Assembly: GCF_001536285.1 (NCBI RefSeq)
Contig: NZ_FAOZ01000012.1
Coordinates: forward strand, 124,001 to 188,000
Reading direction: 5' to 3'
Source of the DNA: Parafrankia irregularis
GTDB lineage: Bacteria > Actinomycetota > Actinomycetes > Frankiales > Frankiaceae
DNA: 64,000 nucleotides
Under the pieces are notes generated by a model. It made no database searches, was not told the DNA's origin, and worked only from the letters and a program-made list of their open reading frames with translations. The position numbers were made by a program, and so were the translations under genes. Of the stretch, positions 1 through 64,000 are shown in pieces (positions within the stretch are counted from its first letter, which is position 1; the number at the start of each line of letters is the position of its first letter).

Positions 1-676
1 CCGCGAGCAGTATCAGCGTCGGCAGCGACCGGGGCCGGCGGGCCGTGGCCAGCAGTGCCGCCACCACGACGAGAACCAGTCCGATCGCGATGGAGCTGAA
101 GACGATCGCCAGGGCCGGCCTGCTCAGCGTGGTTCGGTGGACGACCGGCGCCAGCAGCGTCGACCAGGCGACGAGTGCGCCGGAACCGACGATCAGCGCA
201 CTGTCGAGCACGGTGATCACATACCAGTGCCGGCCATGCGGCCGCGGCAGGCTGCGCGGGCCCGCCCGGGCGAGCACCAGCTCCGACGGCAGGAGCAGCA
301 GCCCGGCGAGCGCAGGCAGGTAGGCGAGCAGGAACGTGGCATGGACGAGCTGGATCTCGTTGTAGACATCGGCGCCGTGGACGATGCCGTGCCAGGAGTT
401 CGCCGACGCGATCAGGAAGCCGCCGAACGTGGTCAGGGCGACCAGCAGGCGCCATCGCCGGTCGTTCGCACCGGCGCGCCGCGCGGTGGACAGCAGCACC
501 ACGGTGGCCACCAGCGTCGCCGCCGTGCAGGCCATATCGACAGCCTGAAGATCATGGGGGGCCGGCAACAGGACCACGCAGATCGTGGCAAGCAGGGCAA
601 AAGCCCAGCAAGCCCAGCACCCGAACGCCGCCGGCCACAGCCGGCTGACCCGCCCACCGGACTCATCCATCGGCAT
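1..676 (-). CDS. Polytopic membrane protein, 3' end beyond the window
   Basis: The frame is open from an ATG at 676 (MPMDESGG...) to the left edge without a stop, so about 225 residues are visible and the C terminus lies outside the window. A second ATG at 670 is in frame; GGGG about 10 nt upstream of 676 could be the ribosome binding site, and an in-frame TGA lies directly above it. The visible part consists almost entirely of hydrophobic helices (at least six, for example residues near 12-36, 90-110 and 150-175), separated by short Arg-rich loops. It resembles the N-terminal membrane sensor part of actinobacterial GGDEF/EAL or PAS proteins, but no signalling domain is in view, so the function is unknown. 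Confidence 0.6.
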   Translation of the reverse strand, partial: MPMDESGGRVSRLWPAAFGCWACWAFALLATICVVLLPAPHDLQAVDMACTAATLVATVVLLSTARRAGANDRRWRLLVALTTFGGFLIASANSWHGIVHGADVYNEIQLVHATFLLAYLPALAGLLLLPSELVLARAGPRSLPRPHGRHWYVITVLDSALIVGSGALVAWSTLLAPVVHRTTLSRPALAIVFSSIAIGLVLVVVAALLATARRPRSLPTLILLA

Positions 677-867
677 ACGTCACATCCCCGATCGGCTCGC
701 CCCGGCCGGACGACCGTCCGGATGCCGCATCGCCAACACCGATCATCAGTATTCTAACCAACCGTGGCCAGATGAATCCTCACCGTGCCCATCGGGATGA
801 TCCGCCCGCAGGCATCCCATCTCGAGTCCAGGGAACCCGCCCCGCCCACCTGGGGAAGCTTCGTTCG

Positions 868-2145
868 TCAGGGGTCCCTGCGGGCCGCGCGGGCGGTCAG
901 GCCCGCGGAGAGCAGGTGCAGGCCGCGGGCGGTCGTCGGGTCGGCACCGGTCAGCTCGGCGATCCGGCGCAGCCGGTAGTCGAGGGTGTTCGGGTGGATG
1001 TGCAGCGCCGTGGCCGCCTCCTGGCGGCGCAGGTCGAGGGCCAGGTACGTCCGCAGTGTGCGCTGAAGATCGGGCTTGTCCTCGAGGCCGTCGAGCAGGT
1101 GCTCGATCGCCGGCAGCGCGACGCTGGGCCGGGTGAGCTGGTACTCGACCAGCAGGTCGTCAAGCTGGAACAGGCCCGGGGCGCGTTCGAGCGCCCGGGC
1201 CAGCCGCAGCAGTTCGGTGGCCTGCTCGTGGGCTTCGGGTAATCGGGCCCGGCGATCCGCCGCCGCGACCGCGACATCCACCAGGGCGCCGTCGAGCGCC
1301 TCGGCGGCCGCGGCGAGCAGGGCCGGTATCCGGTCGATGACGGCGGCACTGTCGTCGTCATCGACCGGGAGCAGGGCCGTCGCGCCGCGGCCGTCGTCGT
1401 CCACGGCGACCGGGACCGCCGGCCCGAAGCAGGTACCGAACGCCTCGTGGAGCCGCCGGGCGTAGCGGCCCGTCCGGTCCGGGGCGCCGGGCTGGCGCGC
1501 ACGGAGCACCGCCACGACGTGGGCGGCGCCGAGCACGACCCCCGCACGGTCGGCGAGGACTTCCGCGGGCGCACCGGCGAGCAGTGCTCCCACCAGCTCG
1601 CGCAGCAGCTCACGCTGCGCGGCGTGACCGGTGTTCGTGGCGGCGACGGCGCCGACGCCGGGGATGAGCATGGGCAGGAAGCGCTGGAGGAACACGGCGA
1701 CGGCGATCACGTCGTCCTCCTCGCCGGGGCCGGCGAGCCGGGCGACCTCCTCCAGGGTGATCCGCGCGCCGATGTGGTGCGCCATCAGCATGGCCTCGGA
1801 CGCCACCTCGTCCGGCGCGGACAGCGCCACCGACGGCTTCAGCAGGGCGAGCTCCGCGGGTGTCGGCAGGCGGTCCTCACGCAGGCAGCGGGCGAACAGC
1901 TCCACGCCGGCGAAGGCGAGCCCGGACAGCTCACCGTGCCCCAGCTCCGGGACGACCTGAGCGGGCGGAAGTTCCGCGATCACGGCGGAGACCATCCGGC
2001 CGGCGATCACGCCGAGCGCGCGGTCGAGCCGGTCACAGATCGAGCGCGGCGGCTGCGGCTGCGGCCGCACCGGCTGCGGCTGCCGCTGCGCCGGCTGCGG
2101 GCCCGGCTCGGCCGGCGGGCTCGCGTCGCCGTTATGAGATCTCAC
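868..2145 (-). CDS. PucR/CdaR-family transcriptional regulator
   Basis: A 425-residue protein whose C terminus (about residues 370-400) carries the PucR-type helix-turn-helix, with the motif ALHIHPNTLDYRLRRI; this HTH_30 module is diagnostic of the family. The middle part resembles the GGDEF-like segment of PucR proteins and the N terminus is Pro/Gln-rich low-complexity sequence. The GTG start at 2145 has AGGGG six bases upstream. The gene is divergent from the acyl-CoA ligase at 2259, with only 113 bp between the two starts, so it probably controls the ligase-P450 pair and itself. Ligand unknown; PucR proteins elsewhere sense metabolites such as purine or amine breakdown products. Confidence 0.85.
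   Translation of the reverse strand: MRSHNGDASPPAEPGPQPAQRQPQPVRPQPQPPRSICDRLDRALGVIAGRMVSAVIAELPPAQVVPELGHGELSGLAFAGVELFARCLREDRLPTPAELALLKPSVALSAPDEVASEAMLMAHHIGARITLEEVARLAGPGEEDDVIAVAVFLQRFLPMLIPGVGAVAATNTGHAAQRELLRELVGALLAGAPAEVLADRAGVVLGAAHVVAVLRARQPGAPDRTGRYARRLHEAFGTCFGPAVPVAVDDDGRGATALLPVDDDDSAAVIDRIPALLAAAAEALDGALVDVAVAAADRRARLPEAHEQATELLRLARALERAPGLFQLDDLLVEYQLTRPSVALPAIEHLLDGLEDKPDLQRTLRTYLALDLRRQEAATALHIHPNTLDYRLRRIAELTGADPTTARGLHLLSAGLTARAARRDP
2135..2144. promoter_or_regulatory. Palindrome TGAGATCTCA at the PucR start codon
   Basis: A perfect 10-bp palindrome overlaps the first codons of the PucR gene in the PucR/ligase divergent region. It could be an autoregulatory operator, but a single short palindrome partly inside coding sequence is weak evidence. 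Confidence 0.25.
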
Positions 2146-2258
2146 AACAAACCCCTACGTCGTTTCGGGCTGACATGCACTGCGATCCAGGTCACATTTG
2201 TCGAGACTCAGGCTGCGCTCACACCGCGTCGGCGGTGGATGAGGATCGGAGGAGACAC

Positions 2259-3902
2259 GTGTACCTGGGATCGGTCGCCCGCGAGGTGCCAGACAAGATC
2301 GCCTACCTGGTCATCGACGGAACTGAGGCCGGCCAGGTGCGGGAGCCGGTCACCTACCGCGAGCTCGACGAGCGTTCCAACCGGCTCGCCCAGCTGTGGT
2401 GGAGCCGCGGGCTGCGACCCGGCGACGTGGTCGCCGTCTGCATGGAGAACAACGCCCGCTACCTCGAGGTGGTCTGGGCGGCGCAGCGCTCCGGCCTGTT
2501 GTACACCGCCGCCAACTACCGCCTGACTCCCGATGAGCTGGCCTACATGGTGGACGACAGCGGGGCCAGGGCCCTGGTCGTCTCCGCCGCCACCGAGCAG
2601 TCGGCGCTCACGCTGCTCGACCGCACACCGTCGGTGCGCGTCCGGCTGGCGGTCGGCGCCGACCTGCCCGGCCACGAGCGCTACGAGGAGGCCGTCGCGA
2701 CCTTCCCGGCGTGTCCGCTCGACACCGAGCTGGAGGGCGGGGACATGCTTTACAGCTCGGGGACGACCGGGCGTCCGAAGGGCATCCGGTCGTCGATCGC
2801 CGAGCCGGCGCCGATCGGTGAGGGCGGGCCGTTGCCCGCGCTGCTGCGGCAGCTCTACGGGTTCGGGCCGGACACGGTCTACCTGTCGCCGGCACCGCTC
2901 TACCACGCGGCCCCGCTGCGGTACTGCGTGACCGCGACCCGGCTCGGCGGCACCGTCGTCGTGATGGAGCGGTTCGACCCCGCGGCGTTCCTCGGCGCGG
3001 TCAGCGAGTACCGGGCCACCCACGCCCAGGTGGTGCCGACGATGTTCGTTCGGCTGTTGAAGATGCCCGAGGAGCAGCGCCTCGCCTACGACACGTCCAG
3101 CCTGCGGTATGTGATCCACGCGGCGGCGCCGTGCCCGCGCCAGGTCAAGCAGGCCGTCCTCGACTGGCTGGGGCCGATCGTCCACGAGTACTACGCGGGC
3201 TCGGAAGGTAACTGTTATGTGGCCTGCTCACCGCAGGACTGGCTGGCGCATCCCGGTTCGGTCGGCCGGGCGCTGCTCGGTGTCCCGCACATCACCGACG
3301 ACGACGGCGTCGAGCTCGGCCCCGGCCAGATCGGCACGGTCTGGTTCTCCGGGGGTCCCGAGTTCAGCTACCACCATGATCCGGTGAAGACTGCCGAGTC
3401 GCACGATGCCCGCGGCTGGTCGACCCTCGGCGACATCGGCTATCTGGACGAGGAGGGCTTCCTCTACCTCACCGACCGCAGGTCCTACACGATCATCACC
3501 GGTGGGGTGAACGTCTACCCGCAGGAGATCGAGGATCTGCTGGTGGGGCATCCGGACGTCCTCGACGCCGCCGTGTTCGGCGTACCCGACCCGGATCTGG
3601 GTCAGCGCGTGCAGGCCGTCGTGCAGCCCGTGCCGGCCGTCGTCGAGAGCATCACCGGAGCCGCCACCGCGGGTCCTGCCGCGGCCATCACCGACACCGC
3701 CATCGCAGCGGCGCAGGACGAGCTGGTCGACGAGCTGATGCGCTACTGCCGTGAGCACCTCGTCGGCCCGAAGCGGCCGAGGGACATCGATATCGTGACC
3801 GAGCTGCCCCGGCATCCCACCGGCAAGCTCTACAAGCGGCTACTTGTAGACCAGTACAGCAGGAACAACCAGGCCAGCCAGTACGACCAGGCCAGCCAGT
3901 AG
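2259..3902 (+). CDS. Acyl-CoA synthetase (AMP-dependent, FadD-like)
   Basis: Predicted to activate a carboxylic acid to its CoA thioester through an acyl-adenylate. The 547-residue protein has the ATP/AMP signature YSSGTTGRPKGI (about residues 163-174), an EYYAGSEG motif, the hinge region at DRRSYTIITGGVNVYPQEIE and the C-terminal catalytic Lys in PTGKLYKR. The GTG start at 2259 is preceded by GGAGGAG at the right distance; the frame stays open far upstream, but that part is antisense to the PucR gene. The P450 follows 67 bp downstream, so the two probably act on the same substrate. An insert near residues 450-475 (Ala/Thr-rich) and a Gln/Ala/Ser tail made from a DNA repeat are unusual. The acyl substrate is not predictable. 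Confidence 0.88.
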   Translation: MYLGSVAREVPDKIAYLVIDGTEAGQVREPVTYRELDERSNRLAQLWWSRGLRPGDVVAVCMENNARYLEVVWAAQRSGLLYTAANYRLTPDELAYMVDDSGARALVVSAATEQSALTLLDRTPSVRVRLAVGADLPGHERYEEAVATFPACPLDTELEGGDMLYSSGTTGRPKGIRSSIAEPAPIGEGGPLPALLRQLYGFGPDTVYLSPAPLYHAAPLRYCVTATRLGGTVVVMERFDPAAFLGAVSEYRATHAQVVPTMFVRLLKMPEEQRLAYDTSSLRYVIHAAAPCPRQVKQAVLDWLGPIVHEYYAGSEGNCYVACSPQDWLAHPGSVGRALLGVPHITDDDGVELGPGQIGTVWFSGGPEFSYHHDPVKTAESHDARGWSTLGDIGYLDEEGFLYLTDRRSYTIITGGVNVYPQEIEDLLVGHPDVLDAAVFGVPDPDLGQRVQAVVQPVPAVVESITGAATAGPAAAITDTAIAAAQDELVDELMRYCREHLVGPKRPRDIDIVTELPRHPTGKLYKRLLVDQYSRNNQASQYDQASQ

Positions 3903-3934
3903 ACCAGGCCAGCCAGCAGGACCAGGCCGGCCAG
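3868..3934 (+). repeat. 17-18 bp tandem repeat running across the ligase stop codon
   Basis: Four copies of ACCAGGCCAGCCAG begin at 3868, 3886, 3903 and 3921 (the last with one mismatch). The first two encode the QASQ tail of the acyl-CoA ligase, the TAG stop lies between copies two and three, and the spacing falls from 18 to 17 there, so the downstream copies are out of frame. Confidence 0.8.
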
Positions 3935-3969
3935 ACCAGCCAGCTCTGACCCGGGAGGAATGCGCCGCG

Positions 3970-5250
3970 ATGACAGTGGCCGCCGGTTCGACGCCGCTAC
4001 GCACGGTCGACGACGTCGACCTGTCCGACATGTCCTTCTGGGTCCGGCCGCGGGCCGAGATCGACGCGGCGTTCGCCCTGCTGCGGGCCGAGCGCCCGCT
4101 GCCGTTCTACCCGGAGCCGGTCTTCGCCAACGGCGCCATCCCCTCGGGCGCCGGCTACTATGCCGTCACCCGCCACGCCGACATCGCGCGGATCAGCGCC
4201 GAGCCGGGGATCTTCTCGTCGGCGCAGGGCGCCACGACCATCGTCGACCTGCCGGCGGAGTTCCTGGAGTTCTTCGGCGGAATGATCAACCTGGACGCAC
4301 CCCGGCACCACCGGCTGCGCCGCATCGTCTCCCGGGCGTTCACGCCGCGCATCATCGCGCAGACCGAGGCCGACATCGCCGCGATCGCCCGCACCGTCGT
4401 CGACGACCTGGTCGCGGGCGGCCCGGGCGAGTTCGTCGAGCGGGTCGCCGCCCGGCTCCCGCTGGAGGTCATCTGCCGGATGATGGGCCTGCCGCGAGAG
4501 CGCTACGCCGACGTCTTCCGCTGCACGAACGTGATCCTCGGCTCCGCCGACGCGGACTACGTGCCCGAGGGCACCGACATCGTCGCCGCCCTGCTCGGCG
4601 CGGGCGCGGAGCTCGCCGCGCTGCTGCAGGAGACCGCGGCGGCGCGGCGGGCGAACCCGGCGGATGACCTCACGACCGCGCTCGCCCTCGCCGAGGTCGA
4701 CGGCGAGCGGCTGGACAACGGTGAGATTGCCTCGTTCTTCATCCTGCTGCTGGTCGCCGGCAACGAGACCACGCGCACCGCGATCAGCCATGCGCTGCTC
4801 GCGTTGACGGCGTTCCCGGCCCAGCGGGAGATCTGGCAGCGTGACATCGACGGGACGACCGCGACCGCCGTCGAGGAGATCGTGCGCTGGGCGAGCCCGG
4901 TGCGCTGGATGCGCCGCACCGTCACCCGCGAGGTGGACGTCGCCGGTCAGCGGCTGACGGCCGGCGACAAGGTGCTGCTGTTCTACTCGTCGGCGAACCG
5001 CGACGAGTCCGTGTTCACCGGCCCCGACCGCTTCGACGTCCGCCGCGACCCCAACCCGCATCTGGGGTTCGGCGGCCACGGCCCGCACTTCTGCCTCGGC
5101 GCCCATCTGGCCCGCCGCGAGATCTCGGTGATCTGGCGCGAGCTGTTCGCCCGCATGCCGGACATCCACGCGGTCGGCGAACCCGAATGGCTGGCCAGCA
5201 GTTTCATCAACGGCGTCAAGCGCCTGAACTGTGACTTCACTGCCCGCTGA
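3970..5250 (+). CDS. Cytochrome P450
   Basis: Soluble class I bacterial P450 of 426 residues. The I-helix oxygen-activation motif is VAGNETTRTA (about residues 259-268), the ExxR pair is in EEIVRW, and the heme-binding loop FGGHGPHFCLGAH puts the axial Cys near residue 375. The AGNETTR form of the I-helix is typical of the CYP125/CYP142/CYP124-like group that hydroxylates sterol and isoprenoid side chains, but subfamily assignment from motifs alone is tentative. The ATG at 3970 has GGGAGGA about 11 bp upstream. It follows the acyl-CoA ligase on the same strand and is probably co-transcribed. No ferredoxin or ferredoxin reductase gene lies nearby, so redox partners must come from elsewhere. 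Confidence 0.93.
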   Translation: MTVAAGSTPLRTVDDVDLSDMSFWVRPRAEIDAAFALLRAERPLPFYPEPVFANGAIPSGAGYYAVTRHADIARISAEPGIFSSAQGATTIVDLPAEFLEFFGGMINLDAPRHHRLRRIVSRAFTPRIIAQTEADIAAIARTVVDDLVAGGPGEFVERVAARLPLEVICRMMGLPRERYADVFRCTNVILGSADADYVPEGTDIVAALLGAGAELAALLQETAAARRANPADDLTTALALAEVDGERLDNGEIASFFILLLVAGNETTRTAISHALLALTAFPAQREIWQRDIDGTTATAVEEIVRWASPVRWMRRTVTREVDVAGQRLTAGDKVLLFYSSANRDESVFTGPDRFDVRRDPNPHLGFGGHGPHFCLGAHLARREISVIWRELFARMPDIHAVGEPEWLASSFINGVKRLNCDFTAR

Positions 5251-5399
5251 GCTCGTCTTTCGCGCGTGCGGGTGGAGTGCCAGCCGCATGATCTTCTGGC
5301 TCGTGCTCCACCGGCGCTGCTGGGCCTTCGACCCTGGTAGGGGGAGTCCGCAGAGGCCCCGGCAGCCCGGTTTGGCGAGTCGCAAGAGTGAGCGATCTA

Positions 5400-5430
5400 G
5401 GTCGTTCGGACGACCAGAATCCTTCTTTCT
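5400..5430 (+). terminator. Hairpin with T-rich tail after the P450 gene
   Basis: Six-base arms GGTCGT / ACGACC (5400-5405, 5410-5415) with a 4-nt loop, followed by the pyrimidine/T-rich stretch CCTTCTTTCTT. This is a plausible terminator for the ligase-P450 unit. The rest of 5251-5540 holds no gene I can support; a second small palindrome CCTCTTGAGAGG lies at 5466-5477. Confidence 0.45.
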
Positions 5431-5540
5431 TGCGGGACGCCAGGTGAACCCGCACCCCTTTTGCCCCTCTTGAGAGGAAATACGGATGCCGCGCGGCGGT
5501 TCCGGATCCGCCGAGGCCTCGCCGTCGGCAGCCCAGCGGC

Positions 5541-6512
5541 TCATCGCTGGTAGGTACGCAGCTGCGCGCGGAGCTCGTCGTACCAGGCGTACGGCCCACG
5601 CTGGCTTTCCCGCGGTGGTGTGCCCAGGGCGTCGACCAGGTCCGTCACCCCGTAGGTGATGCGGTACGCCGCCAACGACGCGGCTGTGTCCAGCCAGCCG
5701 CCGCCTTTCAGCCCGGATGGCGGGCCATAGCCGAGGGCGATGGTCAGCCATTTCGGCAGCAGGGCCGACTCGCTGACCGCTGCGGCGACCCGCCGCCGGA
5801 GCAGCTGACACAGCCGGGCACGGGCCTCATCCCCGCCAGTGATCGCGGAGCCGTGCACGGCCTGCTGGTCGTCGTCGGCGGCGATGAGAGCGGAGGCCGC
5901 CGCCGCCTCCTGCCTGACCTGCTCGAGTTGTCGCGCAAGAGTGTCCGTGTCAAGAACGGCCTGACGGAAGGCGTCCGCCGCCTCGCCGTGTGGAGCGCCG
6001 CCCAGCGGCACGTCGGCGAGGACGGCGCTGTGCCTGACCGCTTCGGACCGGCGCCGAACGTACTGGTCGCCGAGACTTCGATGGCGCTCGACGACCTGGA
6101 CGTGGTGGGCCCGGTCGGATTCGTCCAACACCGCTGCCCGCGCCTCGTCGCCCCGTCGGATTATCCCGATGAGGTTCCTGGTGAAATGGTCCGAGTCATC
6201 GAGATCGGCCACGGGGGCCCCGTCCGTCGACCGCACGGCCTGCTCGATGAAGTCCACTCGGAGCTTCAGGTCCTCCGTATCATTCCGTGCCACGACCAGC
6301 GCCGCCGAAATCTTCTCGAATTCTTCCCGGAGGCCGACCAGGCCGGCCGTCACCTCCTCCAGGCGGCCATCGTCCAGCAGCTCAACCCGCCGTTTGACGT
6401 CATCATACTTCTTCGTCGCCTTACGAAGATCGACTCTGAGAGTGCGAACCTCCCTTTCCAGATCGTCGAAATCCGACTGGCTGGGGTGGGGCGGGTCCTG
6501 CTCGGTTGCCAT
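5541..6512 (-). CDS. Unknown protein with N-terminal coiled coil
   Basis: I do not recognise the family. The 323-residue protein starts MATEQDPPHPSQSDFDD and then has a long heptad-rich coiled-coil stretch (about residues 12-90) with alternating acidic and basic residues. A mixed helical region follows, and the C terminus is rich in aromatic residues (ALGYGPPSGLKGGGW, then AYRITYGVTDL). There is no signal peptide or membrane segment. The ATG at 6512 has AGGGAG five bases upstream; the frame stays open far upstream, but that part is noncoding or antisense. It lies 53 bp downstream of the membrane protein ending at 6566, and both have charged coiled-coil segments, so the two products may form a membrane-associated complex (inference). 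Confidence 0.7.
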   Translation of the reverse strand: MATEQDPPHPSQSDFDDLEREVRTLRVDLRKATKKYDDVKRRVELLDDGRLEEVTAGLVGLREEFEKISAALVVARNDTEDLKLRVDFIEQAVRSTDGAPVADLDDSDHFTRNLIGIIRRGDEARAAVLDESDRAHHVQVVERHRSLGDQYVRRRSEAVRHSAVLADVPLGGAPHGEAADAFRQAVLDTDTLARQLEQVRQEAAAASALIAADDDQQAVHGSAITGGDEARARLCQLLRRRVAAAVSESALLPKWLTIALGYGPPSGLKGGGWLDTAASLAAYRITYGVTDLVDALGTPPRESQRGPYAWYDELRAQLRTYQR

Positions 6513-6565
6513 GGCGCTCCCTTTCATGGAGCCAGCAGCGGGGCCGGCGCTCTCACGGCGTCGAC

Positions 6566-7063
6566 TCAGCCGGACAGCAGGACACCGAGGACCGCCAGGA
6601 CGACGATGACCGCACACCAGCCGGGGAGAGCTCCGAAGGCGACCAGAACCGCCGCCGCGGCGGTGGCGGCGAGGGCCACGGCTCGCAGAAGGCGACGGTC
6701 CTGTCCAATACGTGGCCGACGCGACTCGGCACCGAGGTCCACAAGGGCCAGCAGCCCGGAGACGCCCATCAGGAGCCACCATCGGCTGACCCAGCCAGCC
6801 GCGGCCGAGACGAGAACGAGCGCCGCCACACCAGCGGTCACCGCACTGACCATCCGGATCGTTCTGACGGCCGCCAGCCGCCGCCGTTCCTCGGCTGCCT
6901 TTTCCGCCCGATCCTTGCTGTCCAGCAATTCGACGGTGGTCCGCAGGAGACCGTTCACCGCGTCCTGGTACTCCGCACCTTGCCGGGGTTTCTCTCCCAG
7001 TGCGCGGTGCTGCGCGCGCAGACGCTGCTGGATCTCCTCGGCCTCGCTCAGGTCGACGTCCAC
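6566..7063 (-). CDS. Unknown membrane protein with N-terminal coiled coil
   Basis: About 165 residues. An N-terminal charged helix (VDVDLSEAEEIQQRL..., residues 1-70) looks like a coiled coil. Two pairs of hydrophobic helices follow: TIRMVSAVTAGVAALVLVSA and WWLLMGVSGLLALVDLG, then a basic loop, then AVALAATAAAAVLVAFGALP and CAVIVVLAVLGVLLSG at the very C terminus. I chose the GTG at 7063 because ACGGAG precedes it; another GTG at 7102 is in frame but lacks a clear ribosome binding site. It is the first gene of a two-gene unit with the coiled-coil protein downstream. The family is not recognised. Confidence 0.65.
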   Translation of the reverse strand: MDVDLSEAEEIQQRLRAQHRALGEKPRQGAEYQDAVNGLLRTTVELLDSKDRAEKAAEERRRLAAVRTIRMVSAVTAGVAALVLVSAAAGWVSRWWLLMGVSGLLALVDLGAESRRPRIGQDRRLLRAVALAATAAAAVLVAFGALPGWCAVIVVLAVLGVLLSG

Positions 7064-7190
7064 AGGGGCTCCGTTTCCAACGTTCGTTCCACCGCAGGCC
7101 ACCGCAGGAGAAGGAGAGCAGGAAGAGACAAGCAGGGCAACATAGTAGGGCCGTGGTGGCGAAGGATCGGCTGCTACGCGATTTCCCGCC

Positions 7191-7209
7191 GCCCGTTTCC
7201 GGAACGGGC
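7191..7209 (-). terminator. Hairpin downstream of the AraC-type gene
   Basis: Arms GCCCGTT / AACGGGC with a 5-nt loop lie 40 bp beyond the stop of the AraC-type gene and upstream of the 7063 gene. It may be a terminator, or an operator for the downstream gene. Confidence 0.4.
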
Positions 7210-7248
7210 CTCAAGCCCACCGAACAGCGGAGTCGAATCCCAGGGACC

Positions 7249-8292
7249 TCACGGTCGGGGCGCTGTCTGTTCCCCGGAGCGGTGCTGCTCACCGGAGCGG
7301 TGCTGCTCACCGGAGCGGTGCTGCTCACCGGAGCGGTGCTGCTCCGCGGACTGCCGCTGCCACTCGCGCGGGGTGACGCCGTACAGGCGGCGGAAGCGGC
7401 GGGTGAAATGGGTGGGGTCACTGAAGCCCCAGCGGCTGGCGACCATCGCGATGGTGCGGTGCCGGTGCTCCGGGCGGCGTAGTTCCTCGCGGGCGCCCCG
7501 CAGCCGCTCACCGATGATCCACTGTTCGAGGCTGACGTCGGCCTGGGCGCAGATCTTGTACAGGTGGCGGACGGAGATGTTGTGGGCGGCCGCGATCACG
7601 GCCGGCCGCAGGTCGGGGTCGACGAGATGCCGGCGGCAGTAGGCCCGGATCTGGGTGAGCAGTGTTTCGTCGAGCACGTCACGGGCGCGCGGCTCGGCGT
7701 GCGCGGCGGACGCCAGCAGGGCGCGGGCCAGCTCGATGCTTCCCCGTCCGAGCAGGTGCGCGGCCGGGTCGACGCTGAGGCTGGGCGCCTCCCGGACCAG
7801 GTGGGCGACATGGTCGGTCATCAGGCCGTACAGCGGGCTGTCGCGCAGGTTGACCGCCGCGCGACGGATCACGTCGATCGGGAGCCCGACCTGCTGGAAC
7901 GGGATCTGGATGCAGCCAGCCGCGCCGTCACCGGACCAGGAGAAGTCGTACGGCGACGACAGGTCGGCCATCATCAGCGCGCCGGGCGGCACGGTCTGCT
8001 GGTGCCCGAGCTGCTCATGGCGGCCGTCGGCGCGCAGCTGGACGGACAGCGCGACCACCGGCGCGGCGTCCTGCCTGGCCTGCTTCGCCGTGCGGAGCAG
8101 GCGCAGCCCCGAGGAGCGGGCGACGAACACGTTCGCCGCCCCGAGATCCCAGACCTCGAGGCGGGTGCGCACGTCACCGCCCGGGTTCTCGTGGATCACG
8201 TGCGACGGGACGGACGCCTCCATCATCGCCGCGTGGACGGCGTCGATCCGCTCCCCCGGCGGCAGGTCCGCCGTGTCCAGCACGAATCCCAT
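7249..8292 (-). CDS. AraC-family transcriptional regulator
   Basis: A 347-residue activator-type regulator. The N-terminal two thirds resemble the AraC-binding-like cupin domain of the AraC/OxyR-NahR-XylS-like group ([14 protein letters not shown]...). The C-terminal double helix-turn-helix spans about residues 225-325, with the family motif [20 protein letters not shown] followed by [11 protein letters not shown]. The ATG at 8292 has GGAG just upstream and is preferred to an in-frame GTG at 8334. The last 25 residues are a (EQHRSG)n tail encoded by an 18-bp tandem repeat, which is not part of the family fold. The gene is divergent from the LAL regulator, with starts 109 bp apart. Target genes are probably local: the hydrolase run or the LAL gene. 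Confidence 0.9.
7273..7344 (-). repeat. 18-bp tandem repeat, four copies, in the AraC-type gene
   Basis: Four head-to-tail copies of an 18-bp unit (CCGGAGCGGTGCTGCTCA on the + strand) encode EQHRSG in frame at the C terminus of the AraC-type regulator. The copies are nearly identical, so the array is young and probably variable in length. Confidence 0.9.
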
Positions 8293-8307
8293 CCGCTCCG
8301 CCCCTGT

Positions 8308-8334
8308 GTGCACGGTGAGCCGACAACGGTGCAC
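8308..8334. promoter_or_regulatory. Paired GTGCAC sites between the AraC and LAL genes
   Basis: Two GTGCAC palindromes (8308-8313 and 8329-8334), 21 bp or two helical turns apart, sit in the 108-bp divergent intergenic region. The spacing fits a dimeric regulator binding one face of the DNA. Which of the two regulators would bind is unknown. Confidence 0.35.
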
Positions 8335-8400
8335 GCACAGCCCTGCTGTCGGCGCACCACCCCCCTAACGTTCCTTCCGGAGTCTTATCAGGAGGTAGCG

Positions 8401-11292
8401 GTGCTGCGTGGGCGGGTTGAGGAACGTGCACGCCTGGAGGGGCTGGTCGCGTCCGTGCGTGACGGGCTCAGCGGCGTTCTCCTGCTCCAGGGGGACGCCG
8501 GCATCGGCAAGACCGCCCTGCTGGAGCACACCGCCGAGGCCGCCGCGGGCGCGGGCGTGCGGGTCGTCCGGGTCGCCGGCGTGGAGTCCGAGTCCGGTTT
8601 CGCCTTCGCCGCGCTGCACCGGCTGCTGCTCCCGTTCCTCGGAGCGCCACGCGGCCTGCCGCCGGCACAGGAGCAGGCGGTGCGGGTGGCGTGCGGGCTG
8701 GCCGAAGGTCCGGCGCCCGACCGCTTCCTGGTCGGGCTCGCGACGCTGACGCTGCTCGCGGAGGTCGCCACCACCACGCCTGTGCTGTGCTGCGTGGACG
8801 ACGCCCAGTGGATCGACGCCGAGTCGCTCGGCGTGCTCGCGTTCGTCGGGCGCCGGCTGCACGCCGACGGCATAGGACTGCTGCTCGCGGTGCGGGGGCG
8901 CTGTGACGGGCTCGCCGGAATTCCGGTCCAGCCCGTCATCGGCCTGGACGAGCGACACGCGCTGGAGCTGCTCCGTTCGACCGTGCCGGGGAAGCTGGAC
9001 GCCCGGGTCGGGGCCCGCATCGTGGCCGCGACCGGCGGCAACCCGCTGGCCCTCACCGACCTGGGGCAGGAGCTGACCAGCGCCCAGCTGGCCGGTGGGG
9101 TGTCGCTGCCGGAGCCGCTGCCCGTCGGGAGCCGGCTGGAGGAGCACTACCTGCGACAGGTGGCGGTGCTGCCGGAGCCCACGGGGACGTGGTTGTTGCT
9201 GGCGGCGGCGGAGCCGGCCGGCGACCTCGACTATCTCCGCGACGCGGCCGCGCGGCTCGGGGTCGGGCCGGACGCGACCGGCCCCGCCGAGGCGGCGCGG
9301 CTGGTGGCGGTGCGGGCAGCCGTCGAGTTCCGCCATCCGCTGGTGCGGTCCGCGGTGTACGGCGGTGCCACCAGCGTCGCGCGGCGCCGTGCGCATGCCG
9401 CGCTGGCCGAGGCGACGTCCCGCCCCGCCGACGCCGACCGGCGGGCCTGGCACCTGGCAGCCGCCTGCGCCGGTACCGACGCCGATGTCGCCGCCGAGCT
9501 GGAGCGGGTGGCCGACCATGCCGGCGCGCGCGGCGGGTACGCGGCCCGGGCCACCTACCTCGCCCGGGCCGCCGAACTCACACCCGAGACGTCGGGCCGC
9601 GCCGAGCGGCGACTGGCGGCCGCCGAGGCCGCGTTCCTCGCCGGCGCCCCGCTGCAGGCGCAGGCGCTGCTGGACTCCGTCGAGGAGTCGGCGACGGACG
9701 ACATCGGCCGCGGGAGGGCGCTGGTGGTCCGTGCCGGAGCGCTGCTCACGCTGGGGGCCGAGGGGGCGTTCGCCCGGGCGCCGGCGCTGGCGCTGCGGGC
9801 GGCATCGGCGTTCGGCCCGGACTCGCCGGAACGGGCCCGGGACGCACTGCTGAAGGCCGTGGAATACACGAACGGCGCGGAGGGCCTGCTGCTCGACATC
9901 ACCCACGCCGACATCGCGCGCGTGATCCGGGAGATCCTGGGCATCGCCGGCGACGGCGACGGCGACCGCGACGCAACGCCGGGCAGCACCGGCGCCGGTG
10001 GCGCGAGGCTGGCGACGGGGCCCGACCTGCTCCTGCGTGCCTTCGACGTGCTCGCCCTCGACGGGTACGTGGCCGCCGTCCCCCACCTGCGACGCGCCTG
10101 CGAGGTGCTGGTCGGCCCGTCCACCTCCGACGAGGACTACCTGCGCAGCTACCTGTCGGCGGTCTGGATGAGCATGATGATCTGGGACGAGCCGTTGCAC
10201 ACCGCGGTGATCCGCCGGGCCGTCGAGGTCTCCCGGCGTGCCGGCGCGCTGTGGCAGCTGGACACCGCCCTGTACTGCGCGGTGATGCATGAGACCAATC
10301 TCGGCGACTTCGCGGCCGCTGACACGCTGATGGCCGAGGGCAACCAGGTCCGCGCGGCGATGGGCGCCACGGATGAGGTGTGGGCGATCTACCGCCACCC
10401 GGAGCTGCTGGCGTGGCGGGCCGACGGGGACGATCTGACCAAGGTCCTGGACGATTCGATGCGCGCCGCGACCTGGCTCGGCAACGGTGCCGTCGAGTCG
10501 ATCGCCCGGATCGGGCGGGTGATCCTCGCGCTCGGTGGCGGCGACTATGCATGGGCCCGCACCGAGGCACATCATCTGATCGCCTCCGATACTCGCGGTG
10601 TGCACTCGCGGGTCCTGCCGAACCTGGTCGAGGCCGCGGTGCGCAGCGGCGACCGGGTGCTCGCGACCGCGACGCTGCGCACGCTGTCCGAGCGTGCGAC
10701 GGCGGCCGGAGGCTCGTGGGCCCTCGGCCTGCTGGCACGCTGCCAGGCCGTGCTGGCCCCCGACGACCGCGCCGAGCCGCTCTACCGGCAGGCGATCACC
10801 CTGCTCTCCGCCAGCCGCGCCCGCACGGACCTCGCCCGTGCTCACCTCCTCTACGGCGAGTGGCTGCGCCGCCGCAGGCGTCGCCGGGATGCCCGCGACC
10901 AGCTGCGTGCGGCGTTGGTGATGTTCGAGGAGATCGGCGCGGCCGGATTCGCCGCCCGGGCCGCGCAGGAGCTCGCCGCGACCGGCGAGACCTGCCGCCC
11001 CCGGAACGCGGAAACGGTCACCGGCCTGACCGTTCAGGAACTCGCCGTCTCCCGGCTGGCCGCCGCCGGTGCGACGAACACCGAGATCGCGGCCCAGTTG
11101 TTCATCAGCGCGAACACCGTGGACTACCACCTGCGCAAGGTCTTCCGGAAGCTCGGTGTGACGTCCCGCCGCCAGCTCGGGCCCGTGCTCGCCGCCGAGC
11201 TGGGCCGGCACCCCGACGACACCGACAACCCCGACGGCGCCGACGACGCCGACGACGCCGACGACACGGCCGACGCGCCGGGTCGGGCCTGA
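8401..11292 (+). CDS. Large ATP-binding LuxR-family (LAL) transcriptional regulator
   Basis: A 963-residue STAND-type regulator. An N-terminal AAA/NACHT-like ATPase has a Walker A motif [12 protein letters not shown] (about residues 31-42) and a Walker [13 protein letters not shown] (about 130-141). A long helical TPR-like sensor region follows, and the C-terminal LuxR helix-turn-helix (about residues 875-930) reads [20 protein letters not shown]. The GTG start at 8401 is preceded by AGGAGG at ideal spacing. The last 25 residues are Asp/Ala-rich (DDADDADD...), extending beyond the usual end of the HTH. Such regulators often control secondary metabolism or catabolic clusters. The hydrolase/MBL run downstream on the same strand is the most likely target. 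Confidence 0.93.
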
Positions 11293-11413
11293 ACCACACG
11301 CGCGGGACGGCCCGGCTGTCGTGACTACGTGTTTCGCGGGATTCGGCGCCCGTGCGCCCGGCCCCACGATGGTGGGGACCGGAGTTCGGCACTCTCCCCC
11401 TGGGAGCGCTTCC

Positions 11414-12253
11414 ATGCCGTTCGTCAGTACCACTGATGGCACGCAGATCTACTACAAGGACTGGGGCGAAGGCCGGCCCGTCGTGCTCAGCCACGGCTGG
11501 CCGCTCAACTCCGACAGTTGGGAGGCGCAGCAGCTCCACCTCGCCGAGCACGGCTACCGGGCCATCGCGCACGACCGCCGCGGGCACGGCCGTTCCACCC
11601 AGACCTGGGGCGGCAACGAGATGAACACCTACGCCGACGACCTGGCCGCCCTGATCGAGGCCCTCGACCTGCGGGACGTCACGCTGGTCGGGTTCTCCAC
11701 CGGCGGCGGGGAGGTCGCCCGGTACATCGGCCGCCACGGCACGGCCAGGGTCGCCCAGGCGGTGCTGGTCTCCGCCGTGCCGCCGCTGATGCTGCGCACC
11801 GACGACAACCCGGGCGGCCTGCCGGTGGATGTCTTCGACGCGATCCGCGCCGGTTCGCTCGCCGACCGGTCGCAGCTGTACCGGGACCTCGCCGACGGCC
11901 CGTTCTTCGGCCTCAACCGGCCCGGGGCGAGCGTCTCCCAGGGCGTGCGCGACGCGTTCTGGCGCCAGGGCCTGCAGTCCGGGCACCGCAACGCCTACGA
12001 GTCGATCGCGGCCTTCTCCGCCACCGACTTCCGTCCCGATCTCGACGCGTTCGACATCCCGACCCTCGTCATCCACGGCGACGACGACCAGGTCGTGCCG
12101 TTCGAGGTCGGTGGCCAGGCCTCCGCCACGCGGATCCGAGACGCGGCGCTCGTCGTGTACCCGGGCGCGCCGCACGGCATCACCGACACCCACAAGCAGC
12201 AGCTCTGCGACGACCTGCTCGCCTTCCTCGACAAACACAAGGAGTCTCGATGA
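11414..12253 (+). CDS. Alpha/beta hydrolase, cofactor-free haloperoxidase/esterase type
   Basis: A 279-residue alpha/beta-hydrolase with the oxyanion-hole motif HGWPLNSD, nucleophile elbow GFSTGGGE (Ser near residue 97), Asp in [10 protein letters not shown] and the catalytic His in [12 protein letters not shown](M/T)GGGEV and the DRRGHGRS motif place it with the non-heme chloroperoxidases, which in practice act as esterases or perhydrolases. The ATG at 11414 has GGGAG about 10 bp upstream. It is the first of three genes with 4-nt stop/start overlaps (next ATG at 12250), so the products are probably made in fixed ratio and work in one pathway. The substrate is unknown. Confidence 0.92.
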
Positions 12254-13050
12254 CCGCACCGGACACGATCGTCCTCGTCCACGGCTTCTGGGTGACGCCC
12301 CGCAGCTGGGAGAACTGGATCAGCTACTACGAGGCGAAGGGCTTCCGGGTGATCGCCCCCGGCTACCCGGGCTTCGAGGTCGAGGTGGAGGCGCTGCGGG
12401 CCGACCCGCAGATCATCGTGGATGTCACCGTTCCCGCGATCATCGAGAAGATCGGTGGGATCATCGAAGGCCTCGACCGCAAGCCGATCATCATGGGCCA
12501 CTCGGCCGGCGGAGCGTTCACCCAGATCCTGCTCGACCGCGGCTACGGCGCGGTCGGTGTCGCGCTGAACTCGGCGCCCACCGAGGGTGTCAAGGTCGTG
12601 CCGTTGTCCCAGGTGAAGTCCACGTTCCCGGTGCTGAAGAGCCCGGCCAACCGGCACAAGGCCGTCGGTCTCTCACTTGAGCAGTGGACGTACGCGTTCA
12701 CGAACACGTTCACGGCCGAGGAGGCCGAGGCCCTCTACGAGCGCTACCACATCCCCGCCAACGGCGGGATCCTGTGGGGCAGCGTCCTGGCGAACTTCCA
12801 GCCCGGCCACCAGGACACCTGGGTGAACTACCACAACGACGACCGCGCACCGCTGCTGTTCATCTCCGGCAGCGAGGACCACATCATGCCGCCGGCCATC
12901 CAGCAGTCGAACGCCAGGCACTACAAGTCGAACACCATCACCGAGGTCAAGGAGTACGAGGGGTACGCGCACCTGCTGCCCGCGCAGAAGGGCTGGGAGG
13001 AGATCGCCGACTACGCCCTCGACTGGGCGTTGCGGCACGCACAGTCATGA
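12250..13050 (+). CDS. Alpha/beta hydrolase, second of the coupled run
   Basis: A 266-residue alpha/beta-hydrolase that differs from its neighbour: it begins [20 protein letters not shown], has the nucleophile elbow GHSAGGAF (Ser near residue 86), the acid in [10 protein letters not shown] and His in YEGYAHLLP. The ATG overlaps the upstream TGA (ATGA), and the next gene starts the same way at 13047, so translation is coupled. GHSAGG with HGFW is common in actinobacterial hydrolases related to lipases and arylesterases. A role in hydrolysing an ester, lactone or amide together with the two neighbouring enzymes is inference. Confidence 0.9.
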
Positions 13051-13868
13051 GCACCGCCCCGGTCCCCGGCACCGCCCCCAGCTCCGTCCGCGTCACCCAC
13101 ATCGGCGGGCCGACCACGCTGCTGGAGTTCGCGGGCTGGCGGCTGCTGACCGATCCGACGTTCGACCCGGCCGGGCGCAGGTACGCGTTCGGCTGGGGCA
13201 CCTCGTCGCGCAAGCTCGCCGGCCCGGCCATCCCGGCCGGCGAAATCGGGCCCATCGACGCGGTGCTGCTCACCCACGACCACCACGGCGACAACCTGGA
13301 CGAGGCCGGCCGCGCACTGCTGCCCTCCGCGGGCACGGTCATCACCACGGTGCCCGGGGCGGCCCGGCTCGGTGCCGGCGCCCGGGGGCTGAGCCCCTGG
13401 CAGTCGACCACGCTGGAAGCTCCGGGGCGACCGTCCATCGAGGTCACCGCCACCCCGTGCCGGCACGGGCCGCCGCTGAGCCACCCGATCGTCGGGGACG
13501 TCGTCGGCTTCGCCCTGCGCTGGGACGGGCAGCGGCACGGCGTGCTGTGGATCTCCGGGGACACCGTGCTCTACGGCGGTGTCCGCCACGTCGCCGAGCG
13601 GCTGACCGTCGGGCTCACCCTGCTGCACCTGGGCGGTGTGCGCTTCCCGGTCACCGGCCCGCTGCGGTACACGATGACCGCTCGCGACGCGGTCGACCTG
13701 CTCGGCACCGTGCGGCCGCACACCGCCGTCCCGGTGCACTACGAGGGGTGGCAGCACTTCCAGCAGCCCCGGGCCACCATCGAACGCGAGTTCGCGGACG
13801 CCCCGCCCGACGTCCGCGACCGCATCCGCTGGCTGCCCCTGGGAACACCCACCGACCTGGAGACCTGA
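13047..13868 (+). CDS. Metallo-beta-lactamase-fold hydrolase, UlaG-like
   Basis: A 273-residue MBL-fold protein. The metal site is THDHHGDNLD (about residues 74-83), the variant seen in UlaG-like proteins rather than the classical HxHxDH. Further ligands are probably the His in CRHG, the Asp in ISGDTV and the His in VHYEGW near the C terminus. It is coupled by a 4-nt overlap to the hydrolase upstream. Family members hydrolyse phosphodiesters, lactones or phospholipid-like substrates. With two alpha/beta hydrolases in the same run, a short hydrolytic or detoxifying pathway is likely. No terminator is obvious in the 62 bp before the convergent XRE gene. Confidence 0.88.
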   Translation: MSTAPVPGTAPSSVRVTHIGGPTTLLEFAGWRLLTDPTFDPAGRRYAFGWGTSSRKLAGPAIPAGEIGPIDAVLLTHDHHGDNLDEAGRALLPSAGTVITTVPGAARLGAGARGLSPWQSTTLEAPGRPSIEVTATPCRHGPPLSHPIVGDVVGFALRWDGQRHGVLWISGDTVLYGGVRHVAERLTVGLTLLHLGGVRFPVTGPLRYTMTARDAVDLLGTVRPHTAVPVHYEGWQHFQQPRATIEREFADAPPDVRDRIRWLPLGTPTDLET

Positions 13869-13930
13869 CCTCGCGGCCGTTTCCGCATGGGCGCACCGTA
13901 AGGAGGCCGGCCCGCGGCGGGGTCGTGTTC

Positions 13931-15142
13931 TCAGGTGACGCCCATGCGGTAGGCGAGTCCGCGCAGGTCGCGGCCGCCGGCCGCGCTGCGGGCCCGCTGC
14001 AGCATGACGGCGACGGTCTCCCGGACGAGCGGGCTGGTTCTGATCTGCTCGGGTGCGAGTTTCTCGGCTTCGCGGAACATGGCGAGGGCCTCATGGTCCT
14101 TTCCACGGGTCTGCGCGAGGCCGCGGCCGAGATCGGCGTAGAAATGCGCGCGGCGGCGGCGCGACGGAAGAACCGTCGGGTCGACTCCCTGCGCCAGTTC
14201 CGCGGCCTTGCCGCCGTCGCCTCGTTCGACGGCGATGCTCACCTGCCAGACGGCGACATTCGTCGGCCCGAAATGCAGGCGGAAGGTGCTGGTCTCCCCG
14301 GTGCGCCGGGCGATGTTCGCGGCCTCGGCGATATGGGCGTCGATATCGCGGGGGTCGCTGCCGGGGGCGGCGGCCAAGGCCGCGGTCAGGTGAAGAATGC
14401 CGTAGACGGGCATGACGTCCGGGTGGTCGAGACTGGCGGCGGCGGTGTCCGCCGCGTGCTGCGCCACCCGGCGCGCACGGTCACGGGCCCCGGCGGTGAG
14501 CAGGCCGTTCGCGCGGGAGAACTCACCGAGCGCGGCCCATTCCGGGCTTTCCAGCAGCTGCGTCCCCTGCACGCAACGTTCCGCGGCGATCCACGCGAGG
14601 TCGACATAGCCGAGGTCCTTGGCCAGGACGAACGCGGCACGGTAGACCTCGACGAGGGTGGCGATGGCCGCCCGGGAGCCCGGCCCATGCGGGTCGGCGG
14701 CGTGGCTGTGGAGCCCTTCGATCAGCTCCGGCAGGCGCGGGGCGTAGCTGGCGTGCTCCGATGCCTGCCAGGCGACACCGACCTCGGCGGCGATCCGCTG
14801 GAGTTCGGCGACGGGTCGGGCGGGCCGCTCCGGCCGCTCGTGAAAGGCCGTGCCCAGGATAGCGATGCGAAGGGCGGGAATCGCCGCCAGGGACTGCGCC
14901 TGGGCCGGGTTCGTCGGCGCGTACGGCTGGCCGGTCAGGTCCGTGATCGACACCTGAAGGGCGGCGGCCACCGTTTCGAGGTGTGATCGGCGGTCCATGC
15001 GGCGCTGGCCGTTCTCCACCATCGACAGGAAGCCCTTGGACAGGCCGGTGAGCCCCGAGAGGGTCTCCAGGCTCATTCCGCGGTAGCGCCGGCAGGACCG
15101 TATCCGTATGCCGATTGTCGGCAGTTCCGATCCGTCGTTCAT
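13931..15142 (-). CDS. XRE-family regulator with TPR-like C-terminal domain
   Basis: A 403-residue protein. An N-terminal XRE/Cro HTH (residues about 10-65) contains IRIRSCRRYRGMSLETLSGL and TGLSKGFLSMVENGQRRM, followed by a long all-helical region with TPR-like repeats (Ala/Arg-rich helices to the C terminus, including GRGLAQTRGKDHEALAMFRE). This architecture is common in Streptomyces and Frankia, where such regulators often pair with a small divergent partner protein. The ATG at 15142 has GGGAGA eight bases upstream. It is divergent from the unknown gene at 15358 with 215 bp between, and probably regulates it. Confidence 0.88.
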   Translation of the reverse strand: MNDGSELPTIGIRIRSCRRYRGMSLETLSGLTGLSKGFLSMVENGQRRMDRRSHLETVAAALQVSITDLTGQPYAPTNPAQAQSLAAIPALRIAILGTAFHERPERPARPVAELQRIAAEVGVAWQASEHASYAPRLPELIEGLHSHAADPHGPGSRAAIATLVEVYRAAFVLAKDLGYVDLAWIAAERCVQGTQLLESPEWAALGEFSRANGLLTAGARDRARRVAQHAADTAAASLDHPDVMPVYGILHLTAALAAAPGSDPRDIDAHIAEAANIARRTGETSTFRLHFGPTNVAVWQVSIAVERGDGGKAAELAQGVDPTVLPSRRRRAHFYADLGRGLAQTRGKDHEALAMFREAEKLAPEQIRTSPLVRETVAVMLQRARSAAGGRDLRGLAYRMGVT

Positions 15143-15214
15143 GACAGCGTCTCCCGGTCTCACGGAGCGCGGGCGGGTGCCGCCAGCCTATCCCGCCCGA
15201 TGAGACACCCCGCA

Positions 15215-15228
15215 TTCACGGCGGTGAA
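15215..15228. promoter_or_regulatory. Inverted repeat TTCAC-N4-GTGAA in the XRE divergent region
   Basis: Perfect 5-bp arms with a 4-bp spacer lie 73 bp upstream of the XRE start; a further TGTGAACG half-site follows about 40 bp away. The symmetry and position fit an operator of the XRE regulator. Confidence 0.4.
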
Positions 15229-15357
15229 CGCCACGCGACCCGTCCAGCCAAATCGGTTCGCAGGTGTGAACGTTTGGTTACGCGCGAAACATAGCCTGTC
15301 CCACGGCATGACTCCGCTCGCGATCGCCAGCGGCGCTGACGGATTCGGGAGGTGGCT

Positions 15358-16098
15358 ATGAGGAATGGGGACAGCACGGACATCGACGCTGACGACGAGT
15401 GGATGTGGAATAACGACGACTGGTTCACGCCCTGGCCCTGGCTACCCGGAGAATTCAGGTGGCTGGATTACCCGTGGGCCGCGAGTTCCGTCGCCGGATT
15501 ACCGGACGCCGCGCTGCGGGGCATGGCCGCGTCCGGGGTCGGGGATGATCAAGACTCGGTGGGCGGATCGACGGCGGAGACGACACCGTCGACGGCTACG
15601 GCGGCCACCCGCTGGGAGTTCGATTCCGGTGGGCTACGGGCCCTGTGGCCGGAGCCGTCCGACAGCCTGATCGTCGGCCTGCTGCCGGCGTCGATCCAGT
15701 CGGGCGGGGAGGCACAGGAGATGCTGCTGTGCGACCTGATCCGGGTCGACGCGGATGTGATGGTCGGGGCGAGCATCGGCGTGGCACAACTGGCCACCGT
15801 GGGCCTGGTGGTGCTGCACCGCCGCTTCACATCCCTGATGCAGACGCGGGTGGCGTGGGCGGTGGGTGTCCGGCTGCGGCAGGCACGGCTCGCGGCCGGC
15901 ACGCTGCCCCGGGTCGTGATGGCGGGATCACTTCCCAGCGACGACATGATCCCGGACGGAGTGACGTTCTCGGCGCATCGGGTACACCTGCGCGACCATG
16001 GGGTCATCTCACCGGTGCAGGTGTGGGAGGCGAACTTTCCCCCGCTGGTCACCGACGGGGAGAACACTGTCCGCCAGGCGCCGCGGGGCCTAACCTGA
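15358..16098 (+). CDS. Unknown actinobacterial protein with Trp-rich N terminus
   Basis: A 246-residue protein that I cannot assign. The N terminus is strikingly acidic and aromatic (DDEWMWNNDDWFTPWPW and FRWLDYPWA), a Ser/Thr/Ala linker follows (about residues 60-85), and the C-terminal 160 residues look like a compact alpha/beta domain (LIVGLLPASIQ..., VGASIGVAQLATVGLVVLHRR). There is no signal peptide. The ATG at 15358 has GGAGG five bases upstream. It is divergent from the XRE-TPR regulator, a layout typical of regulator/effector pairs. The 3' end overlaps the convergent GNAT gene by 9 bp. Confidence 0.7.
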   Translation: MRNGDSTDIDADDEWMWNNDDWFTPWPWLPGEFRWLDYPWAASSVAGLPDAALRGMAASGVGDDQDSVGGSTAETTPSTATAATRWEFDSGGLRALWPEPSDSLIVGLLPASIQSGGEAQEMLLCDLIRVDADVMVGASIGVAQLATVGLVVLHRRFTSLMQTRVAWAVGVRLRQARLAAGTLPRVVMAGSLPSDDMIPDGVTFSAHRVHLRDHGVISPVQVWEANFPPLVTDGENTVRQAPRGLT

Positions 16099-16695
16099 CT
16101 CGTCTGTCCAGGGTGCCTGCGCGCGTTCGAGGAACGTAGGTTCGGCGGCGGCGTCGTCGTCCAACGCCAGCAGCATCGGCAGGTAGACCTTTCCTGCCTC
16201 GTCCGGGACGGCCTCCTCGACCGTGCCGACGGGGCGGAAGCCGTGGCGCAGGTACACGCCGACGGCGGCCGGGTTCGTCGGCACCACCCACAGGCGCACA
16301 CCGACCGCGCCGACCTCCCGCGCCCACCCCAGCGCGGCGCCGAGCAGCAGGTCGGCCGCCCCGGTGCCGCGCACCGCCGGCGCCACCCACATCGCGGCGA
16401 GCTCGCGGAACTCCGGTGCGTGCGAGGGACGGTGCACGTCGACCATGCCGACGAGCTGTCCCGGGGCGGGCCCGGCCAGGCCCGGGGCGCGTTCAGGCAG
16501 GCCCGGGGCGCGTTCGAGAAGGAAGGTGGCGTGGGCGTCGCCGGTGGCGTTGCGGGCCGCGCGGGCCTGCCAGTCGGCGAAGGGCCGGGCGCCTTCACCG
16601 GCCAGGGTCTGCCAGAACGAGCCGGGTGCGTCGGCGAGCGCGGCGAGGCGTATCTCGCGCAGCCGCTCGGCGTCGGCAGCCTCGATGCGGCGCAC
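16090..16695 (-). CDS. GNAT-family N-acetyltransferase
   Basis: About 201 residues with GNAT motif A at VAPAVRGTGAADLLLGAALG (acetyl-CoA pyrophosphate loop R-G-T-G-A) and motif B around NPAAVGVYLRHGFRPVG. These proteins transfer an acetyl group from acetyl-CoA to an amine; the acceptor is unknown. The start is uncertain: GTG at 16695 (VRRIEAADAERL) fits the family's usual N terminus and has AGGG five bases upstream, and GTG at 16701 is an alternative. A short internal duplication (ERAPGLPERAPGL) lies near residue 60-75. Convergent with the gene at 15358. Confidence 0.85.
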   Translation of the reverse strand: MRRIEAADAERLREIRLAALADAPGSFWQTLAGEGARPFADWQARAARNATGDAHATFLLERAPGLPERAPGLAGPAPGQLVGMVDVHRPSHAPEFRELAAMWVAPAVRGTGAADLLLGAALGWAREVGAVGVRLWVVPTNPAAVGVYLRHGFRPVGTVEEAVPDEAGKVYLPMLLALDDDAAAEPTFLERAQAPWTDESG

Positions 16696-16783
16696 GTTCA
16701 CCCTGACAATGCTATTCAGGCACAGCGGCGCGCCTCCGTCAGACCAGCTCGGACCAGAGCGGACCAGGGCCGGTGACGCCCGC

Positions 16784-17251
16784 TCAGGGCAGCCGGGTGA
16801 CCGCGATCTCCCCCAGGGCGCGCGCCGTTCCCGACTTCGCTCCGGCACCGACGGTCACATAGACGTACACCCCGCCCTTGACCGCGTAGAAATCCTGGAT
16901 GTTCCCGCCACTGGTGTAGGTGAATGCCTTGTACCCGCGCCCGGAAACATCCTCTGCCGGCTGAAGGTTCGGGTGATCGCGCATCCTCCGGTATTTCTGG
17001 TCGGCATTGTCTCGCGTAGCCCAGACCTGCACCCAGCCCTTGGCCGAACCATACGGGCAGCCGATGACCTCCGGGGCGCCCTCGCTGGGGAAGGGCTGGC
17101 CTTCGGTGAACTCCACGCCGACCGCGCGAGTGACTTCCTCCGGTGTCAGCAGCTCACAGGTCGCCAGCGGCGCCGGTACGACATCACACGCCACCGCGCC
17201 CGCCAGGAAAGCAACAGCAAGCCCGGCGGCCACAACCGGTTTAGACAGCAC
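16784..17251 (-). CDS. DUF3558-like lipoprotein
   Basis: A 155-residue exported lipoprotein: a signal peptide with lipobox LAGAVAC (Cys near residue 22), then a domain beginning CELLTPEEVTRAVG that matches the DUF3558 pattern (first Cys, LLTPEEV helix, second Cys in IGCPYG). It should be anchored to the outer face of the cytoplasmic membrane. DUF3558 lipoproteins are frequent in actinobacteria and mostly of unknown function. The GTG at 17251 is the first possible start after an in-frame TGA, and no strong ribosome binding site is visible. Confidence 0.75.
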   Translation of the reverse strand: MLSKPVVAAGLAVAFLAGAVACDVVPAPLATCELLTPEEVTRAVGVEFTEGQPFPSEGAPEVIGCPYGSAKGWVQVWATRDNADQKYRRMRDHPNLQPAEDVSGRGYKAFTYTSGGNIQDFYAVKGGVYVYVTVGAGAKSGTARALGEIAVTRLP

Positions 17252-17412
17252 CTGTCATTCGACCATGATTCTCCGCACACCCCGTTTGATCTGTCACGGA
17301 GGCGACAGAATCCACCGGCGCGGGTTCATCCGCCCCCCTGCCCCAGAGGGAATCCGAACGAATCAGGCCCTGCCGGCCGAAGGTGCGGCCGCTCTTCGCG
17401 GCCGGCGGTCCG

Positions 17413-17442
17413 GCCACTGCCACTGCCACTGCCACTGCCACT
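17413..17442 (+). repeat. Hexanucleotide repeat (GCCACT)5
   Basis: Five perfect tandem copies of GCCACT in the 334-bp region between the lipoprotein and the MFS gene. Being noncoding, it could change in copy number without a coding effect and might modulate promoter spacing. Confidence 0.9.
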
Positions 17443-17495
17443 GACGCTCCTGTCGCAGCTCCCGGTACTGATCCCGGCACCGCCGTTGACGATCA

Positions 17496-17513
17496 GCAAG
17501 CGACATCGCTTGC
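17496..17513. promoter_or_regulatory. Inverted repeat upstream of the MFS exporter
   Basis: Perfect 7-bp arms GCAAGCG / CGCTTGC with a 4-bp spacer, 73 bp before the transporter start. It looks like an operator for a dimeric repressor; a second small inverted repeat, CTGTC-N8-GACAG, is at 17291-17308. No regulator gene is adjacent on this side. Confidence 0.4.
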
Positions 17514-17585
17514 CTATGGGCACAATCAGGGCGCAGGATTTCAAAGGCGGTGCCGCCCGCGCCCGCGCGGGGGGAGCAACCACTG

Positions 17586-19007
17586 ATGCCGACCGCGGGC
17601 GATCCGGCGGCGCGCCGTCGGGTGCTGCTGACCTGCCTCACCGCGATGTTCGCGACCACCTTCACCGCGACGCTGCTCACCGTCTCCCTGCGCACCGTCG
17701 CGGAGGACCTCGACTCCAGCGTCGGGGTGATCTCCTGGTCGGTCACGGGAGCGTTGTTCGCCCTGGCGGTGGCGATGCCGATCCTCGGCCGGATCGGCGA
17801 CATCCGCGGGCATCGCCGCACCTTCCTCACCGGCACGGCGTTCGCCGTCGTCTTCTCCGCCGCCACCGCGCTGGCGTGGGACGCGACGTCCCTGATCACG
17901 TTCCGGATCCTGGCGCAGCTCGCGGGGTCGGCGACGATTCCGGCGTCGTTCGCGATGCTGTTCAACGTCTTCCCGCCGCAGGAGCGGGTGCGGCCGTCCG
18001 CCTGGGCCTCCGGGGTGCTCTCCGGCGCGTCGGTCACCGGTCTCGCCGTCGGCGGCGTGATCATCGATTCGATCGGTTGGCGTGCGGTGTTCTTCCTGCA
18101 GGCCGGCATCGCGATCGTTCCGCTGGTCGCCGCCGTCCGGGTGCTGCCCCGGGATCACGGCGAGAGCCGGGCCGCGCTGGACAAGGCGGGTGCCGCGGTC
18201 CTCGCTCTGGCGGTGTTCACGCTCACCTTCGGGGTGAACCGCGCGGCGGCGTGGGGACCGAAGCCGATCGTCTGCGTGCTGCTGGCCGCGGCACCCGGCC
18301 TGTTCTGGCTGCTTGTCGTGGTCGAGCGACGCAGCGCCGAGCCGGTCGTCCCGCTGGAGCTGTTGGCGGCCCGGGACGTCCGTGCCGCCGGAGGGACGTC
18401 GTTCCTGCTCTGCTCCGCGCACCTGGGGAACTTCCTGGTGACGCCGCTGCTGCTGCAGGGCGTCTTCGGGCTGTCGGTGTCGCTCACCTCGGTCGTGACG
18501 ATGTGCCGCACCCTGTCGATCGCGCTTGCCGCTCCGTCCGCGAGCTGGCTCGGGACGAAGTTCGGGCCCCGGCTGCTGGCCGCTCTCGCCAGCTGTGTCT
18601 ACGTCGTCGCGCTACTCATCCTGGCCTTCGGCGCCCGCGCGGACCTGCTGTGGCTGGTCATCGTGGGGCTGATCGTGAGCGGTCTGGCCTTCGGGCACGC
18701 GCAGCCGCCACTGATCGTCATCGCCAGCAACGCCGTCGCGGACGGAAGCTTCGGGCTGGTCACCTCGCTACAGCAGACCGCGGGCCAAATCGGCGGTGTC
18801 GTCGGCACCAGCCTGCTCTCCGCCGTGGTCGCGGACACTCTGGAACCGGGCCCCTTCGCCGTCAGCTACCTGATCGCCGCCGCGTTCGCCGTGCTCGCCG
18901 CCGCCACCGTGCTCCTGAGCACGCGACGCTCCCCCGCCATCGCCGGCCTCACTCCGATGGGCACCGTGCCAGCCCTCGACCCGGATGTGACGCCGGCTCC
19001 ACGCTAA
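17586..19007 (+). CDS. MFS drug/metabolite exporter (DHA2-like)
   Basis: A 473-residue polytopic transporter with a hydrophobicity pattern consistent with 14 membrane helices, the layout of the DHA2 (EmrB/QacA) family. Motif A appears as GRIGDIRGHRRTF after helix 2, and a motif-C-like stretch is ASGVLSGASVTGLAVGGVII in helix 5. Members export hydrophobic drugs or metabolites using the proton gradient. The ATG at 17586 follows a purine-rich GGGGGGAGCAA; an upstream in-frame ATG at 17550 would put extra charged residues before helix 1 and is less likely. Substrate unknown; no resistance or biosynthesis gene is adjacent. Confidence 0.9.
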   Translation: MPTAGDPAARRRVLLTCLTAMFATTFTATLLTVSLRTVAEDLDSSVGVISWSVTGALFALAVAMPILGRIGDIRGHRRTFLTGTAFAVVFSAATALAWDATSLITFRILAQLAGSATIPASFAMLFNVFPPQERVRPSAWASGVLSGASVTGLAVGGVIIDSIGWRAVFFLQAGIAIVPLVAAVRVLPRDHGESRAALDKAGAAVLALAVFTLTFGVNRAAAWGPKPIVCVLLAAAPGLFWLLVVVERRSAEPVVPLELLAARDVRAAGGTSFLLCSAHLGNFLVTPLLLQGVFGLSVSLTSVVTMCRTLSIALAAPSASWLGTKFGPRLLAALASCVYVVALLILAFGARADLLWLVIVGLIVSGLAFGHAQPPLIVIASNAVADGSFGLVTSLQQTAGQIGGVVGTSLLSAVVADTLEPGPFAVSYLIAAAFAVLAAATVLLSTRRSPAIAGLTPMGTVPALDPDVTPAPR

Positions 19008-19230
19008 GACTTCGCGCTGAGGCTCCGCGTTGAGGCTTCGCGCCGGGTTCCGCGCTGAGATCGGTGCCGAGATCGGGTGCTGAGGGCCGTCGGCTGGCAG
19101 GGCCGCCAGGCCACACAGTCTGGTTCCGGACCCCGCAGCTACCCTGCCGATCCGGCACATTACGCTGCCATCATCACTATTCAGGCGCATGCATTATCCG
19201 GGCACATGGTGCACTATCGGGGGGCACACC

Positions 19231-20820
19231 ATGCCAGGCGGGACGCGACTTCCCTCGCACCTGGGCCTGCACGAGGGTGGCGGGCTCGGGCGGTCGCAGG
19301 GTGGGCGTGGGCTCGCCGGGCACCTCGGTCTGTCGGTGCTTGCCCTGTGCTCCGTGACCGTGCTGCTGTTCAGCGTGGGCGGCTGGTCCGTTGCCACCTA
19401 TTCGGACCGCAACGTCACGCGCCTCGGGCTCGACCTGGGCGGTGACGACAAGTCCGCGAAGCATGACGTGGCCAACTACCTGCTCGTCGGCAACGACAGC
19501 CGCGCGGGCACCAACGGCGAATACGGCGACGAGCCCGGCCAGCATTCGGACACCACCATTCTGATGCATGTCGCCGCCGACGGCGCCACCACGATGCTCT
19601 CCTTTCCACGTGACACCCTCGTCACCATCCCCGCTTACACCGACAACGCTGGCAAGAAACACCGGGAACACAAGGGCAAGTTCAACTCGGCGCTGCACGA
19701 CGGTGGCCCCCAGCTGCTGGTGAACATGATCCAGAACCTCACCGGCATGCAGGTCGACCACTATGTGGCGGTCGACCTGGCCGGTTTCAAGAAGATCACC
19801 GACGCGATCGGCGGGGTCGACGTCTGCGTGCTGCCCTCGGATTTCGTGGACCATTTCAAGGACGACAACGGCCGCTCGCGGGTGAGCACCAACACCAAGG
19901 ACTCGATGAGCGGCTGGGTTGGCGGTCCGGGCACGGTGCATGTCAACGGCGATCAGGCACTCGCGTTCGTCCGCCAACGGCACGGTTTTCGTGCCGGCGA
20001 CATCGCCCGGATCCAGCGCCAACAGCAGTTCCTCGGCGCCGTGTTCCACAAGGCCATGAGCGGTGACGTCCTCACCAACCCGCTCAAGTCGTCCGCCCTG
20101 CTGCGGGCGGCGACCGGGGCGGTGACCCTCGACGATGACACCAGTCTCGACGAGCTCCTGGACCTGGCGCTGTCCATGAAGGGCATGACGGGCGGGATGA
20201 ACGTGACAACGTTGCCCACGCGCTCCCCCGGTCTCACCGACGGCGGAAACCCCGAGGACGGGACGCTGCCTCCGTATGGGTCGGTCCAGCTCTACGACCC
20301 GGTCGACCTCGCGAAGATCGTCGTACCGTTGGGCGGGCACGTCGAGGACGTCGACCTCGACGACACGGCCGCTCCCGGTGCGGCCGGCACGCCCGACCCG
20401 GGAGCGACACCCGGGCCCGTGACGGTCCCGGCGGACCAGGTCACCGTCTCGGTCTACAACGGTTCGACCACATCCGGCCTCGCGGCGAAGGCGACGACCG
20501 CGCTCACGGGCCAGGGCTTCCACGCGACCAATGCGGGAAACACCGACTCGAAGAAGTACACGGCACCCCGCGTGCTGTACGGCCCCGGCCAGCAGGAGGC
20601 CGCGTGGACCGTGCAGGCGGCCGTACCCGGCTCGATCAGCCGCGCCGACCCGACCATCACCGGGATCCACCTGATCCTGGGCTCCGAGTACACCGGCGTG
20701 GTCACCCCCACCGTGACAGGCACGACCACCGGCACGGCGCCAGCCACCGCGGCCGCACCCGCACCCGCACCTGAAAGCCCCGCCGCGCAGGGCCAGGCCC
20801 CGCCGACCTGCACGCTGTAA
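19231..20820 (+). CDS. LytR-CpsA-Psr (LCP) family cell-wall ligase with LytR_C domain
   Basis: LCP proteins attach undecaprenyl-linked glycopolymers to peptidoglycan outside the membrane. This 529-residue protein has a short cytoplasmic N terminus, one membrane helix (about residues 33-55), then the LCP domain with the conserved Arg/Asp motifs LVGNDSRAGT, HSDTTILMHV, SFPRDTLVTIP and LAFVRQRHG. After a Pro/Ala/Thr linker, a LytR_C domain begins at VTVSVYNGSTTSGLAAK (about residue 405). The tail is Ala/Pro-rich and ends CTL. The ATG at 19231 follows GGGGGG. It stands alone, and its 3' neighbour encodes a secreted SGNH hydrolase, so both may act in the envelope. Confidence 0.93.
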   Translation: MPGGTRLPSHLGLHEGGGLGRSQGGRGLAGHLGLSVLALCSVTVLLFSVGGWSVATYSDRNVTRLGLDLGGDDKSAKHDVANYLLVGNDSRAGTNGEYGDEPGQHSDTTILMHVAADGATTMLSFPRDTLVTIPAYTDNAGKKHREHKGKFNSALHDGGPQLLVNMIQNLTGMQVDHYVAVDLAGFKKITDAIGGVDVCVLPSDFVDHFKDDNGRSRVSTNTKDSMSGWVGGPGTVHVNGDQALAFVRQRHGFRAGDIARIQRQQQFLGAVFHKAMSGDVLTNPLKSSALLRAATGAVTLDDDTSLDELLDLALSMKGMTGGMNVTTLPTRSPGLTDGGNPEDGTLPPYGSVQLYDPVDLAKIVVPLGGHVEDVDLDDTAAPGAAGTPDPGATPGPVTVPADQVTVSVYNGSTTSGLAAKATTALTGQGFHATNAGNTDSKKYTAPRVLYGPGQQEAAWTVQAAVPGSISRADPTITGIHLILGSEYTGVVTPTVTGTTTGTAPATAAAPAPAPESPAAQGQAPPTCTL

Positions 20821-21411
20821 TCGCGGCCGACGGCCGGAGCATCGGCCCGCGCATGGGCCGGTCGCCCGAAGCACCGACAGATCGATGTGACAACTGCCAC
20901 AGGAACCTGTCACGCACGACGAGGAACCGAAAGCAGCGCAATCACACGCCGTTAGATTCCTCATCGGCCCGGGCCGCGCGGGGCATTCAACAAAAGAGCG
21001 GCAAGCCGTCGTCAGGGCCTTGCCACGGGACCATGCGAGGCTCGGCCCGGTAGAAACGGACGCTACGCTCAGTACTTTCTTCCGCGACCCGATGAGCATG
21101 CGTCGCGAACGCCGGGAACAAATACCTTGTCCCGAGAGGACAACACCGGCTTGCGCATCCGCATCGTTCGCGGCTATCTTCCCGGAAGATCTTGTCCAGC
21201 CGGAGATGGCGACCTTCGGCCAGTCCTCCGAATGATTACCCGGGGAAACCCGGGCTCGTCGCCTGCGCGGGTAATGACGGTTCCCAAGCCTGCGACCTCG
21301 GTTCACCGGATTCCTCGGAATCCTCCACCGGTCCAGCCTGCCCGCATCCGGGCACCGACCAGGAATATCGACGCCATCTTGCCGAATCATTCGAGGAAGA
21401 AGAGGCGGTCC
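20821..21411. other. 590-bp gene-free region with hairpins before the SGNH hydrolase
   Basis: No convincing gene. It contains GTGACA-N15-TGTCAC (20887-20913) and a perfect hairpin CCCGGG-GAAA-CCCGGG at 21239-21254. The base composition is less G+C-rich than its surroundings, which suggests a promoter and a long 5' leader for the gene at 21412. Confidence 0.4.
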
Positions 21412-22626
21412 ATGTGGGCCGTGGTCGCGCTGGCACTGGCCCTGACCGCACTCGTCGCGACCGCCGCCTGCGCGGGGGCCGTCGCGGCCCTGGTCTGGCC
21501 AGCCGAAGCCGCTGGGGCCAGACCGGAACCAACCCGCCGCACCGACCTGGCCGGGCAGGACGGGAAGAACAGGCAGGACGGGAAGAACAGGCAGGACGGA
21601 CACCTGCGGGTGATGGTCACCGGTGACTCGATCAGCCAGGGCCGGGAGGGCGACTTCACCTGGCGCTATCGCCTGTGGGAGCACCTTCGCTCCGGCGGTG
21701 TGAACGCACGGTTCGTCGGCCCCTGGACAGGCACCTATGTCATCCCGCCCGCCCAGCCGGACGAGTATCCGAAGGTCGACGCACCGATCTCCCATGACGG
21801 GGCCTACCGGGCGGGCATCGACTTTCCCACGGAGAACAACGCCGAGTGGGGCTGGACCGCGCTGGAGGCCAAACAAACCATCGCCGGCGACGTCGCCCGG
21901 TACCAGCCGGACATCCTGCTCGTCGAGCTCGGTTACAACGATCTGGCGTATGCGCTCAACACGCCCGCCGGCCTCGTCGCGGATCTGCACACTCTCCTCA
22001 CAAGAGCGCGCGCGGCCAGGCCGTCGATCAAGGTGGTGCTGGCGGACGTCATCCATCCCACGCCGCTGCCGGGCATGTCACCCGACCTCAACGCCAGGAT
22101 CTCCGAGTACAACGAGTTGCTGGCCCGGGAGCTCCCGAGCTGGGGCACGGCCTCGTCCCCGGTGGCGCTCGCCGGCCTGGGAGCGACCTACCAGGCGGCG
22201 ACCGACACGTATGACGGCGTCCATCCGGGCGGCGTGGGCGAGTTCCGGGTGGCCAGGGCGTTCGCCGACGCGCTGGCCACCGCGTTCGGCTTCCCGCCCT
22301 ACCTCACACCGATACCGCAGACCGTCCCGGAGACCATGCCGTCGGCCCCGCAGTCGATCACCGCGGTCAAGGAGGGCGGCATCGTGACGGTGCGCTGGTC
22401 GCATTCGTTCGGCGCCGGCGGCTACGTCCTGTACTCACGGGATGCCACCCTCGGCCGTGAGTTCACCCCATCCGACCTGCCGCTGCCCGCCGACAGCTGG
22501 AAGTTCGTCCTGCCGGATCCGGCGCACACGTTCGAGTACTACGTGCGTGCCGTGCACGGCCCCCACCTGAGCCCCGCGTCCCCGACCGCGAGCACGGCAC
22601 GCGTCGAGGCGCTGCCGATGCGCTGA
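21412..22626 (+). CDS. Secreted SGNH/GDSL hydrolase with C-terminal fibronectin III-like domain
   Basis: A 404-residue exported esterase-type protein. The N-terminal signal/anchor helix is WAVVALALALTALVATAACA. A repeat-derived linker (QDGKNRQDGKNRQDG) is followed by the SGNH hydrolase domain: block I VMVTGDSISQG with the catalytic Ser, block III ELGYNDLAYAL with Gly/Asn, and block V YDGVHPGGVGE with the Asp and His. From about residue 320 a beta-rich segment (SITAVKEGGIVTVRW...) resembles a fibronectin type III module. The ATG at 21412 follows GAGGAAGAAGAGG. Family members deacylate polysaccharides, lipids or cell-wall components; location next to the LCP gene suggests an envelope or extracellular glycan target (inference). 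Confidence 0.88.
   Translation: MWAVVALALALTALVATAACAGAVAALVWPAEAAGARPEPTRRTDLAGQDGKNRQDGKNRQDGHLRVMVTGDSISQGREGDFTWRYRLWEHLRSGGVNARFVGPWTGTYVIPPAQPDEYPKVDAPISHDGAYRAGIDFPTENNAEWGWTALEAKQTIAGDVARYQPDILLVELGYNDLAYALNTPAGLVADLHTLLTRARAARPSIKVVLADVIHPTPLPGMSPDLNARISEYNELLARELPSWGTASSPVALAGLGATYQAATDTYDGVHPGGVGEFRVARAFADALATAFGFPPYLTPIPQTVPETMPSAPQSITAVKEGGIVTVRWSHSFGAGGYVLYSRDATLGREFTPSDLPLPADSWKFVLPDPAHTFEYYVRAVHGPHLSPASPTASTARVEALPMR
21555..21600 (+). repeat. 18-bp tandem repeat in the SGNH hydrolase linker
   Basis: Two full copies and a partial third of GCAGGACGGGAAGAACAG encode the GQDGKNR linker between the signal helix and the hydrolase domain. Confidence 0.85.
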
Positions 22627-22638
22627 CACCCGGCGGGC

Positions 22639-23193
22639 TCAGAAACGCCACCGGGTGGCGCCGCCGGGATCGACAGTCCGCACGGCCGTCGCCGCGGTCA
22701 GATCGATCCGGTAGACGAACCAGGGCGGCGGACCGGCGGATGGCGCGCTGAACTCGGCGGTCAGGGCCCGGCCGGACTCGTCCACCGACACCGGCCAGCC
22801 CTCCCCCGCCCAGCGGGCAGCCAGTGCCGCGACGACCGACGGATCGGTGACCTGGCTGGCCCGCCCCTCGACCACGAGATCGAACTCGGCCGTGGCCAGG
22901 CTCAGCGCGCAGCGCGGATCGCGGGCGATGTTGCGCGCCTTGCGAGTGCGCTCGCCGGTCTCGAACCAGAGGCCGCCTTCCACATACAGGGCCCCGATGC
23001 CGGTGACATGTGGCGAGCCGTCCGCATTGAGCGTCGTCAGCCAGCAGGTGTGCCGGCCGGGCCCACCGGAGCCCGGGGCCTGGGTGAGCCCGCCCTCGAG
23101 GCGCCCCTGGATGAACGCCCAGTCCACCGGCGGCAGGTCGTAGAGGTCGGCGAGGTTGGTCGCGTCCGTTGCGTGCATGTGGGATTGGACCAC
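22639..23193 (-). CDS. Pyridoxamine 5'-phosphate oxidase-like FMN/F420-binding protein
   Basis: A 184-residue split-barrel protein. The characteristic PNPOx-like strands are CWLTTLNADGSPHVTGIGAL, then GGLWFETGERTRKARNIARDPRCALSL, in which the T-x-K-x-R-N turn binds the flavin phosphate. Actinobacterial members use FMN or F420 to reduce small molecules, or degrade heme. The GTG at 23193 has GGGAG six bases upstream; an ATG at 23178 is an alternative. Convergent with the SGNH gene (12 bp apart) and divergent from the KAS III-like gene. Confidence 0.85.
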   Translation of the reverse strand: MVQSHMHATDATNLADLYDLPPVDWAFIQGRLEGGLTQAPGSGGPGRHTCWLTTLNADGSPHVTGIGALYVEGGLWFETGERTRKARNIARDPRCALSLATAEFDLVVEGRASQVTDPSVVAALAARWAGEGWPVSVDESGRALTAEFSAPSAGPPPWFVYRIDLTAATAVRTVDPGGATRWRF

Positions 23194-23367
23194 GCGAACT
23201 CCCGGAACTCATCGCGGGTGCCAACGCCACGCCCGGCAGGCCCTCGACGGCATAACTGGAGCCTCGCACCACAGATCCGCATATTCTTTGTAGGCAGCCG
23301 TCGAGCTCCCTCGAGCACGTCGGGTATGTCTCCGGGCCCCTTGACTCGTGGGAGGGAGCACGTCCGG

Positions 23368-24435
23368 GTGAGGACAGATGCTGTCGTCATCAGTGCCGCC
23401 GCCGCCTGGCTCCCGCCTCGAAGCGAGGCTCCAGCCGAATCCGACGACTCCGCGGACGACCCCGGCTACACATCGCTGACCGTGTCGGACGGCCCCTCCG
23501 CTCCGGAGATGGCGGTGCTGGCGGCGAGCACGGCGCTGGAACGGGCCGGCTGGGACGGAGCGGAGCTGGACCTCGTCCTGCACGCCTGGAGCTACTACCA
23601 GGGGCACGACTTCTGGTCGCCAGCCCACTACATCGCCGACCAGCTCGGCGCCCAGGCCGCGCAGCCGATCGGCATCCAGCAGATGTGCAACGGCGGCGCG
23701 GCCGCGTTGCAGACCGCCGCGACGCACCTGCTCGCCGATCCGTCCACGGCCCGGGTGCTGGTCACCACCGCGGACCGCTTCTGCCCGCCCGGGTTCGACC
23801 GGTGGAACAGTGACTTCGGCGTCGCCTACGGGGACGGCGCGAGTGCCGTCCTGGTCAGCCGCGCCGACCTCGCGGGCTCCACCGGCGGCTCCGCTGCCGG
23901 CTCCATCGCCGGTGCGGTACTCGGCGGCGGCGGAGCCCAGCTTCACCTGACCTCGATGAGCTCCGTCTCCGCGCCGAGCCTGGAAGGCATGCACCGGGGC
24001 AACGACACCTTCTCCCCGGCGGCCCGCGCGAACGCTCCGACCGTCGACACGCGCCGGACGAAGCGGGCCTATCTGCGCCGCCACGGCAGCTCCGGGTACC
24101 GGGCCGCCGAGCGGGAACGGGTGGAGACGCTGCTGCGGCTGGCCCTGGCCGAGGCCGAGCTCCCCCGCGGAACGCGCCCGCGCTGTGTGGTCCTGCCGCG
24201 CGTGCACCGGGCCCCGCTGGAGTCCGTTTTCGTCCCGATCGTCGTGGATGTCACCGGCGCCGAACCGATCGACTTCGGCCGTGAGACGGGGCATCTGGGC
24301 GCCGGCGACCTCACCGCGGGGATCGCCGACCTGCTGGAGAGCAAGATCCTGGCCCCCGGCGAGACCGCGCTGGTACTCAGCACCGGAGCCGGGTTCACCT
24401 GGTCCTGCGCCGTCCTCACCGCCCCCGCCGCCTGA
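23368..24435 (+). CDS. KAS III-like acyltransferase (CerJ/DpsC-type)
   Basis: A 355-residue thiolase-fold protein. The nucleophilic Cys is in QQMCNGGAA (about residue 110), a His is in VLPRVHRAP, and the position of the KAS III Asn is occupied by GHLGAGD, so the set reads Cys-His-Asp rather than the Cys-His-Asn of chain-initiating FabH. This pattern is known from KAS III relatives that transfer acyl groups to oxygen nucleophiles or select unusual starters. The GTG at 23368 is preceded by GGGAGGGA. No acyl carrier protein, KAS or PKS gene is nearby. It may act in a pathway encoded elsewhere; function uncertain. Confidence 0.8.
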   Translation: MRTDAVVISAAAAWLPPRSEAPAESDDSADDPGYTSLTVSDGPSAPEMAVLAASTALERAGWDGAELDLVLHAWSYYQGHDFWSPAHYIADQLGAQAAQPIGIQQMCNGGAAALQTAATHLLADPSTARVLVTTADRFCPPGFDRWNSDFGVAYGDGASAVLVSRADLAGSTGGSAAGSIAGAVLGGGGAQLHLTSMSSVSAPSLEGMHRGNDTFSPAARANAPTVDTRRTKRAYLRRHGSSGYRAAERERVETLLRLALAEAELPRGTRPRCVVLPRVHRAPLESVFVPIVVDVTGAEPIDFGRETGHLGAGDLTAGIADLLESKILAPGETALVLSTGAGFTWSCAVLTAPAA

Positions 24436-24449
24436 CCCGTCCACCGCCC

Positions 24450-24489
24450 CGCCGGGTGGCGGCCACCGCCACGTGACGGCCACCCGGCG
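24450..24489. terminator. Bidirectional hairpin terminator
   Basis: Perfect 11-bp arms CGCCGGGTGGC / GCCACCCGGCG between the convergent KAS III-like and hypE genes. Confidence 0.7.
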
Positions 24490-24497
24490 ACCGCCGA

Positions 24498-25625
24498 TCA
24501 GCAGATGCGGGGCAGCTGCTCGCCGAGCGGGCGGTCGACGATGCGGGTCGTCCCGAAGGCGGTGCGCCCGACGACCATCCCCGGATGCTCGGCGGTCACG
24601 GTGCCGATGATCGTCGCCTCGCTCCCGGCCGGATGAGTTCGCATCGCCGCCAGCACGGCGTCGGCGTCCTCGGGTGCGACGAATGCGACGATCTTGCCCT
24701 CGTTGGCGACGTGCAGCGGGTCGAGGCCGAGGAACGCGCAGGCCGCCTCCACCACCGGCGGGACCGGCACGGCTCCCTCGGTGAACTCGACGCCGGTGCC
24801 GGAGGCGGCGGCGATCTCGCACAGGCTGGTGGCGAGGCCTCCCCGGGTCGGGTCGCGCAGCGCGTGCACCCCGGCCGGCGCCACCGCCAGCATCGCCGCG
24901 ACCAGCCCGTGCAGGGCGGCGGTGTCCGATCGGACGTCCCCGCCGAACTCCAGGTTCTCACGGACGCTCAGCACCGCCACACCGTGCTCGCCGACGGGCC
25001 CCGAGATGATCACCCGGTCACCGGGCCGGGCCCGCTCCGGCCGGATGTCGACACCCGGAGGCACAACACCGATGCCACTCGTGTTCACGTAGAGGCCGTC
25101 CGCCAGCCCCCGCTCGACGACCTTGGTGTCGCCGGTGACCAGCCGCACCCCGGCCCGGGCCGCGGCCTGCCCCATCGCCTGCGCCACCCGACCGAGAACT
25201 CCCAGCTCCAGGCCCTCCTCCAGGATGAAGCCGGCGGACAGCGCGATCGGGGCGGCGCCGCTGCAAGCGAGATCGTTGATGGTGCCGTGGACGGCCAGCT
25301 CGCCGATGCCGCCCCCCGGAAAGAACAACGGGCGGACCACATACGAGTCGGTCGAGAAGGCGAGCCGGATGCCGCCCACCTCCAGCACCGCCGCATCGGC
25401 CATCGGCTGGTCCGGTGACGCACCGAACGCGGGCAGGAACAGGTGCTCGATCAGCTCGCCGGACAGGATGCCCCCGCCACCGTGCCCCAGCATCACCGCG
25501 CTGTGATCCCGCAGCGGGCGCGGGCACACCCAGCGGGACGGATCCACCGCGCCGGCGTCAGCCGAGCCACCGCCAGTCAGGCCGGCGTCGGCCGCGCTGG
25601 TGTCAGCCGAGCCACCGTCAGCCAT
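24498..25625 (-). CDS. hypE: HypE, hydrogenase maturation protein (thiocarbamate dehydratase)
   Basis: HypE accepts a carbamoyl group from HypF on its C-terminal Cys and dehydrates it with ATP to the thiocyanate that becomes the cyanide ligands of the [NiFe] centre. The 375-residue protein shows the PurM-like ATP-binding fold ([52 protein letters not shown]) and ends in the required PRIC with the terminal Cys. The N-terminal 30 residues are a Gly/Ala/Asp/Ser repeat-like extension absent from typical HypE. The ATG at 25625 overlaps the hypD stop by 8 nt, so it is the last gene of the operon. A bidirectional terminator follows. Confidence 0.95.
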
Positions 25626-26718
25626 GGTCGGCACCGAGCCTGCGGAACTGGAAGTAGGCGGCGCACGCGCCCTCGGTGGACACCATCGTCGCTCCCAGCG
25701 GGGTACGCGGAGTGCACCGGCCGCCGAACGCCGGGCACTGCGGGGGTTTGATCATGCCGCGCAACACGTCACCGCTGTGGCACTCGGACGACTCCTCGGC
25801 GGTGAGGCCGGTGACGTCGAAACGGATCTCGGCGTCGAACTCGGCGTACTCGTCCGCGAGCCGCCAGCCCGAACCGGGGATGACCCCGATGCCACGCCAG
25901 GCCCGGTCGCACACGGTGAACGTCCGGTCGAGGGTGCGCTGGGCCACCACGTTGCCGTCGGCGCACACCGCCCGGGAGTAGGCGTTGGCCAGCTCGGCCC
26001 GCCCCGCCTCAAGCTGCTCGACGGCGGTGCGGACCCCGTCGAGCAGATCCAGCGGCTCGAAGCCGGTGACCACGATCGGCACCCGGTGCGACGTCACCAG
26101 CGGCTCGTACTGGGACGTCCCCATGACGGCGCACACGTGCCCGGCGGCGAGAAAGGCGCGTACCCGGTTCTCCGGCGCCGCGAGCACCGCGGCCATCGCC
26201 GGTGGCACCAGCACGTGGCTGACCAGCATCGAGAAGTTGCGCAGGCCGCGGGCCCGGGCCGCCACCACCGCCATGGCGTTGGCCGGGGCGGTCGTCTCGA
26301 AGCCGATGCCGAGGAACACGACCTCCCGGCGCGGGTTCTCCTCGGCGAGGCGGACCGCGTCCAGCGGTGAGTAGACCACCCGGACGTCACCGCCGCGCGC
26401 ACGGACGCTGAACAGGTCCGTGTCACTGCCGGGCACCCGCAGCATGTCACCGAACGAGCAGAGGATCACCTCGGGCCGCGCGGCGATCGCCAGCGCCCGG
26501 TCGATCGTCTCCAGCGGGGTGACGCACACCGGGCAGCCCGGCCCGTGGACGAACTCGACCTGCTCGGCGAGCAGCTGGTCGAGGCCGTTACGGATGATCG
26601 AGTGGGTCTGGCCACCGCAGACCTCCATGATCGTCCACCGGCGGGTGGCGACCGTGGCGATCGCGTCCACGAGCCGGGCCGCGAGCACGGGATCACGGAA
26701 CTCCCGCAGATACCTCAT
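25618..26718 (-). CDS. hypD: HypD, hydrogenase maturation scaffold protein
   Basis: HypD carries a [4Fe-4S] cluster and, with HypC, holds the Fe(CN)2CO unit during assembly. The 366-residue protein shows all the family motifs: [11 protein letters not shown] (residues about 31-41), [10 protein letters not shown] (about 60-69), [10 protein letters not shown], and the C-terminal cluster region [18 protein letters not shown] followed by [20 protein letters not shown]. Length is normal. The ATG at 26718 overlaps the hypF stop by 4 nt (ATGA), so translation is coupled. The hypC gene that usually precedes hypD is absent here. Confidence 0.97.
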
Positions 26719-29507
26719 CGGCGTTCGCCCTCATCATCTCGATCGTGACGGTCGGATGGGCCGGCGAGGGCCGCGATCGCGGCCTGCCCGAGCGCGAGCC
26801 CGCCATCGCCGGGTGGAACGATTCGGTGGGTCAGCACCTCGAAGCCGGCCGCGACCAGCCGGGAGCGGCAGGCCCGCACCAGGACGACGTTCGCGAACAC
26901 GCCGCCGGTCAGCCCGACCACGCCGACACCACGCAGGTCACGGGCCGCACGGGCCACCGTCACCACCGCCTCGGCGACAGCCAGGTGAAACGCCTGCGCC
27001 AGCACCGGCATCGCGACCCCGGCGCGTATCCCCTCGACCAGGCCGGAGATCAGCGGCGCGGGGTCGAGCACACCCCCGCCGGGCCTGCGGTCGAACCCGA
27101 ACGTGAGCGCAGACGCCAGCCCCTCGACGTCAGCCAGCCCCTCGACGTCTGCCAGATCGGCCGCGGCTTCCAGCTCGGTGGCGGCCTGCGCCTCGAAGGT
27201 GCTGCGCTGCCGCACACCGAGCAGCGCGGCCACCGCGTCGAACAGCCGGCCCATGCTGCTGCACGGCACGCAGGACACGCCGCGGTCCAGGATCGTCCGC
27301 AGCACCGTCAACGCGGCCGGAGGCACGGCCCGCACCGGCGGAAGATCGTCGGACCAGGGCAGCCCGGCGGCCGCGAGATGCGCGAGGGCGCAGCGGTACG
27401 GCTCGCGGGCGGCCGCGTCGCCGCCCGGCAGCGGCACCGGGCGCAGGTACGCGAACCGTTCGACGCTGGTGAGATCGGCCCCGACCAGCAGCGCCTCACC
27501 ACCCCAGATGGTCCCGTCGGACCCGAACCCGGTGCCGTCGAAAGCCATCCCGAGGACCGGTCCGGCAACCGGATCGCCGGCCCCGCCGGGAGCACCGGAC
27601 CCGCCGGGAGCACCAGGCGTACCGGGACGTCCGAGCCGGCCGTGCTCGGCGAGCAGCGCGGCGACGTGCGCGTGATGGTGCCCGACATCGTGGCTTCGGC
27701 TGGCACCGGTGGGTCGCCGGATCGCCCAGGCCCGGGTGAGATAGCCGGGATGACGGTCGGCGGCGAACGTGGCCGGCGCGACGTCGTACAGCCGCGTCAT
27801 CCGGGCGCAGGAATCCTCGAACGTGCGCAGCGCGTCGAGCCCGGCGATGTCCCCGAGGTGCTGCGAGACGATCGCGTGCCGTCCGGTGGTGAGACACACC
27901 GTGGCCTTTCCGTCGCCGCCCACCGCCAGCACGGAGCCGACGGGACGTCCGAGGTCGACCGCCTGCGGGGCGTAGCCACGGGAACGGCGCACCGGCAGCA
28001 CCCGTTCGCCGTCGAAGCGCTCGACCGAGTCGTCGCACGGCGCGACGATCGGCCGGTCATGGGCCAGGAATGCGTCCGCGAGGCCACGCAGCCGGGCGCG
28101 GGCCTCGTCGTCCGCGATGCAGATCGGCTCGCCGGAGCGGTTGCCGCTGGTCATCACCAGTGCCTGGGGTGGGTCCGCGTCCACACCGGGCACCGGGGCG
28201 AACAGAAGATGATGCAGCGGCGTGTACGCCAGGAGCAGTCCTATGAGAGGGCTACCGGGTGCCACCAGCTCCGAGACGGGCGCGGTGGTCTTCCGCCGGG
28301 CGAGGACGATCGGCGCGGCGGGCGAGGCCAGCAGCTCCCGCTCGGCCGCGGACAGGTCGGCGAGCCTGGCAGCGCTCGCCAGGTCCGCCACCATGACCGC
28401 CAGCGGCTTGTCCGGACGTCCCTTACGTGCGCGCAGCAGCGCGACGGCGTCGCTGGCACCTGCGTCGCAGGCGAGGTGATAGCCGCCGACGCCCTTGACC
28501 GCCACGATCTCACCCGCCACCAGCGCTCGCTGCGCCGCCGCGAGCGCGACATCCGCGACGTCCGACAGCCTCCGCGCGGACGCGGCCTCGGGGCCGCAGG
28601 CTCGGTCGCCTTCGCCGTCGCGCTCGCCGTCACCGCCGCGCTCGCCGTCGCGCTCGCCGTCGCGGTCGCCGCCCCGCTCGCCGTCGCGGTCGCCGTCGGC
28701 CTGGCTTGTGCCCGGGTCGGTGGCTCGTTCGAACCACAGCGTCGGCCCGCAGGACGGGCAGCAGATGGGTTCGGCGTGGAAGCGCCGGTCCGCCGGGTCG
28801 CCGTACTCGCGCGCGCACTCTGGACACATCGGGAACCGGGCCATCGTGGTCGACGCGCGGTCATACGGCAGGCTCTCGATGATCGTGAAGCGGGGACCGC
28901 AGTTCGTGCAGGTGATGAACGGGTGCCGGTGGCGGCGGTCCGCGGGGTCGGCCAGCTCGCGCAGGCAGTCGTCACACACGGCCGTGTCCGGCGGGACCAT
29001 GGTGCGCGGGCCGGGTGCCGGTGCGCTGGCGAGAATGCGGAAGCCCGCGGCCGCGACCGCCCCGGCAGCGCGCGCACCGCCCAGGTTCGCGCCGCCCGCG
29101 GCCGCACCGTTCGCGCCCGCACCGTTCGCGTCCGCATGGTTCGCGCCCGCGCCGTTCGCGTTCAGGGCCGCGTCCGTGTTCCCGGCGCGCGCGATCTCGG
29201 TGACGGTGATCCGCTGCACCCGCGCAAGCGGTGGGGGCGGGGCGATGAGCCGCCGCCGGAACTCGGCGACGGCGCGGGCCGCCCCCTCCACCTCGACGAC
29301 GACCGCACCCGCGTCGTTGCGGACGAAGCCCGCCAGCCCCAGTCCAACCGCGAGCCGGTAGACATGGGGCCGGAACCCGACTCCCTGCACGACACCTTCG
29401 GCGGTCACCCGCCACCGAACCCGGCCCGCGCTGCCGCCGGGCTGCGCCGCCCCGCCGTCCGCGAACGTTGTCGTCGCGCCGTCGTCGGGCGAGGGGTGAG
29501 ACGTCAA
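26715..29507 (-). CDS. hypF: HypF, carbamoyltransferase for hydrogenase maturation
   Basis: HypF makes carbamoyl-adenylate from carbamoyl phosphate and ATP and passes the carbamoyl group to HypE. Domains in order: acylphosphatase ([18 protein letters not shown], about residues 38-55), two zinc fingers (CDDC...CTNC and CPEC...CPSC, about 180-260), a YrdC/Sua5-like domain ([13 protein letters not shown]) and the C-terminal Kae1-like domain with [28 protein letters not shown] and [12 protein letters not shown]. At 930 residues it is well above the usual 750 or so because of two low-complexity inserts: Asn/Gly/Ala-rich before the zinc fingers and a (DGERGGDR)-like stretch after them. The ATG overlaps the upstream TPR gene by 4 nt. 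Confidence 0.96.
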
Positions 29508-30880
29508 GATCCGGCTGTCGAGCTGATCAGCGCGCGGTGGCGGGCGATCTCGTCCAGCAGGTGGCGGACCGTGGCCGCGGACTCGTCGTCACCGCTGTTC
29601 TCAAAGATCGTGCGGGCCTCGTGGAGCAACGCCGTGGCCTGCGGGAACGCGCCCAGGCGAGCGAGCGCGTTGCCCTGGCTGGTGAGCACCCGGGCATAGG
29701 CGGGCGGGTCGGCGAGGCCCACCTTGTTGGCGATGACCTCCTGGTAGCGGCCGACCGCCTCGACGAGATTGTCCCGCCGGTGCGAGGACGGGGCATGCAC
29801 CAGCGCGTTCGCCAGGTTGAGCTGGGTGCTGGCCCACTGCTGGGGATGGGTCTTGCGCGTGTACACGGTGAGGGCGGTCCGCAGGCCCTGCATCGCCACC
29901 CCGATGCGAAGCTGGTCGGAGGCCGAGTTCATCGGCATCGCCAGGTAGGCGGCAGCGAGGCTGACCTGGGCCGAGGCGAACAGCTCCGGCGCGGTGTCGA
30001 TGGTGATCAGCCGCAGCGCGGCGAGGTAGTGCTCGGCGGCGGTACGCAGACCGGCCAGATCCTCGCCCGCCTGGTCCTCGCCGGTCTGGCCGGCGCCGGC
30101 CAGCTCATGGTGGACGGAGCCCAGCGTCAGGTGCAGCTCGGCCCGGACGGCGACCAGGTCAGTGGGCTCCAGTGTGTTGAGCGCGGCCGTCAGGTCGGCG
30201 ATGACCTCGCTGGTGGGCCCCTCGACGTCGCGGCGCAGCCCGGCGGTGGTCGCCATCAGCTGGGCGGCGAGCCCGGGGGCCGCCTTGTGTGCCGCCGCGA
30301 TCGCGCGGCCGAGCATCCGGGCCGCGTCACCGATCCGGCCGGCTGCTGTCGCGTGCGCGGCGTGCGCGGACCACACCAGCGCGGCGATCTCCTCGGACTC
30401 GCCGGTGAGAATCGGTGGCACGGACCGCTGGCCGCCGGCGAAGCGGACGACATCCACCAGGATGCCCAGCTCGTCACCGAGCGCCGTGCGCAGCGAGAGC
30501 GGGTCTTCCGCCGCGGTGGCCGCCTCCGTCTCCGCCCCTGCCGGCGCCGCGGAACCGGCAGGGCTCAGAACGAACCGGTTGTAGCGGGTGACCGGGTCGT
30601 CGCCGGTCAGCAGCGCGACGGCGCCGGCGAGGTCCCCCTGGTAGGCGAGCTCGATCGCCGCGAGCTGCGGCGGCCACGCCGTCGGCAGCATCCCAGCCGC
30701 CAGGGACCGCCGAACGGCGGCCGTCTCGTCCCCGCCGGGGATGAGCAGGAAGCCCGCGGGCAGCGGAAACACACCGACGGGCTGCGGACGCGCGCACCGC
30801 ACGGCGGCACCGTAGCCGGCGGCCTGTGCAGCCTCGGTGGGCTCGCTGGGCTCGGTGTGGGCAGGGAGATCTGTGGCCAT
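29504..30880 (-). CDS. TPR-repeat protein heading the hyp operon
   Basis: A 458-residue soluble protein made of helix pairs with tetratricopeptide character, for example [36 protein letters not shown] and [20 protein letters not shown]. No catalytic motif is visible. The ATG at 30880 has GGGTGA upstream; its TGA overlaps the hypF ATG by 4 nt, so it is the first gene of TPR-hypF-hypD-hypE. TPR proteins of unknown role also occur in operons of actinobacterial high-affinity [NiFe]-hydrogenases, so a role as assembly or docking factor for the hydrogenase is reasonable but unproven. The TPR scaffold may substitute for a partner-binding protein missing here. Confidence 0.75.
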
Positions 30881-31202
30881 CTGTGTCACCCGTCGTGATG
30901 CAGTCGTGTGCCCCGTCCGGGTCACCGGCGGGAGAGGTCGCGTGGTCGCCGCGCGCGCGTCCCGCCCAGAAGCCACAGCTCGGATGACATCGGTCCCCTT
31001 CGTCAGGTGAGCGTTTCCGGGCCGGTCGGCGACGTCCCGCGTGGCACCGCGCCCTCGTGCTCGGCGGGCTCGCCGTGGACGCCTTCGGCAGCCAAACGCT
31101 ATGTGCCGCCGGCCACTACGCCGATCGGCAGTGGACGGACACTGCCACCTAGGCGCCAACCGGTCCGCCGCGGACGCGATCCGACCCCACCGCGGAGCCG
31201 GC
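30881..31202. other. Intergenic region with the presumed hyp operon promoter
   Basis: A 322-bp stretch without a supportable gene between the TPR gene and the glutamine amidotransferase end. It must hold the promoter for the TPR-hypFDE operon; no clear -10/-35 or inverted repeat stood out. Confidence 0.4.
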
Positions 31203-32033
31203 TCACGCCGGCAGCCGGGGGCGGAAGGGGCATTCGTGCGGTGTGCCGTTGACGACGAGTGCCGTCGACGGCGGTACCTCCTGCCACACCCCGGGTAGCT
31301 CGTCCAGGGGTTCCGACAGGATGGCGCGCGCGTTGTGCGGCACCCGGCTCAGGCGGCCGTCCTCGGGGTAGAGCATCCGGAGCGCGTCGACGTCCTCGTT
31401 CATGTAGAGGGTGTTGGCGACCGGCCCGCTCGCATACCTGACCGCGAACATCCTCTGGCCGTCGGTCAGCCCGACCGTCATCTGCAGCGGTTCGGCGATG
31501 CCCGCCGCAGCACCGACGCTCTCGACGAAACCGGCCATCCTCTCCAGCCCGCCCAGGGGATCACCCTCGAGCCCGAACGTGAGCGCGAGGTGGAACATCA
31601 CCTCCGAGTCGGTCGAGCCCTTGATGTTGGCGAACAGGTCCGCCCGGACCGCCATCAGCAGCTCGCGCCGGAGAGAATCGAAGCCCTCGATATGGCCATT
31701 GTGCACGAACAGCCATCGCCGGTAGCGAAACGGATGGGAGTTCGTCTTCTGGGCAGGTGTTCCAGTGCTCGCTCGAACGTGCGCGAGAAACATTGGCGAG
31801 CAGATCTCGTCGGCGAGTTCCCGAAGATTCTCGTCCCCCCAGGCAGGCGAATCGCTACGGAATACGGCCGGACACTCGCGCCTCCCATACCAGCCGATAC
31901 CCGTCCCGTCGCCGTTCGGTTCGTACAGGCCCGCTCCATGCCTGATGCTCTGGGCTATCAGCGAACGTTTCGGCTCATAGAGCAGGACACGTGGGGAGAT
32001 CGGCGCACCGGAGTACCCCAGCCATCGGCACAT
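31203..32033 (-). CDS. Class II glutamine amidotransferase (YafJ-like)
   Basis: A 276-residue Ntn-type amidotransferase. It starts MCRWLGYSG, so Met removal would expose Cys as the N-terminal nucleophile. Other class II glutaminase features are the HVRASTG segment, the SHPFRYRRWLFVHNGHIEGF motif with Asn-Gly of the oxyanion site, and STDSEVMFHLAL. Glutamine is hydrolysed to glutamate and ammonia; stand-alone members of this type include the EgtC-like gamma-glutamyl hydrolases. No ergothioneine genes are nearby, so that role is not supported. The ATG at 32033 has GAGGAGGGTG just upstream. Confidence 0.9.
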   Translation of the reverse strand: MCRWLGYSGAPISPRVLLYEPKRSLIAQSIRHGAGLYEPNGDGTGIGWYGRRECPAVFRSDSPAWGDENLRELADEICSPMFLAHVRASTGTPAQKTNSHPFRYRRWLFVHNGHIEGFDSLRRELLMAVRADLFANIKGSTDSEVMFHLALTFGLEGDPLGGLERMAGFVESVGAAAGIAEPLQMTVGLTDGQRMFAVRYASGPVANTLYMNEDVDALRMLYPEDGRLSRVPHNARAILSEPLDELPGVWQEVPPSTALVVNGTPHECPFRPRLPA

Positions 32034-32240
32034 ATCACCCTCCTCAGGCCACCGAGACGAAGGTGCCCAGGTGCCACCTCGGCAACCACCGACCCAACAC
32101 AGCCGGGCGAACGCCCAGCCAAGGGCCTGCTCGTCATTTTTCGGCTATCGGGCTGTTGAATCTTCGGGTTGGCGGGGTATCTACCGGCCCAGGCCCTTCA
32201 CCCCGCGGTGACGGTCCGCGAGCCGGAGGAGGAACCACCC

Positions 32241-32627
32241 ATGGAATATCCACTTCTCAACGTCTTCTGGACGATGCTCTGGTTCTTCGCCTTCGCACTG
32301 TGGATCTGTGTCCTCGTTTTCGTGATCGCGGATGTCTTCCGCCGGCGCGACCTGTCCGGCTGGGGTAAGGCCGGCTGGCTCGCCGCCGTGATCCTCCTGC
32401 CGTTGCTGGGTGTCTTCACCTACACGATCATCTACGGCCAGGAGATGGGCGAGCGCACGTACCAGGAGGCTCAGCGGCGCGAATCCCTGCAGCAGGGGTT
32501 CAGCCCCTCCGCGGTGCGGGCCACCCAGGGGACCGCGGACGAGCTCGCGAAGCTGGCCGATCTCCGCCGCCAGGGCGACATCAGCGAGGCGGAGTTCGAG
32601 CAGGGGAAGCGGCAGATCCTGGCCTGA
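32241..32627 (+). CDS. Small membrane protein with PLDc_N-like helices and SHOCT domain
   Basis: A 128-residue protein. Two membrane helices (FWTMLWFFAFALWICVLVFV and GWLAAVILLPLLGVFTYTII) are joined by a short basic turn, as in the PLDc_N module. The C terminus (DELAKLADLRRQGDISEAEF, then KRQIL) is a SHOCT domain, a short oligomerisation motif. The ATG at 32241 has GGAGGAGG upstream. Such proteins are common in actinobacteria next to stress or transport genes; the function is unknown. The broken PPK2 gene follows 75 bp downstream. Confidence 0.85.
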   Translation: MEYPLLNVFWTMLWFFAFALWICVLVFVIADVFRRRDLSGWGKAGWLAAVILLPLLGVFTYTIIYGQEMGERTYQEAQRRESLQQGFSPSAVRATQGTADELAKLADLRRQGDISEAEFEQGKRQILA

Positions 32628-32702
32628 TCTGCCGCCGGCCGCGGCTGGCACCGCGTACCCCACCGACGGATGCCCTGGTCTGGGACAGGAGACGGACCGC
32701 TG

Positions 32703-33773
32703 ATGGCGGATGCGAGAGCCGAGCGAATCAGGAATTTCATCAAACCGCTGCGTGTCGAACCGGGAACCACGGTGACCCTGCCCTCGGACTTCGATCCGCG
32801 GTACAAAGCACACCTTCTGAAGAAGAAGGATGGCGTAGCGATGCTACGCACCGGGATCGAGCTGCTGGCCGACTACCAACGGCGCCTGGCCGCACAGGAC
32901 ACCTACGGGGTGCTCGTCTGCCTCCAGGCGCTGGATGCGGGCGGAAAGGACGGCATAATTCGGCATGTGATGAGCGGGGTCAATCCGCAGGGCGTGCAGG
33001 TGAGCAGCTTCAAGGTGCCGTCGGCGGAGGAGCTCGACCATGACTATCTGTGGCGCTACGCCTGCCGGTTGCCAGCCCGCGGGAACATCGGAATATTCAA
33101 TCGTTCACACTACGAGGAGGTCCTCGTAGTCCGTGTACATCCGGAAAACCTCGATCGGCAGAAGCTCCCGGCCGAGGCGAAGAGAAAAGGCGTCTGGAAC
33201 TGACGGTATCACGAGATCAACGAATGGGAGCGCCACCTGACCGACAACGGCTTCCGACTGGTCAAGCTGTTCCTCAACATCTCCCGGGAGGAGCAACGGG
33301 CCCGGTTCCTCAAACGGATCGACGTGCCGGAGCACAACTGGAAGTTCTCGGCTGCCGACGTGCGCGAGCGCGAGCACTGGGACGAGTACCAGCACGCGTT
33401 CTCGAAGATGCTGTCGGCCACCAGCACACGGTGGGCACCCTGGTATGTCATACCTGCCGACCGGAAGTGGTTCGCCCGGATCTGCGCCGGTGCGGTTCTC
33501 GCGCACACCCTGATCGACATCGACCCGCGGTATCCCACGGTGAGCGCCGAGGAGCGACGCGCACTGGGAGCGGTGGCACGGCGGCTTGAGAGCGAGGCCC
33601 CCGAGGGCGCCCCGGCCGACCCGTACGCCATGTCGGTCGCCAGCGCCGAGACCGGCCACGGAAAGCTGAAGAAGGCGCAGAAAGGCAAAAGGGTCGGGAA
33701 GACCGAGAAGGCGGGAACGCGGCGCCGATTTCGATCGGAGACGGAACGGCATGAGCGTGCACAGCGAGGTTGA
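32703..33773 (+). pseudogene. Polyphosphate kinase 2 (PPK2) family, broken by an in-frame TGA
   Basis: PPK2 enzymes transfer phosphate between polyphosphate and nucleotides. From the ATG at 32703 the frame encodes the family N terminus, a Walker A LQALDAGGKDGIIRHV (about residues 79-94) and GIFNRSHYEEVLVVRVHPE, then meets TGA at 33201-33203 (codon 167). Directly after it the same frame goes on with RYHEINEWERHLTDNGFRLV, KLFLNISREEQRARFLKRID and WAPWYVIPADRKWF, the canonical PPK2 lid and C-terminal region. No base is gained or lost, so this is a single nonsense change, possibly from CGA or TGG. The 166-residue product would lack the lid. The reading frame runs 23 bp into the ATPase gene and ends in an Arg/Lys-rich tail. 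Confidence 0.85.
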
Positions 33774-36270
33774 TCGGAGCGCGGTCGGCACCGACAGCTG
33801 GTTCGCGCGCTCGACCGAGGAGGTCGCGACCGCCTTCCGGGTCGATCCGGCCGTTGGGCTGGCGGACGCACAGGTGGCCGAACTGCTGGCCACCGATGGC
33901 CCGAACGTGCTTCCGGAGGAGAAGCCCACGCCGGACTGGCGTCGTTTCCTGAGTCAGTACCGCAGCTACATGCAGCTGATTCTCATCGGCGCGGCCGCCG
34001 TTTCCGTCGGGGTTGCCGAGTGGAGCACCGCGGTGCTGCTCGCGCTGCTCACCGTCCTGAACGCCGTGGTGGGCCTGCGCCAGGAGGGCAAGGCCGAGAG
34101 CGCCATGAACGCGCTGCGGTCGATGCTGAAGGCGACGGCCCGCGTGCGGCGGGCCGGGTCCGAGGCCGAGATTCCGGCCGACCAGGTGGTGGTGGGCGAT
34201 GTCGTGATCCTCGCGGCGGGTGACGAGGTACCGGCCGACGGGCGCGTTGTCGCAGCGAGCGCCCTGCAGATCGACGAGTCTGCGCTGACCGGGGAGAGCA
34301 CCCCCGCCGCCAAGGACGCGGTCGTCCTGCGGGCCGGCCCGCTCGGCCCCGGCGAGATCCTCTCCCTCGGCGGCGTCGATCTCGCCAGGCGCAGCGCCAT
34401 CGTCAAGGATCTCCCGTCGGTCGAGACCCTGGGATTCGTCTCTGCGATCAACTCGGACAAGACCGGGACTCTGACCATGAACCAGATGACCGTGGTCGAG
34501 GTCGTGGAACCGACCGCCCGGTACACGGTCTCCGGTGCCGGCCGCGCTCTGCAGGGGCAGGTCCGGCACGCCGCCGGCGGATCCGCCGCCGTCGAGGAGG
34601 CGATCCTGCCCTATCTGGTCGCGAACGACGCGGCGCTGATGAACGGGGAGCCCGTCGGCGATCCCACCGAGTGCGCCCTGCTGGTGCTCGGTCACAAGGC
34701 CGGGCTCGATGTGGACATCACCCGCGAGCGGCTGCCCCGGCTCGCCACGCTGCCGTTCGACCCGGACTACAAGCTGATGGCGACGTTCCATTCGGCCGTC
34801 GACACCGCGGGGCGGTCCGTCGTCCGGTGTTTCGTGAAGGGTGCGGCGCCCGCGGTTCTGTCCCGGGTTGCGACGGCGCGGTCCGGCGGCGCAACGGTCT
34901 CCTGGGACGCCCACCTGCGCGAATGGGCCGAGGCTCACCTCGAGCGTATGGGAGGCGAGGGGAAGCGGGTGATGGCCGCCGCCACCCTGGATCTCGATCC
35001 GGCCGGCTTCCGGGCCGACGGCGACCTGCTCGCCTACGTCACGGGTCTTCACCTGACGAGCCTGGTCGGGATGGTCGACCCGCCGCGGCCGGAATCCGCG
35101 GAGGCGATCGCCGGTGCGCGCGACGCCCACATCCGGGTCCGGATGGTCACCGGCGACGACGTTGTCACCGGAGCCGCCATCGCCGCGCAGGTCGGTATCG
35201 ACGGTGCGGCCATTCTCGGCGCGGACTTCGCCGCGCTCCCGGAATCCGAGCGCCTGGCCGTCATCGACGACATCGGTGTCGTCGGACGGGTCGCCCCCGA
35301 GCACAAGGTGCTGCTCGCCGACACGTTGAAGAAGCGTGGTGACGTGGTGGCGATGACCGGAGACGGAGTCAACGACGCACCGGCCATCAAGGCCGCCGAC
35401 ATCGGGATCGCGATGGGTACCGGTACGGACGTCGCGAAGAACGCGAGCCGGATGATCCTGTCCGACGACAACTTCGCCACGATCGTGTCCGCGGTCGAGC
35501 GTGGCCGCAAGATCTACGACAACCTCGCCAAGTACATCCGCTTCGTTCTGATCCTCCTGGTCGTCTTCGTTCTGACCTTCCTGGGTGCCACTCTGTTCGA
35601 TATCGCCGCCGGCGAACCGTTCACCCCCGCCCAGGTGTTGTGGATCCACTTCCTCGTCAACGCGCCGTTCGGCTTCGCTCTCGGCTTCGACCGGGCAAGC
35701 CAGGGGCTCATGGGCAGGAGGCCACGCCCACGCGGTGAGTCACTGCTGACCACCAGGCTGATCGTCATGGTCGGCCTGGTCGGGCTGGTCATGACGGTCG
35801 GCCTGCTGGCGATGATCAAGATCGGCGAGACGCGTTTCGGGAGCGACTCGGTCGGAAACTCGATCGCCTTCACCTCGTTCGCGCTGTGCCTGATCGTCGG
35901 GGCGCTCGAATGCCGCGACGAGTCCGGCACCATCCTGACGACAGCCACATTCGACAGCAAACATATGAACTGGACAGTGCTGGGAGAGTTCGTGCTCGCG
36001 GTGTTCGTCACCCAGCTGGACGCCTTCCGAAGGCTGCTCGGCACCACCCAGCTCAGCCTCGACGAGTTCGCCTGGGCGCTTGTCCCCGCGATCGCACTCC
36101 TGATCCTGTGGGAGCTCGGGAAATGGGCGGTCAGGCGTTTCCTCGGTGCAGCCTCCGCAGCACGAACGCGAGATGCAGGCGCAGGCGGCCGTTCGGGTCG
36201 TGGACGGACCAGCCGAGAACCTGCTCCGCCTGGTGGAGACGTTCCTGCAAGGTCGAATGGTGCACGGTGA
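33751..36270 (+). CDS. P-type cation ATPase lacking the M3-M4 region, probably non-functional
   Basis: Related to P2/P3-type cation pumps. Present: N-terminal cation-ATPase segment, M1-M2 (about residues 73-105), TGES (about 180-183), phosphorylation site SDKTGTLT (Asp about 236), KGAAP of the N domain, TGDGVNDAP hinge, and M5-M10. TGES and DKTG are only about 55 residues apart, against roughly 165 in normal pumps; the second half of the A domain and helices M3-M4 with the PEGLP-type ion site are missing, and the junction is in frame. The C terminus runs about 45 residues past the usual end into a basic low-complexity tail antisense to the PucR gene. The start at 33751 has GGAG upstream. 839 residues. 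Confidence 0.8.
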   Translation: MSVHSEVDRSAVGTDSWFARSTEEVATAFRVDPAVGLADAQVAELLATDGPNVLPEEKPTPDWRRFLSQYRSYMQLILIGAAAVSVGVAEWSTAVLLALLTVLNAVVGLRQEGKAESAMNALRSMLKATARVRRAGSEAEIPADQVVVGDVVILAAGDEVPADGRVVAASALQIDESALTGESTPAAKDAVVLRAGPLGPGEILSLGGVDLARRSAIVKDLPSVETLGFVSAINSDKTGTLTMNQMTVVEVVEPTARYTVSGAGRALQGQVRHAAGGSAAVEEAILPYLVANDAALMNGEPVGDPTECALLVLGHKAGLDVDITRERLPRLATLPFDPDYKLMATFHSAVDTAGRSVVRCFVKGAAPAVLSRVATARSGGATVSWDAHLREWAEAHLERMGGEGKRVMAAATLDLDPAGFRADGDLLAYVTGLHLTSLVGMVDPPRPESAEAIAGARDAHIRVRMVTGDDVVTGAAIAAQVGIDGAAILGADFAALPESERLAVIDDIGVVGRVAPEHKVLLADTLKKRGDVVAMTGDGVNDAPAIKAADIGIAMGTGTDVAKNASRMILSDDNFATIVSAVERGRKIYDNLAKYIRFVLILLVVFVLTFLGATLFDIAAGEPFTPAQVLWIHFLVNAPFGFALGFDRASQGLMGRRPRPRGESLLTTRLIVMVGLVGLVMTVGLLAMIKIGETRFGSDSVGNSIAFTSFALCLIVGALECRDESGTILTTATFDSKHMNWTVLGEFVLAVFVTQLDAFRRLLGTTQLSLDEFAWALVPAIALLILWELGKWAVRRFLGAASAARTRDAGAGGRSGRGRTSREPAPPGGDVPARSNGAR

Positions 36271-37198
36271 GCCCCACGGCCGCCGCGCGAAGACTCGGGC
36301 TGGTGGTGACGGCCTCCAGGGTGGCGAGCATCCAGGGGGCCGCGGCGGCAGCCCGGTCCAGGGCCTGGACGTCGGGGTCGGGCGGCGTGGCCGGGCCGAC
36401 CGCCGCGGCCAGCACGGCCAGACCGCCGAGCTGGTCCGCGTGCACCACCCGCGGTCCCGGGTCCATCGCGGTGCCGCCGGCAGTGAAACGCAGCGCCGTG
36501 CGGGCGGCCTGCCAGGACGACGGGAGCTCCAGCACCGGCACGGCTGGTCCGACGCCCGTCCGCCGATCCGCGACCTGCGCGGGGACGACCTGCTGGCCGG
36601 CGGCGACGGGTTCCCGGGCGGGGACGGATTCCCGGCAGGGCCTCGCCGGCACAGCCTCCACCAGCGCGGTGCCGTCCGACAGCGCGAGCGCGCGGGCCAG
36701 GCCCGCCGGGTCGAGGCCGAGCTGGGTGGCCACCGTCCGCCGAGTCCGTGGCGACGCCGCCGCGTCCAGGAGAACCTCGATCGAGGCCCGGGTGGTCCCG
36801 TCGTCGGCGGTCACCGACGGCCGGGCGCTCGTCCGGTCGAAACACGCTCGGCAGGCGGCCGCCGCCCGCTCGAGCACGACCGCGTCCAGCGGGCCGACGG
36901 GGCCTGGTCTTTCCAGCCACAGCGTCGGCGGCCCTCCCGGCACCACCGCGACTGCCGGCCAGGTGTCGTCGGCCGCGGTGGCGGCGGCCCGGCGGCGCCC
37001 CTCGACGTCGACCTCGACGTGCACGCCCCGTCCGACGTCGACGAGACGGGCCGGCGCACCGGTCAGCAGCGCCGCACCCCGCACGATGGCCTCGAGCCCG
37101 GCCCGGCCCTCGACGAGCCGGTCGAAGTAGATGACGGCCCGTAAGGCCGCGCCGGCGTCGGGGTCCAGCGCCGAGAGCCGGCCGGCGAGCTCCTTCAC
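36131..37198 (-). CDS. PucR-like transcriptional regulator
   Basis: A 355-residue regulator whose C-terminal HTH_30 domain (about residues 295-350) contains SLRAAAVGLTVHHSTLQERL and GWSVHDPNGRLRLHLAFVLRR, the PucR/CdaR signature. The N-terminal part looks like the family's sensory segment. I chose the GTG at 37198 (VKELAGRLSALD), which follows GAAGGA; the frame is open further upstream but there overlaps the esterase gene. It lies 54 bp behind the HSL-type esterase on the same strand, probably as its local regulator. The last 140 bp overlap the ATPase gene on the other strand. Confidence 0.82.
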   Translation of the reverse strand: MKELAGRLSALDPDAGAALRAVIYFDRLVEGRAGLEAIVRGAALLTGAPARLVDVGRGVHVEVDVEGRRRAAATAADDTWPAVAVVPGGPPTLWLERPGPVGPLDAVVLERAAAACRACFDRTSARPSVTADDGTTRASIEVLLDAAASPRTRRTVATQLGLDPAGLARALALSDGTALVEAVPARPCRESVPAREPVAAGQQVVPAQVADRRTGVGPAVPVLELPSSWQAARTALRFTAGGTAMDPGPRVVHADQLGGLAVLAAAVGPATPPDPDVQALDRAAAAAPWMLATLEAVTTSPSLRAAAVGLTVHHSTLQERLHQAEQVLGWSVHDPNGRLRLHLAFVLRRLHRGNA

Positions 37199-37251
37199 CG
37201 GGCATCCTTCACCGGGCAATAGTGCCGTGCCGACCGGGAGGGCCGCGACCG

Positions 37252-38262
37252 CTACGGCGCGAGAAGGCGGCGAAGCCAGTTCGTCCGGGCGGCCTTCGCG
37301 GCCTGCGAGACCGGAGCCTGCGGTGCCATCAGGTCGAAGCCGTGGAAGCCGCCGGGCCACACATGCAGCTCGGCCGCGCCGCCCGCCTGCCAGATCCGGC
37401 TGGCGTAGGTCACGTCCTCGTCCCGGAAGGTCTCCGCCGAGCCGACGTCGATGAAGGCCGGAGGCAGGCCGGAGAGGTCACCGGCACGGGCCGGGGCGGC
37501 GTACGGCGAGACGTCGGGGCCACCGCGCTGATCGCCGAGCAGTGCCGTCCAGCCGGTCTCGTTCGACGCGCGGTCCCAGACACCACGCCCGGCCATCTGC
37601 CAGGCCGACGGGGTGTCGTTGCGGTCGTCGAGCATCGGGCACAGCAGCATCTGCCCGGCCAGGGCCGGGCCACCGCGGTCGCGGGCCATCAGTGCCACGG
37701 CCGCGGCCAGGCCGCCGCCCGCGCTGGTGCCCGCCACGATGGTTCGGCCCGGGGCGACACCGAACTCGGCCAGCCGGTCCGCCGTCCAGAGCAGGCCGGC
37801 GTAACAGTCGTCGACAGGGGTCGGATGCGGGTTCTCCGGCGCGAGCCGGTAGTCCGGCGAAACGACCACCAGGCCCAGCTCCTCGGCCCACTCAAGCGCC
37901 TCGGAGACACCGGTGCGCGCGTCACCGATGACCATCCCGCCGCCGTGCATGAAGTAGACGGCCGCCGCCGGGGTTTTGGTCGACGTCGGCCGGCACACGA
38001 CCAGCGGCAGCTCGAACCCACCCGGACCGCCCAGCCCGACCGGTAACGAGACCGTCTCCACGGTGAACGCGCCGCCGCGGGCGAGCTGCTCATCCGAGAC
38101 GACGATGCCCGCCATCCGCTCGCGAAGCTCCCGGATCACTTCCAGCGTCATCGGCTGCGGCAGAAGCGCCCCGAACATCTCGAGGGCCGCCGCCAGCTCG
38201 ACGTCGAAAGGCGGTGGTGGACCGACCCGCACGTCACCGGTATCCACATCGCTCACAGCCAT
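37252..38262 (-). CDS. Alpha/beta hydrolase of the hormone-sensitive lipase family (esterase)
   Basis: A 336-residue esterase with the HSL-family HGGGM oxyanion motif (about residues 116-120), nucleophile elbow GTSAGGG (Ser about 190), the Asp in FIDVGSAETFRDED and the His in WPGGFHGFD. It should hydrolyse short- or medium-chain esters in the cytoplasm. The ATG at 38262 has GGGAG six bases upstream; an upstream in-frame start at 38454 would add a tail antisense to low-complexity sequence. Followed on the same strand by the PucR regulator. Confidence 0.92.
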   Translation of the reverse strand: MAVSDVDTGDVRVGPPPPFDVELAAALEMFGALLPQPMTLEVIRELRERMAGIVVSDEQLARGGAFTVETVSLPVGLGGPGGFELPLVVCRPTSTKTPAAAVYFMHGGGMVIGDARTGVSEALEWAEELGLVVVSPDYRLAPENPHPTPVDDCYAGLLWTADRLAEFGVAPGRTIVAGTSAGGGLAAAVALMARDRGGPALAGQMLLCPMLDDRNDTPSAWQMAGRGVWDRASNETGWTALLGDQRGGPDVSPYAAPARAGDLSGLPPAFIDVGSAETFRDEDVTYASRIWQAGGAAELHVWPGGFHGFDLMAPQAPVSQAAKAARTNWLRRLLAP

Positions 38263-38410
38263 TCTCGCTCCCGCAGGTTCCAGCTCGGCCGACATCCCTG
38301 ATGCTGGCCTGCTGCGCGCGATCACGAAAGATGCGAGACGGCGGGAATCGCCCGCCAGCCGGCGGGCGATTCCCGCTCTTCGAACCCGGCTACCCAACAA
38401 TCCGAAGGGA

Positions 38411-39058
38411 TCACCGCCGTCGCGGGCGCCTTCGGAGCCGCGCGCCGCCACCACGGCGGCGGGCCGCAGGTGTGACCGGCCTCGGCACCGCCGAAGAGAT
38501 CAAGATGATCCCGAGACCGCCGGCCAGCAGCGCGCCCACCGCCACCAGCAGGAGCGGGACCGTGCCGGTGAACGGCAGCCGACCCGTCGGTTCGGCCGGC
38601 GCGCCGCCCCTGTCCTCCGCACCAGCCTTGTCCTCCGCACCCGCCTTGTCCTCCGTACCAGCCGCGCCGACCGGGCCCGCCGCGCCGCCGGGACCCACTG
38701 ACCCGGCCGCCGCGCCGACGCCGCCGATCACGGTGGGACCGGCTGGTCGCGGACCATGGTTGCCGGAGCCGGAGCCGCCGGTCTCACCCCAACCCGCACC
38801 GCCGGATCCGCCACCACCGACCCCGTACCCGCCGGTGTGGTCGCCGCCGCCGGGACCGCCACCGACGACGAGTGTGAATCCAACGGTTCCGCTGGCGACG
38901 ACAACCCGGTCGTTACCGAACGGCCGACCGGCGGCGGCGTCGGCCGCGCATACCGAGACAGTGGTGGGCACGAGCAGCGAGACAACGAAAAGAACCCCGC
39001 GGACCGCGTTCACCGCGGCACCGTGAGGTCGCCTTCTGGGCCGGACTGGACCTGACAC
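38411..39058 (-). CDS. LPXTG-anchored Gly-rich surface protein
   Basis: A 215-residue secreted protein. A signal peptide (VRGVLFVVSLLVPTTVSVCA, about residues 15-35) is followed by a short VVVASGTVGFTLVVGG segment, then a long Gly/Pro/Ala-rich region. The C terminus has a complete sortase signal: LPFTG (about residue 160), a hydrophobic helix and an Arg-rich tail. It should be linked to peptidoglycan by a sortase, which is not encoded in the window. An 18-bp repeat encodes EDKAGA three times just before the sorting signal. The GTG at 39058 has GGGGAG upstream and is preferred over a GTG at 39079. Function unknown, possibly a wall spacer or adhesin. Confidence 0.8.
   Translation of the reverse strand: MSGPVRPRRRPHGAAVNAVRGVLFVVSLLVPTTVSVCAADAAAGRPFGNDRVVVASGTVGFTLVVGGGPGGGDHTGGYGVGGGGSGGAGWGETGGSGSGNHGPRPAGPTVIGGVGAAAGSVGPGGAAGPVGAAGTEDKAGAEDKAGAEDRGGAPAEPTGRLPFTGTVPLLLVAVGALLAGGLGIILISSAVPRPVTPAARRRGGGARLRRRPRRR
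38609..38662 (-). repeat. 18-bp tandem repeat, three copies, in the LPXTG gene
   Basis: Three copies of an 18-bp unit containing TTGTCCTCCGCACC (+ strand) encode EDKAGA in frame immediately before the sorting signal; the third copy has one base change. Confidence 0.85.
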
Positions 39059-39173
39059 ATCGCTCCCCAACGACCGCACCGACGACTACGGGGCGCTCCC
39101 GAGATCGCAGGCCCGTCTGACCGTCATCCGCGGCGCGGAAATCCCCGGCGAAAGGCAACCGGAGAACACAGTC

Positions 39174-39197
39174 GGAGAACGTGGACCTCGGTTCTCC
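39174..39197. promoter_or_regulatory. Inverted repeat upstream of the LPXTG gene
   Basis: Perfect arms GGAGAAC / GTTCTCC with a 10-bp spacer in the 326-bp region 39059-39384, plus a second GGAGAAC half-site at 39161-39167. Possible operator. Confidence 0.35.
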
Positions 39198-39305
39198 CTC
39201 CCCCTGTCCACGGACCCTAAGGCCGTCGCTCGGTTTCCGCTCGGTGAGCGATACCCATTCCGCGCCTGCGGGGAATGCCGGAAATTCCGTCGCCGGGCCG
39301 GGCAT

Positions 39306-39372
39306 GTCAGGTCGGTGCGGGGCGGGTCAGGTCGGTGCGGCCGGTCGCGGGAGCGGCCGGTCGCGGGAGCGG
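39306..39372 (+). repeat. Two adjacent tandem duplications in an intergenic region
   Basis: GTCAGGTCGGTGCGG occurs at 39306 and 39326; directly behind it CCGGTCGCGGGAGCGG occurs at 39341 and 39357. Noncoding; lies just beyond the 3' end of the FadE gene. Confidence 0.85.
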
Positions 39373-39384
39373 CCGGCGCGCGGC

Positions 39385-40725
39385 TCAGCCAGCACGGCCG
39401 GACCAGTTCCGGGCGTCGCGCAGCACCTCCCGGAAGGGCTTGCCGCTGTCGAACGAGGGCTCCCGGGGCAGACCGAGCACCCGCTCACCTATGCCGTTGC
39501 GCTGCACCTCGTTCGTCCCGCCGGCGATCGACATGAAGCGGCTGTTGAGGAAGCCGATCGCGGTGCGCCCGGCGGCCTCGTCGTTCTCCTCCCAGGCCAC
39601 CGCGTCCGGGCCGCCGATCGCCATCGCGAGGTTCGCCCGGACGGGGTCGTGGACACCGGAGGCCAGCTTGGCGTACGACGCCAGGTGGGCGGCCCGGCCC
39701 GGTTCGGCCCGCATGAGGCCGCCGAGCCGGGCCATCAGCGCACGGCGGGCAACATCGTCGACGTGCGCCCGCACGATCAGGTCCCGGGCCTGCGGGTCGT
39801 CGATCCGGCCGACGGACCGGGCGAGCTCGACCAGATCCGGCGCGATGCCCTGGGGGACCTTGCGTACCGGGCCACCGTGGCTCAGCCCGCCGCCCCGTTC
39901 GAACATCAGCATGGTCTGCGCGACCGTCCAGCCGTCGTTGACGTCGCCGATCACGTCGTCGTCGGTCAGCTCGACATTGTCGAAGAACTCCTCGCAGAAC
40001 TCGGCGTCGCCGGTGATCTGCCGGATCCGCCGGACCGTCACGCCTTTGGCGCCGATCGGCACCGCGAACCAGGTCAGGCCACGATGCTTGGGGACGTCCC
40101 AGTCGGTGCGGGCCAGGCACATGCCCCAGTCGGCGTAGTAGGCGCCGCTGCTCCAGATCTTCGCGCCGTTCAGGATCCAGCGACCGCCCTCCCGGACCGC
40201 CCGCGACCGGACGCCGGCGAGATCGGATCCCGCCTCCGGCTCCGAGAAGAACTGCACGAACAGCTCCTCGGCGGTGAGGATCCGCGGAATGTGACGCCGC
40301 AGGAAATCCGGTGACGCGTGCGCGAGCATCGTCATCGCGCACACACCGAACGTCGTGCCCCCGGCGATGCCGAGATTCGGCATCTGGTAGCCGCGCGCCT
40401 CCTCCAGGAAGGCCCGCTCGTATTCCCCGCCCAGCCCCTGGCCGCCGTATTCCCGCGGCCAGGTGATGCCGGCGTACCCCGCGTCGAACAGCTTTCGCTG
40501 CAGCGCGCGGCCGGCGGCGATGACCTCCGGAGGTGTCTCCGTCGTGCGCATGCCCACCGGGGCCGGCCCCGCGGCGGGAACGGGCCTGAGGTTCTCCCGG
40601 ATCCAGACCCGGGCCCTGGCCCGGTACTCGTCGAGGGTCAGCGTTTCAGATGTTTCGAGCGTTTCGGTCGAGGCCTCGGCCGGCACCTCGGTCTGCCCCG
40701 TGCCCTTCACGGCGGTGTCCCCCAT
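39385..40725 (-). CDS. Acyl-CoA dehydrogenase, large-type partner of a FadE pair
   Basis: A 446-residue flavoprotein predicted to introduce an alpha-beta double bond into an acyl-CoA. Family features: KLFDAGYAGITWPREYGGQG, the FAD/substrate segment FSEPEAGSDLAGV (about residues 163-175), LNGAKIWSSGAYYADWGMCL and the C-terminal GGTNEVQRNGIGERVLGLPR. The ATG at 40725 has GGAGGAG upstream and shares one base with the upstream stop. It is coupled to a second, dissimilar acyl-CoA dehydrogenase (40725-41969), as in the heterotetrameric FadE-FadE enzymes of steroid side-chain breakdown. A very similar pair exists at 55446-58146. Confidence 0.93.
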   Translation of the reverse strand: MGDTAVKGTGQTEVPAEASTETLETSETLTLDEYRARARVWIRENLRPVPAAGPAPVGMRTTETPPEVIAAGRALQRKLFDAGYAGITWPREYGGQGLGGEYERAFLEEARGYQMPNLGIAGGTTFGVCAMTMLAHASPDFLRRHIPRILTAEELFVQFFSEPEAGSDLAGVRSRAVREGGRWILNGAKIWSSGAYYADWGMCLARTDWDVPKHRGLTWFAVPIGAKGVTVRRIRQITGDAEFCEEFFDNVELTDDDVIGDVNDGWTVAQTMLMFERGGGLSHGGPVRKVPQGIAPDLVELARSVGRIDDPQARDLIVRAHVDDVARRALMARLGGLMRAEPGRAAHLASYAKLASGVHDPVRANLAMAIGGPDAVAWEENDEAAGRTAIGFLNSRFMSIAGGTNEVQRNGIGERVLGLPREPSFDSGKPFREVLRDARNWSGRAG

Positions 40726-41969
40726 CAGCCGACTCCTCCGATCCGCTCGGCCAGCCGCGCCCGGTGCCACTGCGCGCATCCGTAGGTCACCGCGTCGGCC
40801 GCCAACCGGCGCATGAACAGGTGGTGGTCGTGCTCCCAGGTGTAGCCGATCCCGCCGAAGACCTGGAAGCACGCGTGCGTGAGGGTGATGCCGTGCTCCG
40901 CGACGAACGCCTTGGCGGCGTGGGCGAGTTCGGCGCCGTCGGGCGCACCCCCGCCGAGTGCCTCGGCGGCGGCGGTCACCAGGCCCTTGGCCATCTCCAG
41001 CGACAGGCTGGTGTCCGCGAGCAGGTGCTTGATCGCCTGAAACGAGCCGATCGGGCGGCCGAAGGCGATCCGGGCCCGGGCGTACTCGACGGCCAGTTCG
41101 AAGTCCCGGTGCATCGCGCCGACCGACTCGGCGGCGGCGAGCACGGCGGCCACCTGTGTCTGCCGGGCGAACAGATCCTCGGTGGCCGTTCCGGGCGTCC
41201 CGACCAGCGCGCCGGCGGGAACGTGGACACCGCTCAGGCGAACGGAGCAGGTTCGCCGGGTGATGTCGAGGCCGGACAGCGCGCGGATCTCGACACCCGG
41301 TGCGGTGGTGTCGACGATGACCTGCGTCAGGCCGTCCGTGCCGTTGCCGGTGACCAGCAGCACGTCGCAGCCGAGGGCGTCGGGGACGTGGCGGACCTCG
41401 CCATCCAGGACGTAGCCGTCAAGAGCGGAGCCACCGCCGGGCGCGTCGGTGGCAGACCGGATGGTGACCTCGCCGGCTCCTGGCGTCAGGCCGCCCACCG
41501 CACCTGCCACCCAGGTCGCGACGGCCTGCCCGGCGACGAGGCGCGCCAGCAGATCGGTGTGCGGCCCGGCCTCCCCGGAAACAGTGTCCGCAGACACCGG
41601 GCCCGCTGACATCTGACCCGCTGACACCAGGTCACCGGTCGGGCTCGCCGCGACGGACAGTGCGTGGGCGACGACGTTCGTCCCGACGAAGGGACCCGGT
41701 TGAAGCGTGGCGCCACGCTCGGCGGCCACGGCGGCCGCGTCGACAAGCCCGATACCGGACGCGCTGCCACCACCGTGGCGCTCGTCGACCAGCATCCCGA
41801 ACCAGCCGAGGGAGGCCGCGTCGGCGATGTAGGCCGCACCCACCGGCTCGGTGCTCTCGGCGAGCGCGCGGACACCGGTCAGCGGCAGCGTGTCCTCGAT
41901 GAAACGGACGGTGGTGTCGACGAGCATCCCCTGCTCGGCCGTCGCCGCCGCCAGCAGCCGAACGCTCAT
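40725..41969 (-). CDS. Acyl-CoA dehydrogenase, second partner of the FadE pair
   Basis: A 414-residue member of the acyl-CoA dehydrogenase fold, more divergent than its neighbour. Recognisable parts: LGWFGMLVDERHGGG, the FGRPIGSFQAIKHLLAD segment (about residues 305-320) and FGGIGYTWEHDHHLFMRR near the C terminus. In actinobacterial heterotetramers the two subunits share FAD and active-site residues, so neither may work alone. An Ala/Gly/Ser-rich insertion (about residues 110-140) is unusual. Its start overlaps the enoyl-CoA hydratase stop by 4 nt, so echA-fadE-fadE form one coupled operon. Confidence 0.9.
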   Translation of the reverse strand: MSVRLLAAATAEQGMLVDTTVRFIEDTLPLTGVRALAESTEPVGAAYIADAASLGWFGMLVDERHGGGSASGIGLVDAAAVAAERGATLQPGPFVGTNVVAHALSVAASPTGDLVSAGQMSAGPVSADTVSGEAGPHTDLLARLVAGQAVATWVAGAVGGLTPGAGEVTIRSATDAPGGGSALDGYVLDGEVRHVPDALGCDVLLVTGNGTDGLTQVIVDTTAPGVEIRALSGLDITRRTCSVRLSGVHVPAGALVGTPGTATEDLFARQTQVAAVLAAAESVGAMHRDFELAVEYARARIAFGRPIGSFQAIKHLLADTSLSLEMAKGLVTAAAEALGGGAPDGAELAHAAKAFVAEHGITLTHACFQVFGGIGYTWEHDHHLFMRRLAADAVTYGCAQWHRARLAERIGGVG

Positions 41970-42766
41970 TCGCCGGTGAACTTCGGCTCGCGGCGCTCGA
42001 TGAACGCCTGGATGCCCTCTCGCATGTCCTTGGTGGTGTAGGTGATGTGCTGCGCCCGGGCCTCCTCCTCGACCGCCTGCTCGAAGGTGAGCGACTCGCT
42101 GGCGTCCAGCATCCGCTTGATCAGGCTGATCGCGGTGGTCGGGCCGGCCGCGAGCCGCTGACCGAGAGCCGCCGCGGTCTTGGCCAGCTCCTCGGCCGGC
42201 ACGACCTCGTTGACGAGCCCCCAGTCCAGGGCCTGCTCGGCGCCGAGCCAGTCCCCGAGGAAGGCGAGCTGCTTCGCCCGGCGCAGGCCGACCTGGCGCG
42301 GCAGGCTCCAGGACGTCCCGCCGTCGAGGGCGAGGCCACGCCGGACGAAGACGGAGCTGAACCGCGCCCGGTCGCTGGCGACGATGAGGTCGCAGGCGAG
42401 CGCGAGGCCCATCGACACCCCGACGACCACCCCGTCGACCGCGGCGATCGTCGGCTTCGGCAGCCGGTGCAGCCGGTTGATGAGCTCGCCGACATGTCGC
42501 ATCTCGTGCAGGATGGCCTGGCGGCCGCGGCCCGTGAGCCCGCTCGAACTACCACCACTACCGCTGCCGGTCAGGTCGGCGCCGGACGAGAAGTTGCCAC
42601 CCGCTCCCGTGAGGAGCAGGGCACGGTCCTCGGGGTTGCCGGCGACCTCCGTGAGTACCTGGTCCAGGGCCGCCCAGCTGGCCGCGTCGAGCGCGTTCTT
42701 CCGCTCCGGGCGGTTGAACGTCACCGTGACCAGGCCGTCCTTGCGTTCGACGAGCGTCGAGTCCAT
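41966..42766 (-). CDS. Enoyl-CoA hydratase/isomerase family protein
   Basis: A 266-residue crotonase-fold protein, first gene of the operon with the FadE pair. Motifs: FNRPERKNALDAASW, the oxyanion-hole segment GNFSSGADLTGS (about residues 58-69) and VDGVVVGVSMGLALACDL (about 105-122), and a catalytic-region DGGTSWSLPRQVG with Gly-Gly in place of a clear Glu, so hydratase versus isomerase activity is open. The ATG at 42766 follows GAGGGGATTTC. It would act on the product of the FadE pair. Two ATCTAGA-type sites lie upstream. Confidence 0.92.
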   Translation of the reverse strand: MDSTLVERKDGLVTVTFNRPERKNALDAASWAALDQVLTEVAGNPEDRALLLTGAGGNFSSGADLTGSGSGGSSSGLTGRGRQAILHEMRHVGELINRLHRLPKPTIAAVDGVVVGVSMGLALACDLIVASDRARFSSVFVRRGLALDGGTSWSLPRQVGLRRAKQLAFLGDWLGAEQALDWGLVNEVVPAEELAKTAAALGQRLAAGPTTAISLIKRMLDASESLTFEQAVEEEARAQHITYTTKDMREGIQAFIERREPKFTGE

Positions 42767-42936
42767 CACGAAATCCCCTCCTGGGGCGGGAACGTCTGCG
42801 GTGTCCCAACCCCGCCCCGGGGTCGGGACACCGGACCTCCAACCGGAAGGACCGCTCGCGTGGGTCGGGGCGAGCAGTTCCGAGCGGGTGGTCGAGCGCA
42901 CCGCCGACGACGGGGCCACCTCCAGCGACTGAATCT

Positions 42937-42944
42937 ATCTAGAT
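42937..42944. promoter_or_regulatory. ATCTAGAT-type site A
   Basis: Core ATCTAGAT inside AATCTATCTAGATGTTT, 170 bp upstream of the enoyl-CoA hydratase start. Member of the eight-site family found only in promoter regions of the 39-64 kb cluster; candidate TetR operator. Confidence 0.55.
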
Positions 42945-43085
42945 GTTTGGGTGATGTCGAGCAAAGTGGACGCTTGCCCGCATCCGCACACAGCCCACGT
43001 ACACCACACCACCAGATCGGACGATCTTCACCCGCGCGGCGCCAATCTTCGCGCCAGCCGATCAAACGACGTCGGCGACGGATAC

Positions 43086-43093
43086 ATCTAGAC
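43086..43093. promoter_or_regulatory. ATCTAGAC-type site B
   Basis: Core ATCTAGAC inside GATACATCTAGACTTAT, between the SnoaL-like gene end and the enoyl-CoA hydratase promoter. Second member of the site family in the same intergenic region, 149 bp from site A. Confidence 0.5.
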
Positions 43094-43148
43094 TTATGGA
43101 AAGGAGTCATGCCGACCGCCGACCGCCGACCGCCGACGGCGAACGGCG

Positions 43149-43619
43149 CTACCCGGCGACGGCAGGCACGTCGGAGGCGAGCGAGTCCACCCGCAGGCGC
43201 TCCAGCCTCGAGCGGCTGATCCGCCACCTGCCGCCCTCGCGAACGTACTCCTCGACATAGTGCCCGTAGCCCTGCAGGCCGACCCGGCCACCCGATTCGG
43301 GTGCGGGCCATTCGACGTAGTCGAACATCGCCCACGTGCCGCGGGCGGTGTCCGCCCCGGTGAGCTCAAGCTCCGGCATGTGGCCGTGGTGAACTGTCCG
43401 GGCACCGGCCAGTGCCTCGCTGACCGACTTCACGATGGCCTCCCGGCCGTTGACGACCATCTCGGCCTCAGGAACCTCCAGCACGGCCTCGGACGCGAAC
43501 ACCCCGGCGAAACCGTCCCAGTTCTTCGTGTCGAGGTTCCGGAAGTAGCTCGCCTTGAGCCGCTTGAGCTCCTCGATGTCGAGAAGCCGGCGCAGCAGGG
43601 TCGGCTCCTGGTCGGTCAC
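43149..43619 (-). CDS. SnoaL-like (NTF2-fold) protein
   Basis: A 156-residue protein of the SnoaL_4/NTF2-like fold: an N-terminal helix LLDIEELKRLKASYFRNLDT, then DGFAGVFASEAVLEVPE and the cone-shaped beta sheet ending GGRWRISRSRLERLRV. These small proteins act as isomerases, hydratases or dehydratases, or as non-catalytic partners in steroid and aromatic metabolism. The GTG at 43619 has GGAGG six bases upstream and overlaps the SDR stop by 4 nt (GTGA), so the two are co-translated and probably handle the same metabolite. Confidence 0.85.
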   Translation of the reverse strand: MTDQEPTLLRRLLDIEELKRLKASYFRNLDTKNWDGFAGVFASEAVLEVPEAEMVVNGREAIVKSVSEALAGARTVHHGHMPELELTGADTARGTWAMFDYVEWPAPESGGRVGLQGYGHYVEEYVREGGRWRISRSRLERLRVDSLASDVPAVAG

Positions 43620-44461
43620 GATGCCTCCATCCGGTTCAGAGCGGCGTCCATCGCGTCGCGCCGAGCGACGTAGAACGGGCGGAACGAGCCGTGCGTGACG
43701 GAGTACGGCTCGTCGCTGTTCAGGTCGGTGAGCAGGTTGCGGATGGCGTGCTCCGGTGTCACGACGTCCGCCTCGCCCACCGGCCGGTGCGCGAGCATGG
43801 CGGTGAGGTCGTCCATGTCGACGCTCGTCGTGCCGAGCGCCGCCGGCCGTGCCTGAACGCTGCTCTCCAGATGCCCGGTGGCCATCCCGCCGGGGAAGAG
43901 GAGAGTCACGCCGATGCCTTCGGGGGCCAGTTCCTCGCGCAGGGTCTCCCCGAACCCGGTGACGGCGAACTTGCTCGTCTGGTAGGCACCCATCCGCACA
44001 GCCGGAGTCAGCACGCTGGACGAGGCGGTCAGTACGATCCGACGCCAGCCGGCGCGCTCGCGGATGAGCGGGAGGAACTCCCGTACCGTGCGGATCGTGC
44101 CCAGCACGTTGACGTTCAGAACCCATTCCCAGTCCTGGTCGGTCAGCCGGTCGATCGCCCCGAACTGCTGCACGCCGACATTCGCGCATAACACGTCGCA
44201 CCCGCCGAGCGTCTCCTGCACGTGCCACGCCGCCGCAGCGAGGCTTTCGCCGTCTCCGACGTCGACGCGTGCCGAGCTTGTCGGAACACCGAGTTCCTCG
44301 GTGATGGTCTTCGCGGTCCGCTCGGCGGCCGCGCCGTCGATGTCCAGAGTGGCCACCGCGGCGCCCTGCTGCGCGAACACCCGGGCCAGGGCGGCACCGA
44401 GGCCCGCCCCGCCGCCCGTGACGACCGCGACTTTTCCGGCCAGTTCCGTTGTCAGGTTCAA
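43616..44461 (-). CDS. Short-chain dehydrogenase/reductase (SDR)
   Basis: A 281-residue classical SDR: NAD(P)-binding GGGAGLG (about residues 16-22), CANVGV in place of NNAG, catalytic Ser in LTASSSVL and YQTSK (Tyr and Lys). Asp-Ile-Asp after beta strand 2 suggests NAD(H). The TTG start at 44461 is chosen because GAGGAGG lies at perfect spacing and no ATG/GTG follows nearby. Coupled to the SnoaL-like gene. Probably oxidises a hydroxyl to a ketone in the cluster pathway. Confidence 0.9.
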   Translation of the reverse strand: MNLTTELAGKVAVVTGGGAGLGAALARVFAQQGAAVATLDIDGAAAERTAKTITEELGVPTSSARVDVGDGESLAAAAWHVQETLGGCDVLCANVGVQQFGAIDRLTDQDWEWVLNVNVLGTIRTVREFLPLIRERAGWRRIVLTASSSVLTPAVRMGAYQTSKFAVTGFGETLREELAPEGIGVTLLFPGGMATGHLESSVQARPAALGTTSVDMDDLTAMLAHRPVGEADVVTPEHAIRNLLTDLNSDEPYSVTHGSFRPFYVARRDAMDAALNRMEAS

Positions 44462-44533
44462 CTATCCTCCTCTGACGCCTTCCGATGATTTCCTTCGGCG
44501 GTCGCCGGGGACCGCCGCCGCTGGCGCGGGGAG

Positions 44534-45523
44534 CTATTCGCGCGGTGTCGCACGGGATTTGATGATCTCCATCGTGGACCAGCTCCGCACCGGTCTGGGG
44601 CCGCCTTCCTCCTGCATGGTCCCGTGCAGCCAGGCGATTCCCAGGGAAACCGCGGCCGCCGCCGCGTTGTGCGTTCCCTCGAAGTTGAAGGTGCGGCCGC
44701 CGAAGCCGAGGCTGGCCAGCCTCGGCTGGCTCACCTCACCCTTCGTCTCCCAGACGACCTTCGAGCTGACGTCGCCGTTGGTCGCGATGACCGGTGGCTC
44801 ACCCTCACGACGGAAGGTCGCGGTCGCGTAGTCGCCCGCGCCGAGCATCGCGTTGCCGGTCTCCCAGCGCCCGTCCTCGAGGATCGATCCCCAGACGAAC
44901 CAGTAGTGCTCCAGCTTGGCGATCTTCGACACCCAGGCGCTCAGGCCGGGCAGACAGTACATCCGGTCGAGGCCGCCGTAACCGCCGGTGATCCTCGACC
45001 CGGCGATGCTGCCCGCCACAGTGCACCCCGAGCTCGTGTAGCCGACGTCGTCGGGCAGGCCGGGGACGTAGATGGCCGTCACGTTCATCGGCAGCGGGGT
45101 CAGGACGACGTCGACGAGGCCGTCGTCCTCCTTCCACAGGTACGCCGTCGGCCCGAGCGAGATCGAAAGGCTGTGCTTCGCGCTGAAGTTGACGGGAATC
45201 GCGGCCCTACCGGCCTTGGAGTCGGCCCAGATGATGGGTCCCCAGTACAGGTCGCTCTCGTACGGGAAACGGACCGTCGTCGGATGGGCCCACAGGTCGG
45301 TCGAGCATTCATGAACGATGAAGTCGAACGTCCCGCCCGACGAGAGCATCCGGATCAGCTCGTAGCGCTTACCGTTTTCCGTGTCGACCATGGCCCACAG
45401 GAACAGAAGGTCGTTGTGCAGACCGGGGAACTGTCTGTCCTGCGTCGAGTAGTCCTGGAGGGACGCGTCCGCCAGGTGAACATACGGAATGATGTTGGCC
45501 TTCGAAACATCGAGGTCCGGCAT
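44534..45523 (-). CDS. Unknown protein of the catabolic cluster
   Basis: A 329-residue soluble protein that I cannot assign. It is beta-rich with many aromatic residues (DLYWGPIIWADSKAG, LEHYWFVWGSILEDG) and resembles lipocalin-like or AttH/CrtC-like two-sheet proteins in general character only. There is no signal peptide. The ATG at 45523 follows AAAAGGGG. The gene is divergent from the TetR regulator (240 bp between starts) and lies upstream of the SDR/SnoaL pair, so it belongs to the cluster. Confidence 0.7.
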   Translation of the reverse strand: MPDLDVSKANIIPYVHLADASLQDYSTQDRQFPGLHNDLLFLWAMVDTENGKRYELIRMLSSGGTFDFIVHECSTDLWAHPTTVRFPYESDLYWGPIIWADSKAGRAAIPVNFSAKHSLSISLGPTAYLWKEDDGLVDVVLTPLPMNVTAIYVPGLPDDVGYTSSGCTVAGSIAGSRITGGYGGLDRMYCLPGLSAWVSKIAKLEHYWFVWGSILEDGRWETGNAMLGAGDYATATFRREGEPPVIATNGDVSSKVVWETKGEVSQPRLASLGFGGRTFNFEGTHNAAAAAVSLGIAWLHGTMQEEGGPRPVRSWSTMEIIKSRATPRE

Positions 45524-45763
45524 GCTGCCCCTTTTGTTTGGTGGCATTTTCGCGGAGCACCGACCAGCTCGGGAGGATCGCGGCCGGGCATGGGGATGCC
45601 GTCCGCCTCGGCAGCCCGAGAGGAGATCACGAGTAGCGGCACCGTGGTTTCCGGCGCCATCAGCGGTTCCGGCACGATCAGCCGCTCGCCGCGCGCGGCC
45701 TCGACGAAAGGACTATCGTCCGTTAGAGGACATCTGTCTGGCAACTATGGCGGAGGACCGCCC

Positions 45764-46399
45764 ATGCCGCAACCCCTCGACCGTCGGACCCGACGGACCC
45801 GCTCCGCACTGGAACGCGCGCTGCTGGAGCTGATCACCGAGCGTGATCTGGCCCAGATCTCGGTCGCCGACCTGACGAGGCGGGCCGACGTCAACCGCAC
45901 GACCTTCTACGAGCACTACGCTGACGTGCACGACCTCGCGGCAAGCGCCTGCACCATGATGTTCGACGAACTGATCTCCAGCTCGCCGGTGATCGCGCCG
46001 AGCCGCATCCCTTTCCGGCAGCTCGACGAGCGGGATGCCCTGATCCGAGTGCTGACGCACATCAAGGAGCAGGCCGGCCTCTACTACGCCCTGCTCGGCG
46101 ACGACGGCAGCGCCCGAGTGATCAACCATCTGCACCGGCGACTCGCCATCTCGCTGCACGTCAACCTCACCCACCCCGGCACCGGCACCCATGCCGACGA
46201 CCCGGCCGACATCCCCTACGACCCGACCGCCGCGCTGTACGCCGGCGCGCTGCTCGGCCTCGTCCTCGACTGGCTCCGCCACGACTGCCCGGGCACCCCG
46301 GCGGAGCTGTGCCGCACCATCTGGCCGCGTCTCGCCGGGGCCGTGGACGGCAGCCGTCCCGCGCGACAGCAGGCGACCCCCGCCGAATTTAATATCTAG
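45764..46399 (+). CDS. TetR-family regulator, candidate master regulator of the cluster
   Basis: A 211-residue TetR-type repressor. The N-terminal HTH (about residues 25-55) reads ISVADLTRRADVNRTTFYEH, with the conserved Tyr-x-His that closes the DNA-binding domain. The all-helical C-terminal ligand domain is unassigned. The ATG at 45764 has GGAGG seven bases upstream. It sits in the middle of the 39-64 kb catabolic cluster and is the only regulator in it. Its stop codon lies inside a perfect ATCTAGAT palindrome (site C), and seven more related sites occur at cluster promoters. Ligand probably a CoA thioester or pathway intermediate (inference from KstR-type relatives). Confidence 0.9.
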   Translation: MPQPLDRRTRRTRSALERALLELITERDLAQISVADLTRRADVNRTTFYEHYADVHDLAASACTMMFDELISSSPVIAPSRIPFRQLDERDALIRVLTHIKEQAGLYYALLGDDGSARVINHLHRRLAISLHVNLTHPGTGTHADDPADIPYDPTAALYAGALLGLVLDWLRHDCPGTPAELCRTIWPRLAGAVDGSRPARQQATPAEFNI

Positions 46400-46404
46400 A
46401 TATT
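46391..46404. promoter_or_regulatory. ATCTAGAT-type site C, perfect 14-bp palindrome
   Basis: AATATCTAGATATT is fully palindromic and overlaps the last codons of the TetR gene, about 85 bp upstream of the small ORF-SDR unit. It is the best match in the family and the likely highest-affinity operator. Confidence 0.65.
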
Positions 46405-46487
46405 TAGAGGTCGATGCGTTAGAACAGTGGCGGGAGCGGGATCGCGGCCGCCGTGGCTGTCGGGCTCCCGAGTACGGAGGTGGCGCG

Positions 46488-46601
46488 ATGACCTTCCGCT
46501 GTCGGCGCCTGCGACGGTTGGCGCCCGCCCGGGCAGCCGCGGGCTCGGCCCACGAGCAGCCGGTCCGGGACCGTGCTGTGGCAGCCGTGAGCGCCGCATG
46601 A
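46488..46601 (+). CDS. Small ORF (37 residues) coupled to the SDR gene
   Basis: ATG at 46488 preceded by GGAGG at good distance; it encodes a very basic 37-residue peptide (starts MTFRCRRLRRLAP) and ends in ATGA, where the SDR start overlaps its stop. The SDR itself has no good ribosome binding site, so the small ORF may deliver ribosomes to it. The peptide need not be functional. Confidence 0.45.
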   Translation: MTFRCRRLRRLAPARAAAGSAHEQPVRDRAVAAVSAA

Positions 46602-47395
46602 AACGGATTGTCGTGCTTGGCGCCTCCAGCGGCCTGGGCCGCTGCATCGCCCTCGGTCTCGCGGAGCGGGGCCACCGGGTCGCCATGCTCGCCCGCCGGC
46701 TCAGCCGGCTCGAGGCGGCGGCCGAGGAGGCAGGTGACGGCGCCGTCGCGATCGCCTGCGATGTCACCGTGGAGTCGTCCTGCCGGGAGGCGATCACGCG
46801 AGCCGCCGACGCGATGGGTGGCATCGACGGCCTCGTGTACTCCACCGGCCTGATCACCATCATGCCCATCGAGAAGATGGATGCGGCAGCCTGGGGCAGG
46901 CTCTTCGCCACCAATGTCACCGGCGCCTCGCTGATCACCGCGGCGGCGCTGCCGCATCTCACCGAGTCCCACGGGTCGGCGGTGTACCTGTCGTCGATCA
47001 GCGCCTCGGCGGGGCCTCCGTGGCCGTTCATCGGCGGCTATGCGGTGAGCAAGGCCGCGCTGGACAAGATGATCGAGGCCTGGAACGTCGAGCATCCCTC
47101 GGTCGGCTTCACCCGCCTGACAATCGGCGACTGCCTGGGCGGCGAGGGAGACTCGGCGACCGGCTCGCTCACCGGCAACGACCCGGAGCACATCGGACGG
47201 GCAGTCAACGAGTGGCAGCGCCTCGGCTACCTGACGGGCCATTTCATCGATGTCGAGCACCTCGTCGACGTCACGGACGCCACCCTCGGCTTCGGCGCCA
47301 GCAGCGTGGTGCCGTCGCTGACGCTTGTCCCGCGCCCCGCCGGCCGTCCGACGCCGTCCCCCGTCGACACGCTGACGGGAAAAGCAACCCCTTGA
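46598..47395 (+). CDS. Short-chain dehydrogenase/reductase (SDR)
   Basis: A 265-residue SDR starting MKRIVVLGASSGLGRCIALG, with GASSGLG as the nucleotide loop, LARR after strand 2 (Arg pair favouring NADP(H)), the Ser in YLSSISA and the YAVSK catalytic pair. The C-terminal part (EHIGRAVNEWQRLGYL...) is longer and less typical. The ATG overlaps the stop of a small ORF. Site C lies upstream, and a second SDR follows 57 bp downstream, so the three form an operon under the putative TetR operator. Confidence 0.9.
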   Translation: MKRIVVLGASSGLGRCIALGLAERGHRVAMLARRLSRLEAAAEEAGDGAVAIACDVTVESSCREAITRAADAMGGIDGLVYSTGLITIMPIEKMDAAAWGRLFATNVTGASLITAAALPHLTESHGSAVYLSSISASAGPPWPFIGGYAVSKAALDKMIEAWNVEHPSVGFTRLTIGDCLGGEGDSATGSLTGNDPEHIGRAVNEWQRLGYLTGHFIDVEHLVDVTDATLGFGASSVVPSLTLVPRPAGRPTPSPVDTLTGKATP

Positions 47396-47452
47396 CGATC
47401 AGCAGCTCGAGTGGGCCTGGCGGCCAGGTCACAACAGAACAGAAAGGTTTCC

Positions 47453-48301
47453 ATGGGCAAGCTTGAGGGACGGGTCGCCTTCATCACCGGTGCGGCGCGG
47501 GGACAGGGCCGGAGCCACGCCCTGAGGCTGGCGGCCGCGGGCGCCGACATCATCGCGGTGGACATCTGCGAGCAGATCCCGAGCGTGCCGTACCCACTGG
47601 CGACGCCGGAGGATCTCGCGCAGACCGCCAGGGCCGTGGAGGGACTCGGCCGCGGGATCGTGACGGTGAAGGCGGACGTCCGTGAACGCTCACAGCTACG
47701 GGAGGCACTGGACCAGGGACTGGCCCGGTTCGGCCGTCTCGACATCGTGCTCGCGAACGCGGGGATCTGCCCGTGGGACGATCTGACGCTGTGCAGCGGG
47801 TTCATCGACGGAACCGACGTGGACCTCATCGGCGTGATGAACACGGTGGCGGTGAGCCTGCCGCATCTGGGCGCGGGTGCCTCGATCGTCCTGACCGGTT
47901 CGACGGCCGGGATGATGAAGGGCACGGTCGAGGGGATCGGGTCCGGCGGGGTGGCGTACTCCTGGGCGAAGCAGACCGTGTTCCGCTACACCGAGACGCT
48001 GGCGCTGCAACTCGCGCCGCACAGCATCCGGCTGAACGCGGTGCACCCGACCAACGTGAACACCCCCCTGCTGCAGAACGACCGGCTCTACCGCACCTTC
48101 CGCCCGGATCTTGAGAACCCCACCCGGGAGGACGCGGAAGTCGCCTTCCCCGCGATGCAGGCGATGCCGATCCCCTACATCGAACCGGAGGATGTCAGCG
48201 ACCTGGTGTTCTTCCTCGTCTCCGACGACTCGAAGTTCATCACCGGTATGAACATCCGTGTCGACGCCGGCGGCATGCTCAAGGGCGAGCCCGCCCTCTG
48301 A
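47453..48301 (+). CDS. Mycofactocin-coupled SDR family oxidoreductase
   Basis: A 282-residue SDR with the marks of the mycofactocin-associated family: the loop GAARGQGRSHALRLA (about residues 12-26) and the insert after strand 2 (DICEQIPSVPYPLATPEDLA) that buries the nicotinamide cofactor. Such enzymes keep NAD(H) bound and need mycofactocin as external electron acceptor. The catalytic Tyr-Lys pair is in YSWAKQT and the Ser in LTGSTAGM. The ATG at 47453 has AGAAAGG upstream. No mycofactocin biosynthesis genes are in the window, so they must lie elsewhere. Probably oxidises an alcohol intermediate of the cluster pathway. Confidence 0.9.
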   Translation: MGKLEGRVAFITGAARGQGRSHALRLAAAGADIIAVDICEQIPSVPYPLATPEDLAQTARAVEGLGRGIVTVKADVRERSQLREALDQGLARFGRLDIVLANAGICPWDDLTLCSGFIDGTDVDLIGVMNTVAVSLPHLGAGASIVLTGSTAGMMKGTVEGIGSGGVAYSWAKQTVFRYTETLALQLAPHSIRLNAVHPTNVNTPLLQNDRLYRTFRPDLENPTREDAEVAFPAMQAMPIPYIEPEDVSDLVFFLVSDDSKFITGMNIRVDAGGMLKGEPAL

Positions 48302-48353
48302 CCCGTGGCCGGGCCGGGCGTCTCGCCGCCCTGGGCCCGGTCGGCGGTGTCAC

Positions 48354-48384
48354 CGGTCCGGCCGCGTCACCCGCGGCCGGACCG
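48354..48384. terminator. Bidirectional hairpin terminator
   Basis: Perfect 13-bp arms CGGTCCGGCCGCG / CGCGGCCGGACCG with a 5-nt loop between two convergent SDR genes. Confidence 0.7.
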
Positions 48385-48389
48385 CGCCG

Positions 48390-49262
48390 TCAACGCTGGA
48401 GCAACCGCTGGCGGAGCTCTCCGTCCTCCATGAAGACCGGGATGTCGTCCGGCCCCAGGTACGACGGGCGGATGGTGGAACCGCCGTCCACCACGAGGGT
48501 CTGTCCGGTGACGAAGCCGGCGAGGTCGCTGAGCAGGAACATCACCGCGCCGGCAAGTTCCTCCACGGTGCCGCGGCGGCGCAGCGGCAGCACGGCGTCC
48601 CGGGCGGCGTCTGCCGCGTCGTTCCCTCGGCTGTGCGGGGTGCGGATGGTGCCGGTGCCAACCGCGTTGACCCGGATGCCCCGCGGGCCCCACTCCGCGG
48701 CCGCCGTCCGGGTGAGGGAGAGAAGTCCTGCCTTGCCCACGCCGTAGGCGAGGCTGAAAGGGGCCGCGACGAGACCGGCGACCGAGGCGATGTGGACGAT
48801 GCTGCCACCACGCGCCGAGGCCGTCATCGCCCGGGCGGCGGCCTGGCTGGTCAGCAGCGCCGAGCGCAGGTTCAGGTCGATGACCTCGTCGAGATCGGTG
48901 ACCGGGAAGTCGTCGAGCGGCTGCCAGTGCCGGGGCCGCTGGCCGCCGACCACGTGCACCAGCCCGTCGACCGATCCGAACGCCGCCACGGCGTCGGCAA
49001 CGGCGGCGTCGACCTCCCTTTTGAGCAGGACGTTCGCCACGACACCGCGGAACGTGCCGAGCCGATCCCGGCCGACCACCGGTGCGACCACGTCGCCCAC
49101 CACCGCTTCGGCATCCGCGAGCGCCGCGGTGTCGAGGTCGATGCCGACGACGTTCGCGCCGAGCTCGACGGCGGCCACGCACACCGCGGTACCGATGCCG
49201 CTTCCCCCGGCGCCTGCGACCACCACGGTTCGGCCGTCGAGCCGCAGCCGGTCGCCGATCAT
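48390..49262 (-). CDS. Short-chain dehydrogenase/reductase (SDR)
   Basis: A 290-residue SDR: GAGGSGIG nucleotide loop (about residues 18-25), GIDLD after strand 2 (NAD(H) preference), VVGGQ near the NNAG position, Ser in IASVAGL and YGVGK as the Tyr-Lys pair. The C terminus VTGQTLVVDGGSTIR is typical. The ATG at 49262 has GGGAGA six bases upstream. Divergent from another SDR gene at 49378 with a shared ATCTAAAT site between them. Confidence 0.9.
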   Translation of the reverse strand: MIGDRLRLDGRTVVVAGAGGSGIGTAVCVAAVELGANVVGIDLDTAALADAEAVVGDVVAPVVGRDRLGTFRGVVANVLLKREVDAAVADAVAAFGSVDGLVHVVGGQRPRHWQPLDDFPVTDLDEVIDLNLRSALLTSQAAARAMTASARGGSIVHIASVAGLVAAPFSLAYGVGKAGLLSLTRTAAAEWGPRGIRVNAVGTGTIRTPHSRGNDAADAARDAVLPLRRRGTVEELAGAVMFLLSDLAGFVTGQTLVVDGGSTIRPSYLGPDDIPVFMEDGELRQRLLQR

Positions 49263-49355
49263 GCGAGGTCTCCCGCCTCGCCCAGTAACCCAGGAGCGAC
49301 CCGCGCCGTGTCGTCCGATATCGCAGTCATGCGCCGAACCCCTATCCGTAGAAAT

Positions 49356-49363
49356 ATCTAAAT
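49356..49363. promoter_or_regulatory. ATCTAAAT-type site D in a divergent SDR promoter
   Basis: Core ATCTAAAT inside AAATATCTAAATGATAA, 94 bp upstream of the minus-strand SDR and only 14 bp before the ATG of the plus-strand SDR, so one bound dimer could block both promoters. Confidence 0.55.
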
Positions 49364-49377
49364 GATAAGAACATTTC

Positions 49378-50157
49378 ATGTTCGGCGACAAGAAGGTAGC
49401 GATCATCACCGGCGTGGGCCCGGGCATGGGCCGGTCCATCGCGCTGGGCCTCGCCAGGTATGACGTCGACGTCGTCCTCGCCGCCCGCCAGCCCGCCCGC
49501 CTCGGCGCGGTGGCCGAGGAGGTGCGCCGCGCCGGTCGCGATCCACTCGTCGTGCCGACCGACATCACCGATCCCGCCTCCTGCCAGGCGCTCGTCGACG
49601 CGGCGGTGGAACGTTTCGGAGGCGTCGACGTCCTGGTGCAGAACGCGCACCACGAAGGCGACTGGGCCCCGGTCGCGGACGCCGACACCGAGCGCTGGCG
49701 CGCGGTCTTCGACGTCAATCTCTACGGCACGCTGCACCTCGTGCAGTCGGCGGTGCCGGCGATCCGCGCGCGAGGCGGCGGGGCGGTCGTGCTGGTGAAC
49801 AGCGGCGCGGTACTGTCCAATCCGCCGAACCTCGGCGCGTACACCGCTTCGAAGGCGGCGCTCGCCGCCGTGGCCCGCACGCTCGCGGTCGAGGTCGGGC
49901 AGTGGGGCATCCGAGTCAACGGCGTGTTCCTGGGTGGTGTCCTGGGTGACAACATCCGGCACGCGGCGGAGCACCAGTCGGCGGCCGAGGGCATCACCCC
50001 CGAGGAATGGTTCGCGCGGCGGAACGCGACGCTGCCGCTGCGGCACATGCCCACCCCCGACGAATGCGCCGGTGCCGTGCTCTTCCTGTGCTCCGACCTG
50101 GCAGCGGCCGTGACCGGACAGCATCTGAGCGTCAACGGCGGTCAGTGGACGACCTGA
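49378..50157 (+). CDS. Short-chain dehydrogenase/reductase (SDR)
   Basis: A 259-residue SDR: GVGPGMG loop (about residues 12-18), LAARQ after strand 2, NAHHEGDW at the NNAG position, Ser in VNSGAVL and YTASK (Tyr, Lys). The C terminus VTGQHLSVNGGQWTT is canonical. The ATG at 49378 has no clear ribosome binding site, and site D lies immediately upstream, so the mRNA leader must be very short or absent. An enoyl-CoA hydratase follows on the same strand with its own site. Confidence 0.88.
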   Translation: MFGDKKVAIITGVGPGMGRSIALGLARYDVDVVLAARQPARLGAVAEEVRRAGRDPLVVPTDITDPASCQALVDAAVERFGGVDVLVQNAHHEGDWAPVADADTERWRAVFDVNLYGTLHLVQSAVPAIRARGGGAVVLVNSGAVLSNPPNLGAYTASKAALAAVARTLAVEVGQWGIRVNGVFLGGVLGDNIRHAAEHQSAAEGITPEEWFARRNATLPLRHMPTPDECAGAVLFLCSDLAAAVTGQHLSVNGGQWTT

Positions 50158-50206
50158 CGGCGCTCCCCCTCACCGGCACCCGAGAACCCGCCCGTGAGCT
50201 AGATTC

Positions 50207-50214
50207 TTCTAAAT
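50207..50214. promoter_or_regulatory. TTCTAAAT-type site E
   Basis: Core TTCTAAAT inside ATTCTTCTAAATATTTT, 106 bp upstream of the second enoyl-CoA hydratase gene and 50 bp after the SDR stop; a further CTAGAT half-site is 10 bp upstream. Confidence 0.5.
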
Positions 50215-50319
50215 ATTTTCGGGCAGAGGCTCTACGCGGACCCGGTCGCGCCGCGGGGGCACCGCGGCATCGGCTGGTGCGGCGCACGTGACCGGCGACC
50301 GGGGAGGTCAGGAGCCCAC

Positions 50320-51183
50320 ATGCCAGCAACCGGCGCGTTCGAGGACGTTCGCCTGGACATCGATGATCCGGTCGCCGTCGTGACGATCGACCGGCCCGGG
50401 AGCATGAACGCCTTCCGGGGGCAGACGCTGCGCGAGCTACACCAGGCGTTCACGCTCGCCGAGCACGATCGGCGGGTGGTGGGCATCGTTCTCACCGGCG
50501 CCGGTGATCGCGCCTTCTCCGCCGGCCTCGACGTCGCCGTGCTGCACGCCCAGGTCACCTCGGGTGGCACGGCCACACCCCCGGTGGACGAAGGCTGGGG
50601 TGGGCCCTTCCCAGGCTCACCGGCCATGGCGGACCTGCAGCGCATGCTCACCTGGCCGATGGCCATCCGCAAGCCGGTGATCGCCGCCGTGAACGGTGTG
50701 TGCGCCGGCGGGGCCTTCCTGCTGGCAGCGGCCTGCGACCTGCGGTTCGCCGCCGACACGGCGCGCTTCACGACGGTGTACTCCCGGCGCGGCCTGATCG
50801 CCGAGCAGGGCGTCAGCTGGCTGCTGCCGCGCCTCGTGGGGCCCGCCCACGCCCTCGACCTGCTCTGGTCGTCCCGGGTCGTCTCGGCCCCGGAGGCACT
50901 GGCCATCGGTCTCGCCCAGCGGGTCGTGCCGCCGGATCGCCTGTTGGACGAATGTCGCGCGTACATCGCCAAGCTGGCCCGCCTGGCGTCGCCGCACTCG
51001 ATGATGGTGTCCAAACAGCTCGTCTACCAGCACCTTCAGCGCGATCTCGGCGAGGCCGTCGACCAGACCGACCGCCTCATGCGGGAGTCCTTCCGCCGCC
51101 CGGACCCCGTCGAGGGTGCCACGGCGTTCCTGGAACGCCGTGAGCCCAGGTTCGACCGCCTGGATCTGCTCCCACCGGCCTGA
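50320..51183 (+). CDS. Enoyl-CoA hydratase/isomerase family protein
   Basis: A 287-residue crotonase-fold protein: TIDRPGSMNAFRGQTL, oxyanion-hole segment DRAFSAGLDVAVL (about residues 65-77) and NGVCAGGAFLLAAACDLRF (about 125-143), and AEQGVSWLLPRLVG with Glu at a catalytic position. The insert SGGTATPPVDEGWGGPFPGS is a family variation. The ATG at 50320 follows GGGGAGGTCAGGA. Site E lies upstream; a bidirectional terminator separates it from the convergent LLM oxidoreductase. Role in beta-oxidation-like steps of the cluster. Confidence 0.92.
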   Translation: MPATGAFEDVRLDIDDPVAVVTIDRPGSMNAFRGQTLRELHQAFTLAEHDRRVVGIVLTGAGDRAFSAGLDVAVLHAQVTSGGTATPPVDEGWGGPFPGSPAMADLQRMLTWPMAIRKPVIAAVNGVCAGGAFLLAAACDLRFAADTARFTTVYSRRGLIAEQGVSWLLPRLVGPAHALDLLWSSRVVSAPEALAIGLAQRVVPPDRLLDECRAYIAKLARLASPHSMMVSKQLVYQHLQRDLGEAVDQTDRLMRESFRRPDPVEGATAFLERREPRFDRLDLLPPA

Positions 51184-51216
51184 ACCCGAGCCAGAGGCGC
51201 GACCGCCCTCCGTTCC

Positions 51217-51244
51217 GGCCAGGCGACGCGGGCATCGCCTGGCC
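51217..51244. terminator. Bidirectional hairpin terminator
   Basis: Perfect 10-bp arms GGCCAGGCGA / TCGCCTGGCC between the convergent enoyl-CoA hydratase and LLM oxidoreductase genes. Confidence 0.65.
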
Positions 51245-51252
51245 AGCGCCGC

Positions 51253-52275
51253 CTAACCGGTGGCGCGGGATGCGCGTACGTCGTTCAGCACCGCTTCGAC
51301 GGTTGCCGCGGGCGTGCCGGTGGGCAGGCTCAGCATCAGCCGGTCGACCACGCCCTCGAAGCGCTCGCGGACCCGGTCCGCGAGCGTGTCCAGCGGTGCC
51401 ACAACCGCGAACGCGTCGAGGATCTCGTCGTCGATCAGGGTGCCCATCGTCGCCCACTCCCCGCGCAGCGACAACGCCCGCAGCTCGGTCTGCAGGTCAC
51501 CCCAGCCGTGCAGTTCGAGCACCGCCCGGTACGCGGGGGTCGACCCGTAGAACGCGATGCGCTGGCGCATCGCGTCCGCGGCCACAGCCACCTGGGCGTC
51601 GTCCGCCCCGGTCGCCACGAACGCCGGGCAGCAGACCTGGACGTCGCCGCGGTCACGGCCGGCGGCGTCGAGACCCTCGGCAAGGGCCGGGAGAGTCACC
51701 TCTTCCAGGTATCGGCGGGTTGTGAAGGCGTGCGTGTGCATCCCGTCCGCCACCTCACCGCACATCCGGGTCATCCCCGTACCGACCGCGGCGACGAAGA
51801 TCTTCGGCTGGCCGTGCGGGTGCGGCTCGGGGACGAAGGCCGGCGTCATGAGCTTGTGGGTGTAGTGCTCACCCTCGAAGCGCAGCGGGCTCCCGTCCTG
51901 CCAGGACGACCAGATCGCGCGCAGCGCGAGGACGAACTCCCGCATCCGGCCGACCGGCTTCCCCCACGGCATCCCGAACCGGTTCTCGATGTGCGCTCGC
52001 ACCTGCGAGCCCAGGCCCAGGACGAACCTGCCCTCGGAGTATGTCTGCAGGTCCCAGCCGAGCTGGGCGACGGACATCGGGTTGCGCGCGAACGCCACCG
52101 CGATGCAGGTCCCGATCTCGAGGCGGGTGGTGTGCTCGGAGGCCAGCACGAGCGGCAGGAACGGGTCGTGGTTCACCTCGCCGCACCACGCGCCGTCGTA
52201 CCCCATCCGCTCCAGTGCGCCGGCCGCAGCCGGCACCCCGGCAAGCACGGACGGCATCCCACCATCGATCCGCAT
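51253..52275 (-). CDS. LLM-class F420-dependent oxidoreductase
   Basis: A 340-residue luciferase-like TIM-barrel protein: GYDGAWCGEVNHDPFLPLVL near the N terminus, IGTCIAVAFARNPMSVAQ, then YSEGRFVLGLGSQVRAHIENRF and PKIFVAAVGTGMTRMCGE, the pattern of actinobacterial F420-dependent family members. It would transfer hydride to or from F420 on a pathway intermediate. The ATG at 52275 follows GGGTGGGG. Site F lies 33 bp upstream. Alone on the minus strand and convergent with the enoyl-CoA hydratase. Confidence 0.92.
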   Translation of the reverse strand: MRIDGGMPSVLAGVPAAAGALERMGYDGAWCGEVNHDPFLPLVLASEHTTRLEIGTCIAVAFARNPMSVAQLGWDLQTYSEGRFVLGLGSQVRAHIENRFGMPWGKPVGRMREFVLALRAIWSSWQDGSPLRFEGEHYTHKLMTPAFVPEPHPHGQPKIFVAAVGTGMTRMCGEVADGMHTHAFTTRRYLEEVTLPALAEGLDAAGRDRGDVQVCCPAFVATGADDAQVAVAADAMRQRIAFYGSTPAYRAVLELHGWGDLQTELRALSLRGEWATMGTLIDDEILDAFAVVAPLDTLADRVRERFEGVVDRLMLSLPTGTPAATVEAVLNDVRASRATG

Positions 52276-52627
52276 GACGCCCCACCCTAGCCCGAAACCC
52301 GCTAATAGTTTAGATACATAGTCGCTCGATCTCGCCACCCACTCGGACCGGAGGGCGCCGCCGCCACCGGGACGCAGAGCTAACACGACTCACTTGTCGC
52401 TGGTACGGATGCCCCCGCGTTCGGCTCGGGACGACTTTCTGCGACCGAAGCGGGTCATGGGCTAGCGACACAGGACCTCAAAACCTATAGTTCTTTTCAC
52501 GCTGCGGCAGGGGCCGCGACGCCGTCGCCACGGGGGTCTGATCCTCCCCCGCGGCGCGGTTCCTCTTCCAATCCCATCTGTCGCAGCATGTCCGACTCAC
52601 GCTGCGGTTAACACCCAAAGGACCCCC
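52276..52627. other. Divergent promoter region, LLM oxidoreductase / binding protein
   Basis: 352 bp without a gene; contains site F close to the LLM start. A locally A+T-rich stretch (CAAAACCTATAGTTCTTTTC, 52477-52500) could hold the promoter of the binding-protein gene. Confidence 0.4.
52308..52315. promoter_or_regulatory. GTTTAGAT-type site F
   Basis: Core GTTTAGAT (reverse ATCTAAAC) inside AATAGTTTAGATACATAG, 33 bp upstream of the LLM oxidoreductase start. Confidence 0.5.
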
Positions 52628-54001
52628 ATGAAGCAAGCGGCACGATTAGCTTCCCGAGCCGTCGCGGTGCTGGCCACGTCCTGCGCCGTCATGGCCGGCA
52701 TGACGGCCTGTTCGGACGACGAGTCCGACCCGGCCACGAGTGCCCCCGCCGTCACCATCGCCGACATCAAGGCGGGACCGGAGTCCGGCTGGAGCGACGG
52801 CGGTTTCCAGCCCGACCTGTCCACGATGAAGTGCGGCCAGACGGCGTCCGATCCCAGCCGGGGAGTCACGGACACCGAGATCACGATCGGTGGTCTCGCC
52901 TATCTGACGAGCCCGTCCGGCTCCTCGATGGCCGGCACGGAGGAGGGTGCGCGAGCTCGGTTCGAGCGTGCCAACGCCGAGGGTGGCATCAACGGCAGGA
53001 AGATCAACTACGTCGGGACCCTGGACGACGGCAACGACCCCGCGCGCAACGGCTCGCAGGCCAAGGTGCTCGTCGACCAGAAGAAGATCTTCGCCGCGGT
53101 ACCGGTGATGACCAGCAGTGCCAGCTACCTCGACACCTTCTGCGACGAGACCGTTCCGTTCTTCGGCTGGGGTTTCAACTCGGGGTTCTGCAACACCTCG
53201 GTCGGCTTCGGCGTCACCGGATGCCTGCTGCCCGGCAAGGAGATCACGGCGACGGCGACCACCTACGGCGTCATGCTCAACGCGCTGTTCGACGGCGATG
53301 CGTCCGGCAGGACCGTCGCCCTCGTCGGTAACGACGGCGACACCGCACGGGCCGGGCTGGCCTCCATCGCCAGGCAGATGAAGGCAGTCGGCCTCGACGT
53401 CGTGTACCAGGAGACGCCGGTACCCGCTGCCGGCCTGACGGACGCCACGCCGGTCGTGAACGCGCTCATGACGGCCAGCAAGGGCTCGCCGCCTGACGTG
53501 GTCTTCTACGGCACCGACTTCAGTACGACGCTCAAGCTGACCGAGGCTCTGGACTCCGCCGGGTTCAAGGGGAAGCACCTCAACACCGTCGGCTATGACC
53601 CGCGCCTGGCCGCCGCCAAGGTCGACGGCCTGTCCGGCGCCTACACCTCCCTGCAGTGGCAGCCCGGCACCGACGTCTCCGTGCCGGCGATCAAGCAGAT
53701 GGCCGACGACATCACGAAGTACGCCCCCCAGACCGTGCTCAGTCTGCCGACGATGGCCGGGTACTGGGCTGCCGACATGTTCGTCGCCGCGGCGACGAAG
53801 GCCGGCAAGGATCTGACCGTCGACTCGATCATGAAGGTCCTCAACGGCGATTTCTCCTACCACGTCGATGGCGCGGTCGCCGAGTCCCGCTGGCCGTTCA
53901 ACCACTTCGTGTCCACGCCGTGCACGTCCGTCGTCCAGCTTGCTGGCGACAAGTACGACGTCACCAGCAAGCTGGCCTGCGGCGCCTACCTGAAGAGCTG
54001 A
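52628..54001 (+). CDS. Solute-binding lipoprotein (branched-chain amino acid/aromatic type ABC)
   Basis: A 457-residue periplasmic-binding-fold protein (Peripla_BP_6/LivJ type). The signal peptide ends in a lipobox MAGMTAC (Cys about residue 28). The mature part starts its first lobe at ITIGGLAYLTSPSGSSMAG and continues with ARARFERANAEGGINGRKI, VVFYGTDFSTTLKLTEALD and MAGYWAADMFVAAA. Such proteins bind amino acids, aromatic acids or other small carboxylates and hand them to LivHMGF-type permeases, none of which are in the window. A very strong terminator hairpin follows. In this cluster it may capture the substrate or act as sensor (inference). Confidence 0.9.
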   Translation: MKQAARLASRAVAVLATSCAVMAGMTACSDDESDPATSAPAVTIADIKAGPESGWSDGGFQPDLSTMKCGQTASDPSRGVTDTEITIGGLAYLTSPSGSSMAGTEEGARARFERANAEGGINGRKINYVGTLDDGNDPARNGSQAKVLVDQKKIFAAVPVMTSSASYLDTFCDETVPFFGWGFNSGFCNTSVGFGVTGCLLPGKEITATATTYGVMLNALFDGDASGRTVALVGNDGDTARAGLASIARQMKAVGLDVVYQETPVPAAGLTDATPVVNALMTASKGSPPDVVFYGTDFSTTLKLTEALDSAGFKGKHLNTVGYDPRLAAAKVDGLSGAYTSLQWQPGTDVSVPAIKQMADDITKYAPQTVLSLPTMAGYWAADMFVAAATKAGKDLTVDSIMKVLNGDFSYHVDGAVAESRWPFNHFVSTPCTSVVQLAGDKYDVTSKLACGAYLKS

Positions 54002-54037
54002 CGTCCCGGTCGAGGTGGCCGACGCGTTACCTCGCCA

Positions 54038-54080
54038 CATGCGCTGCCGGGCCTGGCGTTCCAGCGCCCGGCAGCGCATG
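54038..54080 (+). terminator. Strong hairpin terminator after the binding-protein gene
   Basis: Perfect 15-bp arms CATGCGCTGCCGGGC / GCCCGGCAGCGCATG with a 13-nt loop, isolating the binding-protein gene from the P450 gene downstream. Confidence 0.75.
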
Positions 54081-54157
54081 AACCGCTGCCGCGGCCACCG
54101 CCGGCGGACCGCGCGAGAAGCACTCGGTCATCGAAACCGAACCGGCCGGAGGCATAC

Positions 54158-55348
54158 ATGAGCGATCTCTACTGGGACCCGATCTCACCCGAGCTGCGCG
54201 ACGACCCGTACCCGCTCTGGCGGCGGCTGCGGGACGAGGCGCCGGTCTACCGCAACGACCGCCTCGACTTCTACGCACTGTCCCGCTTCGCCGACATCGA
54301 GGCGGCGCACCGTGATGCGGAGACGTTCAGCTCGAACCACGGCACGACCCTCGAGACGATGTCGCCGGAGCCGATGGACTCGGCGATGATGATCTGGCTC
54401 GACCCGCCCAGGCACACCACGCTGCGCAAGCTCGTCTCGCGGGCGTTCACGGTCCGCCGGGTGTCGGCTCTGGAGGACCGCATCCGCGAGATCTGCGCGG
54501 AGCTGCTCGACCCGCGGATCGGCTCGGGCGGTTTCGACTTCGTCCAGGACTTCTCCGCGATCCTCCCGCCGACGGTCATCTCGATCCTGCTCGGTGTGCC
54601 CCGCAGCGAGCGGGAGGAACTGCGCCAGGTCGTCGACAACGTCTTCCACATGGAGGAGGGCGTCGGCATGGCGAACGAGGTGTCCTACACGGCGTTGACC
54701 GAGCTCGGGCTGCGCCTGGGCGCGCACTTCGCGGACCGCCGCACGAACGCGCGCGACGACGTCTTCACCGACCTGGTCGCCGCCGAGGTCGCCGACGAGG
54801 TGACCGGCGAGCCGCGCCGGCTCACGGACGAGGAACTCGCCAGTTTCGCGATCCTGCTGTTCAGCGCCGGCAGCGAGACGGTCGCGCGCAACCTCGGCTG
54901 GGCGGCGAGCCTCCTGGACCAGCATCCCGACCAGCGGGCGGAGCTCGCACGGGACCCGGCACTGATCCCCGGGGCGTTGGAGGAGATCCTCCGTTTCGAA
55001 CCACCGTCCCCGGTCAACGCCCGATGGTCGACCCGCGACATCACCGTCGGCGACCAGATGATCCCGGCGAACTCCCGGGTCATCCTCATCACCGGCTCGG
55101 CGGGCCGCGACGAGCGGCAGTACACGAACCCGGACGTCTTCGACATCCATCGCAAGGTCGACCTGCACATGACCTTCGGGTACGGGATGCACTTCTGTCT
55201 CGGGGCGGCGCTGGCCCGCCGTGAAGGCCGCATCGGTCTGGAGGAGACGTTGCGGCGGTGGCCGGACTGGACGGTGGACCGCGAGGCCACCGAGATGCTC
55301 TACACCAGCACCGTCCGCGGTCCGCTGCGGCTACCCGTCCGAGTCTGA
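54158..55348 (+). CDS. Cytochrome P450
   Basis: A 396-residue class I P450 starting MSDLYWDPISPELRDDPYPL. The I-helix motif is FSAGSETVARN (about residues 241-251), ExxR is in EEILRFEPP, and the heme loop FGYGMHFCLGAA puts the axial Cys near residue 347. The ATG at 54158 follows CGGAGG. It is the only P450 in the cluster and is isolated by strong terminators on both sides, so it has its own promoter, without an ATCTAGAT-type site. A hydroxylation of the pathway substrate or an intermediate is likely; redox partner genes are absent. Confidence 0.94.
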   Translation: MSDLYWDPISPELRDDPYPLWRRLRDEAPVYRNDRLDFYALSRFADIEAAHRDAETFSSNHGTTLETMSPEPMDSAMMIWLDPPRHTTLRKLVSRAFTVRRVSALEDRIREICAELLDPRIGSGGFDFVQDFSAILPPTVISILLGVPRSEREELRQVVDNVFHMEEGVGMANEVSYTALTELGLRLGAHFADRRTNARDDVFTDLVAAEVADEVTGEPRRLTDEELASFAILLFSAGSETVARNLGWAASLLDQHPDQRAELARDPALIPGALEEILRFEPPSPVNARWSTRDITVGDQMIPANSRVILITGSAGRDERQYTNPDVFDIHRKVDLHMTFGYGMHFCLGAALARREGRIGLEETLRRWPDWTVDREATEMLYTSTVRGPLRLPVRV

Positions 55349-55365
55349 CCGTCTGGGCGCAGAAC

Positions 55366-55409
55366 GACGCCTGGCCGGGCCCTCGGCGAGAAGGGCCCGG
55401 CCAGGCGTC
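55366..55409. terminator. Strong bidirectional hairpin terminator
   Basis: Perfect 18-bp arms GACGCCTGGCCGGGCCCT / AGGGCCCGGCCAGGCGTC between the convergent P450 and FadE genes; the longest perfect hairpin in the window. Confidence 0.8.
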
Positions 55410-55445
55410 GCCCGGCGGGGTGGCCAGACGAGTCCGGCCGCCGGC

Positions 55446-56750
55446 TCAGCCGATCCGGCCGTCCCAGCTGCGCGCGTCCCGCACGACGTCCCGGAACGGC
55501 TTGCGGGCGTCGAAACTCGGCTCCCGGGGCAGGCCCAGCACCCGCTCACCGATACCGTTGCGCTGCACCTCGTTCGTACCGGCGGCGATCGCTACCATCC
55601 GGCCGTTCAGGTACGTGGTCGCGGGCAGCGCAGCCGCCTCGTCGGCCCCCTCGGGCCACAGCAGTGCCTCGGCCCCACCGATCTCGACCCCGATCCGGGC
55701 CCGGATCGGGGAGAGCACGCCCGCGGCCAGCTTGCCGTACGCGGCGACCGCCGGCTGAGGCTGGGCGGAGCTACGCAGCCGCGCGGCGATCCGCCGGCCG
55801 AGGTGGTACTGGGCGTAGTCGTTGATGTGGGCGGTCGCGATCGCCTGCCGGGCAAGCGGGTCGTCGAGACGGCCGGCCCTGCGCGCGAGCTCCACGAGGT
55901 CGGGAGCCAGCTCCCGCGGCTCGACCCGGACCCCGCTCGAGCTCCCGGCGCCTCGCTCGTACACCAGCATGGTCTGCGCGACCGACCATCCCTGGTTGAC
56001 CTCGCCGATGATGTCCTCGTCGGTGACGACGACATCGTCGAGGAACGCCTCGCAGAAGCCGGACGCGCCGTTGATCTGCCGGATCGGCCGCACCGTGACT
56101 CCGGGGGCGCCGGTGGGGACGGCGAACCAGGTCAGGCCCTGATGCTTCGGAACATCCCAGTCCGTGCGCGCCAGGCACATGGCGTAGTCGGCCTGGTGGG
56201 CGCCGGTGCTCCAGATCTTCGACCCGTTCAGCACCCACCGGTCTCCGTCGCGGCGCGCCGTGGTCCGGATCCCCGCCAGGTCCGAACCGGCCTCCGGCTC
56301 CGAGTAGAACTGGCACCACAACCGCTCCCCCGCCAGGATCGGCGGGATGTGCCGGCTCAGGAAGTCCGCGGACGCGTGCGCGAGCATCGACCGGGCGATC
56401 GCGGTGAAGGTGACATGGCCGGCACCGCCGAACTGCGGCGTGGCGTAGTCCCGCGCCTCCTCCCGGAAGACGCGCTCGTACTCGCCTGTCAGTCCCCGGC
56501 CGCCGTACTCCCGCGGAAACGAGAGGCCGGCGTACCCGGCGTCGAACAGCTTGCGCTGCAGCGGACGGGCGGCCGCGACCTGTTCGTCGCTGCGGGCCTC
56601 CCCGCCGTCCCCGGCGCCCGGTGCCTTCCGCTCGAGGTTCGCGGCCAGCCACGCGCGGATCTCGGCCCGGAACTCGTCGAGGCCGATCGCCCTGCCTGTC
56701 GTCGCATCGCCCGTCGTCGCATCGCCCGTCGTCACGTCGCCCGTCGTCAC
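55446..56750 (-). CDS. Acyl-CoA dehydrogenase, large-type partner of the second FadE pair
   Basis: A 434-residue acyl-CoA dehydrogenase closely similar to the product of 39385-40725: KLFDAGYAGLSFPREYGGRG, FYSEPEAGSDLAG, LNGSKIWSTGAHQADYAMCL and GTNEVQRNGIGERVLGLPRE. The N terminus is a (GDVTT/GDATT) repeat encoded by a 15-bp tandem array, so the exact start is uncertain; the GTG at 56750 follows GAGGG, and no other start occurs in frame between it and the upstream stop. It pairs with the acyl-CoA dehydrogenase at 56848-58146, 97 bp upstream. Predicted to form a heteromeric FadE. Confidence 0.9.
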   Translation of the reverse strand: MTTGDVTTGDATTGDATTGRAIGLDEFRAEIRAWLAANLERKAPGAGDGGEARSDEQVAAARPLQRKLFDAGYAGLSFPREYGGRGLTGEYERVFREEARDYATPQFGGAGHVTFTAIARSMLAHASADFLSRHIPPILAGERLWCQFYSEPEAGSDLAGIRTTARRDGDRWVLNGSKIWSTGAHQADYAMCLARTDWDVPKHQGLTWFAVPTGAPGVTVRPIRQINGASGFCEAFLDDVVVTDEDIIGEVNQGWSVAQTMLVYERGAGSSSGVRVEPRELAPDLVELARRAGRLDDPLARQAIATAHINDYAQYHLGRRIAARLRSSAQPQPAVAAYGKLAAGVLSPIRARIGVEIGGAEALLWPEGADEAAALPATTYLNGRMVAIAAGTNEVQRNGIGERVLGLPREPSFDARKPFRDVVRDARSWDGRIG

Positions 56751-56757
56751 GTCGCCC
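56697..56757 (-). repeat. 15-bp tandem repeat, four copies, at the start of a FadE gene
   Basis: Four copies of a 15-bp unit (CGTCGTC(G/A)C(A/G)TCGCC on the + strand) encode GD(V/A)TT. The two 5'-most copies contain GTG codons, so copy number also shifts the possible start codon. Confidence 0.85.
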
Positions 56758-56847
56758 GCCCTCGCATCATCAGTCTCGTCGCTCGTCGTCGCTCGTCGTC
56801 GCTGGCGTCCCGGGTGCGCCCGCGCCCCACCTCGCGCACTCGCGGCA

Positions 56848-58146
56848 CTAGATCCCGGAAAGCTGGCACAGGTGCTCCCGATGCCAGGCCGGGTCACCGA
56901 AGAACGCCGCGTCGGTGGTCAGGCGGCGCAGGAACAGGTGCTGGTCGTGCTCCCAGGTGAAGCCGATCCCGCCGAAGATCTGGAAACAGTTCTGGGCCAG
57001 GGAGACGCCGTGTTCTCCGACGTAGGCCTTCGCCATGCTCGCCGCCTCCAGGCCGTAGTCCCGCAGGTCGGAGCCCGCCTCGGCCGGGTTCGCGTCCGTG
57101 GACCGCCCCGGCACGTCCGTGCCGGCGAGGCCGACCGCCTCGCCGAGGCGCTGGGCCGCGGCGGCCGTGATCGCCTTGCTCATCTCCAGCACCAGACTGG
57201 CGTCCGCCAGCACGTGCTTGAGCGCCTGGAACGAGCCGATCGGGCGGCCGAACGCGATCCGGTCCTTCGCGTACTGGACTGTCAGCGCGAGCTCGTAGTC
57301 CATCGCGCCGACCGACTCCGCCGCGGTCAGGACGCAGGCGAGGGCGAGCTGCCTGGCGATGAGCTCGTCGTCGCCGAGATCGGCCGCGTGCAGCCGGCCG
57401 GCGGACCCGACGGTGACGCCGTCGAACTCCAGGCCGACGAACCGGCGGGTGAGATCCAGCGATTCCAGGGGCTGCACACGCAGGCCGGGCGTGTCCGCCG
57501 GCAGCAGGAACTGCACGAGCGCCGGCCCGCCGCCGCCGTCGGTGGTCGCTGTGGCGTCTTCGGCCGCGGCGGACACGAGATACCAGCCGTCCGGGCCGGG
57601 GTTCTCCACGAAGGTGGCCCGCCCGGACAGGCGCCAGCCATCGCCGCTCCTGGTCGCCGACACAGGATTTCCCGGGCCACCGACACGGTTCGGCCACGGG
57701 CGGGCGCCCGGCACGCGGCCGGCTCCCGTCGGCACCGGCACCGACGCCGACGCCGACGGCACCGCGGGTGCCCAGGCCGCCGAGGCCTCCCCCGACAGCA
57801 GGGCGGGCAGCACCTTCGCCGTGTGCTCGCCGGTGCCCGCGACCGCGAGGGCGTACGCCACGACGTTGGTCCCGACAAACGGACCCGGCTGCAGCAGGCG
57901 GCCGCGGTGGTAGGCGACCAGGGCGGCGTCGAAAACCGCGTTGTCGGACATGCTCCCGCCGCCGAGGTCGGCGGGAACGAGCGGCGCGAACCAACCCAGC
58001 TCGGCCGCCTGGCGCCGATACGCCCTGGCGAAGGCGGGATCGGTGTACGCCTGCGCGCGGACCTTCTCCAGCGGACAGGTGCGTTCGATGAAACGCGCGG
58101 ACGCGTCCACCAGCATCCGCTGCTCGTCGGTCAGAACATCATCCAC
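56848..58146 (-). CDS. Acyl-CoA dehydrogenase, second partner of the second FadE pair
   Basis: A 432-residue acyl-CoA dehydrogenase-fold protein similar to 40725-41969: TDEQRMLVDASARFIERTCP, FGRPIGSFQALKHVLADASL and FGGIGFTWEHDQHLFLRRLT. It carries two Ala/Pro/Gly/Ser-rich inserts (about residues 125-165 and near 335-355), so it is longer than its paralogue. The GTG at 58146 follows GAGGAG. First gene of the minus-strand FadE pair. Heteromeric assembly with the downstream FadE is inferred from known actinobacterial alpha2beta2 enzymes. Confidence 0.9.
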   Translation of the reverse strand: MDDVLTDEQRMLVDASARFIERTCPLEKVRAQAYTDPAFARAYRRQAAELGWFAPLVPADLGGGSMSDNAVFDAALVAYHRGRLLQPGPFVGTNVVAYALAVAGTGEHTAKVLPALLSGEASAAWAPAVPSASASVPVPTGAGRVPGARPWPNRVGGPGNPVSATRSGDGWRLSGRATFVENPGPDGWYLVSAAAEDATATTDGGGGPALVQFLLPADTPGLRVQPLESLDLTRRFVGLEFDGVTVGSAGRLHAADLGDDELIARQLALACVLTAAESVGAMDYELALTVQYAKDRIAFGRPIGSFQALKHVLADASLVLEMSKAITAAAAQRLGEAVGLAGTDVPGRSTDANPAEAGSDLRDYGLEAASMAKAYVGEHGVSLAQNCFQIFGGIGFTWEHDQHLFLRRLTTDAAFFGDPAWHREHLCQLSGI

Positions 58147-58247
58147 GGCCGGCTCCTCGGCTGAGTCGTGCGTCTCGTTCGTCCACGGTCCGCCGCCGCG
58201 CCGGGTGTTCCGGGCACGCCGGGTCGGCTGTCGGCATCCGGCTGCGC

Positions 58248-59294
58248 TCAGACGCGGACGCGCCCGCGCGGCAACGGGAGCGGGATGTCGGTGTAGGTGA
58301 CGATGCCGGGCGGCGCCGCGACGACCGCGGGGATCGCGTTCAGGGCCGGCAGCGCGGTCATGATCATTCCGAGAACCATGAAGTCGCCGAGCGTCTTCCA
58401 GGCGAAGTCAGGTGGCGGAGCGATGTCGACCCTGGTGCGGATCGTCGGGCGCCCCTGGACCTCGATGACGTACCCGGTCCTGATCTGCCAGTCCGGGTCG
58501 AGGGTCTGGCCCTTGCGCCACCGCACCCGCAGGTCGACGATCGTCCGCCCGCCGACCCTCCCCTGCCAGCTGACGGCGATGCCGGCGACATGGTCGGCGG
58601 CGATCCGCCACGAGCCGAGATCGACATCCTGGGTCGTCCTGGCGTACTCGGCCTCGCAGACGACCTCGTCGAACTCGACGCCGAGCGCGTCGCCGAGCAG
58701 CCGGACGGCATCCTCGAAGATGGCGGTGCCGGACCTGGTCATCTCCGGAAGCTCGGGATCATCCATCGGCCGGCCGAATCCCACCGGCAGCTCGGTCGCC
58801 GGGGAGTCGTAACCGCTGATGTCCGCCGTCTCGGTGACGACGATCCGGTCGACACGATCGCAGCCACTGGCGGAGACGATGGCGATCAGGTTCGCGAAGC
58901 CCGGATTGATCCCGCTGCCGAAGATCGAGGACTGGCCCCGCTCGCACGCCTCGATGATCCGGCGGCGGCCGGCCCCGAGAGAATGGCCCGTGATGAAGGC
59001 GGCCGTGGTGACGATGTTGCTTCCCGATTCCAGAATGCGCACCATCTCGTCGACATCCGGCCACATCGGGTTGTACACCACGCAGTCCGGCCGCAGGCCC
59101 AGCAATGCCTCGACGTCACTGGTCACCGCGACTCCCGTCGGGGCGACCCCGCATAATTCGCCGACATCTCGGCCCACCTTGTCCGGCGACCAGGCGAAAC
59201 AGCCGACGAGCTCCAGGCCGGGATGCGCGATTATCGCCTCGACCGACTGCTTTCCAACATTGCCGGTCGTCCACTGCACAACACGAAACGTCAT
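58248..59294 (-). CDS. DapB-like NAD(P)-binding dehydrogenase
   Basis: A 348-residue protein with an N-terminal Rossmann domain of the dihydrodipicolinate reductase type: VVQWTTGNVGKQSVEAIIAH (about residues 5-24), AWSPDKVGRDVGEL, then VVYNPMWPDVDEMVRILESG and GSGINPGFANLIAI. It belongs to the family sometimes annotated as NAD(P)H-dependent amine or 2,4-diaminopentanoate dehydrogenase-like, which is often found in actinobacterial catabolic clusters with unknown substrate. The ATG at 59294 follows GGACGG. It lies between the FadE pair and the FadD gene on the same strand, so the unit probably is fadD, this gene, fadE, fadE with internal terminator. Confidence 0.87.
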   Translation of the reverse strand: MTFRVVQWTTGNVGKQSVEAIIAHPGLELVGCFAWSPDKVGRDVGELCGVAPTGVAVTSDVEALLGLRPDCVVYNPMWPDVDEMVRILESGSNIVTTAAFITGHSLGAGRRRIIEACERGQSSIFGSGINPGFANLIAIVSASGCDRVDRIVVTETADISGYDSPATELPVGFGRPMDDPELPEMTRSGTAIFEDAVRLLGDALGVEFDEVVCEAEYARTTQDVDLGSWRIAADHVAGIAVSWQGRVGGRTIVDLRVRWRKGQTLDPDWQIRTGYVIEVQGRPTIRTRVDIAPPPDFAWKTLGDFMVLGMIMTALPALNAIPAVVAAPPGIVTYTDIPLPLPRGRVRV

Positions 59295-59353
59295 GTCCAC
59301 CGTCCGTTCAGTAGTATCGGGCGGCTCCGAAGGAGCCCCCGCGCCCATTTCGA

Positions 59354-59391
59354 CAGGCCGACGACCGCGCCGCGGTGCGGTCGTCGGCCTG
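59354..59391 (-). terminator. Hairpin terminator after the FadD gene
   Basis: Perfect 15-bp arms CAGGCCGACGACCGC / GCGGTCGTCGGCCTG directly after the FadD stop, separating it from the DapB-like gene. Confidence 0.7.
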
Positions 59392-59404
59392 GTGCGGTTT
59401 CGGG

Positions 59405-61036
59405 CTACCGCTTCTCGTAGGTGATGCCGGACGCCTCGACATCCCAGGTGGTGCTGGTGGGTCCCTCCGCACGCAGTTCACGCTTCAGGACCCGGCCCAC
59501 CGGGCTGCGGGGCAGCTCGTCACGGAACTCGATATAGCGCGGAAGGACGAAATACGGGAGGGCGTCCACGCACCAGCGGAAAAGCTCCTCCTCGGTGAGC
59601 GTGGAGCCGGCGACGCGGGTCGCGGTGACCTTCACGTCGTCCTCGGTAAGCTTGCTCGGCACCGCGTGCACGGCCACGTCCGCGAGCTGACCGTGGCTCA
59701 TGAGAATGCGCTCGACCTCGAAGCTGGCGATGTTCTCCCCACGGCGACGCAGGTAGTCGGCCTTGCGGTCGACGAAGTAGAGGTAGCCATCCTCGTCGAT
59801 CTTTCCGATGTCGCCGGTGTGGTACCACCAGTTACGGCTGGTCTCGACCGTCACCTCGGGGCGGCCCCAGTAGCCCTCGAACATCACATGCGGCCGCTTC
59901 GGCCGGATCACGATCTCGCCGTCGGATCCGCGCGGCAGCTCGTTGTCCTCGTCGTCGAAGATCCGCACGTCGAAGTACTCGGTGTTGATGACGCCGGCGG
60001 CCCGCGGCCGGTTACGCACCCCCGGCGGCTGCCAGGAGATGAGGCTCGCCTCGGTCACGCCGTACGCCCCGGAGAACGTGTCGATCCCGAACCTGGTGCG
60101 GATCACGTCGTCGACCTCGGGCGGCAGGGGCGCCGCGCCCATGAGCCGCAGGGTCCGGTTGGCCTCCGGCGCACCCGAGCGCGGCATCTCCGGCCGGTCC
60201 ACGTCGTGCGCCAGGAGGTAGGCCATCGTGCCCAGGGTCGAGGTCATCGTCGCGCCGGTGCGGTTCATCTCCGGCCAGAAGTTCGACACCGAGAACTTCC
60301 GATAGATCGCCGCTCTACCGCCGTACACCAGTGTTCCGACCACGGCCGTGACCAGCGCGTTGTAGTGGAACATCGGCAGCGGCGTCCACACCACGTCATC
60401 CGCCGTGCGGCCCCAGCTGTACCCGATCTGGCGGGACAACGCCTCGTGGTAGTTGTGGCTGAGCATGCAGCCCTTGGAAAGTCCGGTCGTCCCGCCCGTG
60501 TAGATGAAGGTCGCGAGGTCCGAGGGCCGGCGTGCCACCGGCGCCGTCAGCGGCTCACCGGCCAGCAGGTCGTCGAAGGGATGCCCGGTCGCGCCGGGGA
60601 ACGTCGGGAGCTCGGGCCCGGTCACCAGCACATGGGCCAGCGCGGGCAGGTTCGCGGTCACTGCGGCGGCGCGGTCGGCGAGGTCACCGGCGACCACCAG
60701 CACGGTCGACCCCGAGTCGTGCAGTTGATGGCGCAGGTACTCGCCCTTGTAGGCGGTGTTGATGGGCACCGCCACAGCACCCGCCCACTGCGCGGCCCAC
60801 CACGAGATCAGCATCTCCGGCGAGTTCTCCAGCAGGATCGCCACCCGGTCACCGGGGGCGACCCCGAGCGACCGCAGGCCGGCGGCGAGGCGCGCGGCGC
60901 CGTCCCCTACCTGAGCCGCCGTCAGCGCGCGGCCGCCGATGTCCAGGTACTCGCTGTCAGGCTCCTTCTCGATCCGCCGCACCAGCAGCTCCGTGGTGGT
61001 GTGCTGCTGGGCGCTGCCCCACACGCCGTCACTCAC
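59405..61036 (-). CDS. Acyl-CoA synthetase (FadD-like)
   Basis: A 543-residue AMP-forming ligase: FIYTGGTTGLSKGCML (about residues 172-187), GAYGVTEASL, HTGDIGKIDEDGYLYFVDRK and RRRGENIASFEVE, with the C-terminal catalytic Lys in SPVGRVLKREL. The GTG at 61036 has GAGGAGG nine bases upstream and overlaps the upstream gene by 8 nt, so the two are co-translated. Proteins of this type activate cyclic or branched carboxylic acids. The acyl substrate is unknown; in this cluster it probably performs the entry CoA-ligation, together with or as alternative to the ligase at 62599. Confidence 0.92.
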   Translation of the reverse strand: MSDGVWGSAQQHTTTELLVRRIEKEPDSEYLDIGGRALTAAQVGDGAARLAAGLRSLGVAPGDRVAILLENSPEMLISWWAAQWAGAVAVPINTAYKGEYLRHQLHDSGSTVLVVAGDLADRAAAVTANLPALAHVLVTGPELPTFPGATGHPFDDLLAGEPLTAPVARRPSDLATFIYTGGTTGLSKGCMLSHNYHEALSRQIGYSWGRTADDVVWTPLPMFHYNALVTAVVGTLVYGGRAAIYRKFSVSNFWPEMNRTGATMTSTLGTMAYLLAHDVDRPEMPRSGAPEANRTLRLMGAAPLPPEVDDVIRTRFGIDTFSGAYGVTEASLISWQPPGVRNRPRAAGVINTEYFDVRIFDDEDNELPRGSDGEIVIRPKRPHVMFEGYWGRPEVTVETSRNWWYHTGDIGKIDEDGYLYFVDRKADYLRRRGENIASFEVERILMSHGQLADVAVHAVPSKLTEDDVKVTATRVAGSTLTEEELFRWCVDALPYFVLPRYIEFRDELPRSPVGRVLKRELRAEGPTSTTWDVEASGITYEKR

Positions 61037-62270
61037 CTGACAGTTCCTCCTCGCCCTTCTCACCGCGGCCTGCTTCGACGCGGGCCTCTCCGTCGCGGTC
61101 CTCTTCGTGACCGCGCCGCTCCTTCGCCCCGTCCAACAGCTCGAGGAAGCCCCCGGGCCGGTACCGCCCGATGACGGCCTGCTCCAGCACGCCGAGGCCG
61201 GTCCGCTGGCCCCAGGTCGCCCGCACCACCTGCTGTACGTGCACCGTGTCGAACGCCAGGACATCCAGGTCGGCGGTCTTGTGCACCTCGCCGCCCACCG
61301 CGAGCTCGCCGTGCCATCTGCCGTGCGACCAGGTGGGATGCAGGTAGCCGGCGCCCTTCATGCGAAACGTCCGCAGCGGCTCCAGCCGCACCGGCTCGGC
61401 GCCGGGGATGACGAGCGAGGCTCGTTCGGAGCGCCGCAGCCCCGGCGCCCAACGGATGTCGTGGCGGGTCCCGGGGAGCTGGCGGAATCCGAGATCGGGC
61501 CCGGCGACCGGCGCGCCGGGCGCCAGTACCGGCATCACCACCGCCGTCTCCGCCCACGGCTGCCCGAGCTCGTTCTCGAACACCAGGTAGTGCAGGCACT
61601 CGTCGGCGAAGTTCAGCGGGGCCCACACGAAGAACAGCTGGGGAAGCGCGGTACGCGGCGCCGCCGGCGCCGGGTCGCCAACCCCTCGGATCCCCCAGGA
61701 ACGGTCCTTCGTCCCGAAGGTCGCGGGAGCGATCCGGACCTCCTCGCCGCCCGTCGAGAACGCCCCGGACCAGCTGACCATCTGCGTGGCGCGCGTGACA
61801 TCCATGGCCAGCCGCGTCCCCTCATGGCGGGTCTGGCGCGGCTCCTCATAAGCGGCGGTGCGGGCCGTCGCGACGAGGTCGGCGGTCAGCCCGTGTTCCG
61901 GGGAGTCGACCACGATCCGGCTCATCCGCATCGGCTCCAGGATCTCGATCGAGATCGGGCCGACGGTCGTGCGGGTCCGGTCCAGCGGAATCCGCCCGGA
62001 GGCGAACACCGAACGCTGTATCCCGTCGCGGACCACGCTGAAAGCGGCATCGATCACGCCACGGTTCGGATACAGGCCGAGCGCGACCGCGAAGTACATC
62101 TCCTCGTCGTAGCCGTTGAACCAGAAACGATCATAGAAGTCAGCGTGTCCGTCACCCGCGTGCGCGACGGGAAGCGCCGTCTGGTGCAGCGGGTAGTCAT
62201 CAAAAGGGATGAGCAACGTCGGCTCCCTCTCCGGGCGGACCAGGTTCTCGTGTGCCAGACCGACCACCAT
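61029..62270 (-). CDS. Unknown protein, coupled to the FadD gene
   Basis: A 413-residue soluble protein of a type found in actinobacterial and mycobacterial catabolic clusters; I cannot name a function. It is beta-rich with recurring aromatic motifs: LLIPFDDYPLHQTALPVA, FYDRFWFNGYDEEMYFAVAL and LFFVWAPLNFADECLHYLVF. General character is that of two-sheet AttH/CrtC-like or lipocalin-like folds, like the protein at 44534. The C terminus is a highly charged Glu/Arg/Lys tail. The start is uncertain: ATG at 62270, or TTG at 62216 with GAGGGAG ahead of it. Site G lies upstream, and the FadD gene overlaps its 3' end. Confidence 0.7.
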   Translation of the reverse strand: MVVGLAHENLVRPEREPTLLIPFDDYPLHQTALPVAHAGDGHADFYDRFWFNGYDEEMYFAVALGLYPNRGVIDAAFSVVRDGIQRSVFASGRIPLDRTRTTVGPISIEILEPMRMSRIVVDSPEHGLTADLVATARTAAYEEPRQTRHEGTRLAMDVTRATQMVSWSGAFSTGGEEVRIAPATFGTKDRSWGIRGVGDPAPAAPRTALPQLFFVWAPLNFADECLHYLVFENELGQPWAETAVVMPVLAPGAPVAGPDLGFRQLPGTRHDIRWAPGLRRSERASLVIPGAEPVRLEPLRTFRMKGAGYLHPTWSHGRWHGELAVGGEVHKTADLDVLAFDTVHVQQVVRATWGQRTGLGVLEQAVIGRYRPGGFLELLDGAKERRGHEEDRDGEARVEAGRGEKGEEELSGE

Positions 62271-62356
62271 GCGGGCGGCAGCCGGCGGCGACGGAACGCC
62301 GGGGCTCCCTCTGGGCCGGGCTGCGCCTCCACTCTCGCCGGGACGGATGCTAGCCG

Positions 62357-62368
62357 ATAGATCTATAT
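62357..62368. promoter_or_regulatory. ATCTATAT-type site G
   Basis: ATAGATCTATAT: core ATCTATAT at 62361-62368, with an overlapping perfect palindrome ATAGATCTAT. About 90 bp upstream of the unknown gene-fadD unit. Confidence 0.5.
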
Positions 62369-62545
62369 TTTTCCATGGCAGCCTCCCGTGCCTGAGCGGT
62401 CACACGCCGCCCGGAGGCGAGCCGCCCGGCACCACCTCGTCGGCGGCACCGAACCGGCCCCACCCCGGCCATCACCGGAACCGCCCCGCCGAACCGGCGG
62501 CCGATGGCACGGGGAGGTGCACCACCGAACCAAGACGTTGAATAG

Positions 62546-62553
62546 ATTTAGAC
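62546..62553. promoter_or_regulatory. ATTTAGAC-type site H
   Basis: Core ATTTAGAC (reverse GTCTAAAT) inside GAATAGATTTAGACATCTTC, 45 bp upstream of the FadD gene at 62599. Sites G and H lie in the same divergent region, one for each direction. Confidence 0.55.
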
Positions 62554-62598
62554 ATCTTCGTAACATCGCCTCATGCCGAGGCGCTTCGAGGAGTCCTT

Positions 62599-64000
62599 AT
62601 GACAGCGAACGAGTGGTCCCTGCCCGCGGTGCTCGACGTCGTCACCGACGTCGCGCCGGAGCGCGAGATGCTGGTCTGGACGACCGTGCGCCGCAGCTAC
62701 GCGCAGGTACAGGACCGCACCCGGCGCCTCGCCGCCTTCCTCGTGAGCCGTGGGCTCGGTGTCCGCCATGAGCGGGCGGAGCTGGAGCGCTGGGAGTGCG
62801 GGCAGAGCCCGGTGGCGATCCTGCTGTCGAACTGCCCCGAATACATCGAGGCAATGATCGGCGCCTTCCGCGCCCGCGCGGTGCCGTTCAACGTCAACCA
62901 CCACTACGCACCACGTGAGATCGGCGCGCTGCTCGACCAGGTCGGCGCCGAGGCCATCGTCTACCACCGGCGCCTGGGCCCGGCGATCGCCGCCGCCGGC
63001 GCCGCGGGGTGCCTGCTGCTGGAGGTCGACGACGGCTCCGGCGTCGAGCCGCTGCCCGGCAGCATCGCGTTCGAGGAGGCGATCGCCACCGCCGGGGACG
63101 TCGAGAACCTGCCCGAGCCGTCCCCGGACGATCTGTACCTCGTCTGCACCGGCGGCACGACCGGGACCCCGAAGGGCGTCCTGTGGCGGCAGGCCGACGT
63201 CTACGTCTCCGCGGCCGGCGGCGTCGACGGGGCCACCCGCGAGCTGATCGCCTCGATCGCGGGCAACGGCGCCGGCGCCTGGTTCGCGGCACCACCGCTG
63301 ATGCACGGCGCCGCCCAGTGGACCGCGTTCGCCGGGCTGGACAACGGGGCCACGGTGATCCTGCACGACGACGCGAAGCCCTTCGACGCGCCGGGAATCC
63401 TCGAGACCATCGAACGCGAACGCGTGACGCTGATGTCCATCGTCGGCGACGCCTACGCCCGGCCCCTGCTCGAACAGCTCCAGGCCCGTCCCTACGACCT
63501 GTCCTCGCTGGTCCGCCTCGGAACCGGCGGTGCGGTCACGAGCGCGAGTGTCAAACACGGCCTGCTCGAGCTGCTGCCCGGTCTCACGGTCGTCGACGGC
63601 TACGGCGCCTCCGAGACGGGCGGCATGGCCTTCGGCGCCTCCCGGAAGGGCGCCGAGACCCGCGAGTTCGAGCCCTCACCGGGTGCCGCGGTGCTGTCCG
63701 CCGACCGCTCCCGCTTCCTCGCTCCCGGCGAGGACGAGATCGGCTGGGTGGCGCGGGTCGGACGCACCCCGCTCGGCTACCTCAACGACCGGGCGAAGAC
63801 GGAGGAGACCTTCCCGATCATCGACGGCCAGCGGGCCGCCGTTCCGGGCGACCGGGCCCGCCTCACCACCGAAGGCAGGATCGAGCTTTTCGGCCGGGAC
63901 GCGATGGTCGTCAACACCGGCGGGGAGAAGGTCTTCGTCGAGGAGGTCGAGGAGGTGCTGCGCCAGCACCCCGACGTCCTCGACGCGCTCGTGGTCGGCC
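62599..64000 (+). CDS. Acyl-CoA synthetase (FadD19-like), 3' end beyond the window
   Basis: An AMP-forming acyl-CoA ligase open to the right edge (467 residues visible). The signature is LVCTGGTTGTPKGVLWRQ (about residues 177-194), followed by APPLMHGAAQWTAF, GYGASETGGMAFG and NTGGEKVFVEEVEEVL. The TGGTTGxPKGVxW form with APPLMHG is typical of the FadD17/FadD19 group that activates steroid or isoprenoid side-chain carboxylates. The ATG at 62599 follows GAGGAG. Missing at the edge is the C-terminal domain end with the catalytic Lys. Divergent from the unknown gene-fadD unit; site H lies directly upstream. Confidence 0.92.
   Translation, partial: MTANEWSLPAVLDVVTDVAPEREMLVWTTVRRSYAQVQDRTRRLAAFLVSRGLGVRHERAELERWECGQSPVAILLSNCPEYIEAMIGAFRARAVPFNVNHHYAPREIGALLDQVGAEAIVYHRRLGPAIAAAGAAGCLLLEVDDGSGVEPLPGSIAFEEAIATAGDVENLPEPSPDDLYLVCTGGTTGTPKGVLWRQADVYVSAAGGVDGATRELIASIAGNGAGAWFAAPPLMHGAAQWTAFAGLDNGATVILHDDAKPFDAPGILETIERERVTLMSIVGDAYARPLLEQLQARPYDLSSLVRLGTGGAVTSASVKHGLLELLPGLTVVDGYGASETGGMAFGASRKGAETREFEPSPGAAVLSADRSRFLAPGEDEIGWVARVGRTPLGYLNDRAKTEETFPIIDGQRAAVPGDRARLTTEGRIELFGRDAMVVNTGGEKVFVEEVEEVLRQHPDVLDALVVG

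Follow-up and report, generated by a model that had tools for sequence, protein, structure and literature searches.

A P-type ATPase gene of Parafrankia irregularis with an in-frame loss of 104 codons beside an interrupted polyphosphate kinase 2 gene

Among solved structures, the nearest counterpart by sequence of the P-type ATPase described here is the Listeria Ca2+-ATPase lmo0841 (6zhf, 9euq), with 6zhf at the top of the matches listed. When the predicted model was searched by fold, SPCA1 (7yai) came first and the Listeria pump (6zhh) 32nd among the matches listed, and Foldseek grouped the model with SPCA1, SERCA and Na,K-ATPase. The Listeria Ca2+-ATPase, SPCA1 and SERCA possess ten helices and a glutamic acid in M4, whereas the ATPase studied here is predicted to have neither. 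It is encoded in a stretch of 64,000 nucleotides of the P. irregularis genome (contig NZ_FAOZ01000012.1, positions 124,001 to 188,000), which is called the window. Homologues with 64-95% identity over the retained parts were found in a genome of the same genus (G004), in genome G033, in Streptomyces rimosus (L037) and in S. fumigatiscleroticus (L038). All four are full-length, while the window gene is 104 codons shorter and is without M3, M4 and the closing part of the A domain. The gene of polyphosphate kinase 2 (PPK2) adjoins the ATPase gene in G004, G033 and S. rimosus, and was not found at the S. fumigatiscleroticus locus. The intact relatives also differ from the Ca2+ pumps, as they have neither the asparagine/glutamate of M5 nor the aspartate of M6 at what we take to be the ligand positions of these pumps. 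Literature titles and abstract openings held nothing on point.

The ATPase ORF (33751-36270, forward strand) encodes 839 amino acids and contains TGES, DKTGT, KGA and TGDGVND motifs. The P domain motifs are located at residues 236-240 (DKTGT), 467-469 (TGD) and 536-542 (TGDGVND). The protein scored 235.7 bits with TIGR01494 (P-type ATPase, HAD-IC superfamily; cut-off 62.3), and Pfam matched the P-type N-terminal, E1-E2, hydrolase and C-terminal cation-ATPase domains. The ORF is a type-II-like P-type ATPase. The scores with the Ca ATPase equivalog models TIGR01522 (PMR1-type, 434.5 vs cut-off 798.3) and TIGR01116 (SERCA-type, 389.9 vs cut-off 703.4) were below cut-off, and the full-length G004 protein fails too (515.9 and 483.5, respectively); in fact, the full-length G004 and S. 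rimosus proteins were below the cut-off of every equivalog model listed. The last 140 bases of the ORF (36131-36270) overlap with a convergent ORF of a PucR-type regulator, and the same overlap is present in G004. No Rfam family was detected at gathering scores across the window.

The first residue of TGES is 180 and that of DKTG is 236, giving a spacing of 56. An earlier note made from the DNA letters had put this spacing at about 55 in place of about 165, which is borne out by a survey of 167 loci. A TGE..DKTG pair was found in 148 loci and none in 19, and in 130 of the 132 distinct pairs the spacing was 147-179. The two exceptions are the window (56) and locus L069 (115). L069 was considered as a second short member and rejected, as its value of 115 comes from pairing with a second, downstream TGE and the spacing from its first TGE is 160.

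The origin of the short spacing became clear from the intact orthologue of G004 (L027), which is a single open frame of 1012 codons. In the DNA alignment, exactly 312 bp (104 codons) of G004 are absent between window positions 34356 and 34357, so that the deletion is in frame as the earlier note had claimed. The flanking DNA is 94.6% identical to G004 on the left and 95.7% on the right. The retained parts correspond to residues 1-202 (33751-34356, forward strand), covering the N-terminus, M1, M2 and the first part of the A domain including TGES, and residues 203-839 (34357-36270, forward strand), covering the stalk, the P and N domains and M5-M10. They show 92.6% identity over 202 amino acids and 95.4% over 637 amino acids with the G004 protein, and apart from the 312-bp gap the reading frame is undamaged. 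The proposed alignment with full-length homologues thus located the junction, and the aligned relatives keep the segment. It is also kept in the outgroups G033, two Streptomyces and G060, which places the loss in the lineage of the window.

The missing 104 residues extend from shortly past TGES up to the residue preceding ILSLGG. They contain the last strands of the A domain, M3, and M4 with a PEALP motif, the limits of these elements being placed as in P-type ATPases generally. The earlier claim that M3, M4 and the ion site were lost together holds for the orthologous segment. Its statement that half of the A domain is missing was right about the loss and overstated its extent, which is nearer to the last third of the cytoplasmic loop (about 38-40 residues by manual count). 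In agreement, PF00122 (E1-E2_ATPase) matched profile positions 2-65 of 181 in the window and 2-181 in the G004 orthologue. In an alignment of 37 relatives hand-chosen from 80 loci, several columns invariant in all 37 fall in the deleted segment, namely G217, G233, P248, L249, P298, E299 and L301 (L037 numbering). The PEGLP/PEALP ion site in M4, characteristic of type II transporters, is thus lacking from the window protein, since it lies inside the deleted segment.

Only 1 bp is common to both ends of the deletion. In G004 the hexamer GCAGAC is present at both segment ends, with copies 306 bp apart. Slippage between these copies alone would remove 306 bp, so the loss would require either a single 312-bp joining event or slippage followed by a further 6-bp loss. 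Either route would remove M3, M4 with its ion-binding glutamic acid and the last part of the A domain. A loss that is divisible by three and takes helices in an even number keeps the reading frame and leaves the rest of the protein with its topology unchanged. The same alignment bears on the possibility that the true gene is full-length and the gap was produced during sequencing or assembly. The genome is a draft of 82 contigs, which leaves some room for such an artefact, but the shared base and the 6-bp repeat at the ends were judged too short for an assembly collapse and no close copy of the segment was found on another contig; we consider an artefact unlikely. A search of the segment against the window's genome (G000) gave no match at E <= 0.001, and the idea that it had moved to another place in the genome was dropped. 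This search was run without a positive control and also missed the other P-type ATPases of the genome, and so it rules out only close copies. Within that scope it also argues against a split or programmed arrangement in which another gene or a recombination event supplies the segment, for which nothing was found in favour and which we regard as extremely improbable. A second close copy of the ATPase was not found in the genome either.

Nine close full-length relatives (G004 = L027, L117, L037, L038 and L168-L172) carry M4 with PEALP, while in M5 and M6 the sequences LLV(V/T/A)FVLTF and VNA(P/S/A)FGFALG replace the N/E and D ligands of Ca2+ pumps, respectively. As these ligands are missing, the M4 glutamic acid is the sole canonical acidic ligand in the nine relatives, and it is this residue which is lost in the window. 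In the more distant L173 (58%), L174 and L175 (46-47%) the M4 glutamic acid is also missing, with the segment otherwise present. Given what is known of the P-type cycle, a protein without the M4 ion site and with an incomplete A domain should be unable to complete it, and the window protein is thus predicted not to transport ions.

The structure models are consistent with this. The AlphaFold2 model of the window ATPase (38 sequences) has a mean pLDDT of 85.3. The P and N domains and the C-terminal helices are predicted with confidence, but residues 172-202 around TGES and the junction have pLDDT below 50. In the model of the full-length S. rimosus protein (37 sequences, mean 87.3), residues 171-200 reach 77, 71 and 79 as block means. 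By manual helix assignment, the window model contains M1, M2 and six C-terminal helices, and the full-length model contains two more, leaving the window protein short of ten helices. Although TGES is present, the window protein is predicted to lack a complete A domain, on account of the partial PF00122 match and the disorder of this region in the model. What is left of the protein may fold in its catalytic region, but it has neither a complete A domain nor the M4 site.

A protein of this kind could have been retained for a role other than transport, as a membrane-anchored P/N module for ATP binding or hydrolysis or as a regulator, and would then represent a new subtype. The in-frame nature of the loss, the conserved catalytic motifs of the P and N domains and the confident modelling of these domains speak for it, while the predicted disorder of the A-domain remnant speaks against it. 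The earlier note had favoured a relic and named a conserved family of the same short architecture under purifying selection as the sign of a new subtype. Such a family was sought with a junction-spanning query in 35 genomes of the order (E <= 1e-6) and 393 of the class (E <= 1e-8), with the genomes of the family included and one genome taken per species. Matches were obtained in 11 of the 35 and 110 of the 393 genomes. Among the matches listed from both sets, only the window itself was aligned from end to end. Except one left-side piece of G004, the other listed matches begin no earlier than query residue 16, with the junction at 28/29. Ten of them start at residue 16 or 17 and extend some residues over the junction, and the remaining listed ones start at residue 23 or later. 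The segment is present in the eight of these ten places which were aligned (G004, G033, G301, G103, G369 C1, G210, G129 and G060); the two other places are in G214 and G074. A conserved short subfamily was therefore rejected, having no other member among the matches listed or in the 132 distinct pairs. Since just one of the sampled genomes showed the short form, a retained non-transport function appears quite improbable, and the relic favoured by the earlier note agrees better with the genomes sampled.

The neighbouring PPK2 gene adds to the relic reading. It occupies 32703-33773 on the forward strand, the start at 32703 being taken from the G004 alignment, and is split by an in-frame TGA at 33201-33203, which is codon 178 of the ORF from 32670 and a sense codon in G004, L117 and L037. 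This is the only TGA in the frame, and none is found in G004. At the position where the G004 PPK2 ends, the window has a sense codon by G004 comparison (33714-33716, forward strand), as a result of which the PPK2 frame continues over the ATPase start (33714-33773). Moreover, the PExNWKF motif of PPK2 has a histidine in the window where G004 and all six other relatives have arginine or lysine. Both genes of the PPK2/ATPase module are thus damaged in the window, and the broken partner also weighs against a retained function of the ATPase. The window's genome contains two further uninterrupted PPK2 matches.

The linkage of the two genes is shared by most of the close intact relatives. PPK2 with at least 69% identity to the G004 protein is situated upstream of the related ATPase in G004 and in six of the 12 other loci tested (L117, L037, L168, L169, L171 and L172), and hence adjoins the gene in 7 of the 9 close full-length relatives, G004 counted. 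At two more loci, L170 and L173, the PPK2-like match upstream is distant (29-31%), and L038, L046, L174 and L175 have no PPK2 match there. The ATPase orthologue was present in two of the six genomes of the genus and, at an identity of at least 69%, in three of the 35 of the family, including those two. This linkage along with the scattered presence indicates a conserved but patchy module. Since the upstream PPK2 is also stopped, the two-gene module would be out of use in this strain. A candidate PPK2 remnant in G002 (C133) was rejected, as neither the window ORFs taken from 24-46 kb nor the PPK2 and ATPase of G004 matched that 15-kb stretch at E <= 1e-6.

Codon models gave the strongest argument in the other direction. 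With six sequences and 775 codons, the branch omega of the ATPase was 0.116 in the window and 0.097 in G004 (2dlnL 0.06), and omega = 1 was rejected on the window branch (2dlnL 10.5). The PPK2 omega was 0.158 against 0.115 in G004 over 330 codons, and neutrality was not rejected (1.50); the optimiser of these six-sequence fits was limited to 60 rounds. A three-taxon fit over 794 codons gave 0.125 for the window and 0.108 for G004, and the three-taxon profile over 775 codons was flat, with about 95% support for window omega values up to 0.35-0.40. Polarised amino-acid changes numbered 10 in the window and 9 in G004, with 25 unresolved, and among codons polarised with one outgroup, 2 of 19 were nonsynonymous in the window and 9 of 30 in G004, with 56 unresolved. 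No positive sign of relaxed selection on the window ATPase was seen in the branch fits, the profile or the polarised changes. The relic reading is therefore upheld by the deletion and the PPK2 stop and not by relaxed selection in the codon-model tests. The low omega is the main point against a settled relic, and leaves a recent deletion or a retained stump as explanations. The rejected neutrality fits a retained function, but the low omega is an average that takes in the period preceding the deletion. Read plainly, the values suggest that much the greater part of the window branch had elapsed when the lesions arose, and decay is not proven by them. It is in our view highly improbable that one deletion converted the pump into a membrane-anchored protein which binds ATP without transporting and is still kept, a P-type pseudo-transporter made in a single step.

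The window ORF very likely represents an accessory, PPK2-linked P-type ATPase in an allele that was inactivated recently, and a recent inactivation of the module, private to this strain among the genomes sampled, is the most likely explanation. Internal in-frame deletion is an ordinary way in which bacterial pseudogenes arise. The window ATPase shares with such pseudogenes the private loss, the patchy accessory gene and the broken neighbour, and differs from them in its intact frame and in showing no sign of relaxed selection as yet. As a relic it is ordinary, being another accessory transporter lost through a clean deletion. The case illustrates how a pump gene that has lost two helices in frame can remain annotatable and look catalytically complete, although its product should not be listed among transporters. 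It also draws attention to the clade of PPK2-linked P-type ATPases, whose intact members, without the usual M5 and M6 ligands, are more curious than the broken copy.

The surroundings of the pair vary between relatives. The G001 flank shares the PucR-type ORF and the ORF 37252-38454 in order (74% each), with one other ORF weakly matched (35%), and the 12 kb examined contain no ATPase/PPK2 pair. Upstream of the pair, about 335 bp in the region of ORFs 31203-32033 and 31785-32119 are present in the window and absent in G004, due to which the G004 ORF matches only residues 110-275 of the window ORF. The ORF 31203-32033 is presumably a class II glutamine amidotransferase, judging from its MCRWLGY start. 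Further upstream, G004 is longer than the window by about 1.3 kb, 0.9 kb and 0.13 kb at clean breaks at 20849-20855, 23221-23225 and 27108-27114, respectively.
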